DNA from: Clostridia bacterium
Lineage (GTDB): Bacteria > Bacillota > Clostridia > Christensenellales > Aristaeellaceae
Assembly: GCA_017547805.1 (NCBI GenBank)
Contig: JAFYOR010000026.1
Location: 1 to 63,891, forward strand
DNA length: 63,891 nucleotides
Direction: 5' to 3'
Shown one piece after another: positions 1 through 63,891 of this stretch; position 1 is the first letter of the stretch; the number at the start of each line of letters is the position of its first letter. The translations under genes were made by a program, and so were the position numbers. Below the pieces are notes generated by a model that did not search any database, had not been told where the DNA came from, and saw only the letters and a program-made list of their open reading frames with translations.

Positions 1-323
1 CCGATGGAAGCGTTCAAGCCGCAACGAAGCGTAGTGGGTTCGGGCTCTGCCCGAAAAGAACTCCCCGCCTTTCGGCGGGGAGTTCTGCTTGCTTTTGCGA
101 CGCTCTGCGCAGCAGGCTTCCGAGGGCCTTTTGCCCGATGGAAGCGTTCAAACCGCAGCGAAGCGTAGTGGGTTCGGGCTCTGCCCGAAAAAAACTCCCC
201 GCCTTTCGGCGAGGAGTTTTACTTGCCTTTCACGACGCTTTGCGCAGCAGGCTTCCGAGGGCCTTTTGCCCGATGGAAGCGTTCAAACCGCAGCGAAGCG
301 TAGTGGGTTCGGGCTCTGCCCGA
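1..323. repeat. Tandem intergenic repeat, about 2.4 copies of a 134-135 bp unit
   Basis: Copies begin at 1, 135 and 270. Each carries a conserved block running from CGATGGAAGCGTTCAA to GGGTTCGGGCTCTGCCCG; the first two also contain a GC-rich hairpin (59-84 and 191-220). The third copy is cut short where the downstream minus-strand gene ends. Between hairpin and next block lies a segment with GAGGGCCTTTTGCCC that recurs in related form near 60781-60873. Short ORFs through this block are repeat artefacts: they have no ribosome binding site and repeat their own sequence. Confidence 0.85.
188..220 (-). terminator. Intrinsic terminator after the FMN-binding protein gene
   Basis: Read on the minus strand, a stem of about 12 bp with a GAAA loop and one mismatch is followed by seven T. 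It lies about 100 nt after the stop codon of the gene ending at 324 and is embedded in the tandem repeat. Confidence 0.75.
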
Positions 324-1997
324 TTATTCGGCGGTGATGTCCACGGCCTTCGCGCCAGCATCAGCCTTCACGATCGCGTCGAGGATGTTGCCGTGCGGGT
401 CGGTCAGGGACATGGTCGCAGAAGAGGTCACGTCAGCCAGCGCAGCCTTTTCCTCGTCGGTGAGGAGGGCATACTTGGCGGCGTCCTGCTCGTTGGTGGA
501 GCCGTCCTTGAGCGGGCGGCCGTTGCGGTCGGAGGTATACTTCGCGTTCCACTCGACGATCTCATCGGTCGTCATGCCCACGAAAGTATTCTCAAAGCCC
601 ATCATCTCAGACGCCCAGGTGCCCGCGTTCATGCGGTACTTGTCGCCCAGCTGACGCTTGGTGACATAGCCGTTGATCTGATCCTGGAAGGCTTCTTCGG
701 TCTGGGTCCAGACTTCGTCCACCTTGCCGTCGGCATCGACGTCGGCGTTGTAGCTCTGTCCCGGCCAGCCAGTGAAGATGTTGTCGTCCACACCGTCATG
801 GTTCGGGGTGATGATCTCAAGAACATCGCCCTGCATGTCGATGATCTTGCCGTCCGCATCGTAGCACACGCCGGCGACGACAACGTTGAAGGAGTAGCAC
901 GGCACGCCCTGATCATCAGCGCCCGGGCCGAGGCGCGGGGTGATGTTCACGCCGAGGCCGACCTTGGCGATCTTGTCAAACTCGCGGACCGCAACAGCGT
1001 TGGCAACCGCAGCCTTAACAGCCTCGAGGATGTCGCCGTGCGGGTCGGTCAGGGACATGGTCGCACCGGAGGTCACGTCAGCCAGCGTAGCCTTTTCCTC
1101 GTCAGTGAGGAGAGCGTACTTGGCGGCGTCCTGCTCGTTGCTGCTGCCGTCCTTGAGCGGGCGGCCGTTGCGATCGGAGCAGTTCTTGGCGTACCAAGCA
1201 TCGATCTCTTCGACGGTCTTGCCGATGAAGAAGGCTTCAAAGGCGTCCATCTGGCTCGCCCAGGAACCAGCGCCCATCATGTAGGCGTCGCCCTTCTGGC
1301 GCTTGGTCAGCCACTCGTTGATCTCGGTGGTGAAGATCTCGTCGGTCATGAGCAGTTCGCCCTCGACGGTGCCATCGCCTTCGGCGTCGTTGGCGTAGCT
1401 CTGTCCCGGCCAGCCGGCCAGGAAGTTGTCGCCTTCGTTGGACTCGTCGTGGTTGGTGGTGATGACCTCGAGGATGTCCACTTCCAGATCGACGATGCGG
1501 TTGTCCGCGTCGACGATGGCGTAAGCGATGACCTCGTTGAAGGAGTAAACCGGGGTGCCGTTCGCGTCAGAGCCCGGGCCAAGGCGCGGGGTGCCGGTGA
1601 TGGCGATGCCGTGCTTGAGACCGGTGGCGGAAACAGCCACAACCTCGGCTTCCTTCTTCACTTCCTCGGCATACGGGAACGCAACCGGATCAAGCGCATT
1701 CTTGACCGCGGCGATGATGCCGTTGGAGGTGTAGGTCGCGCTGGCGACGATCTCCACGTCAGCGGAGTTCGCAGCGACGATAGCCGCCGGGATCTTCTCG
1801 ATCGCCGGACCGGCAATCGCCGGAGTCTCGGCATTCTCGGTGACGACGACGTTCTTGATCACGCCGTCTTCGGTGGTGACGGTGACGACGATGTCGCCCA
1901 TGAAGCCCTTACCCTTGCCGGTAAGCTCATCGGCCATCGCGACAGCGCTCGTGAGCAGCAGCGCGCAAACGAGCATGAGGCTGAGAATCTTCTTCAT
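324..1997 (-). CDS. Secreted FMN-binding domain protein with an internal duplication
   Basis: A 557-residue exported protein. Residues 1-22 form a Sec signal peptide (MKKILSLMLV..., cut near AMA-DEL). Residues about 25-105 resemble an FMN_bind domain, with a SATYTS segment near residue 88. Two long repeats follow (about 137-325 and 352-540), each starting TPRLGPG and ending in a TSGATMS-type motif. The first repeat has D-V-T-S-G-A-T near residue 305, which fits the D-x-x-S/T-G-A-T/S pattern flavinylated by ApbE in this family; the second has S in place of G. The ATG at 1997 is preferred over upstream starts because AAAGGAGAG lies just before it and it begins the signal peptide. It is probably an extracytoplasmic electron carrier or flavin-binding protein. 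No ApbE gene is in the window. Confidence 0.7.
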   Translation of the reverse strand: MKKILSLMLVCALLLTSAVAMADELTGKGKGFMGDIVVTVTTEDGVIKNVVVTENAETPAIAGPAIEKIPAAIVAANSADVEIVASATYTSNGIIAAVKNALDPVAFPYAEEVKKEAEVVAVSATGLKHGIAITGTPRLGPGSDANGTPVYSFNEVIAYAIVDADNRIVDLEVDILEVITTNHDESNEGDNFLAGWPGQSYANDAEGDGTVEGELLMTDEIFTTEINEWLTKRQKGDAYMMGAGSWASQMDAFEAFFIGKTVEEIDAWYAKNCSDRNGRPLKDGSSNEQDAAKYALLTDEEKATLADVTSGATMSLTDPHGDILEAVKAAVANAVAVREFDKIAKVGLGVNITPRLGPGADDQGVPCYSFNVVVAGVCYDADGKIIDMQGDVLEIITPNHDGVDDNIFTGWPGQSYNADVDADGKVDEVWTQTEEAFQDQINGYVTKRQLGDKYRMNAGTWASEMMGFENTFVGMTTDEIVEWNAKYTSDRNGRPLKDGSTNEQDAAKYALLTDEEKAALADVTSSATMSLTDPHGNILDAIVKADAGAKAVDITAE

Positions 1998-2232
1998 AGA
2001 ATTCTCTCCTTTGTTAAGTCTAGGTAAACCTGCCAAAATAGCACGGTATACCATACGCATTATAGCACAACTTCAGGACTGTGAACAGTATAAATTGCAG
2101 GAAAAAAACCGCGATAAACGACAGAATCTATTCATATATTGTGTATTCTCATCCATATTCGATGGATACAGATATAAAACAGATGAATTCTTCAACAAAA
2201 AAAGATGCGCCGTATCAGGCGCATCCGGAAAA
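1998..2232. other. Intergenic gap, no gene seen
   Basis: An AT-rich stretch between two minus-strand genes. It holds the ribosome binding site of the FMN-binding protein (CTCTCCTTTG at 2003-2012, read in reverse) and presumably its promoter. No convincing small ORF or RNA gene was found. Confidence 0.5.
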
Positions 2233-2652
2233 TCAATGCTCGTGGCAGTGGCATTCATGACCGTCGTGATGATGATGCTCATGGTCATGGCAGCTGCAGC
2301 CATCGTGATGGTGATGATCATGATGGTCACAGTTGGCGCTGGCATTCTGCGGGAGAACACCCGCGAGGAGCTTGGCAACCGCCATATCCGCAGAACCGGT
2401 GATGCCAGCGTAGAGCTGAATGTCGGCATTGTCAAGCGCAACCTGCGCGCCCATGCCGATGCCGCCGCAGATCAGCGTATCCACGCCCAGCTCCTCCAGA
2501 AAACCAGCAAGCGCGCCATGGCCGCCGCCCGCGGTAGGCACGACCATGCTGCTCATCTTGCCGTCGATGATTTCGTAAATCTTGAACTGCTGCGTGTGAC
2601 CAAAGTGCTGGAAAACCTGACCGTTTTCGTAAGTGACTGCAATCTTCTTCAT
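2233..2652 (-). CDS. NifX/NifB-family iron-molybdenum cofactor-like protein with His-rich tail
   Basis: A 139-residue cytoplasmic protein. Residues 1-100 match the dinitrogenase iron-molybdenum cofactor biosynthesis fold: it opens MKKIAVTYENGQVFQHFGHT and later carries TLICGGIGMGAQ, typical of small NifX/MTH1175-like proteins. The last roughly 35 residues are a His/Cys/Asp tail (HHDHHHHDG, CSCHDHEHHHHDG), a likely metal-binding extension for nickel, zinc or iron. No nif genes are nearby, so a nitrogenase role is unlikely; metal handling or iron-sulfur cofactor sensing is more probable. The start is supported by a GGAGAATGAG ribosome binding site. The gene stands alone. Confidence 0.75.
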   Translation of the reverse strand: MKKIAVTYENGQVFQHFGHTQQFKIYEIIDGKMSSMVVPTAGGGHGALAGFLEELGVDTLICGGIGMGAQVALDNADIQLYAGITGSADMAVAKLLAGVLPQNASANCDHHDHHHHDGCSCHDHEHHHHDGHECHCHEH

Positions 2653-2725
2653 ATTCTCATTCTCCTGATAAAACAGAATTTACCCTTCTATGATACACCC
2701 GATTTGGGGAATGTCAAGCGACGGT

Positions 2726-3616
2726 TTACAGCAGCATCCCCAGCGCCGGCACAGTTGCCAGCGCGAGCAGCGTCGTCCAGGCGATAGCGCGGGAGGCGAA
2801 GACGGCGTCGCTGTCGTAAACCTCGGCGAGCATGGCGATGACGGTGCCGGCGGGCATGGCGGTCAGCAGGAAGAGCACGCCGCGTACCGCGTCGCTCAGC
2901 GTAATGGGCAGCAGCAGCACGTATACCGCCAGCGGTACCGCGATCAGACGCAGGAAGGCGGCAATGTGATAATCGCGCTCGCCTAGCTCACTCAAACGGA
3001 TGCCGCAAACGCGCGTGCCGATGAGCAGCATGGTCAGCGGGGTCGTCATGCCGCCGATGAGGGAGAGGGATTCGTTGGCGATGGCGGGCAGGGAAAAGCT
3101 GCCAAGGAAGAGCACGAAGCCCAGCAGCGCAGCGATGATGTTGGGATTGAGAAGAATCTTTCGCATGTTCACGGCGCTGCGGTCGGCAAAGAGCATCGCA
3201 CCCAGCGACCAGACGAACACGCAGTTTGTCGAGGAAAAGGTGACGGCATAGATCATCCAGTCGGGATTGACGGCGAGGATGATCGGGAAGCCCATGAAGC
3301 CGCAGTTGGTGAAGGTGGTGATGTTTGCCATCACGGCGCGGCGGTCGTGCGGGCGCTTCCTGAAAAGGAAGAGCCCCAGCGCCAGGGAGAGAAAGGTGAT
3401 GAGGGTGGTGAAGAGCATCGTCTGCAGCACGCCGACGAGCACGGCGCGATCAAACGGACGCTGCATGCTGGAGATGGTCAGTGCGGGGACAGTGATATTG
3501 ACGACCAGCTGCGTGACGCCGCGGATGACCTCGTCGGTGAAAAAGCCGCGCTTGCGACAGAAGACGCCGGTGAGCACGATGATGAACAGGATGGCGCATT
3601 GAGAGGCGATCGACAT
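2726..3616 (-). CDS. AEC family transporter (auxin efflux carrier family), copy 1
   Basis: A 296-residue membrane protein with about ten predicted transmembrane segments, the usual AEC family length. It begins MSIASQCAILFIIVLTGVF and contains the cytoplasmic CRKRGFFTDEVIRG segment followed by TQLVVNITVPALTI, characteristic of the family. AEC proteins move organic anions such as malate or malonate across the inner membrane; the substrate here cannot be read from sequence. It lies about 50 bp downstream of a close paralogue on the same strand, so the two look like a tandem duplication in one transcript. Confidence 0.85.
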   Translation of the reverse strand: MSIASQCAILFIIVLTGVFCRKRGFFTDEVIRGVTQLVVNITVPALTISSMQRPFDRAVLVGVLQTMLFTTLITFLSLALGLFLFRKRPHDRRAVMANITTFTNCGFMGFPIILAVNPDWMIYAVTFSSTNCVFVWSLGAMLFADRSAVNMRKILLNPNIIAALLGFVLFLGSFSLPAIANESLSLIGGMTTPLTMLLIGTRVCGIRLSELGERDYHIAAFLRLIAVPLAVYVLLLPITLSDAVRGVLFLLTAMPAGTVIAMLAEVYDSDAVFASRAIAWTTLLALATVPALGMLL

Positions 3617-3666
3617 AACAGTATACCTTCTTTTTTCCGGGGCCGTCGTTGGCGGCGGAGCGCGGA

Positions 3667-4551
3667 TTACAGGAGCATGCCCATGAGCGGGACGGTGACA
3701 AGGGAGAGGAGCGTGCCATAGGCGATGGCGCGGGAGGCAAAGACCGCGTCGCCGTCGTAGAGCTCCGCCTGCATGGCGATGACCGTCGCGGCGGGCATGC
3801 CGGTGAGCAGGAAGAGAACGGAGCGGACCGCAGGCGCAAGCGGCAGCGAGAGCGCGCCGGTCAACAGCGGAATGACGAGCAGGCGCAGCAGCGCGGCGGT
3901 GTGATAGTCCGGATCCCGCAGCTCGCTGAGCTTAAGCCCGCAAACGCGCGTGCCGATGAGCAGCATCGTCAGCGGGGTGGTCAGGCTGCCGAGCATGGAG
4001 ATGGAATCGGCGGCGATGACGGGCAGGCGGACGCCCGAGAGGAAGAGGGCGATGCCGATGACGGAGGCGATGATGTTGGGATTGAGCAGCACGCGCTTGA
4101 TGCGCACGCCCTCCTTCCCCTTGAAGAGCATCACGCCCAGCGTCCATGCGCAGAGGGTGTAGGCGATGTTGTAGCCCACGGCGTAGATCATCAGATCGGG
4201 ATTGAAGGCCATGATGACGGGATAGCCCATGAAGCCACAGTTGGTGAAGGCGGTGATATTGGCCAGCACGGCACGGCGCTCGCGGGGACGGCGGCGATAG
4301 AGCAGCCAGCCGGCGAACATGCCCAGAATGATGATCAGCGCGGCCAGCAGCGTCGTGAGCAGAAAGTTGATGAAGACGGAGGACTCAAAGGGGCGCTGCA
4401 TGTTGGCGATCATCAGACAGGGGACGGTGATGTTGACAACCAGCTGCGTGACACCGCGAATGACCTCGTCGGTGAAAAAGCCGCGCTTGCGGCAGAAGAC
4501 GCCGATGAAGACGACGACCGATAGAATCAGAACCTGTGAAGCGATGGACAC
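3667..4551 (-). CDS. AEC family transporter, copy 2
   Basis: A paralogue of the neighbouring gene, 294 residues with about ten membrane segments. It shares the CRKRGFFTDEVIRG loop, TQLVVNITVP, and the ending PLMGMLL. The open frame extends upstream to an ATG at 4620, but the GTG at 4551 is the better start: AGGAGA lies 7-8 nt before it, and the resulting start SIASQVLILS aligns with SIASQCAIL of copy 1. The substrate is unknown; family members export or take up small carboxylates. The nearby citrate locus makes a carboxylate plausible, but that is inference only. Confidence 0.85.
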   Translation of the reverse strand: MSIASQVLILSVVVFIGVFCRKRGFFTDEVIRGVTQLVVNITVPCLMIANMQRPFESSVFINFLLTTLLAALIIILGMFAGWLLYRRRPRERRAVLANITAFTNCGFMGYPVIMAFNPDLMIYAVGYNIAYTLCAWTLGVMLFKGKEGVRIKRVLLNPNIIASVIGIALFLSGVRLPVIAADSISMLGSLTTPLTMLLIGTRVCGLKLSELRDPDYHTAALLRLLVIPLLTGALSLPLAPAVRSVLFLLTGMPAATVIAMQAELYDGDAVFASRAIAYGTLLSLVTVPLMGMLL

Positions 4552-4596
4552 AAATGAATCTCCTAAGCGGATATATACAAGTAAAACGATCTTCAA

Positions 4597-4673
4597 GCCG
4601 CGCGAAGCGAGCAGGGTCAAGGGGCTTGGCCCCTTGGCGGGGTCTTAGGGGCGGCTACCCCTATCGTCTCCCC
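4597..4673 (+). repeat. Dispersed GC-rich double-hairpin repeat
   Basis: GCGAAGCGAGCAGGG, a hairpin (CAAGGGGCTTGGCCCCTTG), then GGGGTCTTAGGGGCGG with a second hairpin and ATCGTCTCCCC. The same arrangement occurs at 27706-27781 and, reversed, at 30931-31010 and 47611-47690. Confidence 0.75.
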
Positions 4674-4715
4674 ATAAGAAAAGCGGGCGCGCTGCGCGTG
4701 TCCGCCGGATGTTGC

Positions 4716-5462
4716 TTAGTCCTTGATCGGACGGATGAGGATGAACGGCGTGAGCTCGTCGCCCTGACCGGAGGGATTGTCCGCCATGGCGTCCTGAATC
4801 TGGTCGTCGGTCAGCGGGAAATTGCTCGCCTTGCCCAGCTGGTTCTGGTCAAAGTCGTTGGCGTCCATGACGACGACCGGCACGCCGGTTTCCTCATACA
4901 GCGCGTCGCACAGCGCCGGGGAATTCGTCGGATTGAGCACGCCCATCGTGTGATAAACCTCAAAAGAGGAATCCGGATAGAAGCCGTCGATGCCCGCGAC
5001 GTCGTGACCGCAGATTTTGTAGAACAGACCGCGGATGCCGAAGGGACGCGTGACGGCGGATACGGCGGCGGCAAAGAGCACGCGCGGCAGGCCGCACAGT
5101 TCGATGGTCAGCTGCATCTTATAGGGCTGATGCATGCCGATGCCGGTGGAGTTGTGGCCGGCGAACGGCGCAAGGGTCTTCGCCCAGAAGCCCGGGTGCG
5201 TGTCTTCCAGCGTGCGCACAGCGCCGGTGCACATGCCCATCACCTTCGCGGTAAAGGAAAGGCAGTCGCCCTCCTGATAAATCGGCAGAACATAGCGGCG
5301 CACAAGCTCCGCCTGATTCTCGTTCGGCTGAACAAAGTGCGTGTGGATGGCATAGCGCTGATAGCGGCGGCCGTCCTTTCCGGCGATCACGCCGCGATCA
5401 TAATAGACAACGCCGTTCTCTTCACGACGGGTGGATTCGACATTCTTATTGGCAGCACCCAT
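4716..5462 (-). CDS. Coenzyme F420-0:L-glutamate ligase-like protein (CofE family)
   Basis: A 248-residue soluble protein. A segment near residues 40-75 (FVQPNENQAELVRRYVLP, then GDCLSFTAKVMGMCTGAV) fits the N-terminal part of CofE-type ligases. The core near residues 100-185 contains GIGMHQPYKMQLTIELCG, CGHDVAGIDG and GVLNPTNSPALC. CofE adds glutamate to F420-0, but related proteins occur in Firmicutes not known to make F420, and no other F420 gene is visible here, so the substrate is open. The start at 5462 is supported by AAAGGAG. It ends with ILIRPIKD. The family assignment is from recognition only. Confidence 0.6.
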   Translation of the reverse strand: MGAANKNVESTRREENGVVYYDRGVIAGKDGRRYQRYAIHTHFVQPNENQAELVRRYVLPIYQEGDCLSFTAKVMGMCTGAVRTLEDTHPGFWAKTLAPFAGHNSTGIGMHQPYKMQLTIELCGLPRVLFAAAVSAVTRPFGIRGLFYKICGHDVAGIDGFYPDSSFEVYHTMGVLNPTNSPALCDALYEETGVPVVVMDANDFDQNQLGKASNFPLTDDQIQDAMADNPSGQGDELTPFILIRPIKD

Positions 5463-5609
5463 AATATACAGTCTCCTTTGCTGATGGTTGTGCTTTTATT
5501 GTGTCCGCAGGATGCGAAGCTTATCAGTATCATCTCATTGTACTACGCAGCGATGAGAATGTCAATTTTTCCATACACAGTCAGCGGAAAAACTCTCCTT
5601 CGCACGGCG

Positions 5610-5639
5610 TTGACCGTATATCATTTCATGTGATATACT
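5610..5639 (+). promoter_or_regulatory. Sigma-A-type promoter for the TerD-domain gene
   Basis: TTGACC (5610-5615) and TATACT (5634-5639), spaced by 18 bp. The predicted start of transcription, near 5646, coincides with the first of two hairpin repeats, so the leader RNA would begin with that structure. Confidence 0.65.
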
Positions 5640-5645
5640 GCTGTT

Positions 5646-5780
5646 GTGCAGCTAACGGCGCTTACTTCAAAAACCATCATGTTTAAGAGTGCCGCAATTC
5701 GCACACCCGGCGCAGCTAGCGGCACTTACTCCATTTCGCTCAAGAATAGAGTACCGCAATTCGCGCCGGGTTTTTTCTAT
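5646..5780 (+). ncRNA. Structured leader with two tandem hairpins ending in a terminator-like stem
   Basis: Copy 1 (5648-5702) and copy 2 (5711-5764) share GCAGCTAnCGGCnCTTACT at the left and GAGTnCCGCAATTCGC at the right, and each folds into a stem of about 11 bp. CCCGGCGC (5706-5713) can pair with GCGCCGGG (5763-5770), enclosing copy 2 and followed by TTTTTT, which makes an intrinsic terminator just upstream of the ribosome binding site. This looks like an attenuator or cis-regulatory RNA; it matches no riboswitch class I recognise. Confidence 0.55.
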
Positions 5781-5794
5781 GAGGAGGGATGACG

Positions 5795-7831
5795 ATGTAC
5801 AAAGCGTTTGAAAGCTACCTGTTTTCAAAACATCTTCTGATCAGCAGCGATGGACAGGGAAAAGACGTCTTTGAAACGCTGTTTTCTTTAGCGACTCTCT
5901 TTGGCATCCGTATTATTTCCGGTCAGGAGATGGCGCGCCCGGAGATGATCCGCACGGCGTCAAATCGGCTCGGCAGATATGTGCCGATGCCGTTCTATAA
6001 AAACTTTCCGCAGTCTGTCAGGGAGCTTTCCAAGGAGGAGAAACGCTTTGACCAGCTGCTGCACTATGCTAGGACGTATGGCTTCGGCGACTTTTCCGCG
6101 CCGGATCATTCTGTGTTTGAGAGGGATTTTGAGCGGGCAGCTTTTAAGGAAGAGACGCAGATCCGTGATTTTTCCATCATCACCGAGGAGGAGACTGTGC
6201 GCTTGCTGAGGGGGAAGGTCGATGATCTGCTCAAAAGCACGCGTCCTCTGAGCGAGGAACAGTATAACCTGGTGCTTGAGTTCATCCGAAGGTATGAATA
6301 CACGGTTTCACACTGCGCTTCAAAGGATACGCTGGTCAAGCTGCTTCTGGATACAAGGGATGTATCTCTGGCTGGATTTCTGCAGATGACCGACGTGATC
6401 CGGGTATTGGACCACCTGAGCTATCAGCGATATAAAAACGAAAACCTGAAGAAGCTCAATCTGAAGAATCAGGACCGCAAGTTCCTCAAGCAGATCATCA
6501 ACGTCATTCTTAAAAACGGTCAGTGCAATCTCGCAGACTGCTATGAAAAGAAGAAGCTCTTCAGCGGCCTGCTGCACCACATTCACTACCAGCCCAAAAA
6601 TGAGCAGGCACAGGCGTTTGTCAACGCCATGCGCGGCAGGGATAACCAGTCCGTGTATTCCGCGTTTGAAAAGCACATGCACAAGGGCGAAATCCGGGAA
6701 GCTGTTCAGGCGCTGAAAGACGGCAAAGGCTCCGGCGCGCTGCTGCGAAAGCTGTCGTACATCCTCAGCCGCTGCAAAACGCAGGAGGACGTCGACGCTT
6801 TACTTGCCAGCATCGAAACGAACAATCCGCTGATCCTCATTCAGCTGCTGATGACGTATTCGCTGGAGCCGCAGGATGGACAGGAACGCACATTCAAGTT
6901 TACCCGTCATAATCTGCTCAAGATCCATACGGAGTCGCAGGCAGAAGCGGCGCACAGACATTCCTTTGTTCCTGATGAAATCCGCGAAAGGGTGCTGCAG
7001 CTGCTCAAAGAAAACCTCCGCAGGATCTATCACGGCAGGCTGGGCAAGGTGTACATTGCGCCCGGCATGCAGCGCATTGCCGTCCCGCTGCAGGAAACAA
7101 CCGCCTCCGGCGGGTTCGGCACGCTGCCACGAGGCAGCCGGATGCCGATCAAGGCTGGCAAAAAGGTACGCGCCTTTACCTATTGGGAGATGGTTAATGA
7201 TGTCGACCTGAGCATAATCGCCCTGATGAAGGACGGCTTTCAGGCAGAGTTTTCATGGAGAACCATGTGGAACGAGGATTGCATGGTATATTCCGGAGAT
7301 CAGACCAGCGGCTATGACGGCGGCTCTGAATACTTTGATATCGACCTTGATGAATTCACGTGGCAATATCCAAACGCAGAATACCTGATCTGCTGCAACA
7401 ATGTCTATTCTGAACTCACATTTGATCAATGCGTATGCACAGCCGGCTACATGGAGCGGGAAGCACTGGATTCCGGCGAGATATTTGAACCCAAAACGGT
7501 AAAAACCTCGTTCAAAATCAATTGCAAGAGCACCTTTGCCTACCTGTTTGCCATCGACCTGAAGACACGGGAAATCATCTGGCTCAATACCAGCCGCGAT
7601 AGCAGCGAACACGTTGCGGGGAAAACATCGCTTGAATTCCTCAGGACATACTTTGACTACGCGCAGGTGTTCAGTCTCCGTACGCTGTTTGAGATGATGG
7701 CAACGGAAGTGGTGGATAACCCGATGGAAGCTGATGTGGTGCTCACAAACGAGGAACTCCCTGTTCGCGAGGGCGCCGAAGTGATTCACAGTTACGATAT
7801 GGATCGTATTCTGGCGCTGATGAACGCATAA
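5795..7831 (+). CDS. Uncharacterised protein with C-terminal TerD-like domain
   Basis: A 678-residue soluble protein. Residues 1-440 are helix-rich without a domain I recognise. Residues about 465-600 resemble TerD: DVDLSIIAL, then VYSGDQTSGYDGGSEYFDID, spaced like the calcium-binding residues of tellurium-resistance/stress proteins, and later FAYLFAIDLKTREIIWLN. An in-frame ATG at 5789 sits only 1-2 nt from GAGGAGG; the ATG at 5795 has proper spacing and is chosen. It stands alone behind its own promoter and a terminator-bearing leader (5646-5780), so expression is probably conditional. The function is unknown; TerD proteins are linked to stress, phage and metal responses. No other ter genes are nearby. 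Confidence 0.65.
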   Translation: MYKAFESYLFSKHLLISSDGQGKDVFETLFSLATLFGIRIISGQEMARPEMIRTASNRLGRYVPMPFYKNFPQSVRELSKEEKRFDQLLHYARTYGFGDFSAPDHSVFERDFERAAFKEETQIRDFSIITEEETVRLLRGKVDDLLKSTRPLSEEQYNLVLEFIRRYEYTVSHCASKDTLVKLLLDTRDVSLAGFLQMTDVIRVLDHLSYQRYKNENLKKLNLKNQDRKFLKQIINVILKNGQCNLADCYEKKKLFSGLLHHIHYQPKNEQAQAFVNAMRGRDNQSVYSAFEKHMHKGEIREAVQALKDGKGSGALLRKLSYILSRCKTQEDVDALLASIETNNPLILIQLLMTYSLEPQDGQERTFKFTRHNLLKIHTESQAEAAHRHSFVPDEIRERVLQLLKENLRRIYHGRLGKVYIAPGMQRIAVPLQETTASGGFGTLPRGSRMPIKAGKKVRAFTYWEMVNDVDLSIIALMKDGFQAEFSWRTMWNEDCMVYSGDQTSGYDGGSEYFDIDLDEFTWQYPNAEYLICCNNVYSELTFDQCVCTAGYMEREALDSGEIFEPKTVKTSFKINCKSTFAYLFAIDLKTREIIWLNTSRDSSEHVAGKTSLEFLRTYFDYAQVFSLRTLFEMMATEVVDNPMEADVVLTNEELPVREGAEVIHSYDMDRILALMNA

Positions 7832-7852
7832 AACTCCATCTGAAACCAAAAG

Positions 7853-7878
7853 AAACCGGAGACTTTCGTCTCCGGTTT
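7853..7878. terminator. Bidirectional terminator hairpin
   Basis: An 11-bp perfect stem (AAACCGGAGAC / GTCTCCGGTTT) with a TTTC loop, between the convergent TerD-domain gene and citF. T-rich tracts are short on both sides. Confidence 0.7.
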
Positions 7879-7897
7879 CTTGCATATAACCTCAATC

Positions 7898-9454
7898 TTA
7901 GAGCGTATACGGCTTAATCTGGCGGATGACGTCAAGGATGGTGCCGTCGCGCGCCTCGAGGATCGCGACAACCTTGTCCTCAAACTGCACGTCGTCCGGA
8001 CGGCCGACGATGGAATACGCCTTTTCCTTCAGGCTCTCGATGCTCACATGCTCGATGCCCGCGTCGTCAAGGCACTTGATCAGGTCCGGGCGCAGCGGGT
8101 TGACCGCAATGCCGTAATCCGTAACCAGAACGTCCACGCAGTCGCCCGGCGTCGTCACGGTCACGACCTTCTCGCACACGGTCGCCATGCGGCCGCGCAC
8201 CAGCGGGGTGACGATGATGCACACCTTGCTGCCCGCAGCGGTGTCCGGATGTCCGCCCGGCGCGCCGCGCAGCACGCCGTCAGAGCCCGTCAGAACGTTG
8301 ACGTTGAAGCCCGTGTCGATTTCCAGCGCCGCCAGAACGACGAAATCGAGCTTGTTGACGAACGCGCCCTTGTTCGCCGGGTTGGCGTACTGGCTCGCGC
8401 TCATCTCAAAGTGGTTCGGCGTCTGGTTGATGGAGTTGACCGCGTCAAGGTCGAAGTCCTGAACGTCGATCACCTTGCCGATCTTGCCCTTCTTGAGCAG
8501 CTCGACCATCGGCTTGCAGATGCCGCCGATCGCCCAGCCCATCTTGATGCCGCGCTCGTCCATGTACTTCTCGAGGAACAGGTTCGCAGCAAGGCTCGGG
8601 CCGCCGACGCCCGTCTGGAAGGAGAAGCCGTCGCGGAAGTACGGCGTGCTGGCGATGACCTTCGCCACGTTCTCCGCCATCATCAGGTCGCGCGGGTTCT
8701 GAGAGATGCGCGCAGCCGCAGATGCGATCTTCTTCGGGTTGCCGATGGAATCGACCACCACCACCGCGTCAACGTCGATCGCTTCGACGGACGCCGGCAT
8801 GTTCGGGAAGTCCACCAGGCAGTCGGTGATCACGACGACGTGATCCGCGAACTTCGCGTCCGTCATCGCGTAGCCCAGACTGCCGCAGTTGCTCTTGCCG
8901 CCGATGCCGCGGCTGTTGCCCACGCAGTCGGACGTCGGCGCGCCGACGAAAGCGATGTCGATGTGCACCTCGCCCGCCTCAATCGCGCGCGGACGGCCGC
9001 CGTGGCTGCGGATGATCGCCGTCGTCTTCAGCTTGCCCTCGGACACCACCTGGCCCATGCGGCCGCGGATGCCGGACGTCTGGATGCCGATGACCTTGCC
9101 TTCTTCGATGTAGTCGGCGATCAGGTCATGCGCCGCGCCCAGAGAGGACGCCGCGATCGTCAGATCCTTCAGCCCCAGCTCTTCAATCGCCGCCTTCATG
9201 ACCATGTTCACCACGAAGTCGCCCTCGCGCAGGTGATGATGGAAGGAGAACGTCATGCCGTCACGCGCGCCGCACGCAATCAGCGCGTCCTTGATCGTCT
9301 CCACGATCTTGCTCTCCTGCGGCTTCTCGTAGCGGCGGGTCTTCGGCGTCGCCTTCTGGACGTACTTGCCGTCCATGTAATTCTTGCCCTGATAGACTTC
9401 CTTGCCGCCTTCAAGCAGGAAATCCGGGATTTCGCGTCCTACTGCATTCTTCAT
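7898..9454 (-). CDS. citF: Citrate lyase alpha subunit (citrate CoA-transferase)
   Basis: A 518-residue cytoplasmic protein matching the full length of CitF, EC 2.8.3.10. It swaps the acetyl group on the acyl carrier CitD for citrate. Recognisable stretches are FSFHHHLREGDFVVN near residue 70, ICKPMVELLKKGKIGKV in the middle, and GAPGGHPDTAAGSK near residue 400. It is the last gene of citDEF, overlapping citE by 4 nt, which indicates translational coupling. The operon probably begins upstream at tctC. Confidence 0.95.
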   Translation of the reverse strand: MKNAVGREIPDFLLEGGKEVYQGKNYMDGKYVQKATPKTRRYEKPQESKIVETIKDALIACGARDGMTFSFHHHLREGDFVVNMVMKAAIEELGLKDLTIAASSLGAAHDLIADYIEEGKVIGIQTSGIRGRMGQVVSEGKLKTTAIIRSHGGRPRAIEAGEVHIDIAFVGAPTSDCVGNSRGIGGKSNCGSLGYAMTDAKFADHVVVITDCLVDFPNMPASVEAIDVDAVVVVDSIGNPKKIASAAARISQNPRDLMMAENVAKVIASTPYFRDGFSFQTGVGGPSLAANLFLEKYMDERGIKMGWAIGGICKPMVELLKKGKIGKVIDVQDFDLDAVNSINQTPNHFEMSASQYANPANKGAFVNKLDFVVLAALEIDTGFNVNVLTGSDGVLRGAPGGHPDTAAGSKVCIIVTPLVRGRMATVCEKVVTVTTPGDCVDVLVTDYGIAVNPLRPDLIKCLDDAGIEHVSIESLKEKAYSIVGRPDDVQFEDKVVAILEARDGTILDVIRQIKPYTL

Positions 9455-10365
9455 ACCAGATCCCCCTCATACATTCCGCACGCCTTCGCCAGCTTCAGCG
9501 TACGCTCCGCGCCCGGAATGAACGCCACGTCCACCATCTTGCCGTTTACCGTGAACACGCCGATGCCCTGCGCCGCCGCCTCGCGGAACGCGCTCACCAT
9601 CGCCTCGGCCTGAAGCACTTCCTTCTCCGTCGGCGCGAACACTTCGTGCACCAGACGGATCTGCTTCGGGTTGATCAGGCTCTTGCCGTCAAAGCCCATC
9701 GCCTTGTTCTGGCGGACCTCAGCCTCAAAGCCCTCGTTGTCGTCAAGATCGGTGAACACCGTGTCAAAGCACTGGATGCCGGCTGCGCGCGCCGCCATCA
9801 GCATCTGGCCGCGCGCCACGAGCATATCGATGCCGGACGGATCGAACTTCGTCTGCATGCACTTGCGGAAGTCGCCGCCCGAGATCGCCACACCAAACAT
9901 ACGATCGGACGCAGAGCAGATCTCATACGCATTGAGCACGCCCTTCGGGCTCTCCAGCGCTGCCATCAGCAGCGTGCGGCCCACTTCCACGCCGAATTCC
10001 TTCTCGGCAGCTTCCACAGCCGCTTCGACGGTCTTCACGTCCTGCGCGCTTTCGCACTTCGCGATGCGGATACCGTCCGCGCCGCCCGCGACGCACACGC
10101 GGATATCTTCCTGCCAGTGCGGCGTGTCAAGGCCGTTGATGCGCACGATGACCTCGGTCTTGCCGTAGTCGATCGTCGTCAGCGCATGATAAAGAGAGAA
10201 GCGCGCTGCGTCCTTCTGGTTCTCCGCTACCGCGTCTTCAAGGTCCAGCATGATCGAGTCGCAGCCGTAAATATACGCGTCCTTGATCAGACCCGGCTTC
10301 TGCGCGTTCATGAACATCATCGTGCGGCGCAGGCGGAATCGTTCCGGCGTCGGTCTCTTAATCAC
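9451..10365 (-). CDS. citE: Citrate lyase beta subunit (citryl-ACP lyase)
   Basis: A 304-residue member of the HpcH/HpaI aldolase-like CitE family. It cleaves citryl-ACP into oxaloacetate and acetyl-ACP. LRRTMMFM opens the barrel, and MLDLEDAV (about residues 39-46) holds acidic residues that coordinate magnesium. VRINGLDTPHW follows. The open frame extends to 10383, but GTG at 10365 is chosen: it overlaps the citD stop as GTGA and has GGGAGG about 9 nt upstream. It sits between citD and citF with 4-nt overlaps on both sides, so the three subunits are coupled in translation. Confidence 0.95.
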   Translation of the reverse strand: MIKRPTPERFRLRRTMMFMNAQKPGLIKDAYIYGCDSIMLDLEDAVAENQKDAARFSLYHALTTIDYGKTEVIVRINGLDTPHWQEDIRVCVAGGADGIRIAKCESAQDVKTVEAAVEAAEKEFGVEVGRTLLMAALESPKGVLNAYEICSASDRMFGVAISGGDFRKCMQTKFDPSGIDMLVARGQMLMAARAAGIQCFDTVFTDLDDNEGFEAEVRQNKAMGFDGKSLINPKQIRLVHEVFAPTEKEVLQAEAMVSAFREAAAQGIGVFTVNGKMVDVAFIPGAERTLKLAKACGMYEGDLV

Positions 10366-10664
10366 TTGATGACACCTCCCCACGGAATACCCGCAGCGCT
10401 CTTTTCACAGCTGCGGAACACGGCGCACTCCACGCGCGCCTTCAGCGTGCAGTCAAGCGCTCCCTTATCCACGACCGTCACTTTGCCGCTCGTGACCTCA
10501 AGGCGCTCAAGCGTCTCCAGCACCGTCGCCTTGATCTGGCGGCCATACTGGTTCATGACGCTGGAACTAATCTCCAGCTCGATTCCGGTCTCCGCCGGCT
10601 CGACGGTCACCATCGCGTCCGAAGACTCGAGGGTTCCGGCCATCGCATTCTTTTCAATCTGCAT
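10362..10664 (-). CDS. citD: Citrate lyase acyl carrier protein (gamma subunit)
   Basis: A 100-residue carrier protein. The ATG at 10664 gives MQIEKNAMAGTLESSDAM, which aligns with the classic CitD start and puts the prosthetic-group serine at position 14 (GTLES). KGALDCTLKARVE near residue 70 is also typical. An upstream in-frame start would add 21 residues not found in the family. The serine is loaded with 2'-(5''-phosphoribosyl)-3'-dephospho-CoA by the CitX and CitG activities encoded at 16497-17891. It is the first gene of the citDEF block, 136 bp after the AbrB-type membrane protein gene. Confidence 0.93.
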   Translation of the reverse strand: MQIEKNAMAGTLESSDAMVTVEPAETGIELEISSSVMNQYGRQIKATVLETLERLEVTSGKVTVVDKGALDCTLKARVECAVFRSCEKSAAGIPWGGVIK

Positions 10665-10800
10665 ATGGTTCCCTGCCTTTTCATTGTAATCAGAGTTCTT
10701 GGCGGCGCATCCGCCCGGGAAAACCAATATTCATCGCGTAAGCCACCGGCAGAACACCGCACGGCTTACATAAGCATGTCGAACATGCTTGACACGCCGT

Positions 10801-11847
10801 TCACGCAAACAGCGCAACGACGAAGCTCAGGATCGTCGGGAAGAAAAGTACGACGATGATCAGGCGCATCACCTGCAGCACAATCAGCTTGGCATTCTGC
10901 ACGCCGATGTCCGCGCTGATGAGCGCCATGTCGCTTGCGCCTGCAGGCGTCGCCGCAAGCATCCCTTCTGCCCGTGTGAAGCATCCCGCTTTATACAGCA
11001 GAAAGCCGATTCCAAAGCATGCAATCAGATACGCGCACACAATAATCAGCACGGGCGTGCCCATCGTCATCAACACGCGTACCTGCTGCGCGCCGATGCT
11101 CGCACCGACATATGCGCCGGAGAGCATCTGCGCCAGTTTGCGAAGCAGTTTGGGCATCTGCGCGCGCCCCGGAAAGGACACGGCAAAGATAATGCTGCCC
11201 AGCGTTGCAAAGCCCATTGTACCAGAGGGCACGGGAGAAATCTTTCCGATCAGGCCGCAGACCGCCGCCACCGCAAAGGTCAGCGCAACGTTGCCTGCCT
11301 GATAGGTCTTTTTCGTCTTCTTTTGTTCTACGGCAACTTCCTTGCCATCCCCGCCGGTGAACACCTTGATGAGGATCGGAAAGACGCCGATGCCCAGCAC
11401 CAGGCGGATGAACTGCATCGTCACGACGATGGATGGATCTGCGCCCATGTCGGCAGCGATCATCGGAATATCGCTGATGCCGCCCGGCACACAGCACATC
11501 AGCGCCGTCAGCAAATCCATCTTTCCGGTTGCATAGATCAGCAGACCGGCGATGATATTCACCGCAAGCAGACACGGCAGCAGGATCAGCGCCGGCCGGA
11601 TGATCGTCTTCATCTCAGCCAGATCTTCGCGCCGGATGCCGGAGCCAATAAAAGCGCCCGCGATGATCTGGGCAATCGTCTTCGCAGGGCCGGGCATATA
11701 TGCCTGACCAAAGAAGACGCCCAATACGCAGGCGCCAATGACCGCGCCCACCATCATGCCGCCCGGTACATGCAGCCTGTCAAGGAGCCGTCCGACGGCA
11801 AGCGCACAGGCAAGCGTCAAAAGAATTTCCACGAGAATCTGTGGCAT
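10801..11847 (-). CDS. AbrB-family membrane protein (putative transporter)
   Basis: A 348-residue membrane protein with two homologous halves of about five helices each, the duplication typical of the AbrB membrane family, once misnamed ammonia monooxygenase. Markers are VPGGMMVGAVIGA near residue 30 and CVPGGISDIPMIAADMGA near 125, echoed in the second half by ATPAGASDMALISADIG. The start ATG at 11847 is favoured over GTG codons at 11853 and 11856 because GAGAGGAG lies 10 nt upstream. Relatives often neighbour TctABC importers, but their substrate is not established. Its position between tctA and citD suggests a role in citrate or product transport. Confidence 0.75.
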   Translation of the reverse strand: MPQILVEILLTLACALAVGRLLDRLHVPGGMMVGAVIGACVLGVFFGQAYMPGPAKTIAQIIAGAFIGSGIRREDLAEMKTIIRPALILLPCLLAVNIIAGLLIYATGKMDLLTALMCCVPGGISDIPMIAADMGADPSIVVTMQFIRLVLGIGVFPILIKVFTGGDGKEVAVEQKKTKKTYQAGNVALTFAVAAVCGLIGKISPVPSGTMGFATLGSIIFAVSFPGRAQMPKLLRKLAQMLSGAYVGASIGAQQVRVLMTMGTPVLIIVCAYLIACFGIGFLLYKAGCFTRAEGMLAATPAGASDMALISADIGVQNAKLIVLQVMRLIIVVLFFPTILSFVVALFA

Positions 11848-11883
11848 GCGCACCACACTCCTCTCTTTTCGGCGCCTAAACGA

Positions 11884-11955
11884 TGCGCCTGCCTTTTTAG
11901 GGGCAGGCGCACCGGATAGGAACCTGAAGAAGCGAATCGGTCTCGCCGATTCTTT
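11884..11955 (-). other. Two stem-loops between tctA and the AbrB-type gene
   Basis: One 10-bp stem (TGCGCCTGCC / GGCAGGCGCA, 11884-11911) and one 7-bp stem (GAATCGG / CCGATTC) near 11933-11951. On the transcribed minus strand neither is followed by a clear T tract, so mRNA stabilisation or partial attenuation is more likely than termination. Confidence 0.45.
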
Positions 11956-11959
11956 TTAA

Positions 11960-13477
11960 TTACTTCGCCTTCTTGGCCTTCTTGATCAGCGGCATGACGA
12001 TCGGGGTGACCAGCATGATGATGCAGAAGATGATGACGACGAAAGCGATCGGGTTGACGACCGGGCTGAACATCTGACCGATGTTCGCGCGGCTCATCAG
12101 GTACGCACGGGAGAAGTTGCTCTCGCACATGGAGCCCAGAACCAGACCGAGGACGATGGCCGCGCTGTTGAAGTGGCAAGCCTTAACGACGATGCCCAGA
12201 ACGCCGGCCAGAACCATGATCTGAACGTCAGCGATGGACATCTGGTTGGCATAAGAGCCGATGAGAGCCAGCATGACAATGATCGGTCCAAGGTAGTAGT
12301 ACGGGATAGCGAGGATCTGAGCGAAGACCTTCGCGATGCCGATCGCAACGATAACCATCAGGATGTTGGTGACGATCATGGAAGCGAAGGTAGCGGAGAG
12401 GTACTCCGGCTGGTTGGTCAGCAGCAGCGGACCCATCTGAACGCCCTTCAGGGTCAGGGCGGACATCATAACCGCAGCAGCGTTGCCGCCCGGGATACCC
12501 AGGGCCAGCAGCGGAACCATGGCGCCGCCGGTCGCGGCGTTGTTGGAAGCCTCAGAAGCAGCGATACCATCAATGATACCGGTGCCCCACTTCTCCGGAT
12601 ACTTGGAGATCTTGTTTTCCATGGTGTAGCACAGGAAGGACGCGATGGTCGCGCCGGCGCCCGGCAGAATGCCGACGAGGGTACCGATGACGGAGCAGCG
12701 GACCATGGTCCACTTGATCTGCCACAGTTCCTTCAGGCTCGGCATCTTGGTATCAACCTTACCACCGGTGATGCCGTCTTCAGCGGTCATGCGCTTCTTC
12801 TTGGAGTTGGTCTGCTTGAAGACCTCAGTAACAGCGAACAGACCGATGAGGACCGGGATCATCTCGATGCCGGCCAGCAGCTGCTGGCTGCCGTAGGTCA
12901 GGCGCTGAACCGCATACATCTTGTCCTGGCCGACGCAGGCGAGGAGCAGGCCGATGAGGCCGGAGATGATGGTGGTCAGGATGTGGTCACCGTCAAGGCA
13001 GGTCAGGATGGACAGACCCATGAAGGTGATGGCGAACAGGTCGGCCGGGCCGAACTGCAGCGCAGCAGCGGTCAGCGGGCCGGAGAGCAGGAACATCGCC
13101 AGGGCGGAAACCAGGCCGCCGATGGCAGACGCCAGCAGCGCAACGCCCAGCGCCTTGCCGGCTTCGCCGCGCTGCGCCATGGGATAGCCGTCAAACGTCG
13201 TCGGAGCGGAAGACGGAACACCCGGGATCTTGAAGAGGATCGCGGTGATGGAACCGCCGGTGATGGAGGAGCAGTAGATGGCGGTCAGGAAGACGATCGC
13301 CGGAACCGGCTCCATGGTGTAGGTGAAGGTCAGACCGAGCGCAACGGCCATGGTCGCGGAAACGCCCGGCAGCGCGCCGAACACCGTGCCAAGGACGATG
13401 GCGATAACGACCATGATGAACATGGACGGCTCAAAGACGTAGCCAAAGCCCATCTGGAGAAGTTCAAAAGTACCCAT
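11960..13477 (-). CDS. tctA: Tripartite tricarboxylate transporter, large permease TctA
   Basis: A 505-residue integral membrane protein of normal TctA length, about 12 helices. The N-terminal GALPGVSATMAVALGLTF and the mid-protein GILPGAGATIASFLCY are the duplicated TctA signature; PGVPSSAPTTFDGYPMAQRG is also diagnostic. With TctB and the binding protein TctC it imports tricarboxylates, usually citrate, driven by ion gradient. It lies 15 bp downstream of tctB on the same strand, in order tctC-tctB-tctA, with a good GGAGG-type site upstream. Linkage to citrate lyase points to citrate as substrate. Confidence 0.95.
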   Translation of the reverse strand: MGTFELLQMGFGYVFEPSMFIMVVIAIVLGTVFGALPGVSATMAVALGLTFTYTMEPVPAIVFLTAIYCSSITGGSITAILFKIPGVPSSAPTTFDGYPMAQRGEAGKALGVALLASAIGGLVSALAMFLLSGPLTAAALQFGPADLFAITFMGLSILTCLDGDHILTTIISGLIGLLLACVGQDKMYAVQRLTYGSQQLLAGIEMIPVLIGLFAVTEVFKQTNSKKKRMTAEDGITGGKVDTKMPSLKELWQIKWTMVRCSVIGTLVGILPGAGATIASFLCYTMENKISKYPEKWGTGIIDGIAASEASNNAATGGAMVPLLALGIPGGNAAAVMMSALTLKGVQMGPLLLTNQPEYLSATFASMIVTNILMVIVAIGIAKVFAQILAIPYYYLGPIIVMLALIGSYANQMSIADVQIMVLAGVLGIVVKACHFNSAAIVLGLVLGSMCESNFSRAYLMSRANIGQMFSPVVNPIAFVVIIFCIIMLVTPIVMPLIKKAKKAK

Positions 13478-13492
13478 CTATTCGTTGCCTCC

Positions 13493-14035
13493 TTAACCGA
13501 AGATGCCCTTGACCGCGGCGACGCCGGATTCAAGGAGAAGCGCGAAATCACGCAGGAAGCCGACGCCGCGCGGCAGGTTGACGCTCAGCATGCCGGAGAA
13601 GATGATGTACAGCACCAGCGCGATCAGCACGGAAGCGATGGCCAGGGTCGGAAGATTCTTCGCGCCCAGCAGCCAGCCGTAGAAGAAGAGCACCAGGATC
13701 GCGGTAACGATGAAGCCCAGGGTCTCAAGGACGAAGGACGCCGCGGTCAGGATGACGATGCCCAGGAACATCTTGCTCTTGAAGAAGTCCGGGATGGTAG
13801 CGACAAAGGCCTTCAGGGTGAAGGACTCCTTGCCCTTGTTCTTCTTGATGATCTGGATGATGTTGATGATCAGGCAGATCTCAAGCAGGATGATGATGAC
13901 CTTCGGCCAGACATCCGGCTGGAAGGCATACGGGTTCTTCGCTACTTTGGCGGGAACCGGAGCTTCGAGCACGTTGGTGAAGTAGCTCACGCCCAGGAAC
14001 ACGACAAGCAGAATGTTGATAATGAGCTCAAACAT
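13493..14035 (-). CDS. tctB: Tripartite tricarboxylate transporter, small permease TctB
   Basis: A 180-residue membrane protein with four hydrophobic segments, the usual topology and size of TctB. The first helix is LIINILLVVFLGVSYF; later ones include MFLGIVILTAASFVLETLGF and VLIALVLYIIFSGM. TctB sequences are poorly conserved, so identification rests on size, topology and position between tctC and tctA. It pairs with TctA to form the membrane part of the citrate importer. Confidence 0.88.
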   Translation of the reverse strand: MFELIINILLVVFLGVSYFTNVLEAPVPAKVAKNPYAFQPDVWPKVIIILLEICLIINIIQIIKKNKGKESFTLKAFVATIPDFFKSKMFLGIVILTAASFVLETLGFIVTAILVLFFYGWLLGAKNLPTLAIASVLIALVLYIIFSGMLSVNLPRGVGFLRDFALLLESGVAAVKGIFG

Positions 14036-14082
14036 AATGCGTTGACTCCTTTTGTTTGTTGCGGCTAAAACCGCCTGATTGA

Positions 14083-14112
14083 GGAAAGAGGGACATATTT
14101 GCCCCTCTTTCC
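14083..14112 (-). other. Stem-loop between tctC and tctB
   Basis: GGAAAGAGGG pairs with CCCTCTTTCC around a short loop in the 139-bp gap after tctC. It has no T tract on the transcribed strand. Such stem-loops after binding-protein genes often protect the upstream message so that the binding protein is made in excess; that is inference here. Confidence 0.5.
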
Positions 14113-14174
14113 GTGTCAGCTTCAGTTAAGGATCTGTTAAGTATTCGTTTGTTTCACTTTCGTGAAATCAGCGA

Positions 14175-15155
14175 TTACTGATAATCCTTCTGCAGGGTGC
14201 CCTGCTCGGTCATGTAGGTGCGCAGCGCGGCCCACTCAGCCTCGACGAACGCCGGCAGCTCCTCGACGGTCGGAACCGGACGCTGGTCATACGCAGCGTT
14301 CTTCAGGAACTCCTGCCACTCCGGACGGACGCGGGCTTCTTCGATAGCAGCGACCATCGCGTCGATAGCTTCCTGCGGGGTGCCCTTCTTGGCGAAGATG
14401 CCGCGCCACGGGCCCATGTAGGACTCGATGCCCAGCTCGCCGGTGCACTGCATATCCGGGTAGATGCTCATGCGGTTCTCGCACAGCGCCAGGAACGGGA
14501 TGACGTCGCCGGACTCGATCAGGCCAGCGATTTCGTCGGTACCGGTGATGGCCAGGTCAACGTGGCCGCCAACCAGGGCGGAGTTGGCCTCGGAGCCGCC
14601 GGAGTACGGGGTCTCAAGGAGCATCATGTCGCCGACGGTCTGGCCCAGGGAGGCGCCGTCAACGCCGGTAGCGGTCAGCATCGCGACGGAAACCATGAAC
14701 GGATTCGCCTCAATGTAGGCAGCCAGCTCTTCCCAGTTGGAAACGCCGTACTTATCCATGCTCTTCTTGGAAGCGGCGATGATGTTGATGGAGTGAACCA
14801 GAACATCAACCGGCACAAACTCTTCCTTGTAGTTCATGGACATGGTGTTGGACATGTACTGCATGAACAGGGACTGGGTGCCCAGCATGAAGGTGTAGCC
14901 GTCGGCCGGCTGCTTGTAGGTGTACTCGACGCCGTTGACGCCGGCAGCGCCTTCAACGTTCACAACGTTGACCGGCACGCCCAGGATCTCCTGGAGCAGG
15001 TTCGCCATCGGACGCAGGGTGGAGTCAGCGCCGCCGCCGACGCCCCACGGGCAGACGATGTCGATCTTGCGCTCGAACTTGAATTCGGCGCTGGCGCAGG
15101 TCGCCATGGCAAGCGCCATCAGGGCGACGAGGACGAGACATACGAGCTTCTTCAT
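14175..15155 (-). CDS. tctC: Tripartite tricarboxylate transporter substrate-binding protein TctC
   Basis: A 326-residue exported binding protein. Residues 1-23 form a signal peptide (MKKLVCLVLV...). The Cys in MATCASAE may be a lipobox-like residue, though cleavage at ASA-E is also possible. DIVCPWGVGGGADSTLRP near residue 30 is the Bug/TctC family ligand loop. The ATG at 15155 is chosen over far upstream starts because it begins the signal peptide and follows AAGGAGG. It is first in the operon with tctBA, downstream of a promoter shared divergently with the LysR regulator gene. Confidence 0.93.
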   Translation of the reverse strand: MKKLVCLVLVALMALAMATCASAEFKFERKIDIVCPWGVGGGADSTLRPMANLLQEILGVPVNVVNVEGAAGVNGVEYTYKQPADGYTFMLGTQSLFMQYMSNTMSMNYKEEFVPVDVLVHSINIIAASKKSMDKYGVSNWEELAAYIEANPFMVSVAMLTATGVDGASLGQTVGDMMLLETPYSGGSEANSALVGGHVDLAITGTDEIAGLIESGDVIPFLALCENRMSIYPDMQCTGELGIESYMGPWRGIFAKKGTPQEAIDAMVAAIEEARVRPEWQEFLKNAAYDQRPVPTVEELPAFVEAEWAALRTYMTEQGTLQKDYQ

Positions 15156-15298
15156 AGGATTGAACCTCCTTATATTCTTGTGGCAGATAGGTTTTATCCT
15201 ATCGGCCCAAGTTCCGAAGAATATGAGCGCAGAATCACCATGTTTGTTCAAAATTCCGTCAAATTCCGCATTTTGACTCCACAGTTTTTCTTGCACTT

Positions 15299-15327
15299 TT
15301 AATAAGAACATGATAATATATTTGCAA
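15299..15327 (-). promoter_or_regulatory. Predicted promoter of the tct-cit operon
   Basis: On the minus strand, TTGCAA (15327-15322) and TATTAA (15304-15299) are separated by 17 bp, giving a leader of about 135 nt before tctC. The -10 is imperfect, as expected for an activator-dependent promoter. Confidence 0.45.
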
Positions 15328-15360
15328 ACATAAATCAAATACGGTTTTGTGTATATCGAT

Positions 15361-15378
15361 CATAACTTTTTGCTTATG
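15361..15378. promoter_or_regulatory. Candidate LysR-type regulator binding site
   Basis: CATAA-N8-TTATG, a dyad of the T-N11-A kind. It lies about 75 bp upstream of the predicted tctC transcription start and overlaps the -35 of the regulator's own promoter, the standard placement for activation of the target and autorepression. Confidence 0.45.
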
Positions 15379-15398
15379 CGGTAAAAAAATCCTATATA
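15370..15398 (+). promoter_or_regulatory. Predicted promoter of the LysR-type regulator gene
   Basis: TTGCTT (15370-15375) and TATATA (15393-15398) with a 17-bp spacer, about 50 bp before the start codon. Confidence 0.45.
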
Positions 15399-15444
15399 TT
15401 TCTTCATTTTTTACGATGAGCATCTGCAGACTGAGGGACATATT

Positions 15445-16371
15445 ATGAATTCTAAACACATCCATTATGTATTGACCGTCCTGCGCGAGGGATCCATCAC
15501 CGCTGCGAGCAAACGTCTGTTCGTTTCCCAGCCCGCTTTGTCCCAATCCATCAAGCAGATTGAGCAGGATCTTGGCGCGCCGATCTTCGACCGCAGCACC
15601 GATCCCATCTCCCTTACCTACGCCGGACAGAAATATGTCGACGCTGCGCAGCGGATGCTGGATCTTGAGCATAACCTGCGCGCAGAGATCGCGGAGACGA
15701 AAAAAGAGATCCACGGCCGCATCCGCATCGGCCTGTCCATGCAGCGCGGTCTTCAGCTTCTTCCTCAGGTCATCGCCGAATACGCGCGTCAGTATCCCTT
15801 CGTGCGCATCGAGCTGGTGGAGCACGGCAGCGCGACGCTTGAGCGCCTGACGAGCGAAGGTCAGTGCGATATGGCGCTCATCGCCACCAGCGAAAAGCCC
15901 AACAAGCTCAATTACGCGCTCATCGAAAACGAACAGCTCGTTCTCATCGCTGCGAAGACGACGGAACTTGCCCGCTGCTTTTCGGATGGCACGCCCATTT
16001 CCATCATCGAGGCGCAGACGGAACGCTTTGTATCCATGAGTTCCGGCCACAGCGTCCGTGCCATTCAGGACCGCCTCTTTGAGCAGCACCACATCTCCCC
16101 TTCCATCCTGCTGGAAACCAAGAACATGGAAGCCGCCAAGAATGTCGCCGCGCATGCCGGCGCCGTGATGCTCATCCCGCACGTTTATGTCGCCGATTCT
16201 CCGGAGCTGCGCAGCATGATCCATTGCTATCCCATCATCGGCAACGACTACGAGCGCCATTTTTATCTCGTCTTCCGCAAAGGTATGCGTCTGCCGCGCT
16301 ACATGGAAGACTTCGTGCGCATCGTCTGCCAGATGCGTAACGTTCCCTTCACATTGTCTACAGATGAATAA
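15445..16371 (+). CDS. LysR family transcriptional regulator, probable citrate locus activator
   Basis: A 308-residue LTTR. Residues 1-60 form the winged helix-turn-helix (HYVLTVLREGSITAASKRLF, then SQPALSQSIKQIEQDLG). Residues about 90-300 are the periplasmic-binding-like effector domain, starting GRIRIGLSMQRG. It is transcribed divergently from tctC and flanked by citXG, so citrate or a related acid is the likely effector (inference). The intergenic region holds both promoters and a T-N11-A dyad at 15361-15378. It has a typical length and ends before a strong terminator. Confidence 0.9.
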   Translation: MNSKHIHYVLTVLREGSITAASKRLFVSQPALSQSIKQIEQDLGAPIFDRSTDPISLTYAGQKYVDAAQRMLDLEHNLRAEIAETKKEIHGRIRIGLSMQRGLQLLPQVIAEYARQYPFVRIELVEHGSATLERLTSEGQCDMALIATSEKPNKLNYALIENEQLVLIAAKTTELARCFSDGTPISIIEAQTERFVSMSSGHSVRAIQDRLFEQHHISPSILLETKNMEAAKNVAAHAGAVMLIPHVYVADSPELRSMIHCYPIIGNDYERHFYLVFRKGMRLPRYMEDFVRIVCQMRNVPFTLSTDE

Positions 16372-16424
16372 AGGCAGCTGCCGCATAAACCGTCTTTGCC
16401 CTTCGCCTTCTTTTGTCAAAATCA

Positions 16425-16467
16425 CATCGCCGCTTCAGCGCGAAGCGGCGATGTTTTCTTTTCTTTT
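16425..16467 (+). terminator. Intrinsic terminator after the LysR-type regulator gene
   Basis: An 11-bp stem (CATCGCCGCTT / AAGCGGCGATG) with a 7-nt loop, followed by TTTTCTTTTCTTTT, between the convergent regulator and citXG genes. Confidence 0.88.
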
Positions 16468-16496
16468 CTTTTTCTTCTATAATAAATAGACAAGGC

Positions 16497-17891
16497 TTAT
16501 TCCCGATGATTCTGCGTCAGCAGCTGCGATAGCAGCGTCAACGCCAGCATATCCGCGCTGCCGCCCGGGCTGATGCCCTGCGCGGTCATCTCCTGATCCC
16601 AGCATGTCATCTCCCGGCGAAGGGCATCGGCGTCCAGCTCCCCGCGCTCAAGCGCACAGGCGATCTGCGCATCCAGTTCCTCCGCACGCTGCATCAGCCG
16701 CTTCGCGCCCGCTTCACCGCCCCGCCGCACAGCATTGGTATCCTGCGTATGCGCCATCAGGGCAACGAGCGTGCACAGACCCGCGTCATTGATGCTCAGC
16801 CCGCATTCAAGCGCACGGCGCAGCCGGGGCAGTCCAGCCTCCCGGACGCTCGGAAAACCCGCCGCAGCCTCCGCGCGAACGCCGCCTGCGCCGGTTTTTT
16901 GGTAGTGGCGCTCACCGAAGGTCGCCGCTTCTCGCGCGGCAATCGCGGCCAGTTCCTCATCCATTTGACTGCGCGTCATCTCAGCGCAGCGCAGAAGCGC
17001 CGCATCCGGGTCGCTGCGCTCGCCGTCAAACCCCATGCCCAGCGCCGCGCAATAGATGCCCAGCGAAAACACCGCACCCTTGTGCGTATTGACGCCCTTT
17101 GTCGCGCGCAGCATCTTCGCCTCGGCCAGCAGTCCCGGCACGCGCAGCGCACCAAAGCAGGCCTGCGGCATTTTCTCCCGGAATGCCAGACCGGTGCGCG
17201 CGCAGGCTTCAAAGTATTCGCCAAGCGCACAGGCGCTCTGCATGAACGTAAAAAGATCCATGTCCGCATGCGCACCGGCGTTCAGCCTGTCCACAAGGCC
17301 GGGCTTGGGGCTGACCGCCACCTCAAAAAGCAGCGCCTGCTGCGCCGTCTCCCCCACGCGCCGGGCAAATTCACGTTCAAAATGCGCACGGATGATCTGC
17401 TCTGTCCGCGCGCGCAGTTCCTCCACGCTGTGCGCACGGCTGCGCGCGCACACAGGCGCCGGCTGATCGCACAGCAGACACTTGCGCGCGGACAGCCCCA
17501 GCTCCGTACGCGACACCTTTTCTCCAAGGCCGTAAAGCACATCAATATCCAGAAGCCGGCCGACATCCTGCCCATCCTCCAGCGCGCAGAGCCGGCGCTT
17601 GATCTCCATCGCATCTCCTTCGACGCAGAAAATCGCTTCCGGGCCGGTTTTTTCGCGGATTGCATGGGAAAAGTGCAGCTTCTGCGGCGCAAGCACGGCG
17701 CGAACCTCGCTAAGGCCCCAGTCAAACGCCTGCTCAATCCGGCGATTCATCTTCACAGGGCCGGCGATATTCATCGTCAGGCACACGACCACGGCGCCCT
17801 TATGGCGTCCCAGCAGCGTCATCTGCGCCATCGCGCGCGCCTCTCTGGCTGCCGCCATTTCCGCAATGGTTACCTGCATCGCTTCCAGCAT
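16497..17891 (-). CDS. citXG: Fused CitX-CitG: holo-citrate lyase synthase / triphosphoribosyl-dephospho-CoA synthase
   Basis: A 464-residue fusion. Residues 1-160 are CitX (apo-citrate lyase phosphoribosyl-dephospho-CoA transferase), with GRLLDIDVLY at 111-120 and CLLCDQPAPVCARSRAHS at 138-155. Residues about 165-464 are CitG, with SPKPGLVDRLNAGAHADMD at 194-212 and KGVNTHKGAVFSLG. CitG makes the prosthetic group precursor from dephospho-CoA and ATP; CitX attaches it to the CitD serine. The start at 17891 follows GGAGG, while the longer frame to 18017 lacks a site. Fusion of the two activities is known in several bacteria. It is divergent from citC. Confidence 0.93.
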   Translation of the reverse strand: MLEAMQVTIAEMAAAREARAMAQMTLLGRHKGAVVVCLTMNIAGPVKMNRRIEQAFDWGLSEVRAVLAPQKLHFSHAIREKTGPEAIFCVEGDAMEIKRRLCALEDGQDVGRLLDIDVLYGLGEKVSRTELGLSARKCLLCDQPAPVCARSRAHSVEELRARTEQIIRAHFEREFARRVGETAQQALLFEVAVSPKPGLVDRLNAGAHADMDLFTFMQSACALGEYFEACARTGLAFREKMPQACFGALRVPGLLAEAKMLRATKGVNTHKGAVFSLGIYCAALGMGFDGERSDPDAALLRCAEMTRSQMDEELAAIAAREAATFGERHYQKTGAGGVRAEAAAGFPSVREAGLPRLRRALECGLSINDAGLCTLVALMAHTQDTNAVRRGGEAGAKRLMQRAEELDAQIACALERGELDADALRREMTCWDQEMTAQGISPGGSADMLALTLLSQLLTQNHRE

Positions 17892-18063
17892 ATCTGTTCC
17901 TCCAGCCTCAAACTCATCGAGTATCATTCTACCAGATTTGATGAGGCATGACAAGCAGCGCCATACACACAGCCTTATGAAACCCTTTTCATCATTTGAA
18001 TATGCCATTCGCCGCATTTCATGTTATAATAGGAAAAAACACCGAATCAGTACGGAGGATCTC

Positions 18064-19110
18064 ATGAGCGATTATTATGTCGGCCCCATTTCTCCGCGCG
18101 ACAAGCGCAGGCAGGCGCAGATGGACGCGCTGCTTGCTCAGGAAGGCATCGCGCGCGACAAGAATCTTACATATTCCGCCGGTATCTTTGACGACGACGG
18201 TCAGATGATCGCCACCGGTTCTCTCTTTGGCAACACACTGCGCTGCATGGCCGTTTCCGGCGCGCACCGCGGCGAAGGCCTGATGGCGGACATCGTCGCG
18301 CATCTGGTGCAGAAGCAGATGGAACTTGGACACACGCATCTCTTCCTATATACAAAGGTAGAGAGCGAAAAGTTTTTCGCGCCGCTCGGCTTTACCAAGA
18401 TCGCGCAGGTTGGCGACAAACTCGTCTTCATGGAAAACCGCCGCGACGGTTTTTCCCGTTACATTTCTGCGCTCAAGGCCGAAGCCTACAGCGAAACGCC
18501 CGGCACAGCGCTGGTCATGAACGCGAACCCCTTCACCAACGGTCACGACTATCTGCTGGGCAAAGCGGCGGCGGAAAACGACCGCGTCGTGCTCTTCGTC
18601 CTCAGCGAGGATCGCTCCCTCGTGCCGTATGCGGATCGCATGGCGATGGTCAAGGCTGCCGCAGCCAAGTATCCCAACGTCACCGTCGTTTCCTCGGGCA
18701 GCTACATGATTTCTTCTGCGACCTTCCCCAGCTACTTCCTCAAGGATGACGCGCTGGTCACGCAGACGCATGCCCGGCTTGATGCAACGCTCTTCACCCG
18801 CATCGCGCAGGAACTCAACCTCACCAGCCGATATGTCGGCGAAGAGCCCTTCTCCGCCGCCACCAGCGCGTACAACGAAGCGCTGCGCGCCGTTCTGCCG
18901 GATGCAGGCGTCGCGCTTCGCGTCATCCCGCGCAAGGAGCAGGAGGGCACGCCCATCAGCGCCTCCCATGTGCGCAAGCTCATCCACGACGGACGCATCG
19001 GGGAGATTCGTCCGCTGGTTCCGCAGACGACGTACGACTACCTGACCAGCGATAAGGGCGCGCGCGCCCTCGCCGCCATCAAGGCCAGCGACAATGTCAT
19101 CCACCACTAA
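18064..19110 (+). CDS. citC: [Citrate (pro-3S)-lyase] ligase
   Basis: A 348-residue enzyme that acetylates the CitD prosthetic thiol with acetate and ATP, activating citrate lyase (EC 6.2.1.22). Residues about 1-135 are GNAT-like; residues 145-348 form a nucleotidyltransferase domain with NANPFTNGH at 153-161 and the C-terminal motif TPISASHVRKLI. The ATG at 18064 has GGAGG upstream; the open frame continues further left but has no site. It is transcribed away from citXG, with a 172-bp gap that should contain both promoters. An 84-bp tandem repeat starts immediately after the stop codon. Confidence 0.94.
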   Translation: MSDYYVGPISPRDKRRQAQMDALLAQEGIARDKNLTYSAGIFDDDGQMIATGSLFGNTLRCMAVSGAHRGEGLMADIVAHLVQKQMELGHTHLFLYTKVESEKFFAPLGFTKIAQVGDKLVFMENRRDGFSRYISALKAEAYSETPGTALVMNANPFTNGHDYLLGKAAAENDRVVLFVLSEDRSLVPYADRMAMVKAAAAKYPNVTVVSSGSYMISSATFPSYFLKDDALVTQTHARLDATLFTRIAQELNLTSRYVGEEPFSAATSAYNEALRAVLPDAGVALRVIPRKEQEGTPISASHVRKLIHDGRIGEIRPLVPQTTYDYLTSDKGARALAAIKASDNVIHH

Positions 19111-19330
19111 CCAGCGTTCCGCTGGACCAACTTCCGACGATGCTTTTCTGGCATTCTTCCTTTTGCGCACGCGGCCGTTTGCGTCCCGTTCGCGCCAGCG
19201 TTCCGCTGGACCAACTTCCGACGATGCTTTTCTGGCATTCTTCCTTTTGCGCACGCGGCCGTTTGCGTCCCGTTCGCGCCAGCATTCCGCTGGACCGGCT
19301 TCCGACGATGCTTTTCTGGCATTCATCCTT
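19111..19330. repeat. 84-bp direct repeat, 2.6 copies
   Basis: Copies start at 19111, 19195 and 19279 and are nearly identical. Each opens with a perfect palindromic hairpin CCAGCG-TTC-CGCTGG (copy 3 has one change). Because 84 is a multiple of three, open frames of 71-100 codons run through on both strands, but none has a ribosome binding site. Confidence 0.9.
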
Positions 19331-19414
19331 TTGTCCGTGGCCGCAGTTGTCCCGGTCATTCAAAGAGCAACACAGTTCAAACGCGGAACACTTTGAGAAT
19401 TGGAGTACGCAGAA

Positions 19415-19849
19415 ATGATTATTGACACGATTGATCGCCTTTCCCTGTATGAATCCATCCTGCCGCAGGCAAAGACCGTCGCCGCGCTGCTTGAAGCGGG
19501 CAATCCCGATGGTGCGCCATTTGAGGTACGGATCAAGGAATACGACACCAAGCCGGATTCAAAGCGCCGCTTTGAGGTGCACGCACACACCATCGATCTG
19601 ATGATCGCGTTTTCCGGCGAGGAGATCATTCACGTCTGTCCGCAGCAGGCGCTTGATCCTGCCGAGCCCCTGCCCAACGGCGCGGACGGACGCAAGATGA
19701 ACGGCGGACCGCAGGGCAGCGCTGTGCTGCTGCGCGCCGGAACATTCGTCGCGCTCTACCCCGGCGAAGCGCATATGGTCGGCGGACAGACAGCCGGCTG
19801 CGCCGCGCCGATCCGCAAATGGGTGGTCAAGCTCCCGGTCAACCCATGA
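19415..19849 (+). CDS. YhcH/YjgK/YiaL family protein
   Basis: A 144-residue cytoplasmic protein of the DUF386 cupin-like family (relatives EbgC, YiaL, YhcH). Family marks are the FEVHAHTIDLMIAFSGEE segment near residue 55 and ALYPGEAHMVGG near residue 115, with metal-binding histidines. Members act in sugar or sialic acid metabolism, possibly as sugar anomerases or isomerases; the substrate is unknown here. The open frame could begin at TTG 19400, but ATG 19415 has GGAG about 9 nt upstream and matches the family start. It lies between the citC repeat block and a hairpin-rich gap. Confidence 0.85.
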   Translation: MIIDTIDRLSLYESILPQAKTVAALLEAGNPDGAPFEVRIKEYDTKPDSKRRFEVHAHTIDLMIAFSGEEIIHVCPQQALDPAEPLPNGADGRKMNGGPQGSAVLLRAGTFVALYPGEAHMVGGQTAGCAAPIRKWVVKLPVNP

Positions 19850-20192
19850 TTTTTGCCTCCTTCGGGAGGCTTTCAGCTGTCAAAAGGGTTTTCGACAGGC
19901 TGGTGGACGGGGGAAACCTTCCCCCGCCACAACCGCCCCTTTCATTTTTCAGCCACGCCATTTGGGCACAACTGATAAATGAAAAGAAACGATTATTTCT
20001 TCCGGGAAATGGGATTTCCCGGAAGAAATATCGCTGCGGTCGCGCCGTACACGCCGCCGCGACCGATTTCATTGGCTGCTTGATGCTTTTTTTGACAAGC
20101 AGCAGCCTCCTTCGGGAGGTTTTTTTCATATATATGGAATATCCTGCCCAGCCGTATCGTCTTATTGGCAGAAACGCAAAGGAGGACGTCCT
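19850..20192. other. Hairpin-rich intergenic region, no gene seen
   Basis: In order: GCCTCC-TTCG-GGAGGC with a short T run (19855-19873); a 16-bp perfect stem with a 3-nt loop (19995-20029); CGGTCGCG paired with CGCGACCG (20037-20065); GCTGCTTG paired with CAAGCAGC (20075-20103); and a terminator CCTCC-TTCG-GGAGG-T7 (20106-20126). No coding frame with a ribosome binding site is visible. It could encode a structured small RNA or be a relic of repeat insertions. Confidence 0.55.
20106..20126 (+). terminator. Intrinsic terminator ahead of the SH3-domain protein gene
   Basis: A 5-bp GC stem with a TTCG tetraloop followed by seven T, 66 bp before the next start codon. It may end the hairpin-rich transcript or act as an attenuator. 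Confidence 0.7.
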
Positions 20193-21806
20193 ATGAAACG
20201 CCTGCTGCTCTCCTTCCTTCTCCTGCTTGCTCTGCTTATCCCCTGCGCCGCCGGCGCACAGACGCAGCAAGCCGCCGCAAAGGAAGTGCTCTCCCTGTGC
20301 GAAAAAGTCCTTCCCGGCTATCGCGTATTGACCAAGGATGGCTACGACGACGGCGAAAACGGTCAATGGGCGCTCGTGCTTGAGAAGGACGGGGACAACG
20401 CGCTGGTCATCGCCGAGCGCGCTGGCGGCGGCAGCTATGCGCTGACGCTCGTCAACCCCGACGCCCTGCCGGACGAGGGCGAAGGCTATTCGCGCACCAC
20501 ACATACCATCCGCGTCGCGCTGACGAAGGAAGACAGCAACACCCGTCATTCCTGTCTGGAGATCACCATCGAGCAGCCGGACAGAGAAAAATGGGTCATC
20601 ACCAGCGAGCTGCTGGCCGACAGCCGGACGTGGGGCAACGTCATCAGCGAATACACCACATTTGATTGGGACGGCAGAACCGTCTGGTGGTCGCACGTCC
20701 TTGCCGAAAACAGCACGATGAACTACATGCGCCATCAGGAAACCACGGAGGGTACGCCGCTGTCGACGACGCATTATCCGCGCGTGCCGGTGAAGGGGCT
20801 GTCCGCCTCCGCGCACCTGTTGGCGCATTTTGCTGCGGGCAATTACCCCTGCACGCCTGATTACATGAACGGTGATCAGCTTGCAGATTACGCCGGCGAA
20901 TACGTTCCCAGCGGCTACGAGCTCGTTCAGATCGATCTGCAGCCCGACGCGCTCATCCTTCTCGTGGACAGCGCGCAGGGCAGCCGTAGCCTTCGCATCA
21001 TGCCGCATGCGAACTGGCAGTTCAAAGAGACCATTGTCACAAAGCCGCTGCCCGAAACTGCATCGCTGGATCTCTTCCACGCGGAGGAAGGCACGCTGCA
21101 GATAGAGTGGTACGACGGAAAGCGTGACATCCAGTTCGGTTTTTCACAAAAGGGGCTGGGCATCTGGATGCCCAGCTGGCTGCAGGTGGATGCTGAAACA
21201 GGCAGCGACAACTATCGCTTCACATACGACAGCATTGCCTGTACGGACGAAATCTCTCCCCTGCGCAACGACGGCACCTATTACGGCGATCATCCGTTGC
21301 AGCGCATTGAAAGCATCGACTTCATGAACCTCCCGCTTACAAAAGAAGCGATGCTTGCCACGGTTGACGCCGGTCGCTATGCCGTCGTCAACAACCCCAA
21401 CCCCGAAGACAGGCTGCACCTGCGCGAGCGTCCGGATAAAACCGCGCGTTCCTTCGGCAAGTTCTACAACCGCACGCCGGTCCGTATCCACGAGATCAAC
21501 GGCGACTGGGCGTACGTGTCCATCGGCAGCGACGGACGGCTCACGGGCTACATGATGACCCAATATCTTGCCTTCGGCGAGGATATGGACGCTGTCCGCT
21601 GCGCTTTCCCGCAGCTGTTCATGCAGGAGCAATACGATTCCCTGCCCCTTGTCCCCTATTCCGGCGGCAGAACAACAGGCGTCACCCTCACGCGTGATAC
21701 GCCCTTTTACATCATCGGCGTTCACGACAGCTGCTATATCGTCCTCACTGAGGACGGCGATACCGGCTATCTGCTTGAGCACCTGTTTTATCCGGGGAAT
21801 GGATGA
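20193..21806 (+). CDS. Secreted protein with bacterial SH3-like domain
   Basis: A 537-residue exported protein of unknown role. Residues 1-22 are a signal peptide (MKRLLLSFLLLLALLIPC...AAGA). Residues about 395-455 resemble a bacterial SH3 domain: YAVVNNPNPEDRLHLRERP, a hinge, then VRIHEINGDWAYVSIGSDG and TGYMMTQYLAFG, a pattern common in cell-wall-binding proteins. A second, weaker SH3-like segment may end the protein (TPFYIIGVHDSCYIVL). The rest has no domain I recognise. The start is certain from AGGAGG eight nt upstream. The gene stands alone. Confidence 0.75.
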   Translation: MKRLLLSFLLLLALLIPCAAGAQTQQAAAKEVLSLCEKVLPGYRVLTKDGYDDGENGQWALVLEKDGDNALVIAERAGGGSYALTLVNPDALPDEGEGYSRTTHTIRVALTKEDSNTRHSCLEITIEQPDREKWVITSELLADSRTWGNVISEYTTFDWDGRTVWWSHVLAENSTMNYMRHQETTEGTPLSTTHYPRVPVKGLSASAHLLAHFAAGNYPCTPDYMNGDQLADYAGEYVPSGYELVQIDLQPDALILLVDSAQGSRSLRIMPHANWQFKETIVTKPLPETASLDLFHAEEGTLQIEWYDGKRDIQFGFSQKGLGIWMPSWLQVDAETGSDNYRFTYDSIACTDEISPLRNDGTYYGDHPLQRIESIDFMNLPLTKEAMLATVDAGRYAVVNNPNPEDRLHLRERPDKTARSFGKFYNRTPVRIHEINGDWAYVSIGSDGRLTGYMMTQYLAFGEDMDAVRCAFPQLFMQEQYDSLPLVPYSGGRTTGVTLTRDTPFYIIGVHDSCYIVLTEDGDTGYLLEHLFYPGNG

Positions 21807-21940
21807 AGCGTACTGGGATTAATCAATTTGACATGAACACTGTGTGTTGAGGGGTGCGTCAGGGATGGATGATGAGCCGTCTCATTCGAAATAAGCAGCA
21901 ATTGTTTTTTGCCCCTTTGACATCAATGTCCTCCCTCTCC

Positions 21941-21973
21941 AAGATTCCATCATATACCCGATGGAATCTTTTC
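21941..21973 (+). terminator. Intrinsic terminator upstream of the histidine operon
   Basis: An 11-bp perfect stem (AAGATTCCATC / GATGGAATCTT) followed by a T-rich run, located between the SH3-domain protein gene and the his promoter. Confidence 0.75.
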
Positions 21974-21981
21974 TTTCGCGC

Positions 21982-22010
21982 TTGACTTTAGCGCACTAGC
22001 GTGTTACCAT
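21982..22010 (+). promoter_or_regulatory. Promoter of the histidine operon with CTAG-centred operator
   Basis: TTGACT (21982-21987) and TACCAT (22005-22010), 17-bp spacer. The spacer holds an imperfect 18-bp dyad, 21989-22006, centred on CTAG (TAGCGCACTAGCGTGTTA). TrpR-family repressors recognise CTAG-containing dyads, and the first gene of the operon is a TrpR-family protein. Confidence 0.6.
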
Positions 22011-22039
22011 ATCACTATGTTAAAGAGAGGTGAAACGCG

Positions 22040-22342
22040 GTGAGTTTACGTCGAGATCCGCAGACTGATGCATTGTTCCGCAGCATGCTGTCGCTGCAAA
22101 GCGTGGAAGAGTGTTACCAATACTTTGAGGACCTGTGTACCGTCAAGGAAGTGCGCGACATGGGGCAGCGGCTTCACGTTGCCGGCCTGATGCGGGAGGG
22201 CAGCTCCTATCTCGCTGCCCAACAGGCAACCGGCGCCAGCTCCGCCACCATCGGGCGTGTAAAACGCTGTCTGGATTACGGCGCAGGCGGTTATTCGCTG
22301 ATTCTTGATCGGATGAAGGAGGGGCAAGCAGATGAAGCCTGA
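22040..22342 (+). CDS. yerC: TrpR-like protein YerC/YecD, probable histidine operon repressor
   Basis: A 100-residue DNA-binding protein of the TrpR superfamily. The helix-turn-helix is near residues 58-80 (SSYLAAQQATGASSATIGRV). EVRDMGQRLHVAGLMREG precedes it, as in YerC/YecD. It starts with GTG at 22040 after an AGAGAGGTG site. It overlaps hisZ by 11 bp and is the first gene of the his operon, so it most likely senses histidine and represses from the CTAG dyad in the promoter; comparative genomics has proposed such a role for TrpR-like proteins linked to his genes in Firmicutes. The ligand is inferred. Confidence 0.88.
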   Translation: MSLRRDPQTDALFRSMLSLQSVEECYQYFEDLCTVKEVRDMGQRLHVAGLMREGSSYLAAQQATGASSATIGRVKRCLDYGAGGYSLILDRMKEGQADEA

Positions 22343-23432
22343 AACCCTGAGAATGGATGAACGGGCGTCCATCGCGCTGCGAACGCTCTATCGCCAGTAC
22401 GGATACCTGCCCTATCAGGTCAACACCTTTGAGGAATACGACCTGTACATGCGCAGCCGCAGTATGCTTTCCAGCGAACAGATCCTCACCTTTCCGGGCG
22501 TCAACGGCGCGCTCATGGCGCTCAAGCCGGACATCACGCTATCCATCGTCAAAAACACGAAGGATGAAGACGTGCCCGTGAAGGTCTGCTATGCCGAGCG
22601 CATCTACCGCGTTCCCAAGGGCGCCGACGGCTTTAAGGAAATCATGCAGACCGGCGTTGAATGCATTGGCTGCGCGGATGATTATGCAATGGGCGAAGTG
22701 CTGCTTCTGGCCGCCAAAAGCCTTGAAACCATCTCGCCCGCATACATCCTGGATGTATCAGACATGAGCATCGTCTCCTCCATCGTATGCGCCGCCAGCA
22801 GCGACAGCGCTGTTCAATCGCAGCTACTCACGCTGATCGGCGAAAAGAATGAACACGGTCTCTGCGCGCTGTGCAAGAGCGCCGGTGTCAGCGATGAAAA
22901 CACCGCGCTGCTCCGTTCCCTGATCAGCGTGTATGGACCGCTGGAGGAAACGCTTCCCGCCTTTGAGGCGCTGGCGCTTCCCGCTGCCTGCTTGCCGGGG
23001 ATAAAGTCCCTCCGCGTGCTCAGCGCCATGCTCCACGCACAGGGCATTCGCAGCGTCAATCTCGATTTTTCCGTCATCAACGACATGAACTACTACAACG
23101 GCCTGATCTTCAGCGGCTTCATCGCCGGTTTGCCCTCCAGCGTACTGTCCGGCGGACGTTATGACCTGCTGATGCGGCGAATGGGCCGAATGGGCAGCGC
23201 CGTTGGTTTCGCGGTATATCTGGATCAATTGGAACGGCTTTCGCAGGAAAAGACAGCATTCGACGTCGACGTCCTCATTGAGCTGAACGGCACGGCGGAT
23301 CCTGTCGCCGCCGCAAACGCCGCGAAGGCATACATCGATCAGGGACTCAGCGTTCGGGTACAGCGCGCGGGCGGCGCAAAGGTCCGCGCAGCGAAGACGG
23401 TGTGTCTCACGGGAGAGGAGGCGCAGGGATGA
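22332..23432 (+). CDS. hisZ: ATP phosphoribosyltransferase regulatory subunit
   Basis: A 366-residue protein related to histidyl-tRNA synthetase but without the anticodon-binding domain, as expected for HisZ. It complexes with the short HisG to form the first enzyme of histidine synthesis and gives feedback control. Features are FPGVNGALMALKPDITLSIV and the late NYYNGLIFSGFIAGLPSSVL, followed by SGGRYDLL, which matches the histidine-binding region of HisRS-like proteins. It overlaps yerC by 11 bp and hisG by 4 bp, indicating translational coupling. Confidence 0.92.
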   Translation: MKPETLRMDERASIALRTLYRQYGYLPYQVNTFEEYDLYMRSRSMLSSEQILTFPGVNGALMALKPDITLSIVKNTKDEDVPVKVCYAERIYRVPKGADGFKEIMQTGVECIGCADDYAMGEVLLLAAKSLETISPAYILDVSDMSIVSSIVCAASSDSAVQSQLLTLIGEKNEHGLCALCKSAGVSDENTALLRSLISVYGPLEETLPAFEALALPAACLPGIKSLRVLSAMLHAQGIRSVNLDFSVINDMNYYNGLIFSGFIAGLPSSVLSGGRYDLLMRRMGRMGSAVGFAVYLDQLERLSQEKTAFDVDVLIELNGTADPVAAANAAKAYIDQGLSVRVQRAGGAKVRAAKTVCLTGEEAQG

Positions 23433-24055
23433 AGCAGATGATCAACATCGCCCTGCCCAAGGGCAGGCTGGGAGAAAAGGCTTATGGACTGCTTGAAAAA
23501 GCCGGCTATCCCTGTCCGGAACTGCTGGAGGACAACCGCAAGCTCGTCTTTGAAAACCCGGAAGCCGGCGTGCGCTATTTCTGGGTGAAGCCTTCGGACG
23601 TGGCCATCTACGTCGAGCGCGGCGCCAGCGATCTGGGCATCTGCGGCAAAGACATCCTTCTTGAATACGGACCGGAGGTCTATGAGCTGCTTGATCTTCA
23701 GATGGGCAAATGCCGTATGTGCGTCGCCGGCCCCAAAGAGTTCATCGACGATCACAGCCGCAGGCTGCGCGTGGCGACGAAATTCACGACGATCGCCAGA
23801 CGCCACTACAGCAGCCAAAGCCGGGAGATCGAGCTCATTCATTTGAACGGCTCCATTGAAATCGCACCGCTGCTGGGGCTTTCCGATGTGATCGTGGATA
23901 TCGTGGAAACAGGCAAAACGCTCAGAGAAAACGGACTTGAGGTCATGGAAACCATCGTTCCCATCAGCGCAAGGCTGGTGGCAAACAAGTCGGGCTTCAA
24001 GTTCAAGGGAGAAGAAATCAGACGGCTGGTCAGCGAACTGGGAAAGGTCGTATAA
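23429..24055 (+). CDS. hisG: ATP phosphoribosyltransferase, short form
   Basis: A 208-residue catalytic subunit of the first step of histidine synthesis (EC 2.4.2.17). It lacks the C-terminal regulatory domain, so it needs HisZ. Motifs are INIALPKGRLGEKAYGLLE at the start and ATKFTTIARRHYS, then LSDVIVDIVETGKTLRENGL, the PRPP-binding region. The start is ATG 23429, overlapping the hisZ stop in ATGA with GGAGG upstream; the longer frame to 23402 lacks a site. It is 3 bp before hisD. Confidence 0.95.
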   Translation: MKQMINIALPKGRLGEKAYGLLEKAGYPCPELLEDNRKLVFENPEAGVRYFWVKPSDVAIYVERGASDLGICGKDILLEYGPEVYELLDLQMGKCRMCVAGPKEFIDDHSRRLRVATKFTTIARRHYSSQSREIELIHLNGSIEIAPLLGLSDVIVDIVETGKTLRENGLEVMETIVPISARLVANKSGFKFKGEEIRRLVSELGKVV

Positions 24056-24058
24056 GAT

Positions 24059-25342
24059 ATGAAGATTCTCAAATACAGCGAAACGGAAAAATCCAAGCTG
24101 CTCCTGCGCGAGCTGGACGAAGCCAACGTCTCGGACGCGGTGCGCGCAATCATTGCGGACGTGAGCCGCAACGGCGACGACGCGCTGTTTGCTTATTCCA
24201 AGAAGTTTGACCGTGCGGAACTGACCGCGCTGGAAGTCACGCAGGAGGAATTCGACGCGGCGTTTGCGTCCCTCTCCCCCGAGCTTCGCGCGGCAATGGA
24301 GCTGGCGGCAAAAAACATCCGCGCCTTCCACAGCGCGCAAAAGCGCGACGGCTTTAAGATCGAGAAGCCGGACGGCACGTACATGGGCCAGTTTGTCACC
24401 CCGATTGAAAAGGTCGGCCTGTATGTTCCCGGCGGCACGGCAAGCTATCCTTCCAGCGTATTCATGAACGCGATTCCGGCGCAGATCGCCGGCTGCAGCG
24501 AGATCGTCATGGTCTCTCCGCCCACCAGCGGCGGCACAATCGCCGCGCCCATCCTTGCGGCAGCGAAGATGGCGGGCGTGACGCGCGTCTTCAAGATCGG
24601 CGGCGCGCAGGCCATTGCCGCGCTGGCTTACGGCACGCAGAGCGTTCCCAAGGTCGACAAGATCGTCGGTCCGGGCAATGCATATGTCGCAGAAGCCAAG
24701 CGTCAGGTCTTCGGCCGGGTGAATATCGACATGATCGCCGGTCCCAGCGAAATCCTTGTCGTCGCGGACAGCACATGCAATCCGGTTTACGTCGCCGCCG
24801 ACCTACTCAGCCAGGCGGAGCACGACGCGCTGGCCAGCGCCGTGCTGGTAACGGACAGCATGGAACTCGCTCAAAAGGTCAGCGAGGAAGTCGAGCGTCA
24901 GCTCCGCCTCCTCCCGCGCGAAGCCATCGCCCGCAAATCCATCGAGAATTACGGCAAGATCATCGTCACCGACGACCTGATCGCCGCCATTGAAGCCGCA
25001 AATGAGCTGGCGCCCGAGCACCTTGAGCTGTGCATGGATGAGCCGGAGAAATTCCTGCCCTACGTCAGAAACGCAGGCAGCGTCTTCATGGGCAAGTATT
25101 GCCCCGAATCGCTGGGCGACTACCTTGCCGGACCGAACCACACGCTTCCCACCTCCGGCACCGCGCGTTTTTCCAGCCCGCTGTCGGTCGACGATTTCAT
25201 CAAAAAGACGCAGTTTACCTATTACACGCAGGATGCGCTGGCCAAGGTCGCCCGGGAAATCGGCGTCTTCGCCCGCGCCGAAGGGCTTGAAGCGCACGCC
25301 CGCGCTGCGCTTGTGCGCGTTGACGAGGGGGAAATCCGATGA
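24059..25342 (+). CDS. hisD: Histidinol dehydrogenase
   Basis: A 427-residue zinc enzyme that oxidises histidinol to histidine in two steps (EC 1.1.1.23). Diagnostic stretches are YVPGGTASYPSSVFMNAIPA near residue 122, KIVGPGNAYVAEAKRQVFG near 200, IDMIAGPSEILVVAD, and the catalytic AELAPEHLEL-type region (ANELAPEHLELCMDEPE). The GPNHTLPTSGTARFSSPLSV segment carries zinc ligands. It overlaps hisC by 4 bp. Confidence 0.96.
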   Translation: MKILKYSETEKSKLLLRELDEANVSDAVRAIIADVSRNGDDALFAYSKKFDRAELTALEVTQEEFDAAFASLSPELRAAMELAAKNIRAFHSAQKRDGFKIEKPDGTYMGQFVTPIEKVGLYVPGGTASYPSSVFMNAIPAQIAGCSEIVMVSPPTSGGTIAAPILAAAKMAGVTRVFKIGGAQAIAALAYGTQSVPKVDKIVGPGNAYVAEAKRQVFGRVNIDMIAGPSEILVVADSTCNPVYVAADLLSQAEHDALASAVLVTDSMELAQKVSEEVERQLRLLPREAIARKSIENYGKIIVTDDLIAAIEAANELAPEHLELCMDEPEKFLPYVRNAGSVFMGKYCPESLGDYLAGPNHTLPTSGTARFSSPLSVDDFIKKTQFTYYTQDALAKVAREIGVFARAEGLEAHARAALVRVDEGEIR

Positions 25343-26397
25343 GCTTTCTGCTGAAAAAGCATCAAAACCTCCCAGCTTACGCCCCGGGCGATCACGCGGA
25401 AGGAGCGGGCGTCATCCGGCTGAACACCAACGAGCCGCCCTACCCGCCGTCCCCCGGCGTGGCCGCCGCGGTGGCTGCGGAAATCAGCGCGCTGCAGTAT
25501 TACAACGATCCGGACTGCACGCAGATCCGCGCCGCGCTGGCGCAGCGATACGGCGTAAGCCCGGCAAACGTCACGGTCGCCAACGGCTCGGACGAGCTGC
25601 TCTACTTCGCGTTCATGTCCTTTGCCGATGAAACGCATCCCATCGCGCTGCCGGACATCACCTACAGCTATTACGATCTGTTCACCGCAGCGCTGAACAT
25701 TCCGCTGGTAAGAATCCCGCTCCGCGGTGATTTTACCATCGATCCCTCCGCCTACTGCAAAATCGGCAAAATGATCGTCATCGCCAATCCGAACGCGCCG
25801 ACGGGATACGCGCTCGGGCTTGATCAGATCGAGGACATCGTGAAGAGCAACCCCGAAAACGTCGTGCTGATTGACGAAGCCTACGTCGACTTCGGCTCAA
25901 AGAGTGCGCTCGGGCTCACTGAGCGATACGAAAACCTGCTCATCGTGCGCACCTTCTCCAAGTCCCGCTCACTGGCAGGCGCGCGTCTCGGCTTTGGCTT
26001 CGGCAGCGAGCGCGTGATTGCCGACATCGAGCGGGTGCGCAACGCCGTCAACCTCTATTCCGTCAACCGCATGACGCAGGCGGCGGGCGTCGCAGCGCTT
26101 AAGGAAGACGATTACTACATGGAAAACTGCCAGCGCATCATCCGTGCGCGCGAATACACAACCAGAATGCTGCGTCAGCAGGGCTTTGAGGTGCTTGATT
26201 CGCTGGGCAATTTCGTCTTCGCCAAACCCAGCGGCATGGGCGCAGCGGCGCTCAAGGAGCAGCTTGCGCAGCGCGGCATCCTCGTGCGCCACTTTAACCA
26301 GCCCCGGATCCGGGATTATCTGCGCATTTCCATCGGCACGATGGAGCAAATGCAGGCGCTGGATGCGGCGATTGAAATGATATTCGGGAGGGCTTGA
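25339..26397 (+). CDS. hisC: Histidinol-phosphate aminotransferase
   Basis: A 352-residue PLP-dependent class I/II aminotransferase (EC 2.6.1.9). [13 protein letters not shown] near residue 28 is the HisC hallmark; [13 protein letters not shown] and [13 protein letters not shown] follow; [17 protein letters not shown] contains the PLP lysine. It converts imidazole acetol phosphate to histidinol phosphate. It overlaps hisD and hisB by a few bases. Confidence 0.94.
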
Positions 26398-26399
26398 CC

Positions 26400-26990
26400 A
26401 TGCGCAAAGCACAAATCAAACGAACGACGGCAGAAACGGATATCACGCTGGAACTGATGCTGGACGGCACAGGCCGCAGCGACATCAAAACCGGCGTGGG
26501 CTTCTTTGATCATATGCTCACCCTCTTCGCCCGTCACGGACGGTTTGATCTGACCGTCATCTGTAAGGGCGACACATTTGTCGATGATCATCACAGCGTA
26601 GAAGATATCGGCATTGCGCTGGGCGATGCGTTCGCAAAGGCGCTGGGCGACAAGCGCGGCATCGTGCGCTACGGCAGCCAGATGCTCCCCATGGACGAAA
26701 CGCTGATGCTCTGCGCGGTGGATCTCTCCGGGCGCGGCATGCTGCGCATGAAGGCGCAGTTCCCCACGGAAAAGATCGGCCAGTTTGACACCGAGCTGGT
26801 GAAAGAATTCTTCCTCGCCTTCACGCGCACATCCGGCGCAACGCTGCACATCCAGCAGCTGGACGGGGAAAACAGCCACCACATCGCTGAAGGCATGTTC
26901 AAGGCTTTCGCCCGCGCGATGCGCCAGGCCGTCGCCATTGACGAAGCGTTCAAAGATGAAATTCCGTCGACAAAGGGAGTGCTTGCATGA
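26400..26990 (+). CDS. hisB: Imidazoleglycerol-phosphate dehydratase
   Basis: A 196-residue monofunctional dehydratase (EC 4.2.1.19). Metal-binding motifs are present: [16 protein letters not shown] near residue 35, [14 protein letters not shown] near 62, and [17 protein letters not shown] near 160. There is no phosphatase fusion; that step is supplied by hisK at the end of the operon. ATG 26400 is chosen rather than TTG 26394 because GGGAGGG is spaced correctly to the ATG. It overlaps hisH by 4 bp. Confidence 0.95.
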
Positions 26991-27601
26991 TCGCGATCAT
27001 CGATTACGGCGTGGGCAATCTGTTTTCCCTGCAAAGCTCGTTTGCCATGATCGGGCAGGAAGTGACCGTCACCAGCGACAAAACGGTCATACAAAACGCA
27101 GACAGGCTGATCCTGCCGGGCGTCGGCGCATTCGGCGATGCCCGAAAGAAGCTTGCCATGCACGGTCTGGATGAAACGCTGCTGGCGCAGGCAAAGGATG
27201 GCAAGATGATCATGGGCATCTGCCTTGGCATGCAGATGCTCTTTGACAAAAGCTTTGAATACGGCGAGCACGCGGGGCTCTCGCTCATCCCGGGCGAGGT
27301 GGTCGACATGACGCCGCGCATCCGTGAAGGACTCAAGGTGCCGCACATCGGCTGGAATGCACTCGATCTGGCAAAGCCCGATCATCCGCTGTTCCGGTAC
27401 ATCAAAAACGGCGACTGCGTGTACTTCGTGCATAGTTACTTTGCAGATAAGTGCGCGGCGGACACCATCGCAACAAGCGAATACGACATCCCGCTGACGG
27501 CCGCCGTCGCCAAAGACAACGTCATCGGCTGCCAGTTCCACCCGGAAAAGAGCGGACGAGTGGGTCTGAATCTGCTCAGAGCATTCTGCGAGATGAAATA
27601 A
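26987..27601 (+). CDS. hisH: Imidazole glycerol phosphate synthase, glutaminase subunit
   Basis: A 204-residue class I glutamine amidotransferase. The catalytic triad is visible: Cys79 in [11 protein letters not shown], His185 and Glu187 in [10 protein letters not shown]. It releases ammonia for HisF to make imidazole glycerol phosphate and AICAR. It begins [15 protein letters not shown], typical of HisH. It is followed by nearly 200 bp of repeat elements before hisA, the only real gap in the operon. Confidence 0.95.
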
Positions 27602-27660
27602 CAGAGAACGTTGGGGCCTTCGCCCCAAACCCCGACAAGGGATTTCACCCCTTGACCCCA
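27602..27660 (+). repeat. Dispersed hairpin repeat, second type
   Basis: TTGGGGCCTTCGCCCCAA, then ACCCCGACAAGGG and a second hairpin ending CCCCTTGACCCCA. A closely similar element lies at 59280-59346. It sits in the his operon directly after hisH. Confidence 0.7.
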
Positions 27661-27705
27661 TCATCGTATCGCTATCGCGATGCGTAAAGAAAGCATCATA
27701 AAACA

Positions 27706-27781
27706 GCCGCGAAGCGAAGAAGGGTGCAGGGACGATGTCCCTGCGTGGGGTCTTAGGGGCGGCAGCCCCTATCGTCTCCCC
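27706..27781 (+). repeat. Dispersed GC-rich double-hairpin repeat
   Basis: GCGAAGCGAAGAAGGG, a hairpin (GCAGGGACGATGTCCCTGC), GGGGTCTTAGGGGCGGCAGC with a second hairpin, then ATCGTCTCCCC. It is the same family as 4597-4673 and ends about 17 bp before hisA. Confidence 0.75.
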
Positions 27782-27798
27782 TAACTCAGGAGGTCAAC

Positions 27799-28512
27799 AT
27801 GAAACTGTTTCCCGCAATCGATCTCTACGGCGGCAAGGCCGTGCGCCTCTTTAAGGGCGACTATAACCAGATGACGGTCTATAACGACAATCCCCTCGCC
27901 GTCGCGCGCGACTTTGCCGCCTGCGGCGCGGAAAATATCCATCTGGTGGATCTGGAAGGCGCGCGCAGCGGACAGACGCCCAATCTGGCGACCGTTGAGC
28001 AGATCGCAAAGGAGAGCGGGCTGTTCTGTGAAGTCGGCGGTGGTATCCGCAGCGACGAAACCATCCGACGATATCTGGAGGCCGGCGTTTCCCGCGTGAT
28101 TCTGGGAACGGCAGCGGTAAAGGATCCCGACTTCCTCGCGCGCTCGGTCGCGCAGTACGGCGAGAAGATCGCCGTGGGCGTGGACCTCAAGGACGGCTAT
28201 GTCGCCATCCACGGCTGGACGCAGACGAGCATGCTCTCCTGTGATGCGTTCATGGCGCAGCTGGACGCGCTCGGCGTGCAAACGGTCATCTGTACCGACA
28301 TCAGCCGCGACGGCGCGATGAAGGGAACCAATCACGCGCTTTACCTGCATCTCAAGGATCATTTCCGCGTAAACGTCATCGCTTCCGGCGGCGTATCCTC
28401 CATGGAGGACGTAATCCGGCTGAAAGCCGCCGGCGCATACGGCGCAATCATCGGCAAGGCATACTACACCGGCGCAATTGACCTGAAGAAAGCACTTGAG
28501 GTGAGCAAATGA
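27799..28512 (+). CDS. hisA: ProFAR isomerase (HisA)
   Basis: A 237-residue beta/alpha barrel catalysing the Amadori rearrangement of ProFAR to PRFAR (EC 5.3.1.16). Asp8 in FPAIDLYGGKAVRL is the catalytic base; the second catalytic Asp is in AVGVDLKDG. Phosphate-binding loops are EVGGGIRSDETIRRYL and VIASGGVSSMEDVIRL. It opens the second part of the operon after the repeat-filled gap, with its own CAGGAGG site, and overlaps hisF by 4 bp. Confidence 0.95.
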   Translation: MKLFPAIDLYGGKAVRLFKGDYNQMTVYNDNPLAVARDFAACGAENIHLVDLEGARSGQTPNLATVEQIAKESGLFCEVGGGIRSDETIRRYLEAGVSRVILGTAAVKDPDFLARSVAQYGEKIAVGVDLKDGYVAIHGWTQTSMLSCDAFMAQLDALGVQTVICTDISRDGAMKGTNHALYLHLKDHFRVNVIASGGVSSMEDVIRLKAAGAYGAIIGKAYYTGAIDLKKALEVSK

Positions 28513-29270
28513 TTACCAAACGCATCATCCCATGTCTTGATATACGCGACGGCCGCGTGGTCAAGGGCGTGAATTTCGCAGGCCTGCGCGACGTGAGCAA
28601 TCCTGTCGATCTGGCGGCGTTTTACAGCGAGTGCGGCGCGGATGAGCTGGTGTTTTACGACATCACCGCCTCCAGCGAGGGGCGCACGCTGTTCACCGAT
28701 ATCCTGCGCGAGGTCGCCCGCACGATCTTCATTCCCCTGACCGTGGGCGGCGGCATCAACACGGTAGCCGATTTTGAGCGCGTGCTTTCCTGCGGCGCGG
28801 ACAAGGTCAGCGTCAATTCCGGCGCGATCCGCAATCCGCAGCTGATTGAAGACGCCGCAAGACGCTACGGCGATCAATGCGTGGTGCTGTCCGTGGACGC
28901 CAAGCGCGTTAACGGCACGTATCACGTCTTTGCCAAGGGCGGACGCGAGGATACCGGCATGGACGCGCTTGAATGGATCCGCCGCGGCCTTGACATGGGC
29001 GCAGGCGAAATCGTGCTCAATTCCATCGATACCGACGGCGTCAAGAAGGGATTTGACCTCGAAATGCTTTCCGACGTCTGCGCCTTCGCCAACGTGCCCG
29101 TCATTGCATCGGGCGGCGCAGGCTGTATTGAGGATTTCGTCACGCTGTTTAAGACGATCCCCGGCGTGGACGCTGGACTCGCAGCGTCAATCTTTCATTT
29201 CGGCGAGGTCGCCATCCGCGACCTGAAGGAAACCCTTCACCACAACGGCATCACCGTCAGGAGGTTATGA
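28509..29270 (+). CDS. hisF: Imidazole glycerol phosphate synthase, cyclase subunit
   Basis: A 253-residue barrel partner of HisH. Catalytic Asp11 is in IPCLDIRDGRVVKG, and the second Asp is in CVVLSVDAKRVNG. Phosphate loops are PLTVGGGINTVADFE and VIASGGAGCIEDF. It closes the imidazole ring using ammonia from HisH. It is coupled to hisA by a 4-bp overlap and to hisIE by its stop codon. Confidence 0.96.
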   Translation: MITKRIIPCLDIRDGRVVKGVNFAGLRDVSNPVDLAAFYSECGADELVFYDITASSEGRTLFTDILREVARTIFIPLTVGGGINTVADFERVLSCGADKVSVNSGAIRNPQLIEDAARRYGDQCVVLSVDAKRVNGTYHVFAKGGREDTGMDALEWIRRGLDMGAGEIVLNSIDTDGVKKGFDLEMLSDVCAFANVPVIASGGAGCIEDFVTLFKTIPGVDAGLAASIFHFGEVAIRDLKETLHHNGITVRRL

Positions 29271-29272
29271 TC

Positions 29273-29920
29273 ATGCTCGACATCAGCAAACTCAAGTTCG
29301 ATGAAAAAGGACTCATCCCCGCCATCGTCGTGGATACGCAGACGAAGGCTGTGCTGACCCTTGCCTATATGAATGAAGAAAGCCTGCGCATCTCTATGGA
29401 AAAGGGACTCACATGCTTCTTCTCCCGTTCCCGTCAGAAGCTCTGGCTCAAGGGCGAAACCAGCGGAAACTTCCAGCACATCGTCTCCATCACCGCCGAC
29501 TGCGACATGGACGCGCTGGTTGTGGAAGTGAAGAAGGACGGTCCCGCCTGCCATACGGGCGAGGAAAGCTGCTTCTTTAACCCCGTCTACGAAGGTGAAA
29601 CCGCGCCGGGCTTCCAGTATCAGGATCTGATGGACATGCTCATCGGCCGCAAGGAAAACCCGAAGGAAGGCTCTTATACGACGTATCTGTTTTCCAAGGG
29701 CTTGGACAAGATCCTTAAAAAGGTCGGCGAGGAAACAACTGAGGTCATCATCTCCGCAAAGGATATTGACAAGGCGAATACGGTTTACGAAATCGGCGAT
29801 CTGATGTATCATGTAATGGTGCTGATGATCGAAATGGGCATCAGCCTTGATGACATACGCAGGGAAATGGCTTCCCGTCATGTCATCGACAAAAAGGTAA
29901 AGCAGGAGAAAATGAAGTAA
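29273..29920 (+). CDS. hisIE: Bifunctional PRAMP cyclohydrolase / PRATP pyrophosphatase
   Basis: A 215-residue fusion. Residues about 1-110 are HisI: AYMNEESLRISMEKGLTCFF, FSRSRQKLWLKGETSGN, and DCDMDALVVEV with the zinc Cys. Residues 115-215 are HisE: YLFSKGLDKILKKVGEETTE and YEIGDLMYHVMVLM. They perform steps two and three of the pathway. ATG 29273 is preferred over ATG 29267 because AGGAGG is then 8 nt upstream instead of 2. Confidence 0.94.
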   Translation: MLDISKLKFDEKGLIPAIVVDTQTKAVLTLAYMNEESLRISMEKGLTCFFSRSRQKLWLKGETSGNFQHIVSITADCDMDALVVEVKKDGPACHTGEESCFFNPVYEGETAPGFQYQDLMDMLIGRKENPKEGSYTTYLFSKGLDKILKKVGEETTEVIISAKDIDKANTVYEIGDLMYHVMVLMIEMGISLDDIRREMASRHVIDKKVKQEKMK

Positions 29921-30796
29921 ATGTTCACGCAGAATCTGCATGCGCATGGTCAGTTTGACGACGGGAAATCCACGCTGGAGGACATGCTGCTTGCGTCAAA
30001 AGCAGCCGGATTGACCAGCCTTGGTTTCAGCGTCCATTGCCCGCTGCCCTTTGGCACCGATTGGGCGTGTCCGCAAAGCAGCCTCGCGGATTATATCGCC
30101 GAGGTGCGCCGCCTGCAGGAAAAATACGCCGGGAGAATCGAGCTGTTTCTGGGCGTGGAATGGGACGTGACCGCCGAAGACTTTGACCTCACGCCCTTTG
30201 ACTACGCCATCGGTTCCGCCCATCACCTTCCCTGCGCGATGAAGCTGCCGGAAAACTGTCCCCCGGAACTGGCAAAGCAGTTTGCAATGGATTATCCATC
30301 CGTGGATGACAGTGCCGAGGCGACAGCGCGCTGCCTTGCAGGACATTTTGGCGGGGATGCGGATGCTTATGCAAAGGCATATTTTACAGAGGTAAAGAAA
30401 GCCGCCGCCAAGGACGATGCACGGATCGTCGGGCATTTTGATCTGCTGACCAAGTTTGACGAGGCGCGCGGATTCTTTTCGCGAAAGACCGCAGCCTATA
30501 CCGCCGCAGCGCTTGACGCCATGGAGGCGCTGGTCCATGCAGATAAAATCTTTGAAATCAACACCGGCGCCATTTCCCGTGGACACCGCAGCGAGCCCTA
30601 TCCCAGCCGGGAACTGCTGTGTGTGCTGCGCGAAATGGGTGGAAAGGTAACCATCAGCGCGGACACGCATCATGTTTCCTCCGTCGCCTGCGCGTATGAT
30701 CTGGCGGAAAGCATCGCCCGTGAGTGCGGATTCACCGCGCTCTGGCGGCTGGCACGCGTGAACGGACAGCCCGCGTTCATTCCCGAAGAACTGTAA
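29921..30796 (+). CDS. hisK: Histidinol-phosphatase, PHP family
   Basis: A 291-residue PHP-domain phosphatase. It begins MFTQNLHAHGQFDDGKST, carrying the first His-x-His metal motif, followed by FSVHCPLP and EWDVT. AIGSAHHLPC and ISADTHHVSSVACAYD provide further metal ligands. It dephosphorylates histidinol phosphate, completing the pathway together with the monofunctional HisB. It starts directly at the hisIE stop codon, so it belongs to the operon. The perfect-stem terminator after it closes the transcript. Confidence 0.9.
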   Translation: MFTQNLHAHGQFDDGKSTLEDMLLASKAAGLTSLGFSVHCPLPFGTDWACPQSSLADYIAEVRRLQEKYAGRIELFLGVEWDVTAEDFDLTPFDYAIGSAHHLPCAMKLPENCPPELAKQFAMDYPSVDDSAEATARCLAGHFGGDADAYAKAYFTEVKKAAAKDDARIVGHFDLLTKFDEARGFFSRKTAAYTAAALDAMEALVHADKIFEINTGAISRGHRSEPYPSRELLCVLREMGGKVTISADTHHVSSVACAYDLAESIARECGFTALWRLARVNGQPAFIPEEL

Positions 30797-30830
30797 ACAA
30801 ACCATCTATTTACTTGATTTCCATATAGCA

Positions 30831-30884
30831 ACAGAAACAGCGCAGAGCTTTCGCTCTGCGCTGTTTCTGTTTTAGCTGTTTTTT
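30831..30884. terminator. Strong terminator after the histidine operon
   Basis: An 18-bp perfect stem with a TTTC loop (30831-30870) followed by TTTAGCTGTTTTTT. It separates the his operon from the convergent lacZ gene. Confidence 0.93.
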
Positions 30885-30930
30885 ACCAAACCGGAATTGT
30901 TGCTTCGCGCCTCTCCGGTTCCTGTTTTTA

Positions 30931-31010
30931 CGAGGGGGAACGATAAGGGCTGCCGCCCTTATGATCCTGCTCGGGGACATTGTCCCCGAACCCCTTCATC
31001 GCTTCGCAGC
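30931..31010 (-). repeat. Dispersed GC-rich double-hairpin repeat, reverse orientation
   Basis: Read in reverse: GCGAAGCGATGAAGGGG, hairpin TCGGGGACAATGTCCCCGA, then AAGGGCGGCAGCCCTT and ATCGTTCCCCC. It is the same family as 4597-4673 and lies just after the lacZ stop codon. Confidence 0.75.
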
Positions 31011-31023
31011 TATGAGCCGCACC

Positions 31024-34000
31024 TCAGCGAACGATGATGCCCTGGAAGCTGAAGGTGAATTCCATCTTCTTTGAGGCGTCCAGCAGATACTCCGGATGCG
31101 TGCGCGCGCCCCAGGTATCGTCGCCCGCAATGCCCATGCGCTGCATCGCCGCGCGGATGACGGTGTAATGAATCGGCGGGAGCTCGTCCGCGTGGGTCGC
31201 GGATTCAAGCTCGTGCGGGGTATACGGCAGCGCGGAGAACTCAATCGCATCGCCGGAGAAGCGCAGGCCGACGCCCTTGGCATCGGTGACCTCCGCCCAG
31301 CGCACGCCGGTACGGTTGCCGCACTCCTGCGGGACCAGATAATGCGTCACATTCTCCTTGACCGTGGTCTTGAAGATGCCCAGACGCGCGCCTTCCTGAC
31401 GGTCGCAGTAGTTCTCGCTCGGGCCCATGCCGTAGTAGCGGATGTTCTGGTAATCCGCATCCATCTTCATCATGATACCGAACTCCGGCATGTCGCCCAG
31501 TTCCTTGACCGGATCGTAAGAAAGCTTGACGTCGACCTTGCCGCACGGATGGATGGTATACGCCACGCTGCAGGTAGTCATCGGGGTGGTCGGCAGGTTA
31601 TAGGTGATCGAAACGGTCACGGTGCCGTCCTCGTTCTGCGTCGCCATGGGCGCATTGCCGCCGTAGCCATTGCCTTCGAAGCTGGTGGCAACGGGCTTGT
31701 GGGTCGCGTACAGGGACGCGATCTTCCACTGCGCATAGCGCTGGGGCATCATGTTGCCGATATCGTTCTGCACCGGCGCACGCCAGAAGTTCGGCATCGG
31801 GATGTTCTTGAACATCTCCTTGCCGCCGTAGCAATAAGACGCGAGACCGCCGTTGAGATAGCTGAACAGCAGGCTGAAGTCCTCGCCGATGACGCCGATG
31901 TTGAAATCGCCCTGAATAACCTTAAGCGGGCGGTGCCAGCCGTACTTTTCCTTCTTCTCGACCTTGTAAACGCCCTGACCGAAGGCAACCTCATGACCAA
32001 CCGGCGCCCACGCGGTTTCCGCCTTCTCGCGGAAGGAAACGGTCACGACATACTCGCCGCCGATGGTCTGCTTGCCAAACGGCAGGGTGTATTCGTCGCG
32101 GGAGAGCGGAGCGACATCCGTTTCAACCTTCGCTTCCGCGACCTTCTTGCCGTCGCGCTCGAGAATCACCACGCAGTCGAATTTGCTCGTACGGTCAAAC
32201 ATCGAGCGGTTGTTGACGATGAAGCTCTCCTCGCCCACTTCGCAGACGATGTTCTGGTAGTTATACTTGACCTCCTGCATCTTCGGAGTCACTTCGCCGT
32301 CAGCAAAGACGATGCCGTTGCCGCTGAAGTCATAATCAGTGGGATGCTCGCCGTGATCGCCGCCGTAAGCCAGGCGCTTCTCGCCGTAACGGCCGCGGGT
32401 CAGGATCGCCTGATCGATGAAGTCCCAGATGAAGCCGCCCTGATACAGGGGCTCTTCATAGGCATACTCGGTGTACTTATGCATCGCGCCGTTGGAGTTG
32501 CCCATGGAGTGGGTATACTCGCACATGATGAACGGCTTGTCGCGATGCTCCGCGAGGAACTCGCGCACGCCCACCACCGGGGTGTACATCTGGCTTTCCA
32601 TGTCGCTGGCGTCATTGTAGCGGCGGTCATGGATGATGCCTTCGTAATGCACCAGTCGGGTGTCATCCAGCTCCTTGAACTTCTTGCACATATCCAGCAG
32701 CACCGTGCCGCCGAAGGACTCGTTGCCCAGAGACCAGATGACGATGGACGGATGGTTCTTATCGCGCTGATAGCAATTGTTGACGCGGTCAAGCATCATG
32801 CCCTTCCACTCTTCGTGGTCGCACGGCATCGCGTACTCATACGGCTTCTCCTTGGGCATGAGCAGCTGCCAGGTGCCATGGGATTCAAGGTTGTTTTCCG
32901 CAATCACATACAGGCCAAGCTCGTCGCACAGGTCATAAAGCGCGCTGTGGTTCGGGTAGTGGCTGGTGCGCACGGCGTTAATGTTGTTGCGCTTCATGAT
33001 CAGCAGATCGCGGCGGATCTTTTCCACAGTGATCGCGCGGCCGGTCTCTGCGCAGAAGTCATGACGGTTCGTCCCCTTGAAGACGATGCGCTTGCCGTTG
33101 AGATGCATGACGCAGTCGATCAGTTCAAAACGGCGGAAGCCCACGCGCTGCTGCATGATTTCCACCAGCTTGTCGCCGTCCATCACGGCGATTTCAAGGG
33201 TATACAGATTCGGTTCCTCGCTGCTCCAGAGCTTGGGCGCCTTGACATCGAAAGCAAGCGCCATCTCGGCTGCCGCATCATACTCGGCGGAAACGACGGT
33301 CTTCAGTCCATCCTTGAGGGTCAGCACCACTTTGGCCTTGGGCGCAGTCTCGGCAATCTCCAGCTTGAGGGCGACATCGAGCATCGCGTCGGTATACTGG
33401 TCATCCAGCAGAGTCTTCACGCGGATATCCTGCACGTGAACCTCCGGGATGGCATAGAGCGTCACATCACGATACAGACCGGAGAAGCGGAAGAAGTCCT
33501 GATCCTCCATCCAGCTGCCTGCGCTCCAGCGATCCACGCGGCAGGCCAGCTTGTTTTCGCCGGGAACCAGATACTCCGTCAGCTCAAACGCATGCGGCGT
33601 GAAGGTGTCGCCGGAGAAGCCGACGTAGTGGCCGTTGAGCCAGACCGTAATGCAGCTCTCAGCGCCGGCGAAATCGACGAACACGCGCTTACCGGCGAAG
33701 TCCTCCGGCAGGACGAAATACTTGACGTAGCTGGCAACCGGGTTATAGTCGGTCGGAATCTCGTCGTGCTTGACGTCCTGATAGCCGTCCCACGGATACT
33801 GCGTGTTCGCGTACTGCGGAATGCCGTAGCCTTCCATCTGGATATGCGCCGGAACGACGATATCCGCCCAGGTGCGGCAGTCATACTCCGCGCTCTCAAA
33901 GCCAGAAATGACCTGCGCGTTATTGAGCGCATGATGGAACTTCCAATGTCCGTTCAGGCTCATGCGCAGGGAGTTTTCGCCGGAGGCCATCTCCTCCAGC

Positions 34001-34089
34001 GAAACAAACACCTCATGGTCGGAATGCGCGGGGACGCGGTTTTCTCCGAAGAATTCGGGGTTCTTGATGCGGGAATAGTCAAAACCCAT
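31024..34089 (-). CDS. lacZ: Beta-galactosidase, glycoside hydrolase family 2 (LacZ type)
   Basis: A 1021-residue cytoplasmic enzyme of full LacZ length, with no signal peptide. Domains in order: sugar-binding jelly roll (about 40-210), immunoglobulin-like GH2 domain, catalytic barrel (about 320-610), second Ig-like domain, C-terminal beta-sandwich. The acid/base Glu is in HPSIVIWSLGNESFGG near residue 450, and the nucleophile Glu in FIMCEYTHSMGNSNG near 520. It splits beta-galactosides taken up, probably, by the neighbouring importer. The ATG at 34089 is chosen over 34098 because GAGGAG is then 9 nt upstream. A terminator at 34238-34265 separates it from the permease genes, so it may have its own promoter. 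Confidence 0.95.
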   Translation of the reverse strand: MGFDYSRIKNPEFFGENRVPAHSDHEVFVSLEEMASGENSLRMSLNGHWKFHHALNNAQVISGFESAEYDCRTWADIVVPAHIQMEGYGIPQYANTQYPWDGYQDVKHDEIPTDYNPVASYVKYFVLPEDFAGKRVFVDFAGAESCITVWLNGHYVGFSGDTFTPHAFELTEYLVPGENKLACRVDRWSAGSWMEDQDFFRFSGLYRDVTLYAIPEVHVQDIRVKTLLDDQYTDAMLDVALKLEIAETAPKAKVVLTLKDGLKTVVSAEYDAAAEMALAFDVKAPKLWSSEEPNLYTLEIAVMDGDKLVEIMQQRVGFRRFELIDCVMHLNGKRIVFKGTNRHDFCAETGRAITVEKIRRDLLIMKRNNINAVRTSHYPNHSALYDLCDELGLYVIAENNLESHGTWQLLMPKEKPYEYAMPCDHEEWKGMMLDRVNNCYQRDKNHPSIVIWSLGNESFGGTVLLDMCKKFKELDDTRLVHYEGIIHDRRYNDASDMESQMYTPVVGVREFLAEHRDKPFIMCEYTHSMGNSNGAMHKYTEYAYEEPLYQGGFIWDFIDQAILTRGRYGEKRLAYGGDHGEHPTDYDFSGNGIVFADGEVTPKMQEVKYNYQNIVCEVGEESFIVNNRSMFDRTSKFDCVVILERDGKKVAEAKVETDVAPLSRDEYTLPFGKQTIGGEYVVTVSFREKAETAWAPVGHEVAFGQGVYKVEKKEKYGWHRPLKVIQGDFNIGVIGEDFSLLFSYLNGGLASYCYGGKEMFKNIPMPNFWRAPVQNDIGNMMPQRYAQWKIASLYATHKPVATSFEGNGYGGNAPMATQNEDGTVTVSITYNLPTTPMTTCSVAYTIHPCGKVDVKLSYDPVKELGDMPEFGIMMKMDADYQNIRYYGMGPSENYCDRQEGARLGIFKTTVKENVTHYLVPQECGNRTGVRWAEVTDAKGVGLRFSGDAIEFSALPYTPHELESATHADELPPIHYTVIRAAMQRMGIAGDDTWGARTHPEYLLDASKKMEFTFSFQGIIVR

Positions 34090-34226
34090 AGCCAACATCT
34101 CCTCTTGTTTTTCGTCGTTTCGACGTTATGATGTAAATTGTGAGTCTGATCCTCCGCAAAGCTAACGGACAGACCATACCGATATTATTCTATCAAACTT
34201 CAACAAAAAAAGCTACACCAAATCTC

Positions 34227-34265
34227 ACAAAAAGAAAAGATCTCCCCTTTTACAAGGAGAGATCT
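34227..34265 (-). terminator. Intrinsic terminator between the sugar permease genes and lacZ
   Basis: On the minus strand, AGATCTCTCC pairs with GGGGAGATCT around an 8-nt loop and is followed by TTTTCTTTTTG. It lies about 20 bp after the permease stop codon. Confidence 0.82.
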
Positions 34266-34285
34266 CAGAATACTTCTTCAGAGAA

Positions 34286-35110
34286 TTACTTAACAGCACC
34301 GGCAACGGCGTTGGTGAAGCTCTTCTGCAGCAGGAAGAAGATGATGATGGTCGGAAGAGAGCACAGCGTAACGCCAGCCATAACCACGCCGTAGTCGATC
34401 ACGTAACCAGCCATCAGGTTGGAAACGAGCATCGGCATGGTGGTGGAGTCGGCAGTCTGCATGATGACCTTCGGCCAGAGGTAGGAGTTCCAGGCATTCA
34501 TGAAGGTGATGGTCGCGGCAGACGCGTAGGTCGGCTGCATCATCGGGATGAACATCTTGATGAAGATCTGGAATTCGTTGAGGCCGTCGATACGAGCCGC
34601 CTCGATGGTATCCTTCGGGAAGTTGCGCGCGCTGTTACGGAAATACATGATCAGGAACGGCGTCGCCATGCCCGGCAGGAAGAAGCCAGCCCAAGTGTTG
34701 AGGAGCTTGAGCTTGGAGAAGAACTGGAACAGCGGAACCAGAACCGCGACGAACGGAACCATCATCGCCAGCATCAGGATGCTCATCAGGCCGTCCTTAT
34801 ACTTGTCGTGATAGATTTCGAAGCCGTAGCCGGCGATGGAAGAAATCGCCAGAGCCAGGAACACCTGCAGGATGGACGTGCCGAAGGAGTTGAGCATCGC
34901 ACGACCAACGTTCTGCTGGGCGAACAGGTTCTTGAGGTTCTCAATCAGGTAAACGCTGGGGATCATGCGGCCGCCGAGGATCTCTTTCGTGTTGTTAAAC
35001 GCAGAGATGAATGCCCAGTACAGCGGGAAGACGGAAATAAGGGACACAATGATCAGGAAAGCGTACATAATGAAACGCGTTACGTACTTGGAAGCAGCGC
35101 CTTCTCTCAT
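34286..35110 (-). CDS. Sugar ABC transporter permease, MalG type
   Basis: A 274-residue CUT1-family inner membrane permease with six helices. The EAA loop reads EAARIDGLNEFQIFIKMFIP and contacts the ATPase. The protein starts MREGAASKYVTRFIMYAF and overlaps the MalF-type gene by 4 bp (ATGA). No ATPase gene is in the operon, so a shared MsiK-like ATPase elsewhere is expected. The importer lies upstream of lacZ and is preceded by an AraC regulator, suggesting galactosides or oligosaccharides as substrate. Confidence 0.9.
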   Translation of the reverse strand: MREGAASKYVTRFIMYAFLIIVSLISVFPLYWAFISAFNNTKEILGGRMIPSVYLIENLKNLFAQQNVGRAMLNSFGTSILQVFLALAISSIAGYGFEIYHDKYKDGLMSILMLAMMVPFVAVLVPLFQFFSKLKLLNTWAGFFLPGMATPFLIMYFRNSARNFPKDTIEAARIDGLNEFQIFIKMFIPMMQPTYASAATITFMNAWNSYLWPKVIMQTADSTTMPMLVSNLMAGYVIDYGVVMAGVTLCSLPTIIIFFLLQKSFTNAVAGAVK

Positions 35111-36021
35111 CGCTTGTCACCCACTTTCGTTTCGATCGCAGACAGGATTGCGACCATGATCAGAATAACAAAGGACATCGCAGCGGCGTAGCCGAAGTTC
35201 GGCGCGCCAACGAACATCTTGTTATAGATGTAATGCGACATGGTAATGGTCGTATTAGCCGGTCCGCCCTTGGTCAGGTTCATGGACTCGTCGAAGAGCT
35301 GAAGCGTACCATTGGTGGACATGATGCCGGTGACCAGGATAATCGGCTTGAGCAGCGGGATCGTGATCTTGATGAGCTGCTGGAACTGGTTCGCACCGTC
35401 GATGCGGGCCGCCTCGTAGATCGAGTACTCGATGCCCTGCATGCCGGAGAGGAAGAAGACCATGTTATAGCCCGTCCAGCGCCAGATCAGACCCAGGATG
35501 ATAACCGCTTTTGCGGTATTCGGGTTGTTGAGCCAGTTGATTCGCTCATTGATGAGGTTCAGGTTCAGCAGGATGCCGTTGATCATACCGTCCAGCTCGA
35601 ACATGGTACGGAAGATCATGGAGTACGCAACCAGACCGGTCGCGCAGGGGAGGAAGATGCAGGTGCGGAACAGGCCGCGGAACTTGAGGTCGCGGTTGTT
35701 GAGCAGGGAGGCGAAAATGATCGCCAGCACCAGCATGATCGGAACCTGAATGATCAGGTAGGTAAAGGTGTTTCCGATAGACTGCTGGAACACCTTGTCC
35801 TTGAGCATGTACTGGTAGTTGCGCCAGAGCGGCTCAGCGTACTTCAGCGCAGTCGGCTTACCAGTCTTGAAAGAAATCAGGAGCGCCTGGAACATCGGCC
35901 AGAAGCTGAAGATGAAGATCAGGATCGATGCCGGGGCAAGGAAGGCCCAGCCGGCAGCGCTCTGCTTGCGCTCCATCGTCCAGAAGCGATGCTTCTTGCG
36001 CGCGGGAGTCGTGTTGGTCAT
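35107..36021 (-). CDS. Sugar ABC transporter permease, MalF type
   Basis: A 304-residue CUT1 permease with six helices. The first membrane helix is AAGWAFLAPASILIFIFSF; the EAA loop is EAARIDGANQFQQLIKITIP. It forms the channel with the MalG-type partner encoded 4 bp overlapping downstream. The ATG at 36021 has AGAGGTGGG seven nt upstream and is preferred to GTG 36033. A stem-loop at 36107-36136 separates it from the binding-protein gene. Confidence 0.9.
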   Translation of the reverse strand: MTNTTPARKKHRFWTMERKQSAAGWAFLAPASILIFIFSFWPMFQALLISFKTGKPTALKYAEPLWRNYQYMLKDKVFQQSIGNTFTYLIIQVPIMLVLAIIFASLLNNRDLKFRGLFRTCIFLPCATGLVAYSMIFRTMFELDGMINGILLNLNLINERINWLNNPNTAKAVIILGLIWRWTGYNMVFFLSGMQGIEYSIYEAARIDGANQFQQLIKITIPLLKPIILVTGIMSTNGTLQLFDESMNLTKGGPANTTITMSHYIYNKMFVGAPNFGYAAAMSFVILIMVAILSAIETKVGDKR

Positions 36022-36106
36022 GGGAGAACCCACCTCTCTGCTAATTAGCTCGTTTCTTACGAATTGAGCGTTTTTGACAATCTTTTGTCTTGATCCATAA
36101 GGGATA

Positions 36107-36136
36107 GCTGCCGCCCCAGTTGCCCAGGGCGGCAGC
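36107..36136 (-). other. Stem-loop between binding-protein and permease genes
   Basis: A 10-bp perfect GC stem (GCTGCCGCCC / GGGCGGCAGC), 40 bp after the binding-protein stop codon. It lacks a T tract, so it probably stabilises the upstream message rather than terminating it. Confidence 0.65.
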
Positions 36137-36175
36137 CTTGTTCACTTAAACTGGTAATTCAGTTATGTAACTGGA

Positions 36176-37429
36176 TTAGAAGCCCATGTTGAAGTTGGTC
36201 TCGTCTTCAGCAGCCTGGAGCTCGCTCATCAGGTCGCCGCCCAGCATGTAGTTGGTGACGGCAGTGCCCAGAGCGCCGCGGGCGTCGTAGTAGTACGCGC
36301 CAGTCTGGTTGGCCGGGACATGAGCGGTGTACTCAACGATGGTGGCGAAGATCGGAGCGCCATAGTACTCGTTGTCAGCAGCGTAGTTCGGAGCTTCCTT
36401 CGCGCCGGCCCAGGTGCCGATGGCAGAGGTGGTCGGGAGGATCTCGTTGTAGAACTCGACGTTGCGGTACATCTTCATGAAGTCAAGGGCCAGATCGATG
36501 TCGGTGCCGTTGACCAGAGCCCAGGAGGAACCGCCGTTGTTGGAGTAGTGGGTCGCGCCCTCAACGCCCGGCAGCTTCGGCATGTTGGTCAGAGCCCACT
36601 TGCCAGCGTACTCCGGAACCGCCATAACGGTGCCCAGGATCCAGCAGCCATTGATGGTGCCGACGCAGGAGCCGTTGGCCAGGGTGCCGCAGTAAGCGTC
36701 CCAAGAGTTAACCTCGGCGAAAACGCCCAGTTCGCACATGGTCTTGTAGTACTCAAGAACCATCTTGCAGGCTTCGTTGTTAACGAAGTTGACGGAGCCG
36801 TCCTCGTTGAACATGGAGGCGCCGCAGGACTGCATCATGATCAGAACCATGTCGATGGAGCCAGCCTGGCCGGTCAGCATCGGCAGACCAGTCTTGGCCT
36901 TGACGTCCTTACCGATCTCGATGAAGCGATCCCAGTCGATGTCGGTCAGGTCAGCGATGGTGTAGCCAGCCTGCTCGAGGATATCGGTGCGGTAGGTCGC
37001 AACGACGGTGCCCGCGTCGAACGGGATGCCGTGGTTCTGGCCGTCAACGGTGGAGTACGCGAGCTTACCAGCCGGGAAGCCTTCGTAGTCGTACTTGCCG
37101 GTCAGGTTGGCGTACACTTCCGGATAGAACATAACCATCTTCTGGAAGGAGTTATCCTGGCAGAGCATGATGTCCGGGAGGGTGTCGATGGTGTTGGAGG
37201 TGGCAGCGGTGGTCACGCGGGTCTCGATGTCCTCAGAGAGAACCTCTTCGATCACGATCTCAACGTCCGGGTTGATCTTCGCATACAGTTCCTTAGCGAT
37301 CTGCATGGACTTGATGTTGAAGTTCGGGTCCCAAGTCCAGATGGTGATCTTGCCGTCTTCGGCAGCCATGGCGCCGGCAACGGTCAGCAGCAGGCACAGC
37401 GCCAGCAGCAGGGAAACAAGCTTCTTCAT
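36176..37429 (-). CDS. Sugar ABC transporter substrate-binding protein
   Basis: A 417-residue extracellular solute-binding protein, family 1. Residues 1-22 are a signal peptide (MKKLVSLLLALCLLLTVAGA), with cleavage near AMA-AED. There is no cysteine at a lipobox, so it may be anchored by other means or left free. TIWTWDPNFNIKSMQIAKEL opens the mature lobe; TDIDWDRFIEIGKDVKAKTG is typical of the family. It is first in its operon, followed by two permeases; a candidate operator palindrome lies about 80 bp upstream. The sugar cannot be deduced. Confidence 0.9.
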   Translation of the reverse strand: MKKLVSLLLALCLLLTVAGAMAAEDGKITIWTWDPNFNIKSMQIAKELYAKINPDVEIVIEEVLSEDIETRVTTAATSNTIDTLPDIMLCQDNSFQKMVMFYPEVYANLTGKYDYEGFPAGKLAYSTVDGQNHGIPFDAGTVVATYRTDILEQAGYTIADLTDIDWDRFIEIGKDVKAKTGLPMLTGQAGSIDMVLIMMQSCGASMFNEDGSVNFVNNEACKMVLEYYKTMCELGVFAEVNSWDAYCGTLANGSCVGTINGCWILGTVMAVPEYAGKWALTNMPKLPGVEGATHYSNNGGSSWALVNGTDIDLALDFMKMYRNVEFYNEILPTTSAIGTWAGAKEAPNYAADNEYYGAPIFATIVEYTAHVPANQTGAYYYDARGALGTAVTNYMLGGDLMSELQAAEDETNFNMGF

Positions 37430-37504
37430 ATAGAAAAGCCTCCTTCAATTTTTCGCCTGCACAGAGTTCAGTGTTTGACACTGACAACGTCAATCTGCAC
37501 AGAC

Positions 37505-37528
37505 TTTGTGATAAAATTGTATCACAAA
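37505..37528. promoter_or_regulatory. Candidate operator palindrome upstream of the sugar importer operon
   Basis: TTTGTGATA-N6-TATCACAAA, a perfect 9-bp inverted repeat about 80 bp upstream of the binding-protein start. On the minus strand it contains TACAAT, a possible -10 element, so a bound regulator would overlap the promoter. Confidence 0.6.
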
Positions 37529-37581
37529 CCGTCGAAAGAGGCTTTTCATATTCGATTCTTTGTTGCGCATTTTCGATTTAA

Positions 37582-38532
37582 TTATCCATTTTGCACAATT
37601 TTATCCCCGCCATTTGACCGAAGATGTTCGCCGTATTTCTTCATTTCGCTGGGGTTTTTTCCTGTATATTTCAGAAAATTCCGGTTGAATGTCGCAATGG
37701 ATGCAAAGCCGCACGTCTCCGCAATGCGCGAAATTGAATCGCCAGCGTTGGTGCGGATCATGCGCACCGCGCGGTCGATGCGGTAGCGGTTGAGGTATTC
37801 CACAGGCGTTTCCCCCATCGCCGCAACAAACACCTTCCTGAAATGGCTCTCGCTCATGGCGCAGCTGCGTGCAAGCTGCGCAATCTTGATTTCAGTATGG
37901 TACTGCTCGGAAATGTAGAGCAACGCCGGCTGCACAGGATTGTATGGCGCATTCTCCCGCTCCGAAGACAGACCGTCAGTCTCTATTCTGCGCAAAACGC
38001 GCATCAGAATCAACAGCAGAATCGCTTCAAGCTCTGCCGTGTATTCTTCCGCCGTGCGGCACTTGATATCGAACATGCGCTCAATCAGCCATGCAATGTC
38101 GCTGCGCGCGCTTTCATTATCCAGACAGACGCCCTGCCTGTTTCCCCGGAGCAGCTGCATCAGCGAATCCCGGCAGTTGGGCATCGCATCGCGGATCAGC
38201 CTTTCCTGATCCACCGCAATATATCGCCAGCGCGTCATGGGCAGCCCTTCGCTCTTCTGGCTGTGAAGCGCGCCCTCCGGGATGATGATCACCGTGCCCG
38301 CCTGAAACGGCTGGGATTCCAGCCCTTCACGCAGGATCATGCCGTTCCCCGCGACGCACAATCCGATTTCCATGCAGTTATGGCTGTGGCTTTCGTCGTG
38401 CGCATACGGCGGATAGCTGATCATATCCGTCATCGCAAGGATCATCGAATCGCCGCGCATGGGATAATCGCGCCGCTCTGCATTGTCCGTGACGGGCAGA
38501 AGCCATTCAAACGCCTCTTGATTAGATCTCAT
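37582..38532 (-). CDS. AraC family transcriptional regulator
   Basis: A 316-residue regulator. Residues about 30-150 form a cupin sensor (HDESHSHNCMEIGLCVAGNG, then QAGTVIIIPEGALHSQ). Residues about 205-305 hold the two AraC helix-turn-helix motifs: IKIAQLARSCAMSESHFRKV and ISRIAETCGFASIATFNRNF. It lies just upstream of the binding-protein gene on the same strand, so it likely controls the importer through the palindrome at 37505-37528. Its start overlaps the end of the small membrane-protein gene by 11 bp, tying it also to the radical SAM cluster. It has no strong ribosome binding site of its own. Confidence 0.88.
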   Translation of the reverse strand: MRSNQEAFEWLLPVTDNAERRDYPMRGDSMILAMTDMISYPPYAHDESHSHNCMEIGLCVAGNGMILREGLESQPFQAGTVIIIPEGALHSQKSEGLPMTRWRYIAVDQERLIRDAMPNCRDSLMQLLRGNRQGVCLDNESARSDIAWLIERMFDIKCRTAEEYTAELEAILLLILMRVLRRIETDGLSSERENAPYNPVQPALLYISEQYHTEIKIAQLARSCAMSESHFRKVFVAAMGETPVEYLNRYRIDRAVRMIRTNAGDSISRIAETCGFASIATFNRNFLKYTGKNPSEMKKYGEHLRSNGGDKIVQNG

Positions 38533-39085
38533 AAGGAAATACCTTGCCCGGGCAGATCAGTCTCATGTTGTTGACCATCTCTGCGGACGGATTCATGTAC
38601 GCTTTCACGTATCTTCCCGCGTCCGCGCCATATCCTTTGGCATAGAGCACAAGGCTGGGACGGTTGACGTCCTGCGCGTTGATATAGTAGGTCACGCGCT
38701 TGGGCTGCGCATTTGCCGTCAGGGCCTCCGCTTCTTCAAGGCGGGAGGTTCCCTCCTCGGACATGATAATCAGTTCCGTCAGATCCAGCTCCATGAACTG
38801 CACAACCTTCGGCCTCTGGCGCACGCCGCTGTAGCGAATCACCCTGAACATCGTTCCGTCAAGCTGGTATTCATAGCTCACCTTGTGTTCGCCCATGAAA
38901 TACCACGTGAAGAACAGCGTGCCCAGCGTGGGAATCAGCCACAGGAAGCCGCCGTACATGCCGATAATCACAAACACAAACACGGAAAAATACAACAGAA
39001 ACTGAATCACGCGCGTGGGGGTGTGAATCTTTCTGTCCACCACGCAGCGGCAGGAAATGTTTGAAATCACGCTGGCGTCGAGCAT
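38522..39085 (-). CDS. Uncharacterised membrane protein of the radical SAM cluster
   Basis: A 187-residue protein. After a short start (MLDASVISNISCRCVV), two transmembrane helices follow at about residues 26-65 (QFLLYFSVFVFVIIGMYGGF and LIPTLGTLFFTWYFMG). The remaining 120 residues are cytoplasmic and beta-rich (VSYEYQLDGTMFRVIRYSG, later RVTYYINAQDVNRPSLVLYA), perhaps a PH-like fold. The ATG at 39085 has GGAGG eight nt upstream; the longer frame to 39196 has none. It lies 167 bp downstream of the radical SAM gene. I do not recognise the family. Confidence 0.65.
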   Translation of the reverse strand: MLDASVISNISCRCVVDRKIHTPTRVIQFLLYFSVFVFVIIGMYGGFLWLIPTLGTLFFTWYFMGEHKVSYEYQLDGTMFRVIRYSGVRQRPKVVQFMELDLTELIIMSEEGTSRLEEAEALTANAQPKRVTYYINAQDVNRPSLVLYAKGYGADAGRYVKAYMNPSAEMVNNMRLICPGKVFPYEI

Positions 39086-39252
39086 ACATGCATCCTCCGG
39101 AAAATAATCTGTTCCGTCGATTATACCATATTTCCCCCCGGCAAGGCAATCTGCATCATGCCGGTTCTTGTATCGCCCGGCAGTCATATACAGCAAAAGA
39201 GGCGGCGCCAGCGTGCCGCCTCTTTATCGATCAGACATTGATCAGCCATTGA

Positions 39253-40650
39253 TCATCCATTGGTCGTGAATTCTTCCTGCTTTTCAGGATAGCGCTCTGC
39301 GATTTCCGCATAGATGCGCAAAGACTGAAGCGTATCCGCCTTCGATGCACGGCAGAAGCTTTCAGGAACGCTGTCCATCACCGAGCCGTCGGGCTTGAGA
39401 ATATCCTTAAAGCAGACCGTGCATCTGCGCTGCGCCCAGCAGTTCGCGCATGTTCGATTGTACAATTCCCGCGACCGCTCGTAAAGCTCACGCAGCTTCT
39501 CCTCGTCAAATCCGTTGTCAAGATCGCCAAGAATCAGCTTATCACAAGCCGTTTCGCACAAACCGAACTGTCCATCATAATGAACAAACAGCTTGTCCAT
39601 GATCGGAAAACAGCTTCCAATGATGCCCGGATCATTTTTCCGATACAGGATGCGATTGTGAATGGCGCGCATCCTGTTGCCAAAATACCCTTCCAGCACC
39701 GGATCAAACGATGCCAGATACGCACGTCCGGGATCAAAGCGCCGGTCTTGCGTCTCTTCACCGCGGAGGATAGCGTCAATCTTTTCATTTCCGTCCTGCT
39801 GGCGGATATGCGTGACAATATCCGGCGCACGCTGAAGCTCGCTGTGAAAAAACTCCGCCAGCGCCTGAAGGTTCTCGGGACGGGCAATATTGGAAAGAAA
39901 CCTGATCTGGTTTTCCCACACCTCGGGAAACTCCGCACGGATCATGCGCAGATTGGTCATAATCCGCTCAAGGCTGCCCTGCCCGGAAAGCATCTTGCGA
40001 TGCAGGTCATGAAACGGACCGTTGAGCGTCACATTCACGCGCACATCCGGATTCTTTTTGAGCCACTGCGCAGCGTCGCGGCCAAGCAGCACGCCGTTGC
40101 TGGTGAAGCGGAAGCTCAGCTGTCTGCCCTTCATCCTTTCCCGCGCATACGTGACGGCATACTGCAGCCGTTCCATACACATGAGTACCTCGCCGCCGTA
40201 AAGATCGACCATGATCTGCCCGCTGTCCGCGTTGTGCTGCGCAAAGAAATCAATGCTGCGGCGAATCGTGTCAAACGGCATATCCGCATTGGCGTGGGGC
40301 ATCATGTGGGCATAGTTGCCGGAATAGACGCAGTAATCGCAATCAAGGTTGCATCGGCAGGTCAGCTGCAGGAGCAGCGTGGGGATATGCGTCTTGATAT
40401 ATGCCATATATTCTTCAAAGCTATGCTCCCAGATGACTCCGGCAAGCGGCTTATCCGGCAAATGATGCTTTTCCCTCAGATAAGCGTAGACCGCCTGTTT
40501 GGTTTCCTCCAGCGTCGGTCGCACAAGGCTGTCGCTCACCGCCATGATCCTGCCCGTTCGCCCGTCGTATGCATATACCTTGTCTGAGGAAACGGCAAAC
40601 ACCTTCACCATATCGCTTTTATGCGCAGGCTTCTTCATCTTCTTCATCAT
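39253..40650 (-). CDS. Radical SAM/SPASM peptide maturase
   Basis: A 465-residue enzyme. Residues about 14-85 are a precursor-binding-like N-terminal region. The radical SAM cluster motif CNLDCDYC has cysteines 100, 104 and 107, followed by VYSGNYAHMMPHA, a pattern I associate with clostridial Cys-rich-peptide maturases (CcpM-like). VDLYGGEVLM is the SAM-binding GGE motif. A C-terminal SPASM domain has many cysteines (FGLCETACDK, then CANCWAQRRCTVCF and SFCR) for auxiliary iron-sulfur clusters. Such enzymes make thioether or carbon-carbon links in ribosomal peptides. The start at 40650 has GAGGA about 8 nt upstream and overlaps the 52-residue peptide gene. ATG 40665 and 40611 are alternatives. 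Confidence 0.85.
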   Translation of the reverse strand: MMKKMKKPAHKSDMVKVFAVSSDKVYAYDGRTGRIMAVSDSLVRPTLEETKQAVYAYLREKHHLPDKPLAGVIWEHSFEEYMAYIKTHIPTLLLQLTCRCNLDCDYCVYSGNYAHMMPHANADMPFDTIRRSIDFFAQHNADSGQIMVDLYGGEVLMCMERLQYAVTYARERMKGRQLSFRFTSNGVLLGRDAAQWLKKNPDVRVNVTLNGPFHDLHRKMLSGQGSLERIMTNLRMIRAEFPEVWENQIRFLSNIARPENLQALAEFFHSELQRAPDIVTHIRQQDGNEKIDAILRGEETQDRRFDPGRAYLASFDPVLEGYFGNRMRAIHNRILYRKNDPGIIGSCFPIMDKLFVHYDGQFGLCETACDKLILGDLDNGFDEEKLRELYERSRELYNRTCANCWAQRRCTVCFKDILKPDGSVMDSVPESFCRASKADTLQSLRIYAEIAERYPEKQEEFTTNG

Positions 40651-40777
40651 ATGCCGCTTCCTCATCGTCCACTTCCGTAATCCACATGATCAAAGTCGGA
40701 AAGGTTTCACTCAGCCCACCGAACAAGCCTGCAGCAACTACAAGCATCAGGCTGAACAAATGGCCGATGGCACTCAT
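40619..40777 (-). CDS. Small hydrophobic-acidic peptide, 52 residues
   Basis: ATG at 40777 is preceded by AGGAGG six nt upstream, a textbook site. Residues 5-22 are hydrophobic (GHLFSLMLVVVAAGLFGG), a single membrane helix or leader; the C-terminal third is acidic (EVDDEEAAYDEEDEEACA) and ends with one cysteine. The frame overlaps the start of the radical SAM gene by 32 bp, implying translational coupling. It may be a second precursor, a membrane partner or a chaperone for the maturase. I know of no homologue by sight. Confidence 0.7.
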   Translation of the reverse strand: MSAIGHLFSLMLVVAAGLFGGLSETFPTLIMWITEVDDEEAAYDEEDEEACA

Positions 40778-40801
40778 ACGCAGCCCTCCTTTATCTCTCG
40801 C

Positions 40802-41242
40802 TCAGCGTCCGGAGCCGGCAAACGGGCAGTAATTCTGCGTGCCGGAAGTCGTCCTGGCGCACTGGCCCGGCGTATAGCCGCCAAAGGACACGTTCGCTCC
40901 ACGGTTCATGGAGGAAGAAATCACCATGCCGCCGTCAGCGTCCAGATCGGCATCGTCGGCGTCGTCAGCGTCGTCGGCGTCCGTCTCATCGGTATCGTCG
41001 TCGTCCGCTTCGTCCTCATCCTGTTCGTCGTCCGCATCTTCGTCCGCATCTTCGTCCATGTCTTCATCCATATCTTCGTCCATGTCTTCGTCCATGTCTT
41101 CATCCATGTCTTCGTCCATGTCTTCGTCCATGTCTTCGTCCATGTCTTCGTCCATGTCGTCATCCATCTCGTCTGCCATGCCGTTCTCCGGATCAAGCAT
41201 GCCCAGCACGGTTTTCTTGATGATCTTGGAAATAAAGCCCAT
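40802..41242 (-). CDS. Acidic repeat protein with Cys-containing tail, candidate maturase substrate
   Basis: A 146-residue protein with three parts: an amphipathic start (MGFISKIIKKTVLGMLDPEN); a very acidic middle with nine exact MDED repeats, then ADED and DADD runs; and a C-terminal 40 residues rich in Gly/Ser/Asn (SSSMNRGANVSFGGYTPGQC, ARTTSGTQNYCPFAGSGR) with two cysteines ten residues apart. Leader-like front and short Cys/Gly/Ser core fit a RiPP precursor; the acidic repeats could instead bind calcium or other cations. The start is strong (GAGGAGG seven nt upstream). It is 24 bp before the small peptide and maturase genes on the same strand. Confidence 0.75.
   Translation of the reverse strand: MGFISKIIKKTVLGMLDPENGMADEMDDDMDEDMDEDMDEDMDEDMDEDMDEDMDEDMDEDMDEDADEDADDEQDEDEADDDDTDETDADDADDADDADLDADGGMVISSSMNRGANVSFGGYTPGQCARTTSGTQNYCPFAGSGR
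41033..41175. repeat. 12-bp tandem repeat encoding MDED
   Basis: A run of GTCTTCGTCCAT-type units (plus-strand view) with few synonymous changes, giving nine exact and several decayed MDED copies in the minus-strand protein. Copy number is likely variable by slippage. Confidence 0.9.
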
Positions 41243-41312
41243 GTTCAGTCCTCCTCATTCATTTTTGTATGTACAAGGTAATTCTCGTCCAGCCAGCTGG
41301 TCTCCTTCCGGC

Positions 41313-41858
41313 TTACGCGCCCTTTTCAGCCGCCAGCTTCTTTTCCGCATGCTCCTCAGCGGGCTTTCTGGCCAGCTCCTTGCCCATCTTCTGGCCTTCC
41401 TTCATCCACTGCTTCATTTCTTCCTTGGTGGCCTTCTTGCCCTGTGCGCGGCGGTGGAAGAAATTCTTTGCCGTCATGCCAACCGCAAAGGCGGCTGCGC
41501 CGCAGACAACGCCGTCGGCAATCAGGAACGGCACATACGTCACGGGATTGGACTTGAGCAGGGAATTCGTGATTTTCACGCCCATGAACATAATGGAGTA
41601 GGACGTTCCTGCCGCCTTGAAAAACTGTTTGATCAGATCCGCCGCGTCGTCCTTGGTCAGCTGCAGATCGTAGCAGTTTGCAATGGCAATCACACCGGCG
41701 CCCATCGCCGCGCTGACCGCGACCATATCAAGGAGAATGGGGACAACGCCCAATCCGACCGCCGCCACCATCATCGCATTGACTGCAAGATCCGCCTTAC
41801 GGTCCATTTCCTGAAGCTGCTCCGGCGTGAACTTCTTCATCATCTTCTTGCTTTCCAT
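41313..41858 (-). CDS. DUF697-like membrane protein
   Basis: A 181-residue protein with a charged start (MESKKMMKKFTPEQLQEMDR) and two or three hydrophobic helices: VAAVGLGVVPILLDMVAVSA, AGVIAIANCYDLQLTKDDAA and a segment near VPFLIADGVVCGAAAFAVGM. The arrangement is like DUF697/YcjF-type domains that sit beside small GTPases, but no GTPase is here. The C-terminus is basic and lysine-rich (KKATKEEMKQWMKEGQKMGK). ATG 41858 has GGGGAG upstream. It lies 70 bp before the acidic repeat gene, so it likely starts the radical SAM transcript. Confidence 0.6.
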   Translation of the reverse strand: MESKKMMKKFTPEQLQEMDRKADLAVNAMMVAAVGLGVVPILLDMVAVSAAMGAGVIAIANCYDLQLTKDDAADLIKQFFKAAGTSYSIMFMGVKITNSLLKSNPVTYVPFLIADGVVCGAAAFAVGMTAKNFFHRRAQGKKATKEEMKQWMKEGQKMGKELARKPAEEHAEKKLAAEKGA

Positions 41859-41969
41859 TTTTCTGCTCCCCTTTCGGCTGTTTCCTGCAGTGTTTTCCTT
41901 TGATGTATCCATGATATCATGCGCCGCAGCAACTCCAGTCGCATTTCATACGACTAATGAATCGTTTGC

Positions 41970-42704
41970 TTAATCCTGCTGCGCCGGATGCGCCGCGTGC
42001 ATGAAGGCACGCACACGCGCCTCCTCCATCGGATTATGCGCCTGCCCGTCGTACTTGAAGCAGCTGCCCACAATGCCGCCGTCGGCAATCGCCAGCTGCG
42101 CGGGGGCGCTTTCCGGCGTCATGCCCGCGCCGACAATGAGCGGAAAATCGCCCATGATGCCGCGGAACGCGCTGATCTTCTCAATGTCCGTATCCATGCC
42201 CGTGCCTGCGCCCGTGACGACAATCGCGTCACAGCGCGTCATGCCGATGGCCAGGTCCTCCTCAAGGCTGCGTCCGGAAAGAACCGGCTGATACTTGAAT
42301 CGCACGCCGCCCAGCACAAACACCGGATACTTCGCGCGGACCTCGGCGATCATCTTTCCATACGCCTCGTCACGATTGGGGTTGAGATGTCCGCAGACGG
42401 AATCCACCTGCATGAACTTCGCGCCGTAGCGATGCGCCAGCTCGCAGCTCATCTCAAAATCACCAAGGACATTCACGCCGTATACCACCTGATCGCTGTA
42501 ATCCGCTTTAAGCATCTTCAGCGCGTCAATCACGTCCAGCGTGTCGCCGAAGTAATTCTCCACGAGCACGGCGTCAACACCGCAGCGGATCATCATTTCA
42601 ATCTCCTCGCGGGCAATGCGCATCGTCTCTTCCCTGTCATAGCCGCGCAGATGCAGCATGCCGATGATGGGCTTATCCGTTCCAAATACTTCCTGAATCG
42701 TCAT
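41970..42704 (-). CDS. BtpA/SgcQ family protein
   Basis: A 244-residue barrel protein. KPIIGMLHLRGYDREETMRI near the start, AVLVENYFGDT, GVNVLGDFEMSCELAHRYGA and AIVVTGAGTGMDTDIEKI are the BtpA family landmarks. BtpA was first linked to photosystem I biogenesis in cyanobacteria; bacterial relatives such as SgcQ sit in sugar gene clusters with unknown chemistry. The ATG at 42704 follows AGGAGAGAG. The gene has no obvious functional neighbour; the next gene upstream is glf. Confidence 0.85.
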   Translation of the reverse strand: MTIQEVFGTDKPIIGMLHLRGYDREETMRIAREEIEMMIRCGVDAVLVENYFGDTLDVIDALKMLKADYSDQVVYGVNVLGDFEMSCELAHRYGAKFMQVDSVCGHLNPNRDEAYGKMIAEVRAKYPVFVLGGVRFKYQPVLSGRSLEEDLAIGMTRCDAIVVTGAGTGMDTDIEKISAFRGIMGDFPLIVGAGMTPESAPAQLAIADGGIVGSCFKYDGQAHNPMEEARVRAFMHAAHPAQQD

Positions 42705-42805
42705 TTTTCTCTCTCCTTCTTTAAAGCGCATCTGCTTTTGATGACACCATTATAGCGCACATTCCCCTGAGCCCGGTCGCTTTGCACGCGACTTCCCGGC
42801 ATAAT

Positions 42806-42848
42806 CAAAAAGCCGGTGAACAGCTGCGCCATGTAGCTGCTCACCGGC
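42806..42848 (-). terminator. Intrinsic terminator after glf
   Basis: A long stem (GCCGGTGA... / ...TCACCGGC with inner AGCTG pairing), followed on the minus strand by TTTTTGATT. Confidence 0.8.
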
Positions 42849-42861
42849 AGAATGATTCGAT

Positions 42862-43977
42862 TTATGCGGATGCTCCGATTTCCGCGCGCACATCCACAAG
42901 CGCCGCCTTGACAACCTTGTCCATGTCGTAATAGCGGTACTGTCCCAGACGGCCGCCGAAGATCACGTTGCCCTGCGCGCGTGCCAGTTCCTGATAGCGG
43001 GCATACAGCGCGCCGTTTTCTTCGTCGTTGACGGGATAATACGGTTCAAGCCCCGGCTTCCACTCGGCGGAGTATTCACGGGAAATGACTGTCGTCGCCT
43101 GCGTGCCAAACTCAAAATGCTTGTGCTCGATGATGCGGGTATAGGGCACCTCGCGCTCGGTATAGTTGACGACGGCGTTGCCCTGATAGTTTTCCTCGTC
43201 AAGTTCCTCCGTCTCAAAACGCACGCTGCGGTACTTGAGCGCACCGAGGCGATAACCGAAGAACTCGTCAATGCAGCCGGTATACACAATGCGTCCGGCA
43301 ATTTCCGGTTTCTCCCGGATGAGATCAAAATAATCTACGCCAAGGCGCACCTCCACGCCCGCAAGCATCTTTTCCACCATCTGCGTGTAGCCGCCCATCG
43401 GGATGCCCTGCCAGCGGTCGCTGAAGTAGTTGTTGTCATAGGTAAAGCGGCAGGGCAAACGCCGGATGATGAATGCAGGAAGCTCCGTGCAGCTGCGTCC
43501 CCACTGCTTTTCCGTATAGCCCTTGACCAGCTTGGTATACACGTCCGTGCCGACGAGGCTGAGCGCCTGTTCTTCCAGATTCTTCGGCTCGGTAATGCCA
43601 AGCTCCGCAACCTGCTGCGCAATCTTCGCCTTGGCCTGAGCGGGCGTCTTCACGTTCCACATTTTTGAAAATGTGTTCATATTGAAGGGCAGATTGTACA
43701 GTTCGTCCTTGTAGACGGCAACCGGACTGTTGATGTAGTGATTGAACTCAGCAAACTGGCCTACATACTCCCAGACTTCCCTGTCGCTGGTGTGGAAGAT
43801 ATGCGCGCCGTATTTGTGGACGTTGATGCCGTGCACATTCTCCGTATAGATGTTGCCGGCGATGTGGTCGCGTCGGTCAATCACCAGACACCGCTTTCCC
43901 GCCTTCGTCAGCTCGTGCGCGAACACAGCGCCGTAGAGTCCCGCGCCGACGATCAGATAGTCATACTGTGCATTCAT
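42862..43977 (-). CDS. glf: UDP-galactopyranose mutase
   Basis: A 371-residue flavoenzyme converting UDP-galactopyranose to UDP-galactofuranose (EC 5.4.99.9) for cell-surface glycans. The FAD-binding motif is VGAGLYGAVFAHEL at residues 10-23; IDRRDHIAGN closes the Rossmann fold. HKYGAHIFHTSDREVWEYV and KGYTEKQWGRSCTELPA are family signatures, and the C-terminal GRLGQYRYYDMDKV is diagnostic. The ATG at 43977 has GGAGG nine nt upstream and gives the conserved start; the frame upstream to 44055 is excluded. It stands alone with its own terminator. Confidence 0.95.
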   Translation of the reverse strand: MNAQYDYLIVGAGLYGAVFAHELTKAGKRCLVIDRRDHIAGNIYTENVHGINVHKYGAHIFHTSDREVWEYVGQFAEFNHYINSPVAVYKDELYNLPFNMNTFSKMWNVKTPAQAKAKIAQQVAELGITEPKNLEEQALSLVGTDVYTKLVKGYTEKQWGRSCTELPAFIIRRLPCRFTYDNNYFSDRWQGIPMGGYTQMVEKMLAGVEVRLGVDYFDLIREKPEIAGRIVYTGCIDEFFGYRLGALKYRSVRFETEELDEENYQGNAVVNYTEREVPYTRIIEHKHFEFGTQATTVISREYSAEWKPGLEPYYPVNDEENGALYARYQELARAQGNVIFGGRLGQYRYYDMDKVVKAALVDVRAEIGASA

Positions 43978-44131
43978 TACAGATAGCCTCCGCTTTATTT
44001 CCTTTGCAGACGGATGATCGCATATCAGGCAGCGCCATGCCGCAGCCGCGTTCATGCGCTGTATGTCCAGTCCAGATTATAACATGACGCGCATTCTATT
44101 TCAACACCCGCGCGCGGAGGCCTTTGTTCGT

Positions 44132-45388
44132 TCAGTCGTCCCTTCGAAGCAGGAAAACAGCCGCATCGTGCGCGCCAAGCGTCGCGCTGAGCGTTTTTCC
44201 AAGCGCCATCTTCTGCCCCGTCCACAGTTCTGCGGCTTCCTTGCAGCAGATTTCAAGCCGCCCGGCATCGAGGCTGACCGTGCGCGCCTCGTCCGTCAGA
44301 TTGAAGAGCGCCGCATAGACGCCCGTTCCATCCTGCCGCGGCGCAAGCCAGATGCTCTCCTCCTGCGTCGTCACAACCGGATGACCACAGAAAGATTCCC
44401 TGCCGATGGCCAGCACATCTGCATTGGTCAGCAGCGAAAGCGTGAACGCATCGTTTTTCGTCATCTCCGCGCCGATCATCAGGGGCGAACGCATCATGTT
44501 CCACAGTGTGATCATCGTCCGCTGCTCTGCCTGCGTAAAGCGCGTCCATTCGTTCGGATCGTCGCACTGGCGCACTGCGCCCACGGGCAGCATATCCGCA
44601 TCCGGCCAGTGTCCTGGCGCGGCGTGGATGCACCACTTCTGCGCCCGTTCAAACATCGCACGCAGCAATTTCCAATCATCCCAGAAATCATCCGTGATGC
44701 GCCACATGTTGGCAAAGCGCTTGAGGTGTTCCACGCGATCAAGCGGCGCCGGTCCCGGCGACAGGCTGAGCACCATATCCCGTCCGCAGCTGCGGCAGGC
44801 ATCGGAGATCAGCTCGATCTCCTTTTCGCATTGCGGATACAGGCGCGCAATATCGTCGCACTTGATATAGTCCACGCCCCACGAAGCGTAGAGCGCAAAG
44901 ACGCTCTCATAATACGCCTTCGCCGCCTCTGTGTCGCAGCACGCGCCGTACATATCCGGATTCCACTCACAGACCGAGTTCGGGTCCGCCGCCTCATGAC
45001 AGAAATATCCGCTCGAACCGATCGGAAGCCGCCTGTGCGCCGCCATGCGCGGGACGCCGCGCATGATGTGGATGCCGAACTTGAGTCCAAGCGAGTGGAC
45101 ATACTCCGCCAACGACGCAAAGCCCGCGCCGCCCGCCGCGCTGGGGAAGCGGTTGACGGCCGGCATCAGCCTGCCCCATTCGTCCATCTCAAGCTCCGCA
45201 AACGGCTCATACTGGTGGTTGACCGCAGACGGCTGATACCACTGAATATCCACGACGACGTACTCCCACCCGAAGTCCTTCAGGTGCTCCGCCATGTATC
45301 GGGCGTTTGCTCTGACGTGCTCCTCCAGCACCGCCGCACCGTAGCAATCCCAGCTGTTCCATCCCATCGGAGGCGTTCTTGCAATCAT
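44132..45388 (-). CDS. Alpha-galactosidase-like enzyme, glycoside hydrolase family 27
   Basis: A 418-residue cytoplasmic enzyme starting MIARTPPMGWNSWDCYG, the GH27 hallmark. The nucleophile Asp is in YIKCDD (residue about 178), and the acid/base Asp in MWRITDDFWDDW (about 233-234). A C-terminal beta-sandwich begins near residue 330. It may act on alpha-galactosides, or on alpha-N-acetylgalactosaminides or beta-arabinopyranosides, which GH27 also covers; substrate is not decided by sequence. It has no signal peptide, so it works on imported sugars. The start follows GGTGTG. It is divergent from the GH18 gene. Confidence 0.9.
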   Translation of the reverse strand: MIARTPPMGWNSWDCYGAAVLEEHVRANARYMAEHLKDFGWEYVVVDIQWYQPSAVNHQYEPFAELEMDEWGRLMPAVNRFPSAAGGAGFASLAEYVHSLGLKFGIHIMRGVPRMAAHRRLPIGSSGYFCHEAADPNSVCEWNPDMYGACCDTEAAKAYYESVFALYASWGVDYIKCDDIARLYPQCEKEIELISDACRSCGRDMVLSLSPGPAPLDRVEHLKRFANMWRITDDFWDDWKLLRAMFERAQKWCIHAAPGHWPDADMLPVGAVRQCDDPNEWTRFTQAEQRTMITLWNMMRSPLMIGAEMTKNDAFTLSLLTNADVLAIGRESFCGHPVVTTQEESIWLAPRQDGTGVYAALFNLTDEARTVSLDAGRLEICCKEAAELWTGQKMALGKTLSATLGAHDAAVFLLRRDD

Positions 45389-45507
45389 TGTTTTCACACC
45401 ATTTCGTCCAGTTCGCACGTTCCAGCGTTTTGTCACATTATACCATGAATGCTCCCCCTCAGACAATCCAAAACAATCCGCGCCGCACAGGCTTTGCGCA
45501 GGCAGTC

Positions 45508-45536
45508 TTGCGCATCCTCCATCCGGATGCTATACT
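45508..45536 (+). promoter_or_regulatory. Promoter of the GH18-phosphatase gene pair
   Basis: TTGCGC (45508-45513) and TATACT (45531-45536) with exactly 17 bp between them, about 60 bp before the start codon. Confidence 0.6.
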
Positions 45537-45598
45537 GAATTCATCCTTTTCCCCTGTCGGCCGGCCATCGGCGCACGAGTAAACAAGGAGGCTTCCGC

Positions 45599-46606
45599 AT
45601 GAGTAAATTCATCGCCGCCCAATATGTTTTTGACCGCGAAGGGCTTGTCTTCCGCGACGAAGACGCGCCGTTTCTCAATCAGCTCAACTACTCCTTCGGC
45701 CTGATCAAAGGCGGCGCCGTTTCCGGCGACCACTGGACGGCAATTGACACCTACAAGGCGTTCATCCGCCGCCATCCGCATATTCTTCCCGTGCTGTCCG
45801 TGGGCGGCTGGGGTGCGGACGGCTTTTCTCAGGCCGCGGCAACAAAGGAAGGGCGCGCCCGTTTTGTGCAGACCGCGCTTGAGCTCATGGAGCGTCACGG
45901 TTTCCTTGGCATCGATATCGACTGGGAGTATCCCTGCCGGGACGAAGCCGCCATCGCCGCCTCGCCCAATGATAAGGAAAACTTCACCCTCCTTCTCCAG
46001 GATCTGCGCGCCGGACTCGACGCGCTGACCAGAAAGGACCAGAAACCCCGCCTGCTCGCCGCCGCTTTTGGCGCGCATGTGCGTCTGGTTGACGACGTGG
46101 AGTGCAAAAAGATCGGCGTGCTGCTTGACCAGTTCAACCTCATGACCTATGATCTGCAGACGGCGGGCACGCTTTCCTACCACGCGCCGCTGTATCCCGG
46201 CCATCCCAACTTCCCCACCAGCGCAAAGACGGCGCTTGACGCCTTCTGCGCCGCCGGCATCCCGAAGGAAAAGGTGATGTTCGGCAATGCGTTCTACGCC
46301 CGCCGCTTTGCCGCGCTGGATCCGCAGCGCTGCGTCCCCTTCGCCCCGGCCAAGGAATACCTGCCGTCGATCCGCTATCACGAGCTGATACAGGACAGCG
46401 GCTGGCAGCACGCCTTTGACGAAACCGCCTGCGCAGCCTATGCGACGAAGGACGGACAGTTTGCAACCTACGATTCCGTCCGTTCCATCGCCTGCAAGGG
46501 GGAATTCATCCGCAGCAACGGCCTGATGGGCCTGATGTGCTGGGAATACGGCGGCGACCACGAAGGCGAGCTGACCCGCGCGATGTACGCCAGCCTGAAC
46601 CCCTGA
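45599..46606 (+). CDS. Glycoside hydrolase family 18 protein
   Basis: A 335-residue barrel enzyme. VLSVGGWG at 65-72 is the SxGG motif; GIDIDWEYP at 104-112 supplies Asp106, Asp108 and catalytic Glu110, though the first Asp of DxxDxDxE is replaced by Leu103. MTYDLQ follows. GH18 enzymes cleave chitin or related N-acetylglucosaminides, or act as endo-GlcNAcases on N-glycans. There is no signal peptide, which is unusual for a chitinase and suggests action on imported oligosaccharides. The start is secure (AAGGAGG). It is 12 bp upstream of the phosphatase gene. Confidence 0.9.
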   Translation: MSKFIAAQYVFDREGLVFRDEDAPFLNQLNYSFGLIKGGAVSGDHWTAIDTYKAFIRRHPHILPVLSVGGWGADGFSQAAATKEGRARFVQTALELMERHGFLGIDIDWEYPCRDEAAIAASPNDKENFTLLLQDLRAGLDALTRKDQKPRLLAAAFGAHVRLVDDVECKKIGVLLDQFNLMTYDLQTAGTLSYHAPLYPGHPNFPTSAKTALDAFCAAGIPKEKVMFGNAFYARRFAALDPQRCVPFAPAKEYLPSIRYHELIQDSGWQHAFDETACAAYATKDGQFATYDSVRSIACKGEFIRSNGLMGLMCWEYGGDHEGELTRAMYASLNP

Positions 46607-46618
46607 AGGAGTTCTGCA

Positions 46619-47209
46619 ATGGCCGAAAAAATCTTCTACATCGTCCGTCATGCGCTGCCGGATTTCCCAAGCGGAGAAACGCTGTGCCTCGGGCGCAGAC
46701 TGGATCTGCCGCTCGGCATTGAAGGCCATGCGCAGGCAACTCAGCTGGCCGATGATTTTTCCTCTCTTCCGGTGGAAGCCATTTACGTCAGTCCGCTGCT
46801 TCGTGCGCAGCAAACCGCCGCGCCCATCGCAGGGGAAAACCGCCCGCTGATCATCCTTGACGATCTGGCGGAGCTTGACGGCGGCGAGTGGGACGGACTC
46901 CCCTTCTGCGAAATCCGCCGCCGTTGGCCGGATTTCCGCGGCAGCTGTCCGCCCGGCGGGGAGCGCGACGAGCATGGTCTTTCGCGCATGCAGCGCGCGC
47001 TTGAGGAAATCGACGCGCGGACAGAGCGCTGCGCCGTCATCGTCGCCCACGGCGGCGTCAACCGCCTGCTGCTGTGCGCGCTCGCCGGTAAGCCGCTGAG
47101 CGAAAAGAAGCAGTTTTCGCAGGATTACGCAGCCATCGGAATCATTGAAAAGCGCGGCAGCGCGTTTTGCACCGTCACCTCCGGCAGAGCGCCGCAGAAA
47201 AAGCCATAA
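46619..47209 (+). CDS. Histidine phosphatase family protein
   Basis: A 196-residue phosphoglycerate mutase-like phosphatase. YIVRHALPDF carries catalytic Arg10-His11 (RHA rather than RHG). YVSPLLRAQQTAAPI contains the second Arg, AELDGGEWDGLPF the acid/base Glu, and VIVAHGGVNRLLL the second His near residue 143. The substrate could be a sugar phosphate, alpha-ribazole phosphate or phosphoglycerate; none is implied by sequence. It shares a transcript with the GH18 gene, with GAAGGAG as its site, so dephosphorylation of a sugar product is possible. Confidence 0.88.
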   Translation: MAEKIFYIVRHALPDFPSGETLCLGRRLDLPLGIEGHAQATQLADDFSSLPVEAIYVSPLLRAQQTAAPIAGENRPLIILDDLAELDGGEWDGLPFCEIRRRWPDFRGSCPPGGERDEHGLSRMQRALEEIDARTERCAVIVAHGGVNRLLLCALAGKPLSEKKQFSQDYAAIGIIEKRGSAFCTVTSGRAPQKKP

Positions 47210-47230
47210 TTGAATCTTCTATGTATTGCA

Positions 47231-47267
47231 AAGAGCCTCCGCACGCATCACGCGTGGGGAGGCTCTT
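47231..47267. terminator. Bidirectional terminator
   Basis: AAGAGCCTCC pairs with GGAGGCTCTT, with inner GCACGC/GCGTG pairing, between convergent genes; a short T-rich tail follows. Confidence 0.78.
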
Positions 47268-47276
47268 ATTTCATCT

Positions 47277-47558
47277 TTACTTTTTCTGCTGATCCAGCCG
47301 GTAGTTGCGCACATACATCGCCACGTCCGCCAGCACCATGCACAGGTTCAGGACGTAGAAGAACAGCACATACCATTTATACGATCCGCCGATAAGCTTT
47401 GACGCGATACCGCAGATATAGCCAATAATGATCATGATCAGGAAGCCAAGGCTCTTGCCCTTGGTCGTCCGCGCCAGATAGGATTTACGCACGTTCATCG
47501 GCCAGGAAAAGCCAAAGCACACAACCATCAGGATTTCAAGAATCTCCGCGATGTTCAC
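47277..47558 (-). CDS. SemiSWEET/PQ-loop-like small membrane protein
   Basis: A 93-residue protein with three transmembrane helices. ILMVVCFGFSWPMNVRKSYL, then ARTTKGKSLGFLIMIIIGYI and CGIASKLIGG match the single three-helix unit of SemiSWEET/PQ-loop proteins, with the W-P pair in helix one and GKS loop. Such proteins dimerise to move sugars; the substrate here is unknown. GTG 47558 with GAGGAGG eight nt upstream is a better start than the frame beginning at 47603. It stands alone between two repeats or terminators. Confidence 0.7.
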   Translation of the reverse strand: MNIAEILEILMVVCFGFSWPMNVRKSYLARTTKGKSLGFLIMIIIGYICGIASKLIGGSYKWYVLFFYVLNLCMVLADVAMYVRNYRLDQQKK

Positions 47559-47610
47559 TGGGAAAACCTCCTCTTTTGAAACCGGCTTCGCCGGGTTTAT
47601 CACGTATTAA

Positions 47611-47690
47611 GAATACGCCAAGGGGCTGCCGCCCCCTGACCCCCGCTCGGGGACTTCATCCCCGAACCCCTTCTTCGCTTCGCGCGGTTT
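47611..47690 (-). repeat. Dispersed GC-rich double-hairpin repeat, reverse orientation
   Basis: Read in reverse: GCGAAGCGAAGAAGGGG, hairpin TCGGGGATGAAGTCCCCGA, then GGGGGCGGCAGCCCC. It matches 30931-31010 closely and ends 11 bp before the stop codon of the C39-like gene. Confidence 0.75.
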
Positions 47691-47700
47691 GAAGCAGCCT

Positions 47701-48288
47701 TTATTCTTTCCAGAACAGGAAGAAGGGTCTGTCCTTACAGTCGTTGCGGATGACGTCAAAGTCCGCGTAGGCGTCCGTTCCGTCCAGACGAACCTTACCC
47801 TTGCGTCCGGGAACCTCAAAGCGGTCGCTGCCCTCTTTATACATCGGATCCCAGACGAGCACCTCATTGCCCTTCGCCGCAGCAACGACGATGTAGTGAC
47901 CGGAATTGGAAAACACGCCGACATATCCGTCCGCCGGGCGGTCGCCCTGCGTATTGGCGATCACCATGCCGCGCCCCTCCTGCAGGAAGCGAAGCGCCTC
48001 GTCCGCATCCTCGGTATCGCGGACCTTCAGCCCGACGTGCTGCGCAAACACCGGAGAATAGATATACAAATCGGTTCCGTAGCCCTCGCGCGCGCCGCAG
48101 GCCTTGGCCAGCCTTGCGCTCTCCTCCGGCGGGAAGGAAATGCCCAGCATGTTTTCCGCCACCATCGACGCCGCGCACACGCCGCAGCCATTATTGGCGA
48201 TGTTGCCGTTCTTCGCGCCCACGGGCGAGGGATACGGCACATGCTCATAATCCAGCTGACAGTAAAACGCCGTTTTCTTTTCAGCCAT
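47701..48288 (-). CDS. Papain-like cysteine peptidase, C39-like family, cytoplasmic
   Basis: A 195-residue protein. NNGCGVCAASMV has the likely catalytic Cys35; SNSGHYIVVAA holds the His, and VLVWDPMY the Asp, the C39_2 triad order. There is no signal peptide, unlike many relatives. The start overlaps the M20 gene end by 8 bp, so the two are coupled. Together they may trim an intracellular peptide or acyl-amino acid. The substrate is unknown. Confidence 0.78.
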   Translation of the reverse strand: MAEKKTAFYCQLDYEHVPYPSPVGAKNGNIANNGCGVCAASMVAENMLGISFPPEESARLAKACGAREGYGTDLYIYSPVFAQHVGLKVRDTEDADEALRFLQEGRGMVIANTQGDRPADGYVGVFSNSGHYIVVAAAKGNEVLVWDPMYKEGSDRFEVPGRKGKVRLDGTDAYADFDVIRNDCKDRPFFLFWKE

Positions 48289-49498
48289 TCTCTTCCGCTC
48301 CTTCCGGCATCAGCATACCGTCGATGCCGTTCATATTATCCAGCACGAACTGCACAAAGACCTTGACGCCCGTTTCAAGCGCGTCTTCGTCGATATCCCA
48401 GTCCTTATTGTGCGCCGGATGGCAGCAGCCCTTTGCCTCATTGCGCATGCCCAGCCCGAAAAGCAGGCCCGGCCTTTCCTTTTCGTAATAGGCAAAGTCC
48501 TCCGCGCCCGGCGACGGGGCGAGCACGATCACCTTTTTATTGCCCACAACCTTGCGCGCAGAGGCGGCAAACGCTTCGTACATCGCCGGATCATTATGCG
48601 CGCTGGGCAGCGGCTCGCCGGACCATTCCAGCGACCACGTGGTCCGGGACTGCTCCGCCGTCAGGCGGACAAGCTCTTCAAGGCGCGCCCGCGCCCAGGC
48701 CATCGTCTTGTCATGCAGGCAGCGGATGGAGCCTTTCATGACGCATTTGTCCGCATTGGCGGCGACGGTTTCGCCCGCCTGCATGCAGGTCACGCTCATC
48801 ACGCAGGTATCAAACGGATCGACCTCGCGGGAAACCAGCATCTGGATGCCGTTATAGATCTTTACGCCCGCCGCCAGCGCATCGATGCCGGCATGCGGAG
48901 AGGCGACGTGCACGGACTTGCCGCCCAGCGTCACCGTGAACGCCACGGACGAGGAATTCGTTACGCCCGGATTGGAGGAAATGACATGCGTTTCGTCCAC
49001 ACAGTTGACGTGGCACATGATGATGCAGTCGATATCCTTCATCACGCCATGCTCGCACATCGTCCGCGCGCCGCTGGGTCTGCTCTCCTCGCAGGGCTGG
49101 AAGAGCAGCTTCACCCGGCAGGAAAGCTGGTCGCGGATGGCATGGAGCGCCTTCGCCGTGCCGATGAGCATCGCCGTGTGCGCATCGTGTCCGCAGGCAT
49201 GCATCACGCCGTCGTTGCGGGAACGATAGGGCTTGTCATGGTTGTTTTCCGGAATCGGCAGCGCATCCATATCTGCGCGAATGCCGATGGTGAAATCCGT
49301 TTTTTCCGGATTGATCGTCGCAACGATCGTATTTCTTCCATACGCATCCGCTTCATAAGCGATCCCAGCGGCATCAAGCTCGCGCCGCACAAGCGCAGCG
49401 GTCCGATCCAGATCCCATCTGAGCTCCGGATACATGTGCAGCTCACGCCGGATGTTCACAAGCTCCTGCTGGTCAATCGGCGCAATGGTGTAATCCAT
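48281..49498 (-). CDS. M20 family amidohydrolase
   Basis: A 405-residue metal-dependent hydrolase of the N-acyl-amino acid / carboxypeptidase Ss1 type. IGIRADMDALPIPE near residue 90, HACGHDAHTAMLIG near 115, FQPCEESRPSGARTM near 150 (catalytic Glu) and AEDFAYYEKERPGLLFGLG near 350 are the standard motifs. It probably splits N-acyl amino acids or small amide conjugates. It starts MDYTIAPIDQQEL after AGAGGGAAG and overlaps the C39-like gene downstream. Confidence 0.92.
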   Translation of the reverse strand: MDYTIAPIDQQELVNIRRELHMYPELRWDLDRTAALVRRELDAAGIAYEADAYGRNTIVATINPEKTDFTIGIRADMDALPIPENNHDKPYRSRNDGVMHACGHDAHTAMLIGTAKALHAIRDQLSCRVKLLFQPCEESRPSGARTMCEHGVMKDIDCIIMCHVNCVDETHVISSNPGVTNSSSVAFTVTLGGKSVHVASPHAGIDALAAGVKIYNGIQMLVSREVDPFDTCVMSVTCMQAGETVAANADKCVMKGSIRCLHDKTMAWARARLEELVRLTAEQSRTTWSLEWSGEPLPSAHNDPAMYEAFAASARKVVGNKKVIVLAPSPGAEDFAYYEKERPGLLFGLGMRNEAKGCCHPAHNKDWDIDEDALETGVKVFVQFVLDNMNGIDGMLMPEGAEENG

Positions 49499-49786
49499 AA
49501 GTCTTCCCTCTTTTCAAGGCGGATATTCTATTTTCTGCTCGAAAAACCCTTCTTCAGCGCGATGCGAAGAAGGGAGTCTGAGAGATAGAATCCCTCAGGC
49601 GGGCTTGGGACCGAAGCCTGCCGCCGCCAGTGGCGGACGCAGGCAGGCGGAGTATCGGGAATCGCCAGGAGCAGCAGAATGCTGCGACTATGCGAGTGCC
49701 CCGGATCGGCAGCCCAACGTACCCAAAAAGGCGGAGGCTAAGCCTCCGCCCCATGGGTTTTGATCCGATTGAATCAGACGATTCGA
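49499..49786. other. Intergenic region with inverted repeats
   Basis: It contains a stem GCCTGC-CGCCGCC-AGT-GGCGG-ACGCAGGC (49616-49644) and a terminator near its right end. No gene was found. It should also carry the promoter of the M20 gene. Confidence 0.5.
49726..49752 (-). terminator. Intrinsic terminator after the LplB-type importer operon
   Basis: GGCGGAGGC pairs with GCCTCCGCC around a TAA loop; on the minus strand it is followed by TTTTTGGGT. Confidence 0.8.
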
Positions 49787-51229
49787 TTACTTACCGGCGA
49801 GATAAGCATCCAGCTGAGCCTGAGCTTCAGCCTGAATGGCCTCGATGCCAGCAGCGATCAGCTCGGCCTTGATGGTTTCGATCTTCGCGTCGACGTCCAG
49901 CGTACCGGTGAGGAGCTCAGCGGTATACTTTTCCATGACGGCGGAGCAAGCCGCGCACTCGGCTTCAACGTCAGCCTTGTTGAAGGTGAAGGTGCCCAGC
50001 GTGGAAACGATGGCGTTCTCGTAATCCTTGTAGATCGCCTTCCAGTCGTAGTAGGTGCCGGTCTCGCAGGAAGCGTTCACGACGCTGCCGGTAACGAAGC
50101 CGTCCATGGACCAGTTGTTGACGCCCTGCTCGGTACGGGTAACGGTCTTGATGCCGTCTTCAGAAACTTCGTAGTTGAAGTGCACGCCTTCAACGCCAAA
50201 GCGCAGGATGTCGCGGAAGGTGCCGTCGGTATTGAGCAGCTCGAGGTACTTCAGGCAGGCGATGGCGGTCTCTTCGTCAGCCGCAGCGTTGACGGCGTTC
50301 ATCGCGCCGCGCATGGTCGCGGTGGACATGTACGGGCCGGAGTAAGAGGAGCCTTCAACCACGATGCCAGCCCAGTTGGAGTAGCCATGGTAGTAGCCCT
50401 TCCACGCGGAACCGGAGCGGATACCGGCGCGGATTTCCTTGCCGATGGATTCGATGGTCGCAGCGTCCGGATTGATGTAGCCAAGCTCATACCACTTGTG
50501 CAGCAGCTTGTAGCGCTCCATCAGCTCTTCAGCCTCCCAGAACGGGATGATCTTGTTTTCCTTGTCGGTGCCGGCGAGGGCGTACGGAGAGCACAGGTAG
50601 TTGCCAGCGATCCACTGCGCGCAGTTGGTCATGCCGGTCAGGCCGCCCTTGCCCATCATCAGCGGGTACAGGTCGGTGTAGTTCTCCTTGTAAGCCTTGA
50701 GCATCGGCTCCAGCTCAGCAAAGGTCATGCTCTCAGGGATGGCGACGCCGATGGCTTCATAGCGCTCCTGGTCGAAGCGGAAGAACTGCTGGGAAGCCAT
50801 ATCCTTGAGGGTCGGGACAGCGTAGATAACGCCATTGAGGGAGCCGGCGACGTCCCAGTACTTCTGATCGATGGCCTCGTAGAGCGCCGGAGTGGCGGTC
50901 TTGACCAGATCAGTGATGTCATAGAACATCTCGTTGTAGGCGTTGGACGCGAAGTCGTTCGCCCAGTCGCAGGTAAACGTCATGTCGTAGTCTTCACCGG
51001 TCGACATGCCCAGATTGAACTGCTCTTCATTCTTGAAGATGAGTTCGACTTCCACGCCGATCTTCTCGGCAGAGTACTTGTTGGCAGCCTCAACGACCAC
51101 AGCGGTGTCGATCGGGGCGTCGCCGCTGGCGTAGACCCACCAGATGATCTTCTTGGTCTCGGCAGAGGCCGTGCACGCAATGGCGAGCACCAACATCAGC
51201 GCAAGCGCGAGAGACAGGAACTTCTTCAT
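49787..51229 (-). CDS. ABC transporter substrate-binding protein (LipO-like)
   Basis: A 480-residue extracellular solute-binding protein. The first 23 residues are a signal peptide (MKKFLSLALALMLVLAIAC); ACTASAE allows either lipoprotein-like or type I cleavage. KIIWWVYASGDAPIDTAVVV opens the mature part. It is the last gene of the operon behind two LplB/YtcP-type permeases, the reverse of the usual order. Importers of this group take up complex oligosaccharides. A long hairpin lies in the gap before it. Confidence 0.88.
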   Translation of the reverse strand: MKKFLSLALALMLVLAIACTASAETKKIIWWVYASGDAPIDTAVVVEAANKYSAEKIGVEVELIFKNEEQFNLGMSTGEDYDMTFTCDWANDFASNAYNEMFYDITDLVKTATPALYEAIDQKYWDVAGSLNGVIYAVPTLKDMASQQFFRFDQERYEAIGVAIPESMTFAELEPMLKAYKENYTDLYPLMMGKGGLTGMTNCAQWIAGNYLCSPYALAGTDKENKIIPFWEAEELMERYKLLHKWYELGYINPDAATIESIGKEIRAGIRSGSAWKGYYHGYSNWAGIVVEGSSYSGPYMSTATMRGAMNAVNAAADEETAIACLKYLELLNTDGTFRDILRFGVEGVHFNYEVSEDGIKTVTRTEQGVNNWSMDGFVTGSVVNASCETGTYYDWKAIYKDYENAIVSTLGTFTFNKADVEAECAACSAVMEKYTAELLTGTLDVDAKIETIKAELIAAGIEAIQAEAQAQLDAYLAGK

Positions 51230-51286
51230 AAGAAAACCTCCTTCTTGTTCAACTAAACCGGCACTTCGGCCGTTTGTTGCTGTGTG

Positions 51287-51381
51287 ATACTAATCCGCAG
51301 TTAAAATGCCAAACAGAGCGTATCAGATTCTTTGCTCTGACGATGGTACGCGGATTTGGCAATTTTAATAAGAATTAGTAT
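51287..51381. other. Long imperfect hairpin between permease and binding-protein genes
   Basis: ATACTAAT (51287-51294) pairs with ATTAGTAT (51374-51381); TTAAAATGCCAAA (51301-51313) with TTTGGCAATTTTAA; CAGAGC with GCTCTG at the tip. An alternative pairing joins AATCCGC (51292-51298) to GCGGATT (51350-51356). It lies in the leader of the binding-protein gene. Confidence 0.55.
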
Positions 51382-51384
51382 AAA

Positions 51385-52323
51385 TCATCCCTTGACGGCG
51401 CCGATGGTGAGGCCGCCGACAAAGTAGCGCTGGAAGAACGGATAGGAACAGGCGATCGGGATGACGACAACCATGACGATCGCCATGCGCATCGTTTCCG
51501 TCGGCAGGTTCCGCATCGATTCTTCGGTCAGGAAATCCTCATTGCGCGCCATGAACGAGATGTTTTTCTCGATGGAAATTAGCACGTACTGCAGAGGATA
51601 CAAATCGCGGTGGTTGCTGTCGATATAGAGCATCGCGCTGTACCAGGCGTTCCAGTAGTTGAAGGTCAGGAACAGACCGATCGTCGCGATAACCGGCAGG
51701 GAAATCGGAAGCACCAACTGGGTAAAGATGCGCAGCTGGCTTGCGCCGTCGATCTTGCCCGATTCAATAATGGAGTCCGGCACGGTCGTCTGGAAGAACG
51801 TACGCATGACGATCACGTAGAACGTGGAGCATGCGCCGGGCAGGATCATCGCCCAGTAGGTGTTCTTCAGGTGATAGATCTGGGTGTTGACCATGTAGCT
51901 GGCGACAAGACCGCCGGAAAAGAGCATCGGGATGATCAGCAGCCAGGTATACAGGCCCTTCATATAGTAGTTCGGGCGGGAAAGCACATAGCCAAGCGTA
52001 GAGGTCAGGCAAAGGCCGATCATCGTGCCGACGATCGTGATGCCCACGGAGTTGAGGAAAGAGCGTCCAATATACGACTTGGACTGCCAGAGATACGCGT
52101 AGGATTCCAGCGACAGTTCCGCCGGGAAGAAGCTGTAGCCGTGCTGGGCGATGGACGCTTCGGAAGAAATCGAGATGATGAAGACGAACAACACCGGCAG
52201 GAACGTCATGATCGCCAGCAGAACGAAGATCACTGTAAACACGGCGTTGGTCGCCGGCTTGATGCGGTTGAAGCGATTGAATCCGTCCAGATGGACAGCC
52301 TTTTTCTTCTTTTCCACAGGCAT
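51385..52323 (-). CDS. Sugar ABC transporter permease, YtcP/MalG type
   Basis: A 312-residue CUT1-type permease with six helices. The segment after the fourth helix, DSIIESGKIDGASQLRIFTQ, is the EAA-like loop. It ends with GGLTIGAVKG, typical of YtcP-like permeases. The likely start is ATG 52323 (MPVEKKKKAVHL), although AAAGGAGG sits only 2-3 nt from it; the frame upstream to 52380 overlaps the previous gene further. It partners with the LplB-type permease. Confidence 0.85.
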   Translation of the reverse strand: MPVEKKKKAVHLDGFNRFNRIKPATNAVFTVIFVLLAIMTFLPVLFVFIISISSEASIAQHGYSFFPAELSLESYAYLWQSKSYIGRSFLNSVGITIVGTMIGLCLTSTLGYVLSRPNYYMKGLYTWLLIIPMLFSGGLVASYMVNTQIYHLKNTYWAMILPGACSTFYVIVMRTFFQTTVPDSIIESGKIDGASQLRIFTQLVLPISLPVIATIGLFLTFNYWNAWYSAMLYIDSNHRDLYPLQYVLISIEKNISFMARNEDFLTEESMRNLPTETMRMAIVMVVVIPIACSYPFFQRYFVGGLTIGAVKG

Positions 52324-52342
52324 TTCCTCCTTTCCGCCGGAA

Positions 52343-53320
52343 TCAGAACATGCCGCTTTCCGGATCGATCTTCTTGACAACCGCGTTGGCGATGATCAGC
52401 AGGACACAGCCAAATACGCTCTGCATCAGCGCCACAGCGGAAGAGTAGTTGTAATTGTTGCTCTGCATGAGCGCCTTGTACACGTAGACGTCCAGCGTCT
52501 GGGTAACGTTGATGAGCGAGTTCGAGTCGCGCGTGACCTGGAAGAACAGGCCGAAGTCGGTGGAGAAGATATGACCGACGTTCATGATGAACATGATCGA
52601 GATGACCGGACGCAGCAGCGGAATGGTGATGCCCCACGTCTGCTGCCACTTGCTCGCGCCGTCGATGACCGCGCTTTCATACAGGGTCTGGTCAATACCC
52701 GTGATCGTTGCCATATAAACGACCATCGAATATCCGAACGTCTTCCATGTGTTGATGAACACCAGCAGGTACGGCCAGTACTTCGGATCCTGATACCAGA
52801 GGATGCGTTCGCCGCCAAGACCCGTGATGATGGAGTTCACCAGACCCTTGTCGGTGGAAAGGAACGCGAACACGAAATAGCTGATGACGACCCAGGACAG
52901 GAAGTGCGGAAGGAAGACCGCCGTCTGGCAGACCTTCGCCACCCTGCGGGAGTGCAGCTGGGTAATCATGATCGCAAGCGTGACCGGAAGCGTCACGCCG
53001 ATGAGCAGGAAAACGACGTTGTATCCCAGCGTGTTGCGGAAGATATTGGCGATATCCGGAGAGCGGAAGAGGAACTCAAAGTTCTTCATGCCCACCCACT
53101 TGCTGGAAACAAACAGACTGTAAAGGAAGCCTTTTCCGGGCTTGTATTTGTAGTTCTTGAAGGCAAACACGATACCGAACATCGGCACATAGCAAAACGC
53201 AATCAGCCAGACAATTGAGGGCAGTGACAAAAGGGTCAGTTCAAGATCATCCCACGAAAAGCGCTTGCGTCTTCTGATGATCGGCGCGCCGCCCTTGACG
53301 CTCAGGTTATCCTTGCGCAT
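52343..53320 (-). CDS. Sugar ABC transporter permease, LplB type
   Basis: A 325-residue permease with six helices. LLSLPSIVWLIAFCYVPMFG and IVFAFKNYKYKPGKGF mark the LplB (COG4209) subfamily, along with the EAA-like ESAVIDGASKWQQTWGITIP. ATG 53320 has AGGAGGG eight nt upstream. It is first in the operon and divergent from the BadF-SIS-ceramidase-ROK operon, so the two operons probably serve one substrate. No ATPase gene is present. Confidence 0.88.
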   Translation of the reverse strand: MRKDNLSVKGGAPIIRRRKRFSWDDLELTLLSLPSIVWLIAFCYVPMFGIVFAFKNYKYKPGKGFLYSLFVSSKWVGMKNFEFLFRSPDIANIFRNTLGYNVVFLLIGVTLPVTLAIMITQLHSRRVAKVCQTAVFLPHFLSWVVISYFVFAFLSTDKGLVNSIITGLGGERILWYQDPKYWPYLLVFINTWKTFGYSMVVYMATITGIDQTLYESAVIDGASKWQQTWGITIPLLRPVISIMFIMNVGHIFSTDFGLFFQVTRDSNSLINVTQTLDVYVYKALMQSNNYNYSSAVALMQSVFGCVLLIIANAVVKKIDPESGMF

Positions 53321-53591
53321 CCTCAGCCCTCCTTCTCCGTTTTTCAGCGTAGTTGACCGCTGCATCCGATGGTTATCTCAGTATAGCACATCAAAAGGAG
53401 GATGACAAGCATTTTTCAACCCTTTTTATAAACCCGTTGTCTGCGGCAGGAAGTCGCGCAAAGACGTCGAATTAAATATCATTATCTATGCCCATCCGGA
53501 CAAACACTTGACAAATCGTCATTTTTCTGCCGGAGAGTACCCGGATTTATGAATATCCGCACAAGAAAAACGCATCAGGGAGGCGAAGCGC

Positions 53592-54557
53592 ATGAAGCAC
53601 GGACTGTTCATCGGCATCGACGGCGGCGGCACCCACTCCACCGCCGTAGCCGCTTGGCCGGACGGACAGATCGCGGCCATCGCACAGGGAGGCGGCCTGA
53701 ATTATTTTAACGACGGTGTCGAAACCGTCCGCCTTCGTCTTGAAAGCATGGTCAGGGAGCTATGCAGCAAGGCAGATGCGCCCGCGCAGAGAATCTGCGT
53801 GGGCATGTCCGCGTTGGATGCGCCGGCGGATGAAGAAACGCTCGCCCTCTTCACCACAGGCATTCTCCCCCGCGGGCAGCTTGACCTGCAGTCCGACGCC
53901 TATATCGCGCTGATGGGCTTTACCCGCGGCGAGCCGGGCATGATCGTCATCTGCGGCACAGGTTCCATGCTGCTGCTGCTGGATGAGACGGGCGGACAGC
54001 ATGTCAGCGGCGGCTGGGGCTATCTGCTGGGCGACGCGGGCAGCGGCTATACCCTTGCACGCGAAGGCCTGCTAGCCGTCATCAATGAAAGCGATGGCGT
54101 CGGCCCGCAAACCGCGCTTACCGCACGCGCGCTGGCCTACTTCGGCGCAGATATCCCCCGCAGGCTGATCGACCGTATCTACGCGCCGGACTGCACGCCG
54201 GATAAGGTGGCCGGTTTTGCGCGCCATGTGATCGCCGAGGCGGAAACCGGCGACCCGCTGGCACGGGAAATTCTTTCCCGGAATATGCACAGGCTCGCCG
54301 GCCTCGCCGCGCAGCTGCAGAGAAAATCGCCTCAGGCGCGCCGCGTCGGCCTGTACGGCGGCATCTTCGCCCACAGCGGGACAGCCCGCAGCGATTTCGC
54401 CAGCGCCCTTGCTGCGCTTTCGCCGCAATCCGCCATCTGTTCCCTTGATTATCCGCCCGAGCTGGGCGCCATCATCCACCTGCTGCGAAAGGAAGACGCG
54501 CTGACGGGCGACGTCCTCGCGCGGCTGAAGGAAACCTATGAGGAGGCCAGACGATGA
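53592..54557 (+). CDS. BadF/BadG-type sugar kinase, N-acetylglucosamine kinase-like
   Basis: A 321-residue member of the ASKHA kinase fold. FIGIDGGGTHSTAVA at 6-20 is the phosphate-1 motif; GMIVICGTGSMLLLL the phosphate-2 motif; HVSGGWGYLLGDAGSGYTLA is the GlcNAc kinase-type signature. RVGLYGGIFAHSG is the adenosine motif. It most likely phosphorylates an amino sugar. It overlaps the SIS gene by 4 bp, and the operon is divergent from the LplB importer. Confidence 0.88.
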   Translation: MKHGLFIGIDGGGTHSTAVAAWPDGQIAAIAQGGGLNYFNDGVETVRLRLESMVRELCSKADAPAQRICVGMSALDAPADEETLALFTTGILPRGQLDLQSDAYIALMGFTRGEPGMIVICGTGSMLLLLDETGGQHVSGGWGYLLGDAGSGYTLAREGLLAVINESDGVGPQTALTARALAYFGADIPRRLIDRIYAPDCTPDKVAGFARHVIAEAETGDPLAREILSRNMHRLAGLAAQLQRKSPQARRVGLYGGIFAHSGTARSDFASALAALSPQSAICSLDYPPELGAIIHLLRKEDALTGDVLARLKETYEEARR

Positions 54558-55291
54558 GTGCCATCGACACCTATTTTGAGAATCTTTCCGCGCTGATTGT
54601 GCGCACCCTTGACACGCAGAAGGACGCCATGGAGGCAGCAGCCCGGCACATCGCCGCGTGTCTGAAAAACGGCGGCATGGTCTATACCTTCGGCACCGGC
54701 CATGGACATCTGCTCGCGCTGGAGATCTTCTACCGCGCCGGCGGCATGGCCCGCATCTGCCCGATCCTCGATGAAAAGCTGATGCTCCATATCAGCGCCG
54801 CCGGCAGCACGCTGGAGGAGCGCCGCGAGCAATGGCTGCCCATCCTGCTGGAGCGCTATCCCATCAAAGCGGGCGACGTGCTCATCTCCATCTCCAACTC
54901 CGGCAGAAATGCCGTGCCCGTCCTGCTGGCAAAGGAGGCGCAGAAGCGCGGCGCATTCGTCATCGCGCTGACCAGCATGAATCACACCACCGCCGTCACA
55001 TCGCGCAACAGCCTCAATCTGCGTCTGTTTGAGGCGGCCGATCTGATCCTTGACAACGGCGGCGTGCTCGGCGATGCATCCGTTGCCTTCGCCGACGGCG
55101 CTATGGTCGGCCCGACCTCCACCGCCGTTGGCGCTGCGCTGCTGCAGGCGATCGTCTGCCGCGTGAAGGAGCTTTCCCTTGAAGAAGGCTTTGAAGCCGA
55201 TTTCTTCAAATCCAGCAATGTGGACGGCGGCGACGAGTGGAACGACCGTCTCATCGCCCGCTATGCAGGCATCATTCCGGGATTGGCTTGA
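54554..55291 (+). CDS. SIS domain phosphosugar-binding protein (UPF0309-like)
   Basis: A 245-residue protein with one SIS domain. FGTGHGHLLALEIFYRAGG near residue 47 and ISISNSGRNAVPVLLAKEAQ near 115 are sugar-phosphate loops; SSNVDGGDEWN near the end is characteristic of UPF0309 proteins. A Streptomyces relative has been reported to act on GlcNAc-6-phosphate; whether this one does is inference, but the preceding kinase gene fits. It is coupled to the kinase by a 4-bp overlap and precedes the ceramidase-like gene by 22 bp. Confidence 0.82.
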   Translation: MSAIDTYFENLSALIVRTLDTQKDAMEAAARHIAACLKNGGMVYTFGTGHGHLLALEIFYRAGGMARICPILDEKLMLHISAAGSTLEERREQWLPILLERYPIKAGDVLISISNSGRNAVPVLLAKEAQKRGAFVIALTSMNHTTAVTSRNSLNLRLFEAADLILDNGGVLGDASVAFADGAMVGPTSTAVGAALLQAIVCRVKELSLEEGFEADFFKSSNVDGGDEWNDRLIARYAGIIPGLA

Positions 55292-55313
55292 TTCGATTTA
55301 CAGGAGGCTGACT

Positions 55314-56537
55314 ATGCGCGCAGGTCTTGGCAAATGGGAACTGACTCCGCCGATGGGCGTGGAACTTGCCGGCTATGGCTATTATCTGGGGCGCTGTGCG
55401 CAATCCGTGCGCGACCCGCTCTTTGCCCGCGCGCTTGCGCTTGAAACGGACGAGCTGCGCGCGCTGATCATCAGCTGCGATCTGCTGGGGCTCAGCCGGG
55501 AGGTTTGTCAGGATGTCTTTACGTATGCAGAGACGCTGGGCTATGCCCCGGAAAACGTGCTCATTCTCAGCATCCATACGCACACCGGTCCCTGCATCAA
55601 ATATCACGAAGGCTGCGGCTTTGTAAATGAAGACTATGTCGCCACCGTTGCGCCGGCGATCTGCCGCGCCATTGACGCCGCTGTTGCCGATCTTGACGAA
55701 GTCGTCACGCTTGAAAAGATCTTTGTTCCCTTTGAGGGCGAGCATATCTATAATCGTACGATTGAAAACGGTCCTGTGGACCGCATCGTGCGCGGCTTTG
55801 CCTTCCAGCGCCGCAGCGCAGCCCCCATCGCTGCCGTCAGCGCCGCCTGCCACGGCGTTTTCCGCGGACGCTCCACAGCGGTTTCCGCTGATTTCGCCGG
55901 CGAAATCAACCGTCTGATGGCAGCGCGCGGCATGGACAGCATCTACCTCAATGGTCTGTGCGGCGACATCGACCCGAGCCTTCAGGATGACGGGCTGCTT
56001 GATTCCTTTGCGCAGCTGGTCGCCGATACCTTCGATCATGCAAAATCCGTATTGCCCATGACTCTGCAGGGCGGCTGTCTGCCCTTTACGCTGAAGCTGA
56101 CCCCTGTTACAACGGAAGATATCCATCAGGCCGCCGCGCTTGCCGTCTCCCGCGCCGGCGGAAAGGACATGCCCGCCGCCCGCGTTGCCCTGACGTGGGA
56201 AAGGGAGATGACGGAGAAATTCAGCGCTCTGCGCGATGAAGAATCCATCACCGTCAAGTTCCTGCTTCTGGGCGGCGTGCCGGTGATCGCGCTTCCCTTT
56301 GAGGGCTTCACGCAGATCGGCATGGACATCCGCCGCCTGTGCGGGCGGGAGGATGCGCTTGTGCTCGGCTGCGCCGAGGAGCTGCTGGGCTATCTTCCGA
56401 CGAGAGACGACATTGCGCGCGGAACCTATGCCGCGCTTGAATCGACGTTCCTGTATAAACGCCTTCCCGTCGTTCCCGGCGAAGCGGAGCGGCTGGGCGA
56501 AGAAACAGGAATCGCGCTTGAAAGGATTCTGTCATGA
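55314..56537 (+). CDS. Neutral/alkaline ceramidase N-terminal domain-like protein
   Basis: A 407-residue protein related to the N-terminal domain of non-lysosomal neutral ceramidases. GKWELTPPMGVELAGYG near the start, ILSIHTHTGPCIKYHEG near residue 87 and LNGLCGDIDPSLQD near 218 are family zinc-binding motifs. It has no signal peptide and is shorter than true ceramidases. Many bacterial members lie in sugar-utilisation clusters and are likely amidases or deacetylases of glycoconjugates; the substrate is unproven. AGGAGG precedes ATG 55314. It overlaps the ROK gene by 4 bp. Confidence 0.82.
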   Translation: MRAGLGKWELTPPMGVELAGYGYYLGRCAQSVRDPLFARALALETDELRALIISCDLLGLSREVCQDVFTYAETLGYAPENVLILSIHTHTGPCIKYHEGCGFVNEDYVATVAPAICRAIDAAVADLDEVVTLEKIFVPFEGEHIYNRTIENGPVDRIVRGFAFQRRSAAPIAAVSAACHGVFRGRSTAVSADFAGEINRLMAARGMDSIYLNGLCGDIDPSLQDDGLLDSFAQLVADTFDHAKSVLPMTLQGGCLPFTLKLTPVTTEDIHQAAALAVSRAGGKDMPAARVALTWEREMTEKFSALRDEESITVKFLLLGGVPVIALPFEGFTQIGMDIRRLCGREDALVLGCAEELLGYLPTRDDIARGTYAALESTFLYKRLPVVPGEAERLGEETGIALERILS

Positions 56538-57685
56538 AACAGCTGGATCAGACCTCCATCCGCAAGCAGAACGTGCGGAAAATCCTTGAACTGCTGACGC
56601 TCAATCCCCCGCGCACGCGCCAGTCTCTGGCGGAGGCGACCGGGCTGAGCCTGATGACGGTGACCAATCTCGTCGATCAGCTCAAGGAACGGCAGGTGCT
56701 GGATATTCTTCCTGCGCCGCGCCCCGCATCGGAACGGCGTGCTTCCGGACGCAAGGCCGAGCTCATTTCCCTGCGCAGCGGCGGTCACGCCTGGATGATC
56801 ATCGACCTTTCCGGCAGAAATTTCCGCTATTCCCTGCTTGGCTTTGATCTTTCCCTCATCATGGAAAAAACCTGCACGGCGCAGGGCGAATACCTCGTCC
56901 GCCTGCGCGCGTTTCTTGACGACATCCGTCAGGACGTCGCCGGGGAGCTGAAAAAGCGGACGCTGCTTGGCGTTTCGGTCGTTACGCCCGGCCCCTATGA
57001 AATTGCCAGCGACACGGTATACAATCAGCGCCTGCCCGAGCTCAACGCCATCCGCATCAAGGAAGAACTGCGCAGCGCGCTGGGCGACTACGATTATTAC
57101 GTCGACGAAGACGTCAAGTTTGCCGTCCGCGCGTTTGCCTCCCTCATCGAGCAGGAACAGTGCGAGCTTCTGTATTATCTCTTCATCGGCGAAGGCGTCG
57201 GCGGCGCAGCGGTGCACAGCGGCAACATGCTGCGCGGGCACAACGCAACCGCCGGCGACGCAGGCCAGCTGACCACGCCTGACGGCGCCACATACGAAAG
57301 CCTTCTCTCCCTTTCCGCTTTTGCCGCCTCCCTGGGCGTCAGCGCACAAGACTCAAAAGAGATGACCGCCGGACTTGCGCAGGCGGCGCAGGCCCAGCCT
57401 GTCGCCTATCTTACCGCGCTTCTTCAGGCTGCCGATACTGCCGGCGATATGCTCCACAACGTGCTGTGGGTGCTGGATCCCAGCCATATCATCATCGACT
57501 GCCGCTATGCGCGCCCCTTTGAGGACGCCTTTCTCCGCCGCATCTCGGAAAAGCTTTCCATGCGCACCGCATCCGCAGGCAGGAAGCTGCCCATGATTGT
57601 CGCTGCGCCTAAGGGCATCAGCAGCGTGACGCGCGGCGCCGTTCAGGTGCTCCAGCGCGAATGGGTCGAGCGGATGTATGAATAA
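56534..57685 (+). CDS. ROK family transcriptional regulator
   Basis: A 383-residue NagC/XylR-type regulator. Residues 1-70 carry a winged helix-turn-helix (ILELLTLNPPRTRQSLAEAT, GLSLMTVTNLVDQLKERQVL). Residues about 85-380 form a ROK fold. The CxCGxxGC zinc motif is missing and the kinase loops are degenerate (GDAGQLTTPDGA), so it should be a pure sensor. As the last gene of the operon it probably controls both this operon and the divergent importer. Confidence 0.88.
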   Translation: MKQLDQTSIRKQNVRKILELLTLNPPRTRQSLAEATGLSLMTVTNLVDQLKERQVLDILPAPRPASERRASGRKAELISLRSGGHAWMIIDLSGRNFRYSLLGFDLSLIMEKTCTAQGEYLVRLRAFLDDIRQDVAGELKKRTLLGVSVVTPGPYEIASDTVYNQRLPELNAIRIKEELRSALGDYDYYVDEDVKFAVRAFASLIEQEQCELLYYLFIGEGVGGAAVHSGNMLRGHNATAGDAGQLTTPDGATYESLLSLSAFAASLGVSAQDSKEMTAGLAQAAQAQPVAYLTALLQAADTAGDMLHNVLWVLDPSHIIIDCRYARPFEDAFLRRISEKLSMRTASAGRKLPMIVAAPKGISSVTRGAVQVLQREWVERMYE

Positions 57686-57717
57686 CCTGCCGCCTTTTTT
57701 GCACGCATTTGCAATCA

Positions 57718-57741
57718 GGGACCACTTTCGTGGTCCCTTTT
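57718..57741 (+). terminator. Intrinsic terminator after the ROK regulator gene
   Basis: GGGACCAC-TTTC-GTGGTCCC followed by TTTT. Confidence 0.85.
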
Positions 57742-57865
57742 CTCTCGCCGTTCTTGGCGGTCAACCGCACGTATCGCCTTGTATTTTCCCGACACTTCCT
57801 ATATAATATCTATAGATATATCCATGCTGCAAAGGATAAATGTCAACACGAAAGGAGTCCTCACA

Positions 57866-59269
57866 TTGCTTCGGAAAATGCTGATTCTGACCCTCTCCCT
57901 TCTGACGTGCTGCATCGTTGCAGCCTCCGCTCAGGCCCTCACGCTGACAGACGGCGAAGCGGTCAAGGATCGCTTTGCTGCCAACCCGCGTCCCATCAAG
58001 GACATCGGCGACCCATATGTTCTCAAGGCCGGCGATGAGTATTTCACCTTCGCCACAGGCGGTTCCATCGGCTTTAACGTCTGGCGCAGCGCCGATCTGT
58101 CCACCTTCTCCAAGGAAAAAGCCGTCAAGAAGATTGACTGGGTGTCCGACAGCTACTGGGCGCCGGAAGTCTTTGAGGTCGGCGGCAGGTATTACATGTT
58201 CTTCACCGGCCGCTGGAAGGAAAACGGCAGCCTGCGCATAGGTGTCGCCATCGCCGATCAGCCGCAGGGGCCGTATGAAGACGCCATCGGTGGTCCGCTG
58301 TTTGACTTTGGCCATGCCGTCATCGACGGTACGCTCGTCTATGACGACGCCGGCGTTCCGTACATGATCTATTCCCGCGACTGCTCGGAAAACGTCGTCG
58401 GCAGCTATCATGAAAGCCATCTTTACGGCGTTCAGCTCGCGGACGACCTGCTCTCCACCGTTGGCGAGGCCGTCCTGCTGACCAGACCGGACGCCGAATG
58501 GGAGCTTAAATCCGGCGACTACCGCTGGAACGAAGGTCCCGCCGTCCTCAAGCACGACGGCAAGTACTACCTCTTCTACTCCGCCAACTACTACGGCGGC
58601 AAGGAGTACACGCTTGGCGTGGCCGTTGCCGATCATCCGCTGGGACCGTACACCAAGCAGGCAAATAATCCCGTCCTCAACTACATCGAAACGCCCGAGA
58701 AGGTCATCGTTTCCGGCCCCGGCCACAACAGCTTCTTCACCGTCGGAGATGAGATTTTCACTTCCTACCACACGCACACCTATCCGGACGTCCCTAGCGG
58801 TAACCGTCAGGTGCATATCGACCGCGTCGGCTTCCACGCGGACGGCACCGCGTACATCAATGGTCCGACGGTGCACAAGCAGCTGCGCCCGCTTGACGAC
58901 GCGGGTCTGCTCAACTTCATCTCCATCGCCATCACCGACGATCAGCACGCGCTCCTCGCCGACGGCGACACCTGTCAGGCCGCGTCTTCCGCCGCGTATG
59001 TTTACACCGCGAAGGAGGCTGCCTTCACGTGGCCCAAGCCCGTTACTGCGGACATGCTGCTCATCTACCCTGCGCTCGATCAGCCGATTTCCGGCACGGT
59101 AACCATCAACGGCAGCCTGACCGCCGAATTCTCCTACGAACCCTTCTATCGCAGGCCCGGCGGCTATGCGCTCCTGACGTTTGAGCCGACGGAGATCACG
59201 TCCCTCGAGCTGACGTTTGACTGCGAGAGCGGCGTGGGCGAAGTGATGCTCATCGGCGAAGCGAAGTAA
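57866..59269 (+). CDS. Secreted glycoside hydrolase family 43 protein
   Basis: A 467-residue exported enzyme with a signal peptide (LLRKMLILTLSLLTCCIVAA, cut near AQA). A five-bladed propeller follows: base Asp in IKDIGDPYVLKAGDEYF, the modulator Asp in HAVIDGTLVYDD, and acid Glu in RWNEGPAVLKHDGKYYLFYS. A C-terminal beta domain of about 120 residues may bind sugar. GH43 covers arabinanases, arabinofuranosidases and xylosidases. TTG 57866 is the likely start, eight nt after AAAGGAG; ATG 57878 is the alternative. Confidence 0.88.
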   Translation: MLRKMLILTLSLLTCCIVAASAQALTLTDGEAVKDRFAANPRPIKDIGDPYVLKAGDEYFTFATGGSIGFNVWRSADLSTFSKEKAVKKIDWVSDSYWAPEVFEVGGRYYMFFTGRWKENGSLRIGVAIADQPQGPYEDAIGGPLFDFGHAVIDGTLVYDDAGVPYMIYSRDCSENVVGSYHESHLYGVQLADDLLSTVGEAVLLTRPDAEWELKSGDYRWNEGPAVLKHDGKYYLFYSANYYGGKEYTLGVAVADHPLGPYTKQANNPVLNYIETPEKVIVSGPGHNSFFTVGDEIFTSYHTHTYPDVPSGNRQVHIDRVGFHADGTAYINGPTVHKQLRPLDDAGLLNFISIAITDDQHALLADGDTCQAASSAAYVYTAKEAAFTWPKPVTADMLLIYPALDQPISGTVTINGSLTAEFSYEPFYRRPGGYALLTFEPTEITSLELTFDCESGVGEVMLIGEAK

Positions 59270-59279
59270 TACGCAGGAA

Positions 59280-59346
59280 CGTATGGGGTTTCACCCCATA
59301 CCCCGACAAGGGGCTGAGCCCCTTGTCCCCACATCGCTTCGCGGCA
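59280..59346 (+). repeat. Dispersed hairpin repeat, second type
   Basis: TATGGGGTTTCACCCCATA, ACCCCGACAAGGGG, hairpin GCTGAGCCCC, then CATCGCTTCGCGGC. It resembles 27602-27660 and lies directly after the GH43 stop codon. Confidence 0.7.
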
Positions 59347-59372
59347 TGAAAAAACAGGATTGCATATCAATC

Positions 59373-59405
59373 AAAGAACCGTTGTCATAACGACAACGGT
59401 TCTTT
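59373..59405. terminator. Bidirectional terminator
   Basis: A 14-bp perfect stem (AAAGAACCGTTGTC / GACAACGGTTCTTT) with a 5-nt loop between convergent genes. Confidence 0.85.
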
Positions 59406-59414
59406 CTATACGGT

Positions 59415-60473
59415 TTATTTCTTCTTTGCGCTCCGTCCGGCAAGCACGGTGACAAACCACAGCGCCGCCAGCAGCAGCCCCGTCCAGACCAGCGCGCCTT
59501 TGGGCGACTGGATCACCGCCGTCCACGGCAGCACGCTCTTTCGCTTCATCACCGGGGCGATGCCCGCGCCAGAAAGCGTGAAGAGCACGAGGTTGCTCGT
59601 CAGCAGATAATACAGCGAACGGCTGCCAAAGTGCGACAGCGCGTCCCGCAGCATATCCGCCGCACGGCGGATTCCCCCGCCGCCGAGTGCGCATATTCCT
59701 TTGGATGCAGCCACAACCGCCGCGCAAAGCAGCGCAGGCAGCACAATCCACGACCACTGCGGCGGAAACCTGCCCGGCAGTCCGCCGTCAATCACGGCAG
59801 CGGCGATGCCTGCAGCCGAGCATACCGCAGCAATCGCCAGCAGACGCAGATGCATAGCCCGTCCTCCGCGAGCAAAGATCATGCCAGCAAGGAAATACGG
59901 CATATACTGCACAATCGGAAAACACGCAAAGTCCCTGCCGCCGATGATCAGCTGCAGCCAAGCCGGCTTCACCGCGCCATACGGCACCAGAATGCTCGCC
60001 GCCAGACAGGCCGCGCCCACCGCCAGTGCCGCCAGCGGACGGTGCGAAAGCCACTGAAGTCCCTTGAATGCAACGATCAGAAGGAGCGAATACAGCGCAA
60101 AGGACACCAGAAACTCCGACCAGCCGGGAATATCTTCCAGCCAGAGGATCTTTCTCACCGTACCCACAGCGAAGGGCTTTTTCTCCCTGAGGATGCGGTA
60201 ACCGATGCCGGAGAGATAGAACGCAACCAGAGAACGCAATGTTGTTTTCGCCATGCCCGGCAGCGCGCGCTTGTACGGCTTGTCCAGATATGCCAGCACC
60301 GCCGTCGCACCGAAATAGAACACAAAGGTCGGAAATACCGTCAGATTGATGATATTGATCAGCGTATCCGTCAGCGGGAACAGCGATGCGTCGCCGAAGA
60401 ACTGCATCACATGGCCGTATACCATCATCAGCACCAGCAGGCCGCGGCCAGTATCGATGGAGCGATCTCTCAT
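59415..60473 (-). CDS. Acyltransferase 3-like integral membrane protein
   Basis: A 352-residue protein with about ten helices. The opening RSIDTGRGLLVLMMVYGHVM has the R-x-x-D-x-x-R/K-G...H layout of acyltransferase 3 and DUF1624-like families, with His near residue 21 as a possible acyl-transfer residue. FPTFVFYFGATAVLAYLDKP and ACFPIVQYMPYFLAGMIFAR follow. It may acylate surface polysaccharide or peptidoglycan. It ends AGRSAKKK. It stands alone, and an inverted-repeat element lies just upstream. Confidence 0.7.
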   Translation of the reverse strand: MRDRSIDTGRGLLVLMMVYGHVMQFFGDASLFPLTDTLINIINLTVFPTFVFYFGATAVLAYLDKPYKRALPGMAKTTLRSLVAFYLSGIGYRILREKKPFAVGTVRKILWLEDIPGWSEFLVSFALYSLLLIVAFKGLQWLSHRPLAALAVGAACLAASILVPYGAVKPAWLQLIIGGRDFACFPIVQYMPYFLAGMIFARGGRAMHLRLLAIAAVCSAAGIAAAVIDGGLPGRFPPQWSWIVLPALLCAAVVAASKGICALGGGGIRRAADMLRDALSHFGSRSLYYLLTSNLVLFTLSGAGIAPVMKRKSVLPWTAVIQSPKGALVWTGLLLAALWFVTVLAGRSAKKK

Positions 60474-60493
60474 AATTCTCTCTCCTAAAAAAC

Positions 60494-60671
60494 AAACTGT
60501 CAGGCGAACCCTGATATTCCAAGCAGTTACACTAAGCAGAAAAAACTCTCTTTCAGGGTATGGGGCTCTGCCCCATCGCCCCGCCCAAGGGCTTTCCGAT
60601 CGCCCTTGGGAAACCTTCTGGCCCGAAGCTTAGTTTCTCTTAGAATATCAGGACTCCTATCCTGACAGTTT
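60494..60671. repeat. Nested inverted-repeat element, MITE-like
   Basis: Outer arms AAACTGTCAGG / CCTGACAGTTT, middle arms CCTGATATTC / GAATATCAGG and inner arms ACTAAGC / GCTTAGT. The core contains two short hairpins (ATGGGGCTCTGCCCCAT and CCCAAGGGC...GCCCTTGGG). No transposase or clear target duplication is visible. Confidence 0.65.
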
Positions 60672-60730
60672 TTTCTTTCATTTTATCGCGTCATCGCGCC
60701 AAGCCGGGAATCGGAGCGCTCTTCGCGCGA

Positions 60731-60873
60731 ACGATTCCATTCAAACGACCGCGAAGCGACGCGCCCCGGCGCAGCCCGCCTGCACGACGCTCCGCAGAGC
60801 AAGGCGTCGGAGGGCCTTCCGCCCGTACGATGCCCTTCAAACCGCCGCGTAGCGACGCGCCCCGGCGCAGCCG
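60731..60873. repeat. Repeat related to the left-end tandem repeat
   Basis: Two copies of TTCAAACnnCCGCGnAGCG followed by ACGCGCCCCGGCGCAGCC. The spacer CGACGCTCCGCAGAGCAAGG and GGAGGGCCTTCCGCCCGTAC parallels the unit at 97-165 (GCTCTGCGCAGCAGG, GAGGGCCTTTTGCCC). Confidence 0.65.
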
Positions 60874-60874
60874 G

Positions 60875-61753
60875 TTAGCCCTTGACGCCCGCCTGCACGG
60901 AGATGCCCTGCAGGAAGTACTTCTGCGCGCACAGGTACAGCACGAACGGCGGCACCATGGACACGAGACAGGAAGCGATCATGTGCGCCCAGCGCTGCTC
61001 GTACTGACCCATCAGCAGGCGTAGACCGGCGGTCAGCGTCTGGTTGTTGACGTCCGTCATGACGATGCGCGGCCAGAGGTAGTCGTTCCACGCGCCGTTG
61101 AAGGCGAACAGACCGACGACGATCATAACCGGCAGGATGGACGGCAGGATGATGTGCATGTACACCTGGAAGCTGCTCGCGCCGTCAATGGTCGCCGCTT
61201 CGTCCAGCGCCTTCGGGATGCTCTTCATGAAGTTGCGGATCAGGAAGATATTGAAGACGCCAGCCAGCATCGGCCAGATCAGCGCATTGATGTTGTTGAC
61301 CCAGCCCAGCGCGTTGGCAATGCGGAACTGCGGAAGGAGCGCAACGACGTTCGGGAACATGCTGACGTACATCAGCGTCCAGAAGATCTTGTTGCCGCCC
61401 TTGAAATCAAGGCGCTCATACGCAAACGCGGACAGGGAGGTGAGGAACACCGTGCACACCGTCACCGTGATGGACACGATGAAGGAGTTCTGGAACATCA
61501 GACCGATGTTCGAGTTGGTGTTGACGTTCTCGCCGCCAAAGAAGAGCTCCGTGTAGTTGGAGGTCGTCCAGGTGCGCGGGATCAGTCGGGTGAGGTAATC
61601 AAGCGGACCCTTCAGGTCGGCAAAGGACGTGATGAAGTCCGAATCGAACTTGAAGGAGTTGGTGAACAGCCAAACGATCGGCTCAAACCAGCAAATACCA
61701 AGAATGATAAGGAACAGGAATGCGATCAGCTTGCCTCTTTTATTTTCTGCCAT
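60875..61753 (-). CDS. Sugar ABC transporter permease, MalG type
   Basis: A 292-residue CUT1 permease with six helices. The EAA loop is EAATIDGASSFQVYMHIILP. It ends QGISVQAGVKG. It lies 16 bp downstream of the MalF-type gene and is last in the operon visible here; its stop codon abuts a repeat block. It pairs with the neighbouring permease and the binding protein at the right edge. Confidence 0.9.
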   Translation of the reverse strand: MAENKRGKLIAFLFLIILGICWFEPIVWLFTNSFKFDSDFITSFADLKGPLDYLTRLIPRTWTTSNYTELFFGGENVNTNSNIGLMFQNSFIVSITVTVCTVFLTSLSAFAYERLDFKGGNKIFWTLMYVSMFPNVVALLPQFRIANALGWVNNINALIWPMLAGVFNIFLIRNFMKSIPKALDEAATIDGASSFQVYMHIILPSILPVMIVVGLFAFNGAWNDYLWPRIVMTDVNNQTLTAGLRLLMGQYEQRWAHMIASCLVSMVPPFVLYLCAQKYFLQGISVQAGVKG

Positions 61754-61769
61754 AATCGTCTTCCCCCTC

Positions 61770-63113
61770 TCACTCGTTCGCGTTCTTGACCATCATGCGC
61801 ATCTGAACGAAGGTAATACACATGATGAACAGGCCAAGGATAACCGCCATCGCAGAGGACATACCCGCAACCTGCTTCTTGACGGAGTTCTCATAGACAT
61901 ACTGCAGCAGAACCGCGTTCGCTTCCGCATTGGAGAAGCCAACGAGGATATCCGGCTGACCGTAGATGTTGAACTGGGCAACCACGGCGGTGACCAGCGT
62001 GTACATCAGCGGATAGGTCATGTTCGGCAGGGTCACATTGAAGAACTTCTGGATGGTACCCGCGCCGTCAACAGACGCCGCCTCATACTGATCCTGCGGC
62101 ACGGACGCCAGAGCGCTCTGATAGATGACCATCGTAGAACCCGTACACCACCAAACCGTAACGATGACAAGCATGATCCACGTATACGGCGGGAGGAAGA
62201 AGTTTGCTTCGATGCCCAGGAACTTATTGACGATGCCGTACTGGACGTTAAAGACATAGCGCCAGGTCAGCGTAACCGTAGAAATGGACATCAGGCTCGG
62301 CAGGTAATACAGCGCCTGGAAGACCTTGTTGCCCTTCGGACGAGCGTTGAGCGCCAGCGCCAGAGAGAGCGGAACGATGATACAGAACGGCACGCAGAAC
62401 ACGACGAACTTGATCGTGTTCCAAAGACCGTTGCGCAGCTGCTTGTAATAAGTATTGCCGCTGTCGAAAAGCAGAGTCTTGAAGTTTTCAAGACCGATGA
62501 ACACCGGCTCGTTGAACAGGTCCCACTTGGTGAACGCAGCGTAAACGCCGTAGATCGCCGGGGTCACGAAGAAGATGATGAAGAAGAAGATGTGCGGTCC
62601 GACATACGCATAGGGCAGCAGATCGCGCTTGAGGATATGGCGGCGATCCTTAGAAAGGTCACCGTAGCCAACGACAGTCGCAATCGCCGGGCACAACAGC
62701 GCTACATAGGTCAGGATGCTGTAGCCCGGAGTAATCAGCTTGACGTCACGCTTCTTGAACTTGACGCCGGCAACATCCAGCGCTTCCGCGATGGGCGTAT
62801 AGAGCGCAGAGTTCTTCTCTTCCATGGCGAAGAGCACCATGAACAGGCCGAACGCAAGCGTGGCAACAAAGCCAAAGAGCATGCCGACGTTCTTTTCATC
62901 CTGAATGAAAGCGATGAACGCCGCAGCCGCAGCAATCAGCGCAATGGGAATCAGCAGGATCGGACCGCTGGACAAGGAGAAGAGCAGCTTGGGCAGGCCC
63001 ATCTCGATGGCGACGGTCGTATCCTTTACCGTCGTCGTTGCCGTCACGCCGGCAAAGCAGAAGAGAACGATAAACGCGAGCGCCAGAAACGCCGCAATTT
63101 TGGATCGTGTCAT
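61770..63113 (-). CDS. Sugar ABC transporter permease, MalF type with N-terminal extension
   Basis: A 447-residue permease, about 150 residues longer than its relatives. Residues 1-150 add four hydrophobic segments (KIAAFLALAFIVLFCFAGVT, ILLIPIALIAAAAAFIAF, MLFGFVATLAFGLFMVLFA and a helix near 130-148). The standard six-helix part begins near LLPYAYVGPHIFFFIIFF and contains EAASVDGAGTIQKFFNVTLP. The extension recalls that of MalF proteins. It lies in the third sugar importer, again with no ATPase gene. Confidence 0.88.
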   Translation of the reverse strand: MTRSKIAAFLALAFIVLFCFAGVTATTTVKDTTVAIEMGLPKLLFSLSSGPILLIPIALIAAAAAFIAFIQDEKNVGMLFGFVATLAFGLFMVLFAMEEKNSALYTPIAEALDVAGVKFKKRDVKLITPGYSILTYVALLCPAIATVVGYGDLSKDRRHILKRDLLPYAYVGPHIFFFIIFFVTPAIYGVYAAFTKWDLFNEPVFIGLENFKTLLFDSGNTYYKQLRNGLWNTIKFVVFCVPFCIIVPLSLALALNARPKGNKVFQALYYLPSLMSISTVTLTWRYVFNVQYGIVNKFLGIEANFFLPPYTWIMLVIVTVWWCTGSTMVIYQSALASVPQDQYEAASVDGAGTIQKFFNVTLPNMTYPLMYTLVTAVVAQFNIYGQPDILVGFSNAEANAVLLQYVYENSVKKQVAGMSSAMAVILGLFIMCITFVQMRMMVKNANE

Positions 63114-63240
63114 TCCGACACCTCTTTCCTCTCGGTTATTTGTTTCCCGGCATCATGCCAAAGCTATTCACACGCAACGCAGCCGCGGCAGCAAAGCACA
63201 CGCTGCGCCCGCGTCAAATATGAATCTGGCATCATGCCGG

Positions 63241-63272
63241 ATAAGGCAGGGGGATTGCTCCCCCTGCCTTAT
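63241..63272 (-). other. Stem-loop between binding-protein and permease genes
   Basis: A 14-bp stem (ATAAGGCAGGGGG / CCCCCTGCCTTAT) 40 bp after the binding-protein stop. It has no T tract, so it is likely a 3' mRNA stabiliser or partial attenuator. Confidence 0.65.
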
Positions 63273-63312
63273 TACATCTTAGCAAGTATGACTACCGGCA
63301 AAGGCTATGCAA

Positions 63313-63891
63313 TTACTGCGCAGCGATCGCGTCGGCAACTTCCTTCTCAACCTGCTCGATAGCAGCGTCGATAGCGATGGTGCCGTCAACGAAGTCCCAG
63401 CCAACGCGAGAGAACGCGGTGTCAAAGAGGCCCCAGTGCAGGTAGTAGTAGATGGCGAGCTCGTCAGCGCGGGCCGGATCAGCCAGGAAGGCCTGCGGCA
63501 TGGTGGCGAACTCTTCAACAGCGTTGATGGAAACGTGAGCCGGAACCTGAGCAGCGTCCTTCGCCCAAACCAGGGAGTTCTCGCCCATGAAGTTCACGAA
63601 CTTAGCAACGGCCAGGTCCTCTTCCTCGGTGCGCTCTTCGTCAGCGAACTGGACGAAGTTGTGGGAAGACATCCAGGTCTTCGCGGTTTCCGGAGCGTAG
63701 CAGATGGCCGGGTACATTTCGAAGTTGATGCCAGCGTCAACAACAGCAGCCTTCATCCAGATGCCCTCGGACCAGACCAGCATTTCGCCGCCGTAGAACA
63801 TGGACAGAGCGTCGTCGGTCTTCTTGGAGGTGTAGCCGTCGTCATGCAGAGCCTTGATGGTCTCAAAGGCCTTCGCCATGGCTTCCTTATC
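63313..63891 (-). CDS. Sugar ABC transporter substrate-binding protein, partial
   Basis: Only the C-terminal 192 residues are in the window; the gene runs off the right edge and its start and signal peptide are missing. AMSMFYGGEMLVWSEGIWMK-like sequence (ALSMFYGGEMLVWSEGIW), then FVQFADEERTEEEDLAVAKF and FVNFMGENSLVWAKDA, fit family 1 sugar-binding proteins. It is the first gene of the third importer operon. Substrate unknown. Confidence 0.85.
   Translation of the reverse strand, partial: DKEAMAKAFETIKALHDDGYTSKKTDDALSMFYGGEMLVWSEGIWMKAAVVDAGINFEMYPAICYAPETAKTWMSSHNFVQFADEERTEEEDLAVAKFVNFMGENSLVWAKDAAQVPAHVSINAVEEFATMPQAFLADPARADELAIYYYLHWGLFDTAFSRVGWDFVDGTIAIDAAIEQVEKEVADAIAAQ

Follow-up and report, generated by a model that had tools for sequence, protein, structure and literature searches.

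The window, as the whole stretch of 63,891 nucleotides is called here, belongs to a genome of 2.67 Mb in 113 contigs that is 83% complete. Six open reading frames of the window lie on its minus strand and are ordered, in the direction of transcription, as the genes of a DUF697 membrane protein, the MDED protein, p52, a radical SAM enzyme, p187 and an AraC regulator. The following features were recognized.

41313..41858, minus strand: DUF697 membrane protein of 181 residues, with a PF05128 match
40802..41242, minus strand: MDED protein of 146 residues, candidate precursor with an amphipathic helix, a leader-like acidic part and a 41-residue tail; Shine-Dalgarno sequence GAGGAGG
41037..41167, minus strand: 12-bp tandem repeat coding the MDED units (period 12, 10.9 copies, 90% matches)
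40805..40927, minus strand: tail of the MDED protein (residues 106-146), candidate core with C128 and C139
40619..40777, minus strand: p52, a doubtful reading frame of 52 residues with a hydrophobic helix, then an acidic end, and one cysteine; Shine-Dalgarno sequence AAAGGAGG
39253..40665 (probable start 40611), minus strand: radical SAM/SPASM-like maturase, with a PF04055 match and CcpM as the best family
39196..39225, minus strand: terminator-like hairpin 3' of the enzyme gene, from folding against shuffles
38522..39085, minus strand: p187, a two-helix membrane protein outside the cassette, part of a sugar-uptake block in genomes of the genus
37582..38532, minus strand: AraC regulator outside the cassette, of the same sugar-uptake block as p187

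The cassette is composed of the DUF697, MDED, doubtful p52 and radical SAM genes (39253-41858), with gaps of 70 bp between DUF697 and MDED, 24 bp between MDED and p52, and 7 bp between p52 and the enzyme when the latter starts at 40611. This start (452 residues) is the probable one because it fits the N-termini of the relatives and because residues 1-15 of the enzyme model have a pLDDT below 50.

The cassette ends downstream of the enzyme gene, as indicated by the hairpin and, more strongly, by comparison of the p187 and AraC genes. The hairpin has a folding energy of -22.9 kcal/mol (z -3.84), and none of 200 shuffles was equally stable. It is absent from the list of a simple terminator scan, which performed no better than chance (5 terminators found against 4.4 expected; 5 promoters against 4.2). 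The p187 gene is present in 14 of the 28 other genomes of the genus and adjoins AraC, which in turn adjoins a sugar-binding protein gene, in all 14 loci compared; p187 and AraC therefore go with sugar uptake. Both permeases stand beside these genes in nine of these loci and a beta-galactosidase in eight, the remaining five stretches stopping inside the binding-protein gene. No cassette gene was matched at E 1e-6 in the 14 stretches. The five-gene radical SAM cluster of the preliminary description thus stands as to its reading frames, their order and their strand, but p187 and AraC fall outside it, and a cluster of five or six genes is rejected since these two are parts of the conserved sugar-uptake block. 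The p187 protein has two helices and no Pfam match and is paired with AraC ahead of the beta-galactosidase ABC-transporter block in the 14 other genomes; with such a partner, the membrane protein is a possible sensor.

Contamination is unlikely, because the genus-typical downstream block lies on the same contig and GC content is even. On the side of the cassette opposite to p187, a BtpA-family protein (window 41970-42731) is encoded. It is matched in only two of the 28 other genus genomes (E 1e-40), so the accessory region may extend past the cassette. A GH20-type gene lies upstream of p187 in eight of the 14 relatives, one of the eight being named by Pfam. With this arrangement and with BtpA in two of 28 genomes, an empty site could not be drawn. 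An 11-bp unit in about three copies (window 39229-39262) runs across the stop codon of the enzyme, which suggests slippage at its C-terminus. An Rfam search gave no matches at gathering scores.

The radical SAM enzyme and its relatives

The enzyme belongs to the radical SAM superfamily, as judged from PF04055 (52.1 bits, cut-off 29.5) and the CX3CX2C motif formed by C105, C109 and C112. The SPASM domain PF13186 was scored at 15.9 bits, below its cut-off of 21.5. All ten cysteines that are invariant across 30 aligned rows are kept in the enzyme. Seven of them are C-terminal, as expected of a SPASM-type maturase with two auxiliary clusters, which are predicted here. Its resemblance to clostridial maturases of Cys-rich peptides, claimed in the preliminary description, holds in that the best NCBIfam family is CcpM (TIGR04068), but the score of 216.6 bits is far below the cut-off of 500, which places the enzyme outside the family; the relatives L071 and L093 scored 651.6 and 622.3 bits. 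Other models were still further away: 90.3 of 425 bits for SCIFF (TIGR03974), 138.6 of 550 for the lachnocin maturase, and weak matches of 114.6 and 109.1 bits to PapB and QhpD/PeaB, whose cut-offs of 340 and 453 were not reached. A weak viperin match in a defence library (E 3.5e-8) was read as the shared radical SAM core.

The predicted structure is best fitted by the thioether maturase CteB over nearly the whole chain, and the anSME fold is matched as well. CteB (5wgg, 5why), a maturase of SCIFF/ranthipeptides, is also the best sequence match in the PDB (E 4e-14). It differs, however, in having only 16-18% identity to the enzyme and in acting on a six-Cys SCIFF substrate that is absent here. 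The N-terminal domain, a candidate peptide-recognition (RRE) element, consists of predicted strands and helices and is aligned in the model with the N-terminal part of CteB. Its profile matched the CcpM N-terminus with 75.7% probability, and SCIFF-like N-termini with 0.4%, which is no match. In the tree, PeaB lies on the other side from the enzyme (94/98, long branches); the lachnocin, huazacin and Apre_1838 sactipeptide maturases lie on the same side, but differ in that their loci carry dedicated small precursors together with ABC transporter genes. Six radical SAM proteins of the genus were labelled SCIFF-like in this tree without a family scan.

The CcpM system comprises a maturase (TIGR04068), a CLI_3235-type precursor (TIGR04065) and a TIGR04066 protein. 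Domain order and the ten cysteines are shared between its maturase and the enzyme. The gene context of the relatives was counted after dropping hits shorter than 380 residues or below 60 bits as well as identical rows, which reduced 115 hits to 106. A TIGR04066-like protein was encoded within 4 kb in all 106 distinct relatives, and a CLI_3235-type Cys-rich precursor within 1.5 kb in 82; the six precursors and the one TIGR04066 protein that seeded this count were drawn from these loci, so that some of the matches arise by construction. The window shows neither partner: with the TIGR04066 query, hits stayed at chance level, and no CLI_3235-type precursor was found at E 1 in its 1312 frames.

No homologue of DUF697, MDED, p52 or p187 was found at E 0.1 near the 115 enzyme hits in 105 loci, where AraC gave six generic matches only. 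The relatives form another clade with precursors of their own, so that this missing co-occurrence, which had been named beforehand as grounds for refutation, weakens the pairing of the enzyme with the small genes rather than refuting it. The earlier view of the locus as that of a radical SAM peptide maturase unlike known RiPP classes is supported by the lack of a close relative in the collections searched, of a match to any known precursor family and of the TIGR04066 partner found in 106 of 106 relatives.

Distribution and divergence of the cassette

At E 1e-30, the enzyme was matched in one of 308 genomes of the family, the source genome itself, and in four of 396 sampled genomes of the order, source included. 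At E 1e-35, matches were present in 11 of 391 sampled genomes of the class, again with the source. Within the genus, 20 of 29 genomes (source included) had matches at E 0.001, mostly to the core only, the best other being 1.1e-17. The DUF697 protein was likewise matched at E 0.001 in one of 308 family genomes, the source. This shared distribution fits a joint unit, although a single genome makes it weak evidence.

Searches for close relatives of the enzyme with the single protein gave 14 stretches in genome contigs and three in viral contigs, and an alignment scan of viral contigs gave 30; none was confirmed. The alignment scan of genome contigs gave 171 stretches and 152 relatives, the best 80 of which were kept (78 loci), with a top identity of 32%; it relied on one peptide pattern and would miss relatives without it. 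Enzyme matches in 79 plasmid and 20 phage records were all below 60% identity, the best among the plasmid matches listed being 26.7%. The DUF697 protein had no plasmid or phage match, and its viral scan gave seven stretches with none confirmed; the MDED tail had no plasmid or phage match at E 0.1. An origin from a mobile element was found to be unsupported, with GC content like that of the flanks, no flanking repeats seen and no tRNA.

The collections searched yielded no further copy of the cassette. There is thus no co-variation to draw on, and what is said below of substrate and chemistry is inferred. In a literature search that left most subscription journals outside, no paper was found that pairs DUF697 with radical SAM enzymes, and none on a radical SAM RiPP with an acidic repeat or a system with an aspartate-rich precursor; given that scope, absence of papers is no proof of novelty.

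Of 58 columns conserved among the 106 relatives of CcpM type, the enzyme deviates at 17 and no other row at more than four; its terminal branch has a length of 2.9 against a median of 0.35. The changed positions include S213, P160 and D215, where the enzyme has Asn; all three are invariant in the relatives. The chemistry of the enzyme may therefore differ. Having altered such residues while keeping the ten cysteines, the enzyme offers a natural variant for testing the role of these positions. The same divergence and the occurrence in one genome could arise from decay, with the cassette a non-functional orphan whose enzyme drifted after loss of the CcpM partners. This is very improbable in view of the open frame, the normal codon usage of the enzyme, MDED and DUF697 genes (scores 0.19 to 0.38) and the retention of every conserved cysteine while other invariant residues changed.

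Candidate substrates and proposed modification

The MDED protein contains exactly nine MDED units (residues 29-64), as counted in the preliminary description; their codons show three synonymous differences. Its first 16 residues or so are a potential amphipathic helix (moment 0.37-0.50 in 14-residue windows). All 60 of its Asp and Glu residues are located in residues 1-105 and none in residues 106-146; this tail has three Lys/Arg, 20 Gly, Ser, Thr or Asn among its 41 residues, and two cysteines, C128 and C139. The tail had earlier been described as Cys-containing and the cysteine count is now corrected: the single cysteine is that of p52. The abrupt change from acidic to uncharged looks like a leader followed by a core. 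Stretches of 41 residues free of Asp and Glu are not unusual (504 of 15556 windows in 47 proteins of the window; two of 47 C-terminal tails), so the leader/core argument rests on the contrast and the neighbouring enzyme. Several donor cysteines, as in the Cys-rich cores of ranthipeptides and sactipeptides, are found neither in the MDED tail with its two nor in p52 with its one. No known precursor family or leader motif was matched by the small proteins of the cassette.

The best explanation of the whole, held tentatively and at somewhat less than even odds, is that the MDED protein is the substrate, that its tail is crosslinked at C128 and C139 by the adjacent enzyme, that the DUF697 protein is accessory and that the unit was acquired. 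As a peptide-modification unit, the cassette would then be complete in itself and probably acquired. The enzyme would recognize the MDED protein through its predicted N-terminal RRE-like domain, cleave SAM at the CX3CX2C cluster and, by means of auxiliary clusters of the SPASM type, crosslink the uncharged tail of 41 residues, most likely by thioethers. The amphipathic helix and the acidic repeat would make up a long leader by which the precursor is kept in solution and close to the membrane, where the DUF697 protein may serve as immunity factor, anchor or export helper. Thioethers are the first choice since CteB, the nearest solved enzyme, makes them, and since PapB (PMC9413430) and QhpD (PMC8172795), the latter inside a protein, link Cys to Asp or Glu. 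PapB and QhpD/PeaB resemble the cassette in their weak profile matches and in a chemistry that uses acids, which are abundant here; they differ in that the acid-free MDED tail has no Cys-Xn-Asp/Glu and p52 no acid after its cysteine. Against crosslinking of the tail stand the sub-cut-off SPASM score, the SCIFF-like N-terminus probability, the lack of a known leader motif and of a second copy, the mere two cysteines, the frequency of acid-free stretches, the 17 changed positions and a Gly-Gly without hydrophobic residues at -7 and -12.

The repeat itself might be the substrate, its units being modified in succession (at Met, for instance, or at Asp/Glu side chains) to give a membrane-bound acidic polymer with the tail as end piece. 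A precedent is the TvgA/TvgB system, in which a four-residue TVGG repeat next to a radical SAM/SPASM enzyme is modified iteratively by TvgB (PMC9062424); TVGG is not acidic, and the likeness is one of architecture. In the MDED gene, seven of the nine units are identical in DNA, so that their exactness may reflect recent slippage or expansion, and no acidic reading frame (at least 23 Asp/Glu in 50 residues) was found within 4 kb of the enzymes of the 106 relatives. Many proteins that have no link to radical SAM enzymes also contain acidic repeats. The repeat as substrate is accordingly rather unlikely, if still worth considering. A bolder and somewhat less probable version would be an altogether new class of peptide modification, with a deep-branching radical SAM/SPASM-type enzyme working along the repeat to give an acidic polymer that is anchored in the membrane and carries multiple modifications. 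The polymer, which might for instance be redox-active or bind metals, would be capped by the Cys tail and held by the DUF697 protein.

Whether p52 is a gene at all is doubtful. The earlier call agrees with its strong Shine-Dalgarno sequence and its end just before the likely start of the enzyme, but a codon-usage score this low was obtained for only 0.4% of 4000 true-frame 52-codon samples. The 308 family genomes gave no significant match (E 0.017 for the best other hit), and a weak PHROG match (E 0.0072) is to a family of unknown function. It is possible but unproven as a gene and may be a mere coupling leader. As a precursor, p52 would have a hydrophobic N-terminus as leader or anchor and an acidic end carrying the modification at its one cysteine, such as a Cys-Asp/Glu thioether of the PapB and QhpD kind, the MDED protein being accessory. 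Its position, its ribosome-binding sequence and the cysteine among acids favour such a role, as does Gly-Gly 20-21, which fits the double-glycine rule of C39 peptidases (hydrophobic residues at -4, -7 and -12; PMC10885120) with Leu, Ala and Leu. The Gly-Gly fits weakly, however, lying inside an all-hydrophobic stretch, PapB motifs place the acid after the cysteine whereas all acids of p52 precede it, and the codon usage is poor; p52 as precursor is improbable.

The DUF697-like nature of the membrane protein was confirmed by PF05128 (E 2.8e-13, 50.4 bits, cut-off 27.7). Its hydropathy peaks reach 2.34; in a six-helix model from the single sequence, the best of five has a pLDDT of 75 and the other four 41-52. 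Being the other gene with the distribution of the enzyme and resembling the geobacillin-26 family very weakly (E 0.019, 14.8 bits, cut-off 40), it could itself be the target. The enzyme would then act on a protein outside peptide logic, either this one or one encoded at another locus; the MDED protein would merely share the transcript and serve as a surface protein, an ion buffer or a chaperone of acidic nature. That no leader family was recognized agrees with this, as does QhpD, for which action on whole subunits is described (PMC8172795). The predicted RRE-like domain and the small Cys-rich peptides adjoining 82 of 106 relatives argue against it, and a target of this kind is unlikely.

Should the MDED protein be modified, it would add a substrate architecture in which a strongly acidic leader or core made of repeats sits on an amphipathic helix; mining rules that look for Cys-rich cores or for established leaders would overlook it. 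The cassette would be an unusual peptide-modification system should experiment confirm the pairing of the divergent enzyme with the acidic-repeat protein.

Export genes in the genome and the genus

No protease or exporter gene adjoins the cassette, as had been observed before, but the genome does encode an NHLP-type C39 peptidase/exporter pair on contig C95, unlinked to the cassette (TIGR03796, 941.1 bits, cut-off 853.3; TIGR03797, 730.2 bits, cut-off 709.4). C39 matches are present in 11 of the 28 other genus genomes, so this exporter is not specific to the cassette. The MDED protein has Gly-Gly at 104-105, at the boundary of the tail, with Ala, Asp and Asp at -4, -7 and -12, which departs from the double-glycine rule; any cleavage or export of a product would be conjectural.

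The C95 pair (L217, C95:13000-29424, 6365-13772) is an NHLP bacteriocin exporter pair, beside which lies a short HlyD-like fragment of NHLM type; genes for an RsbW-like protein and for a phosphatase of SpoIIE/SiaA type are found upstream. No obvious precursor was seen among the small reading frames with a Shine-Dalgarno sequence listed for this locus. In the same genus, contigs G014:C88 (L218) and G011:C150 each carry radical SAM matches together with a C39 exporter, and other RiPP loci therefore exist in the genus.
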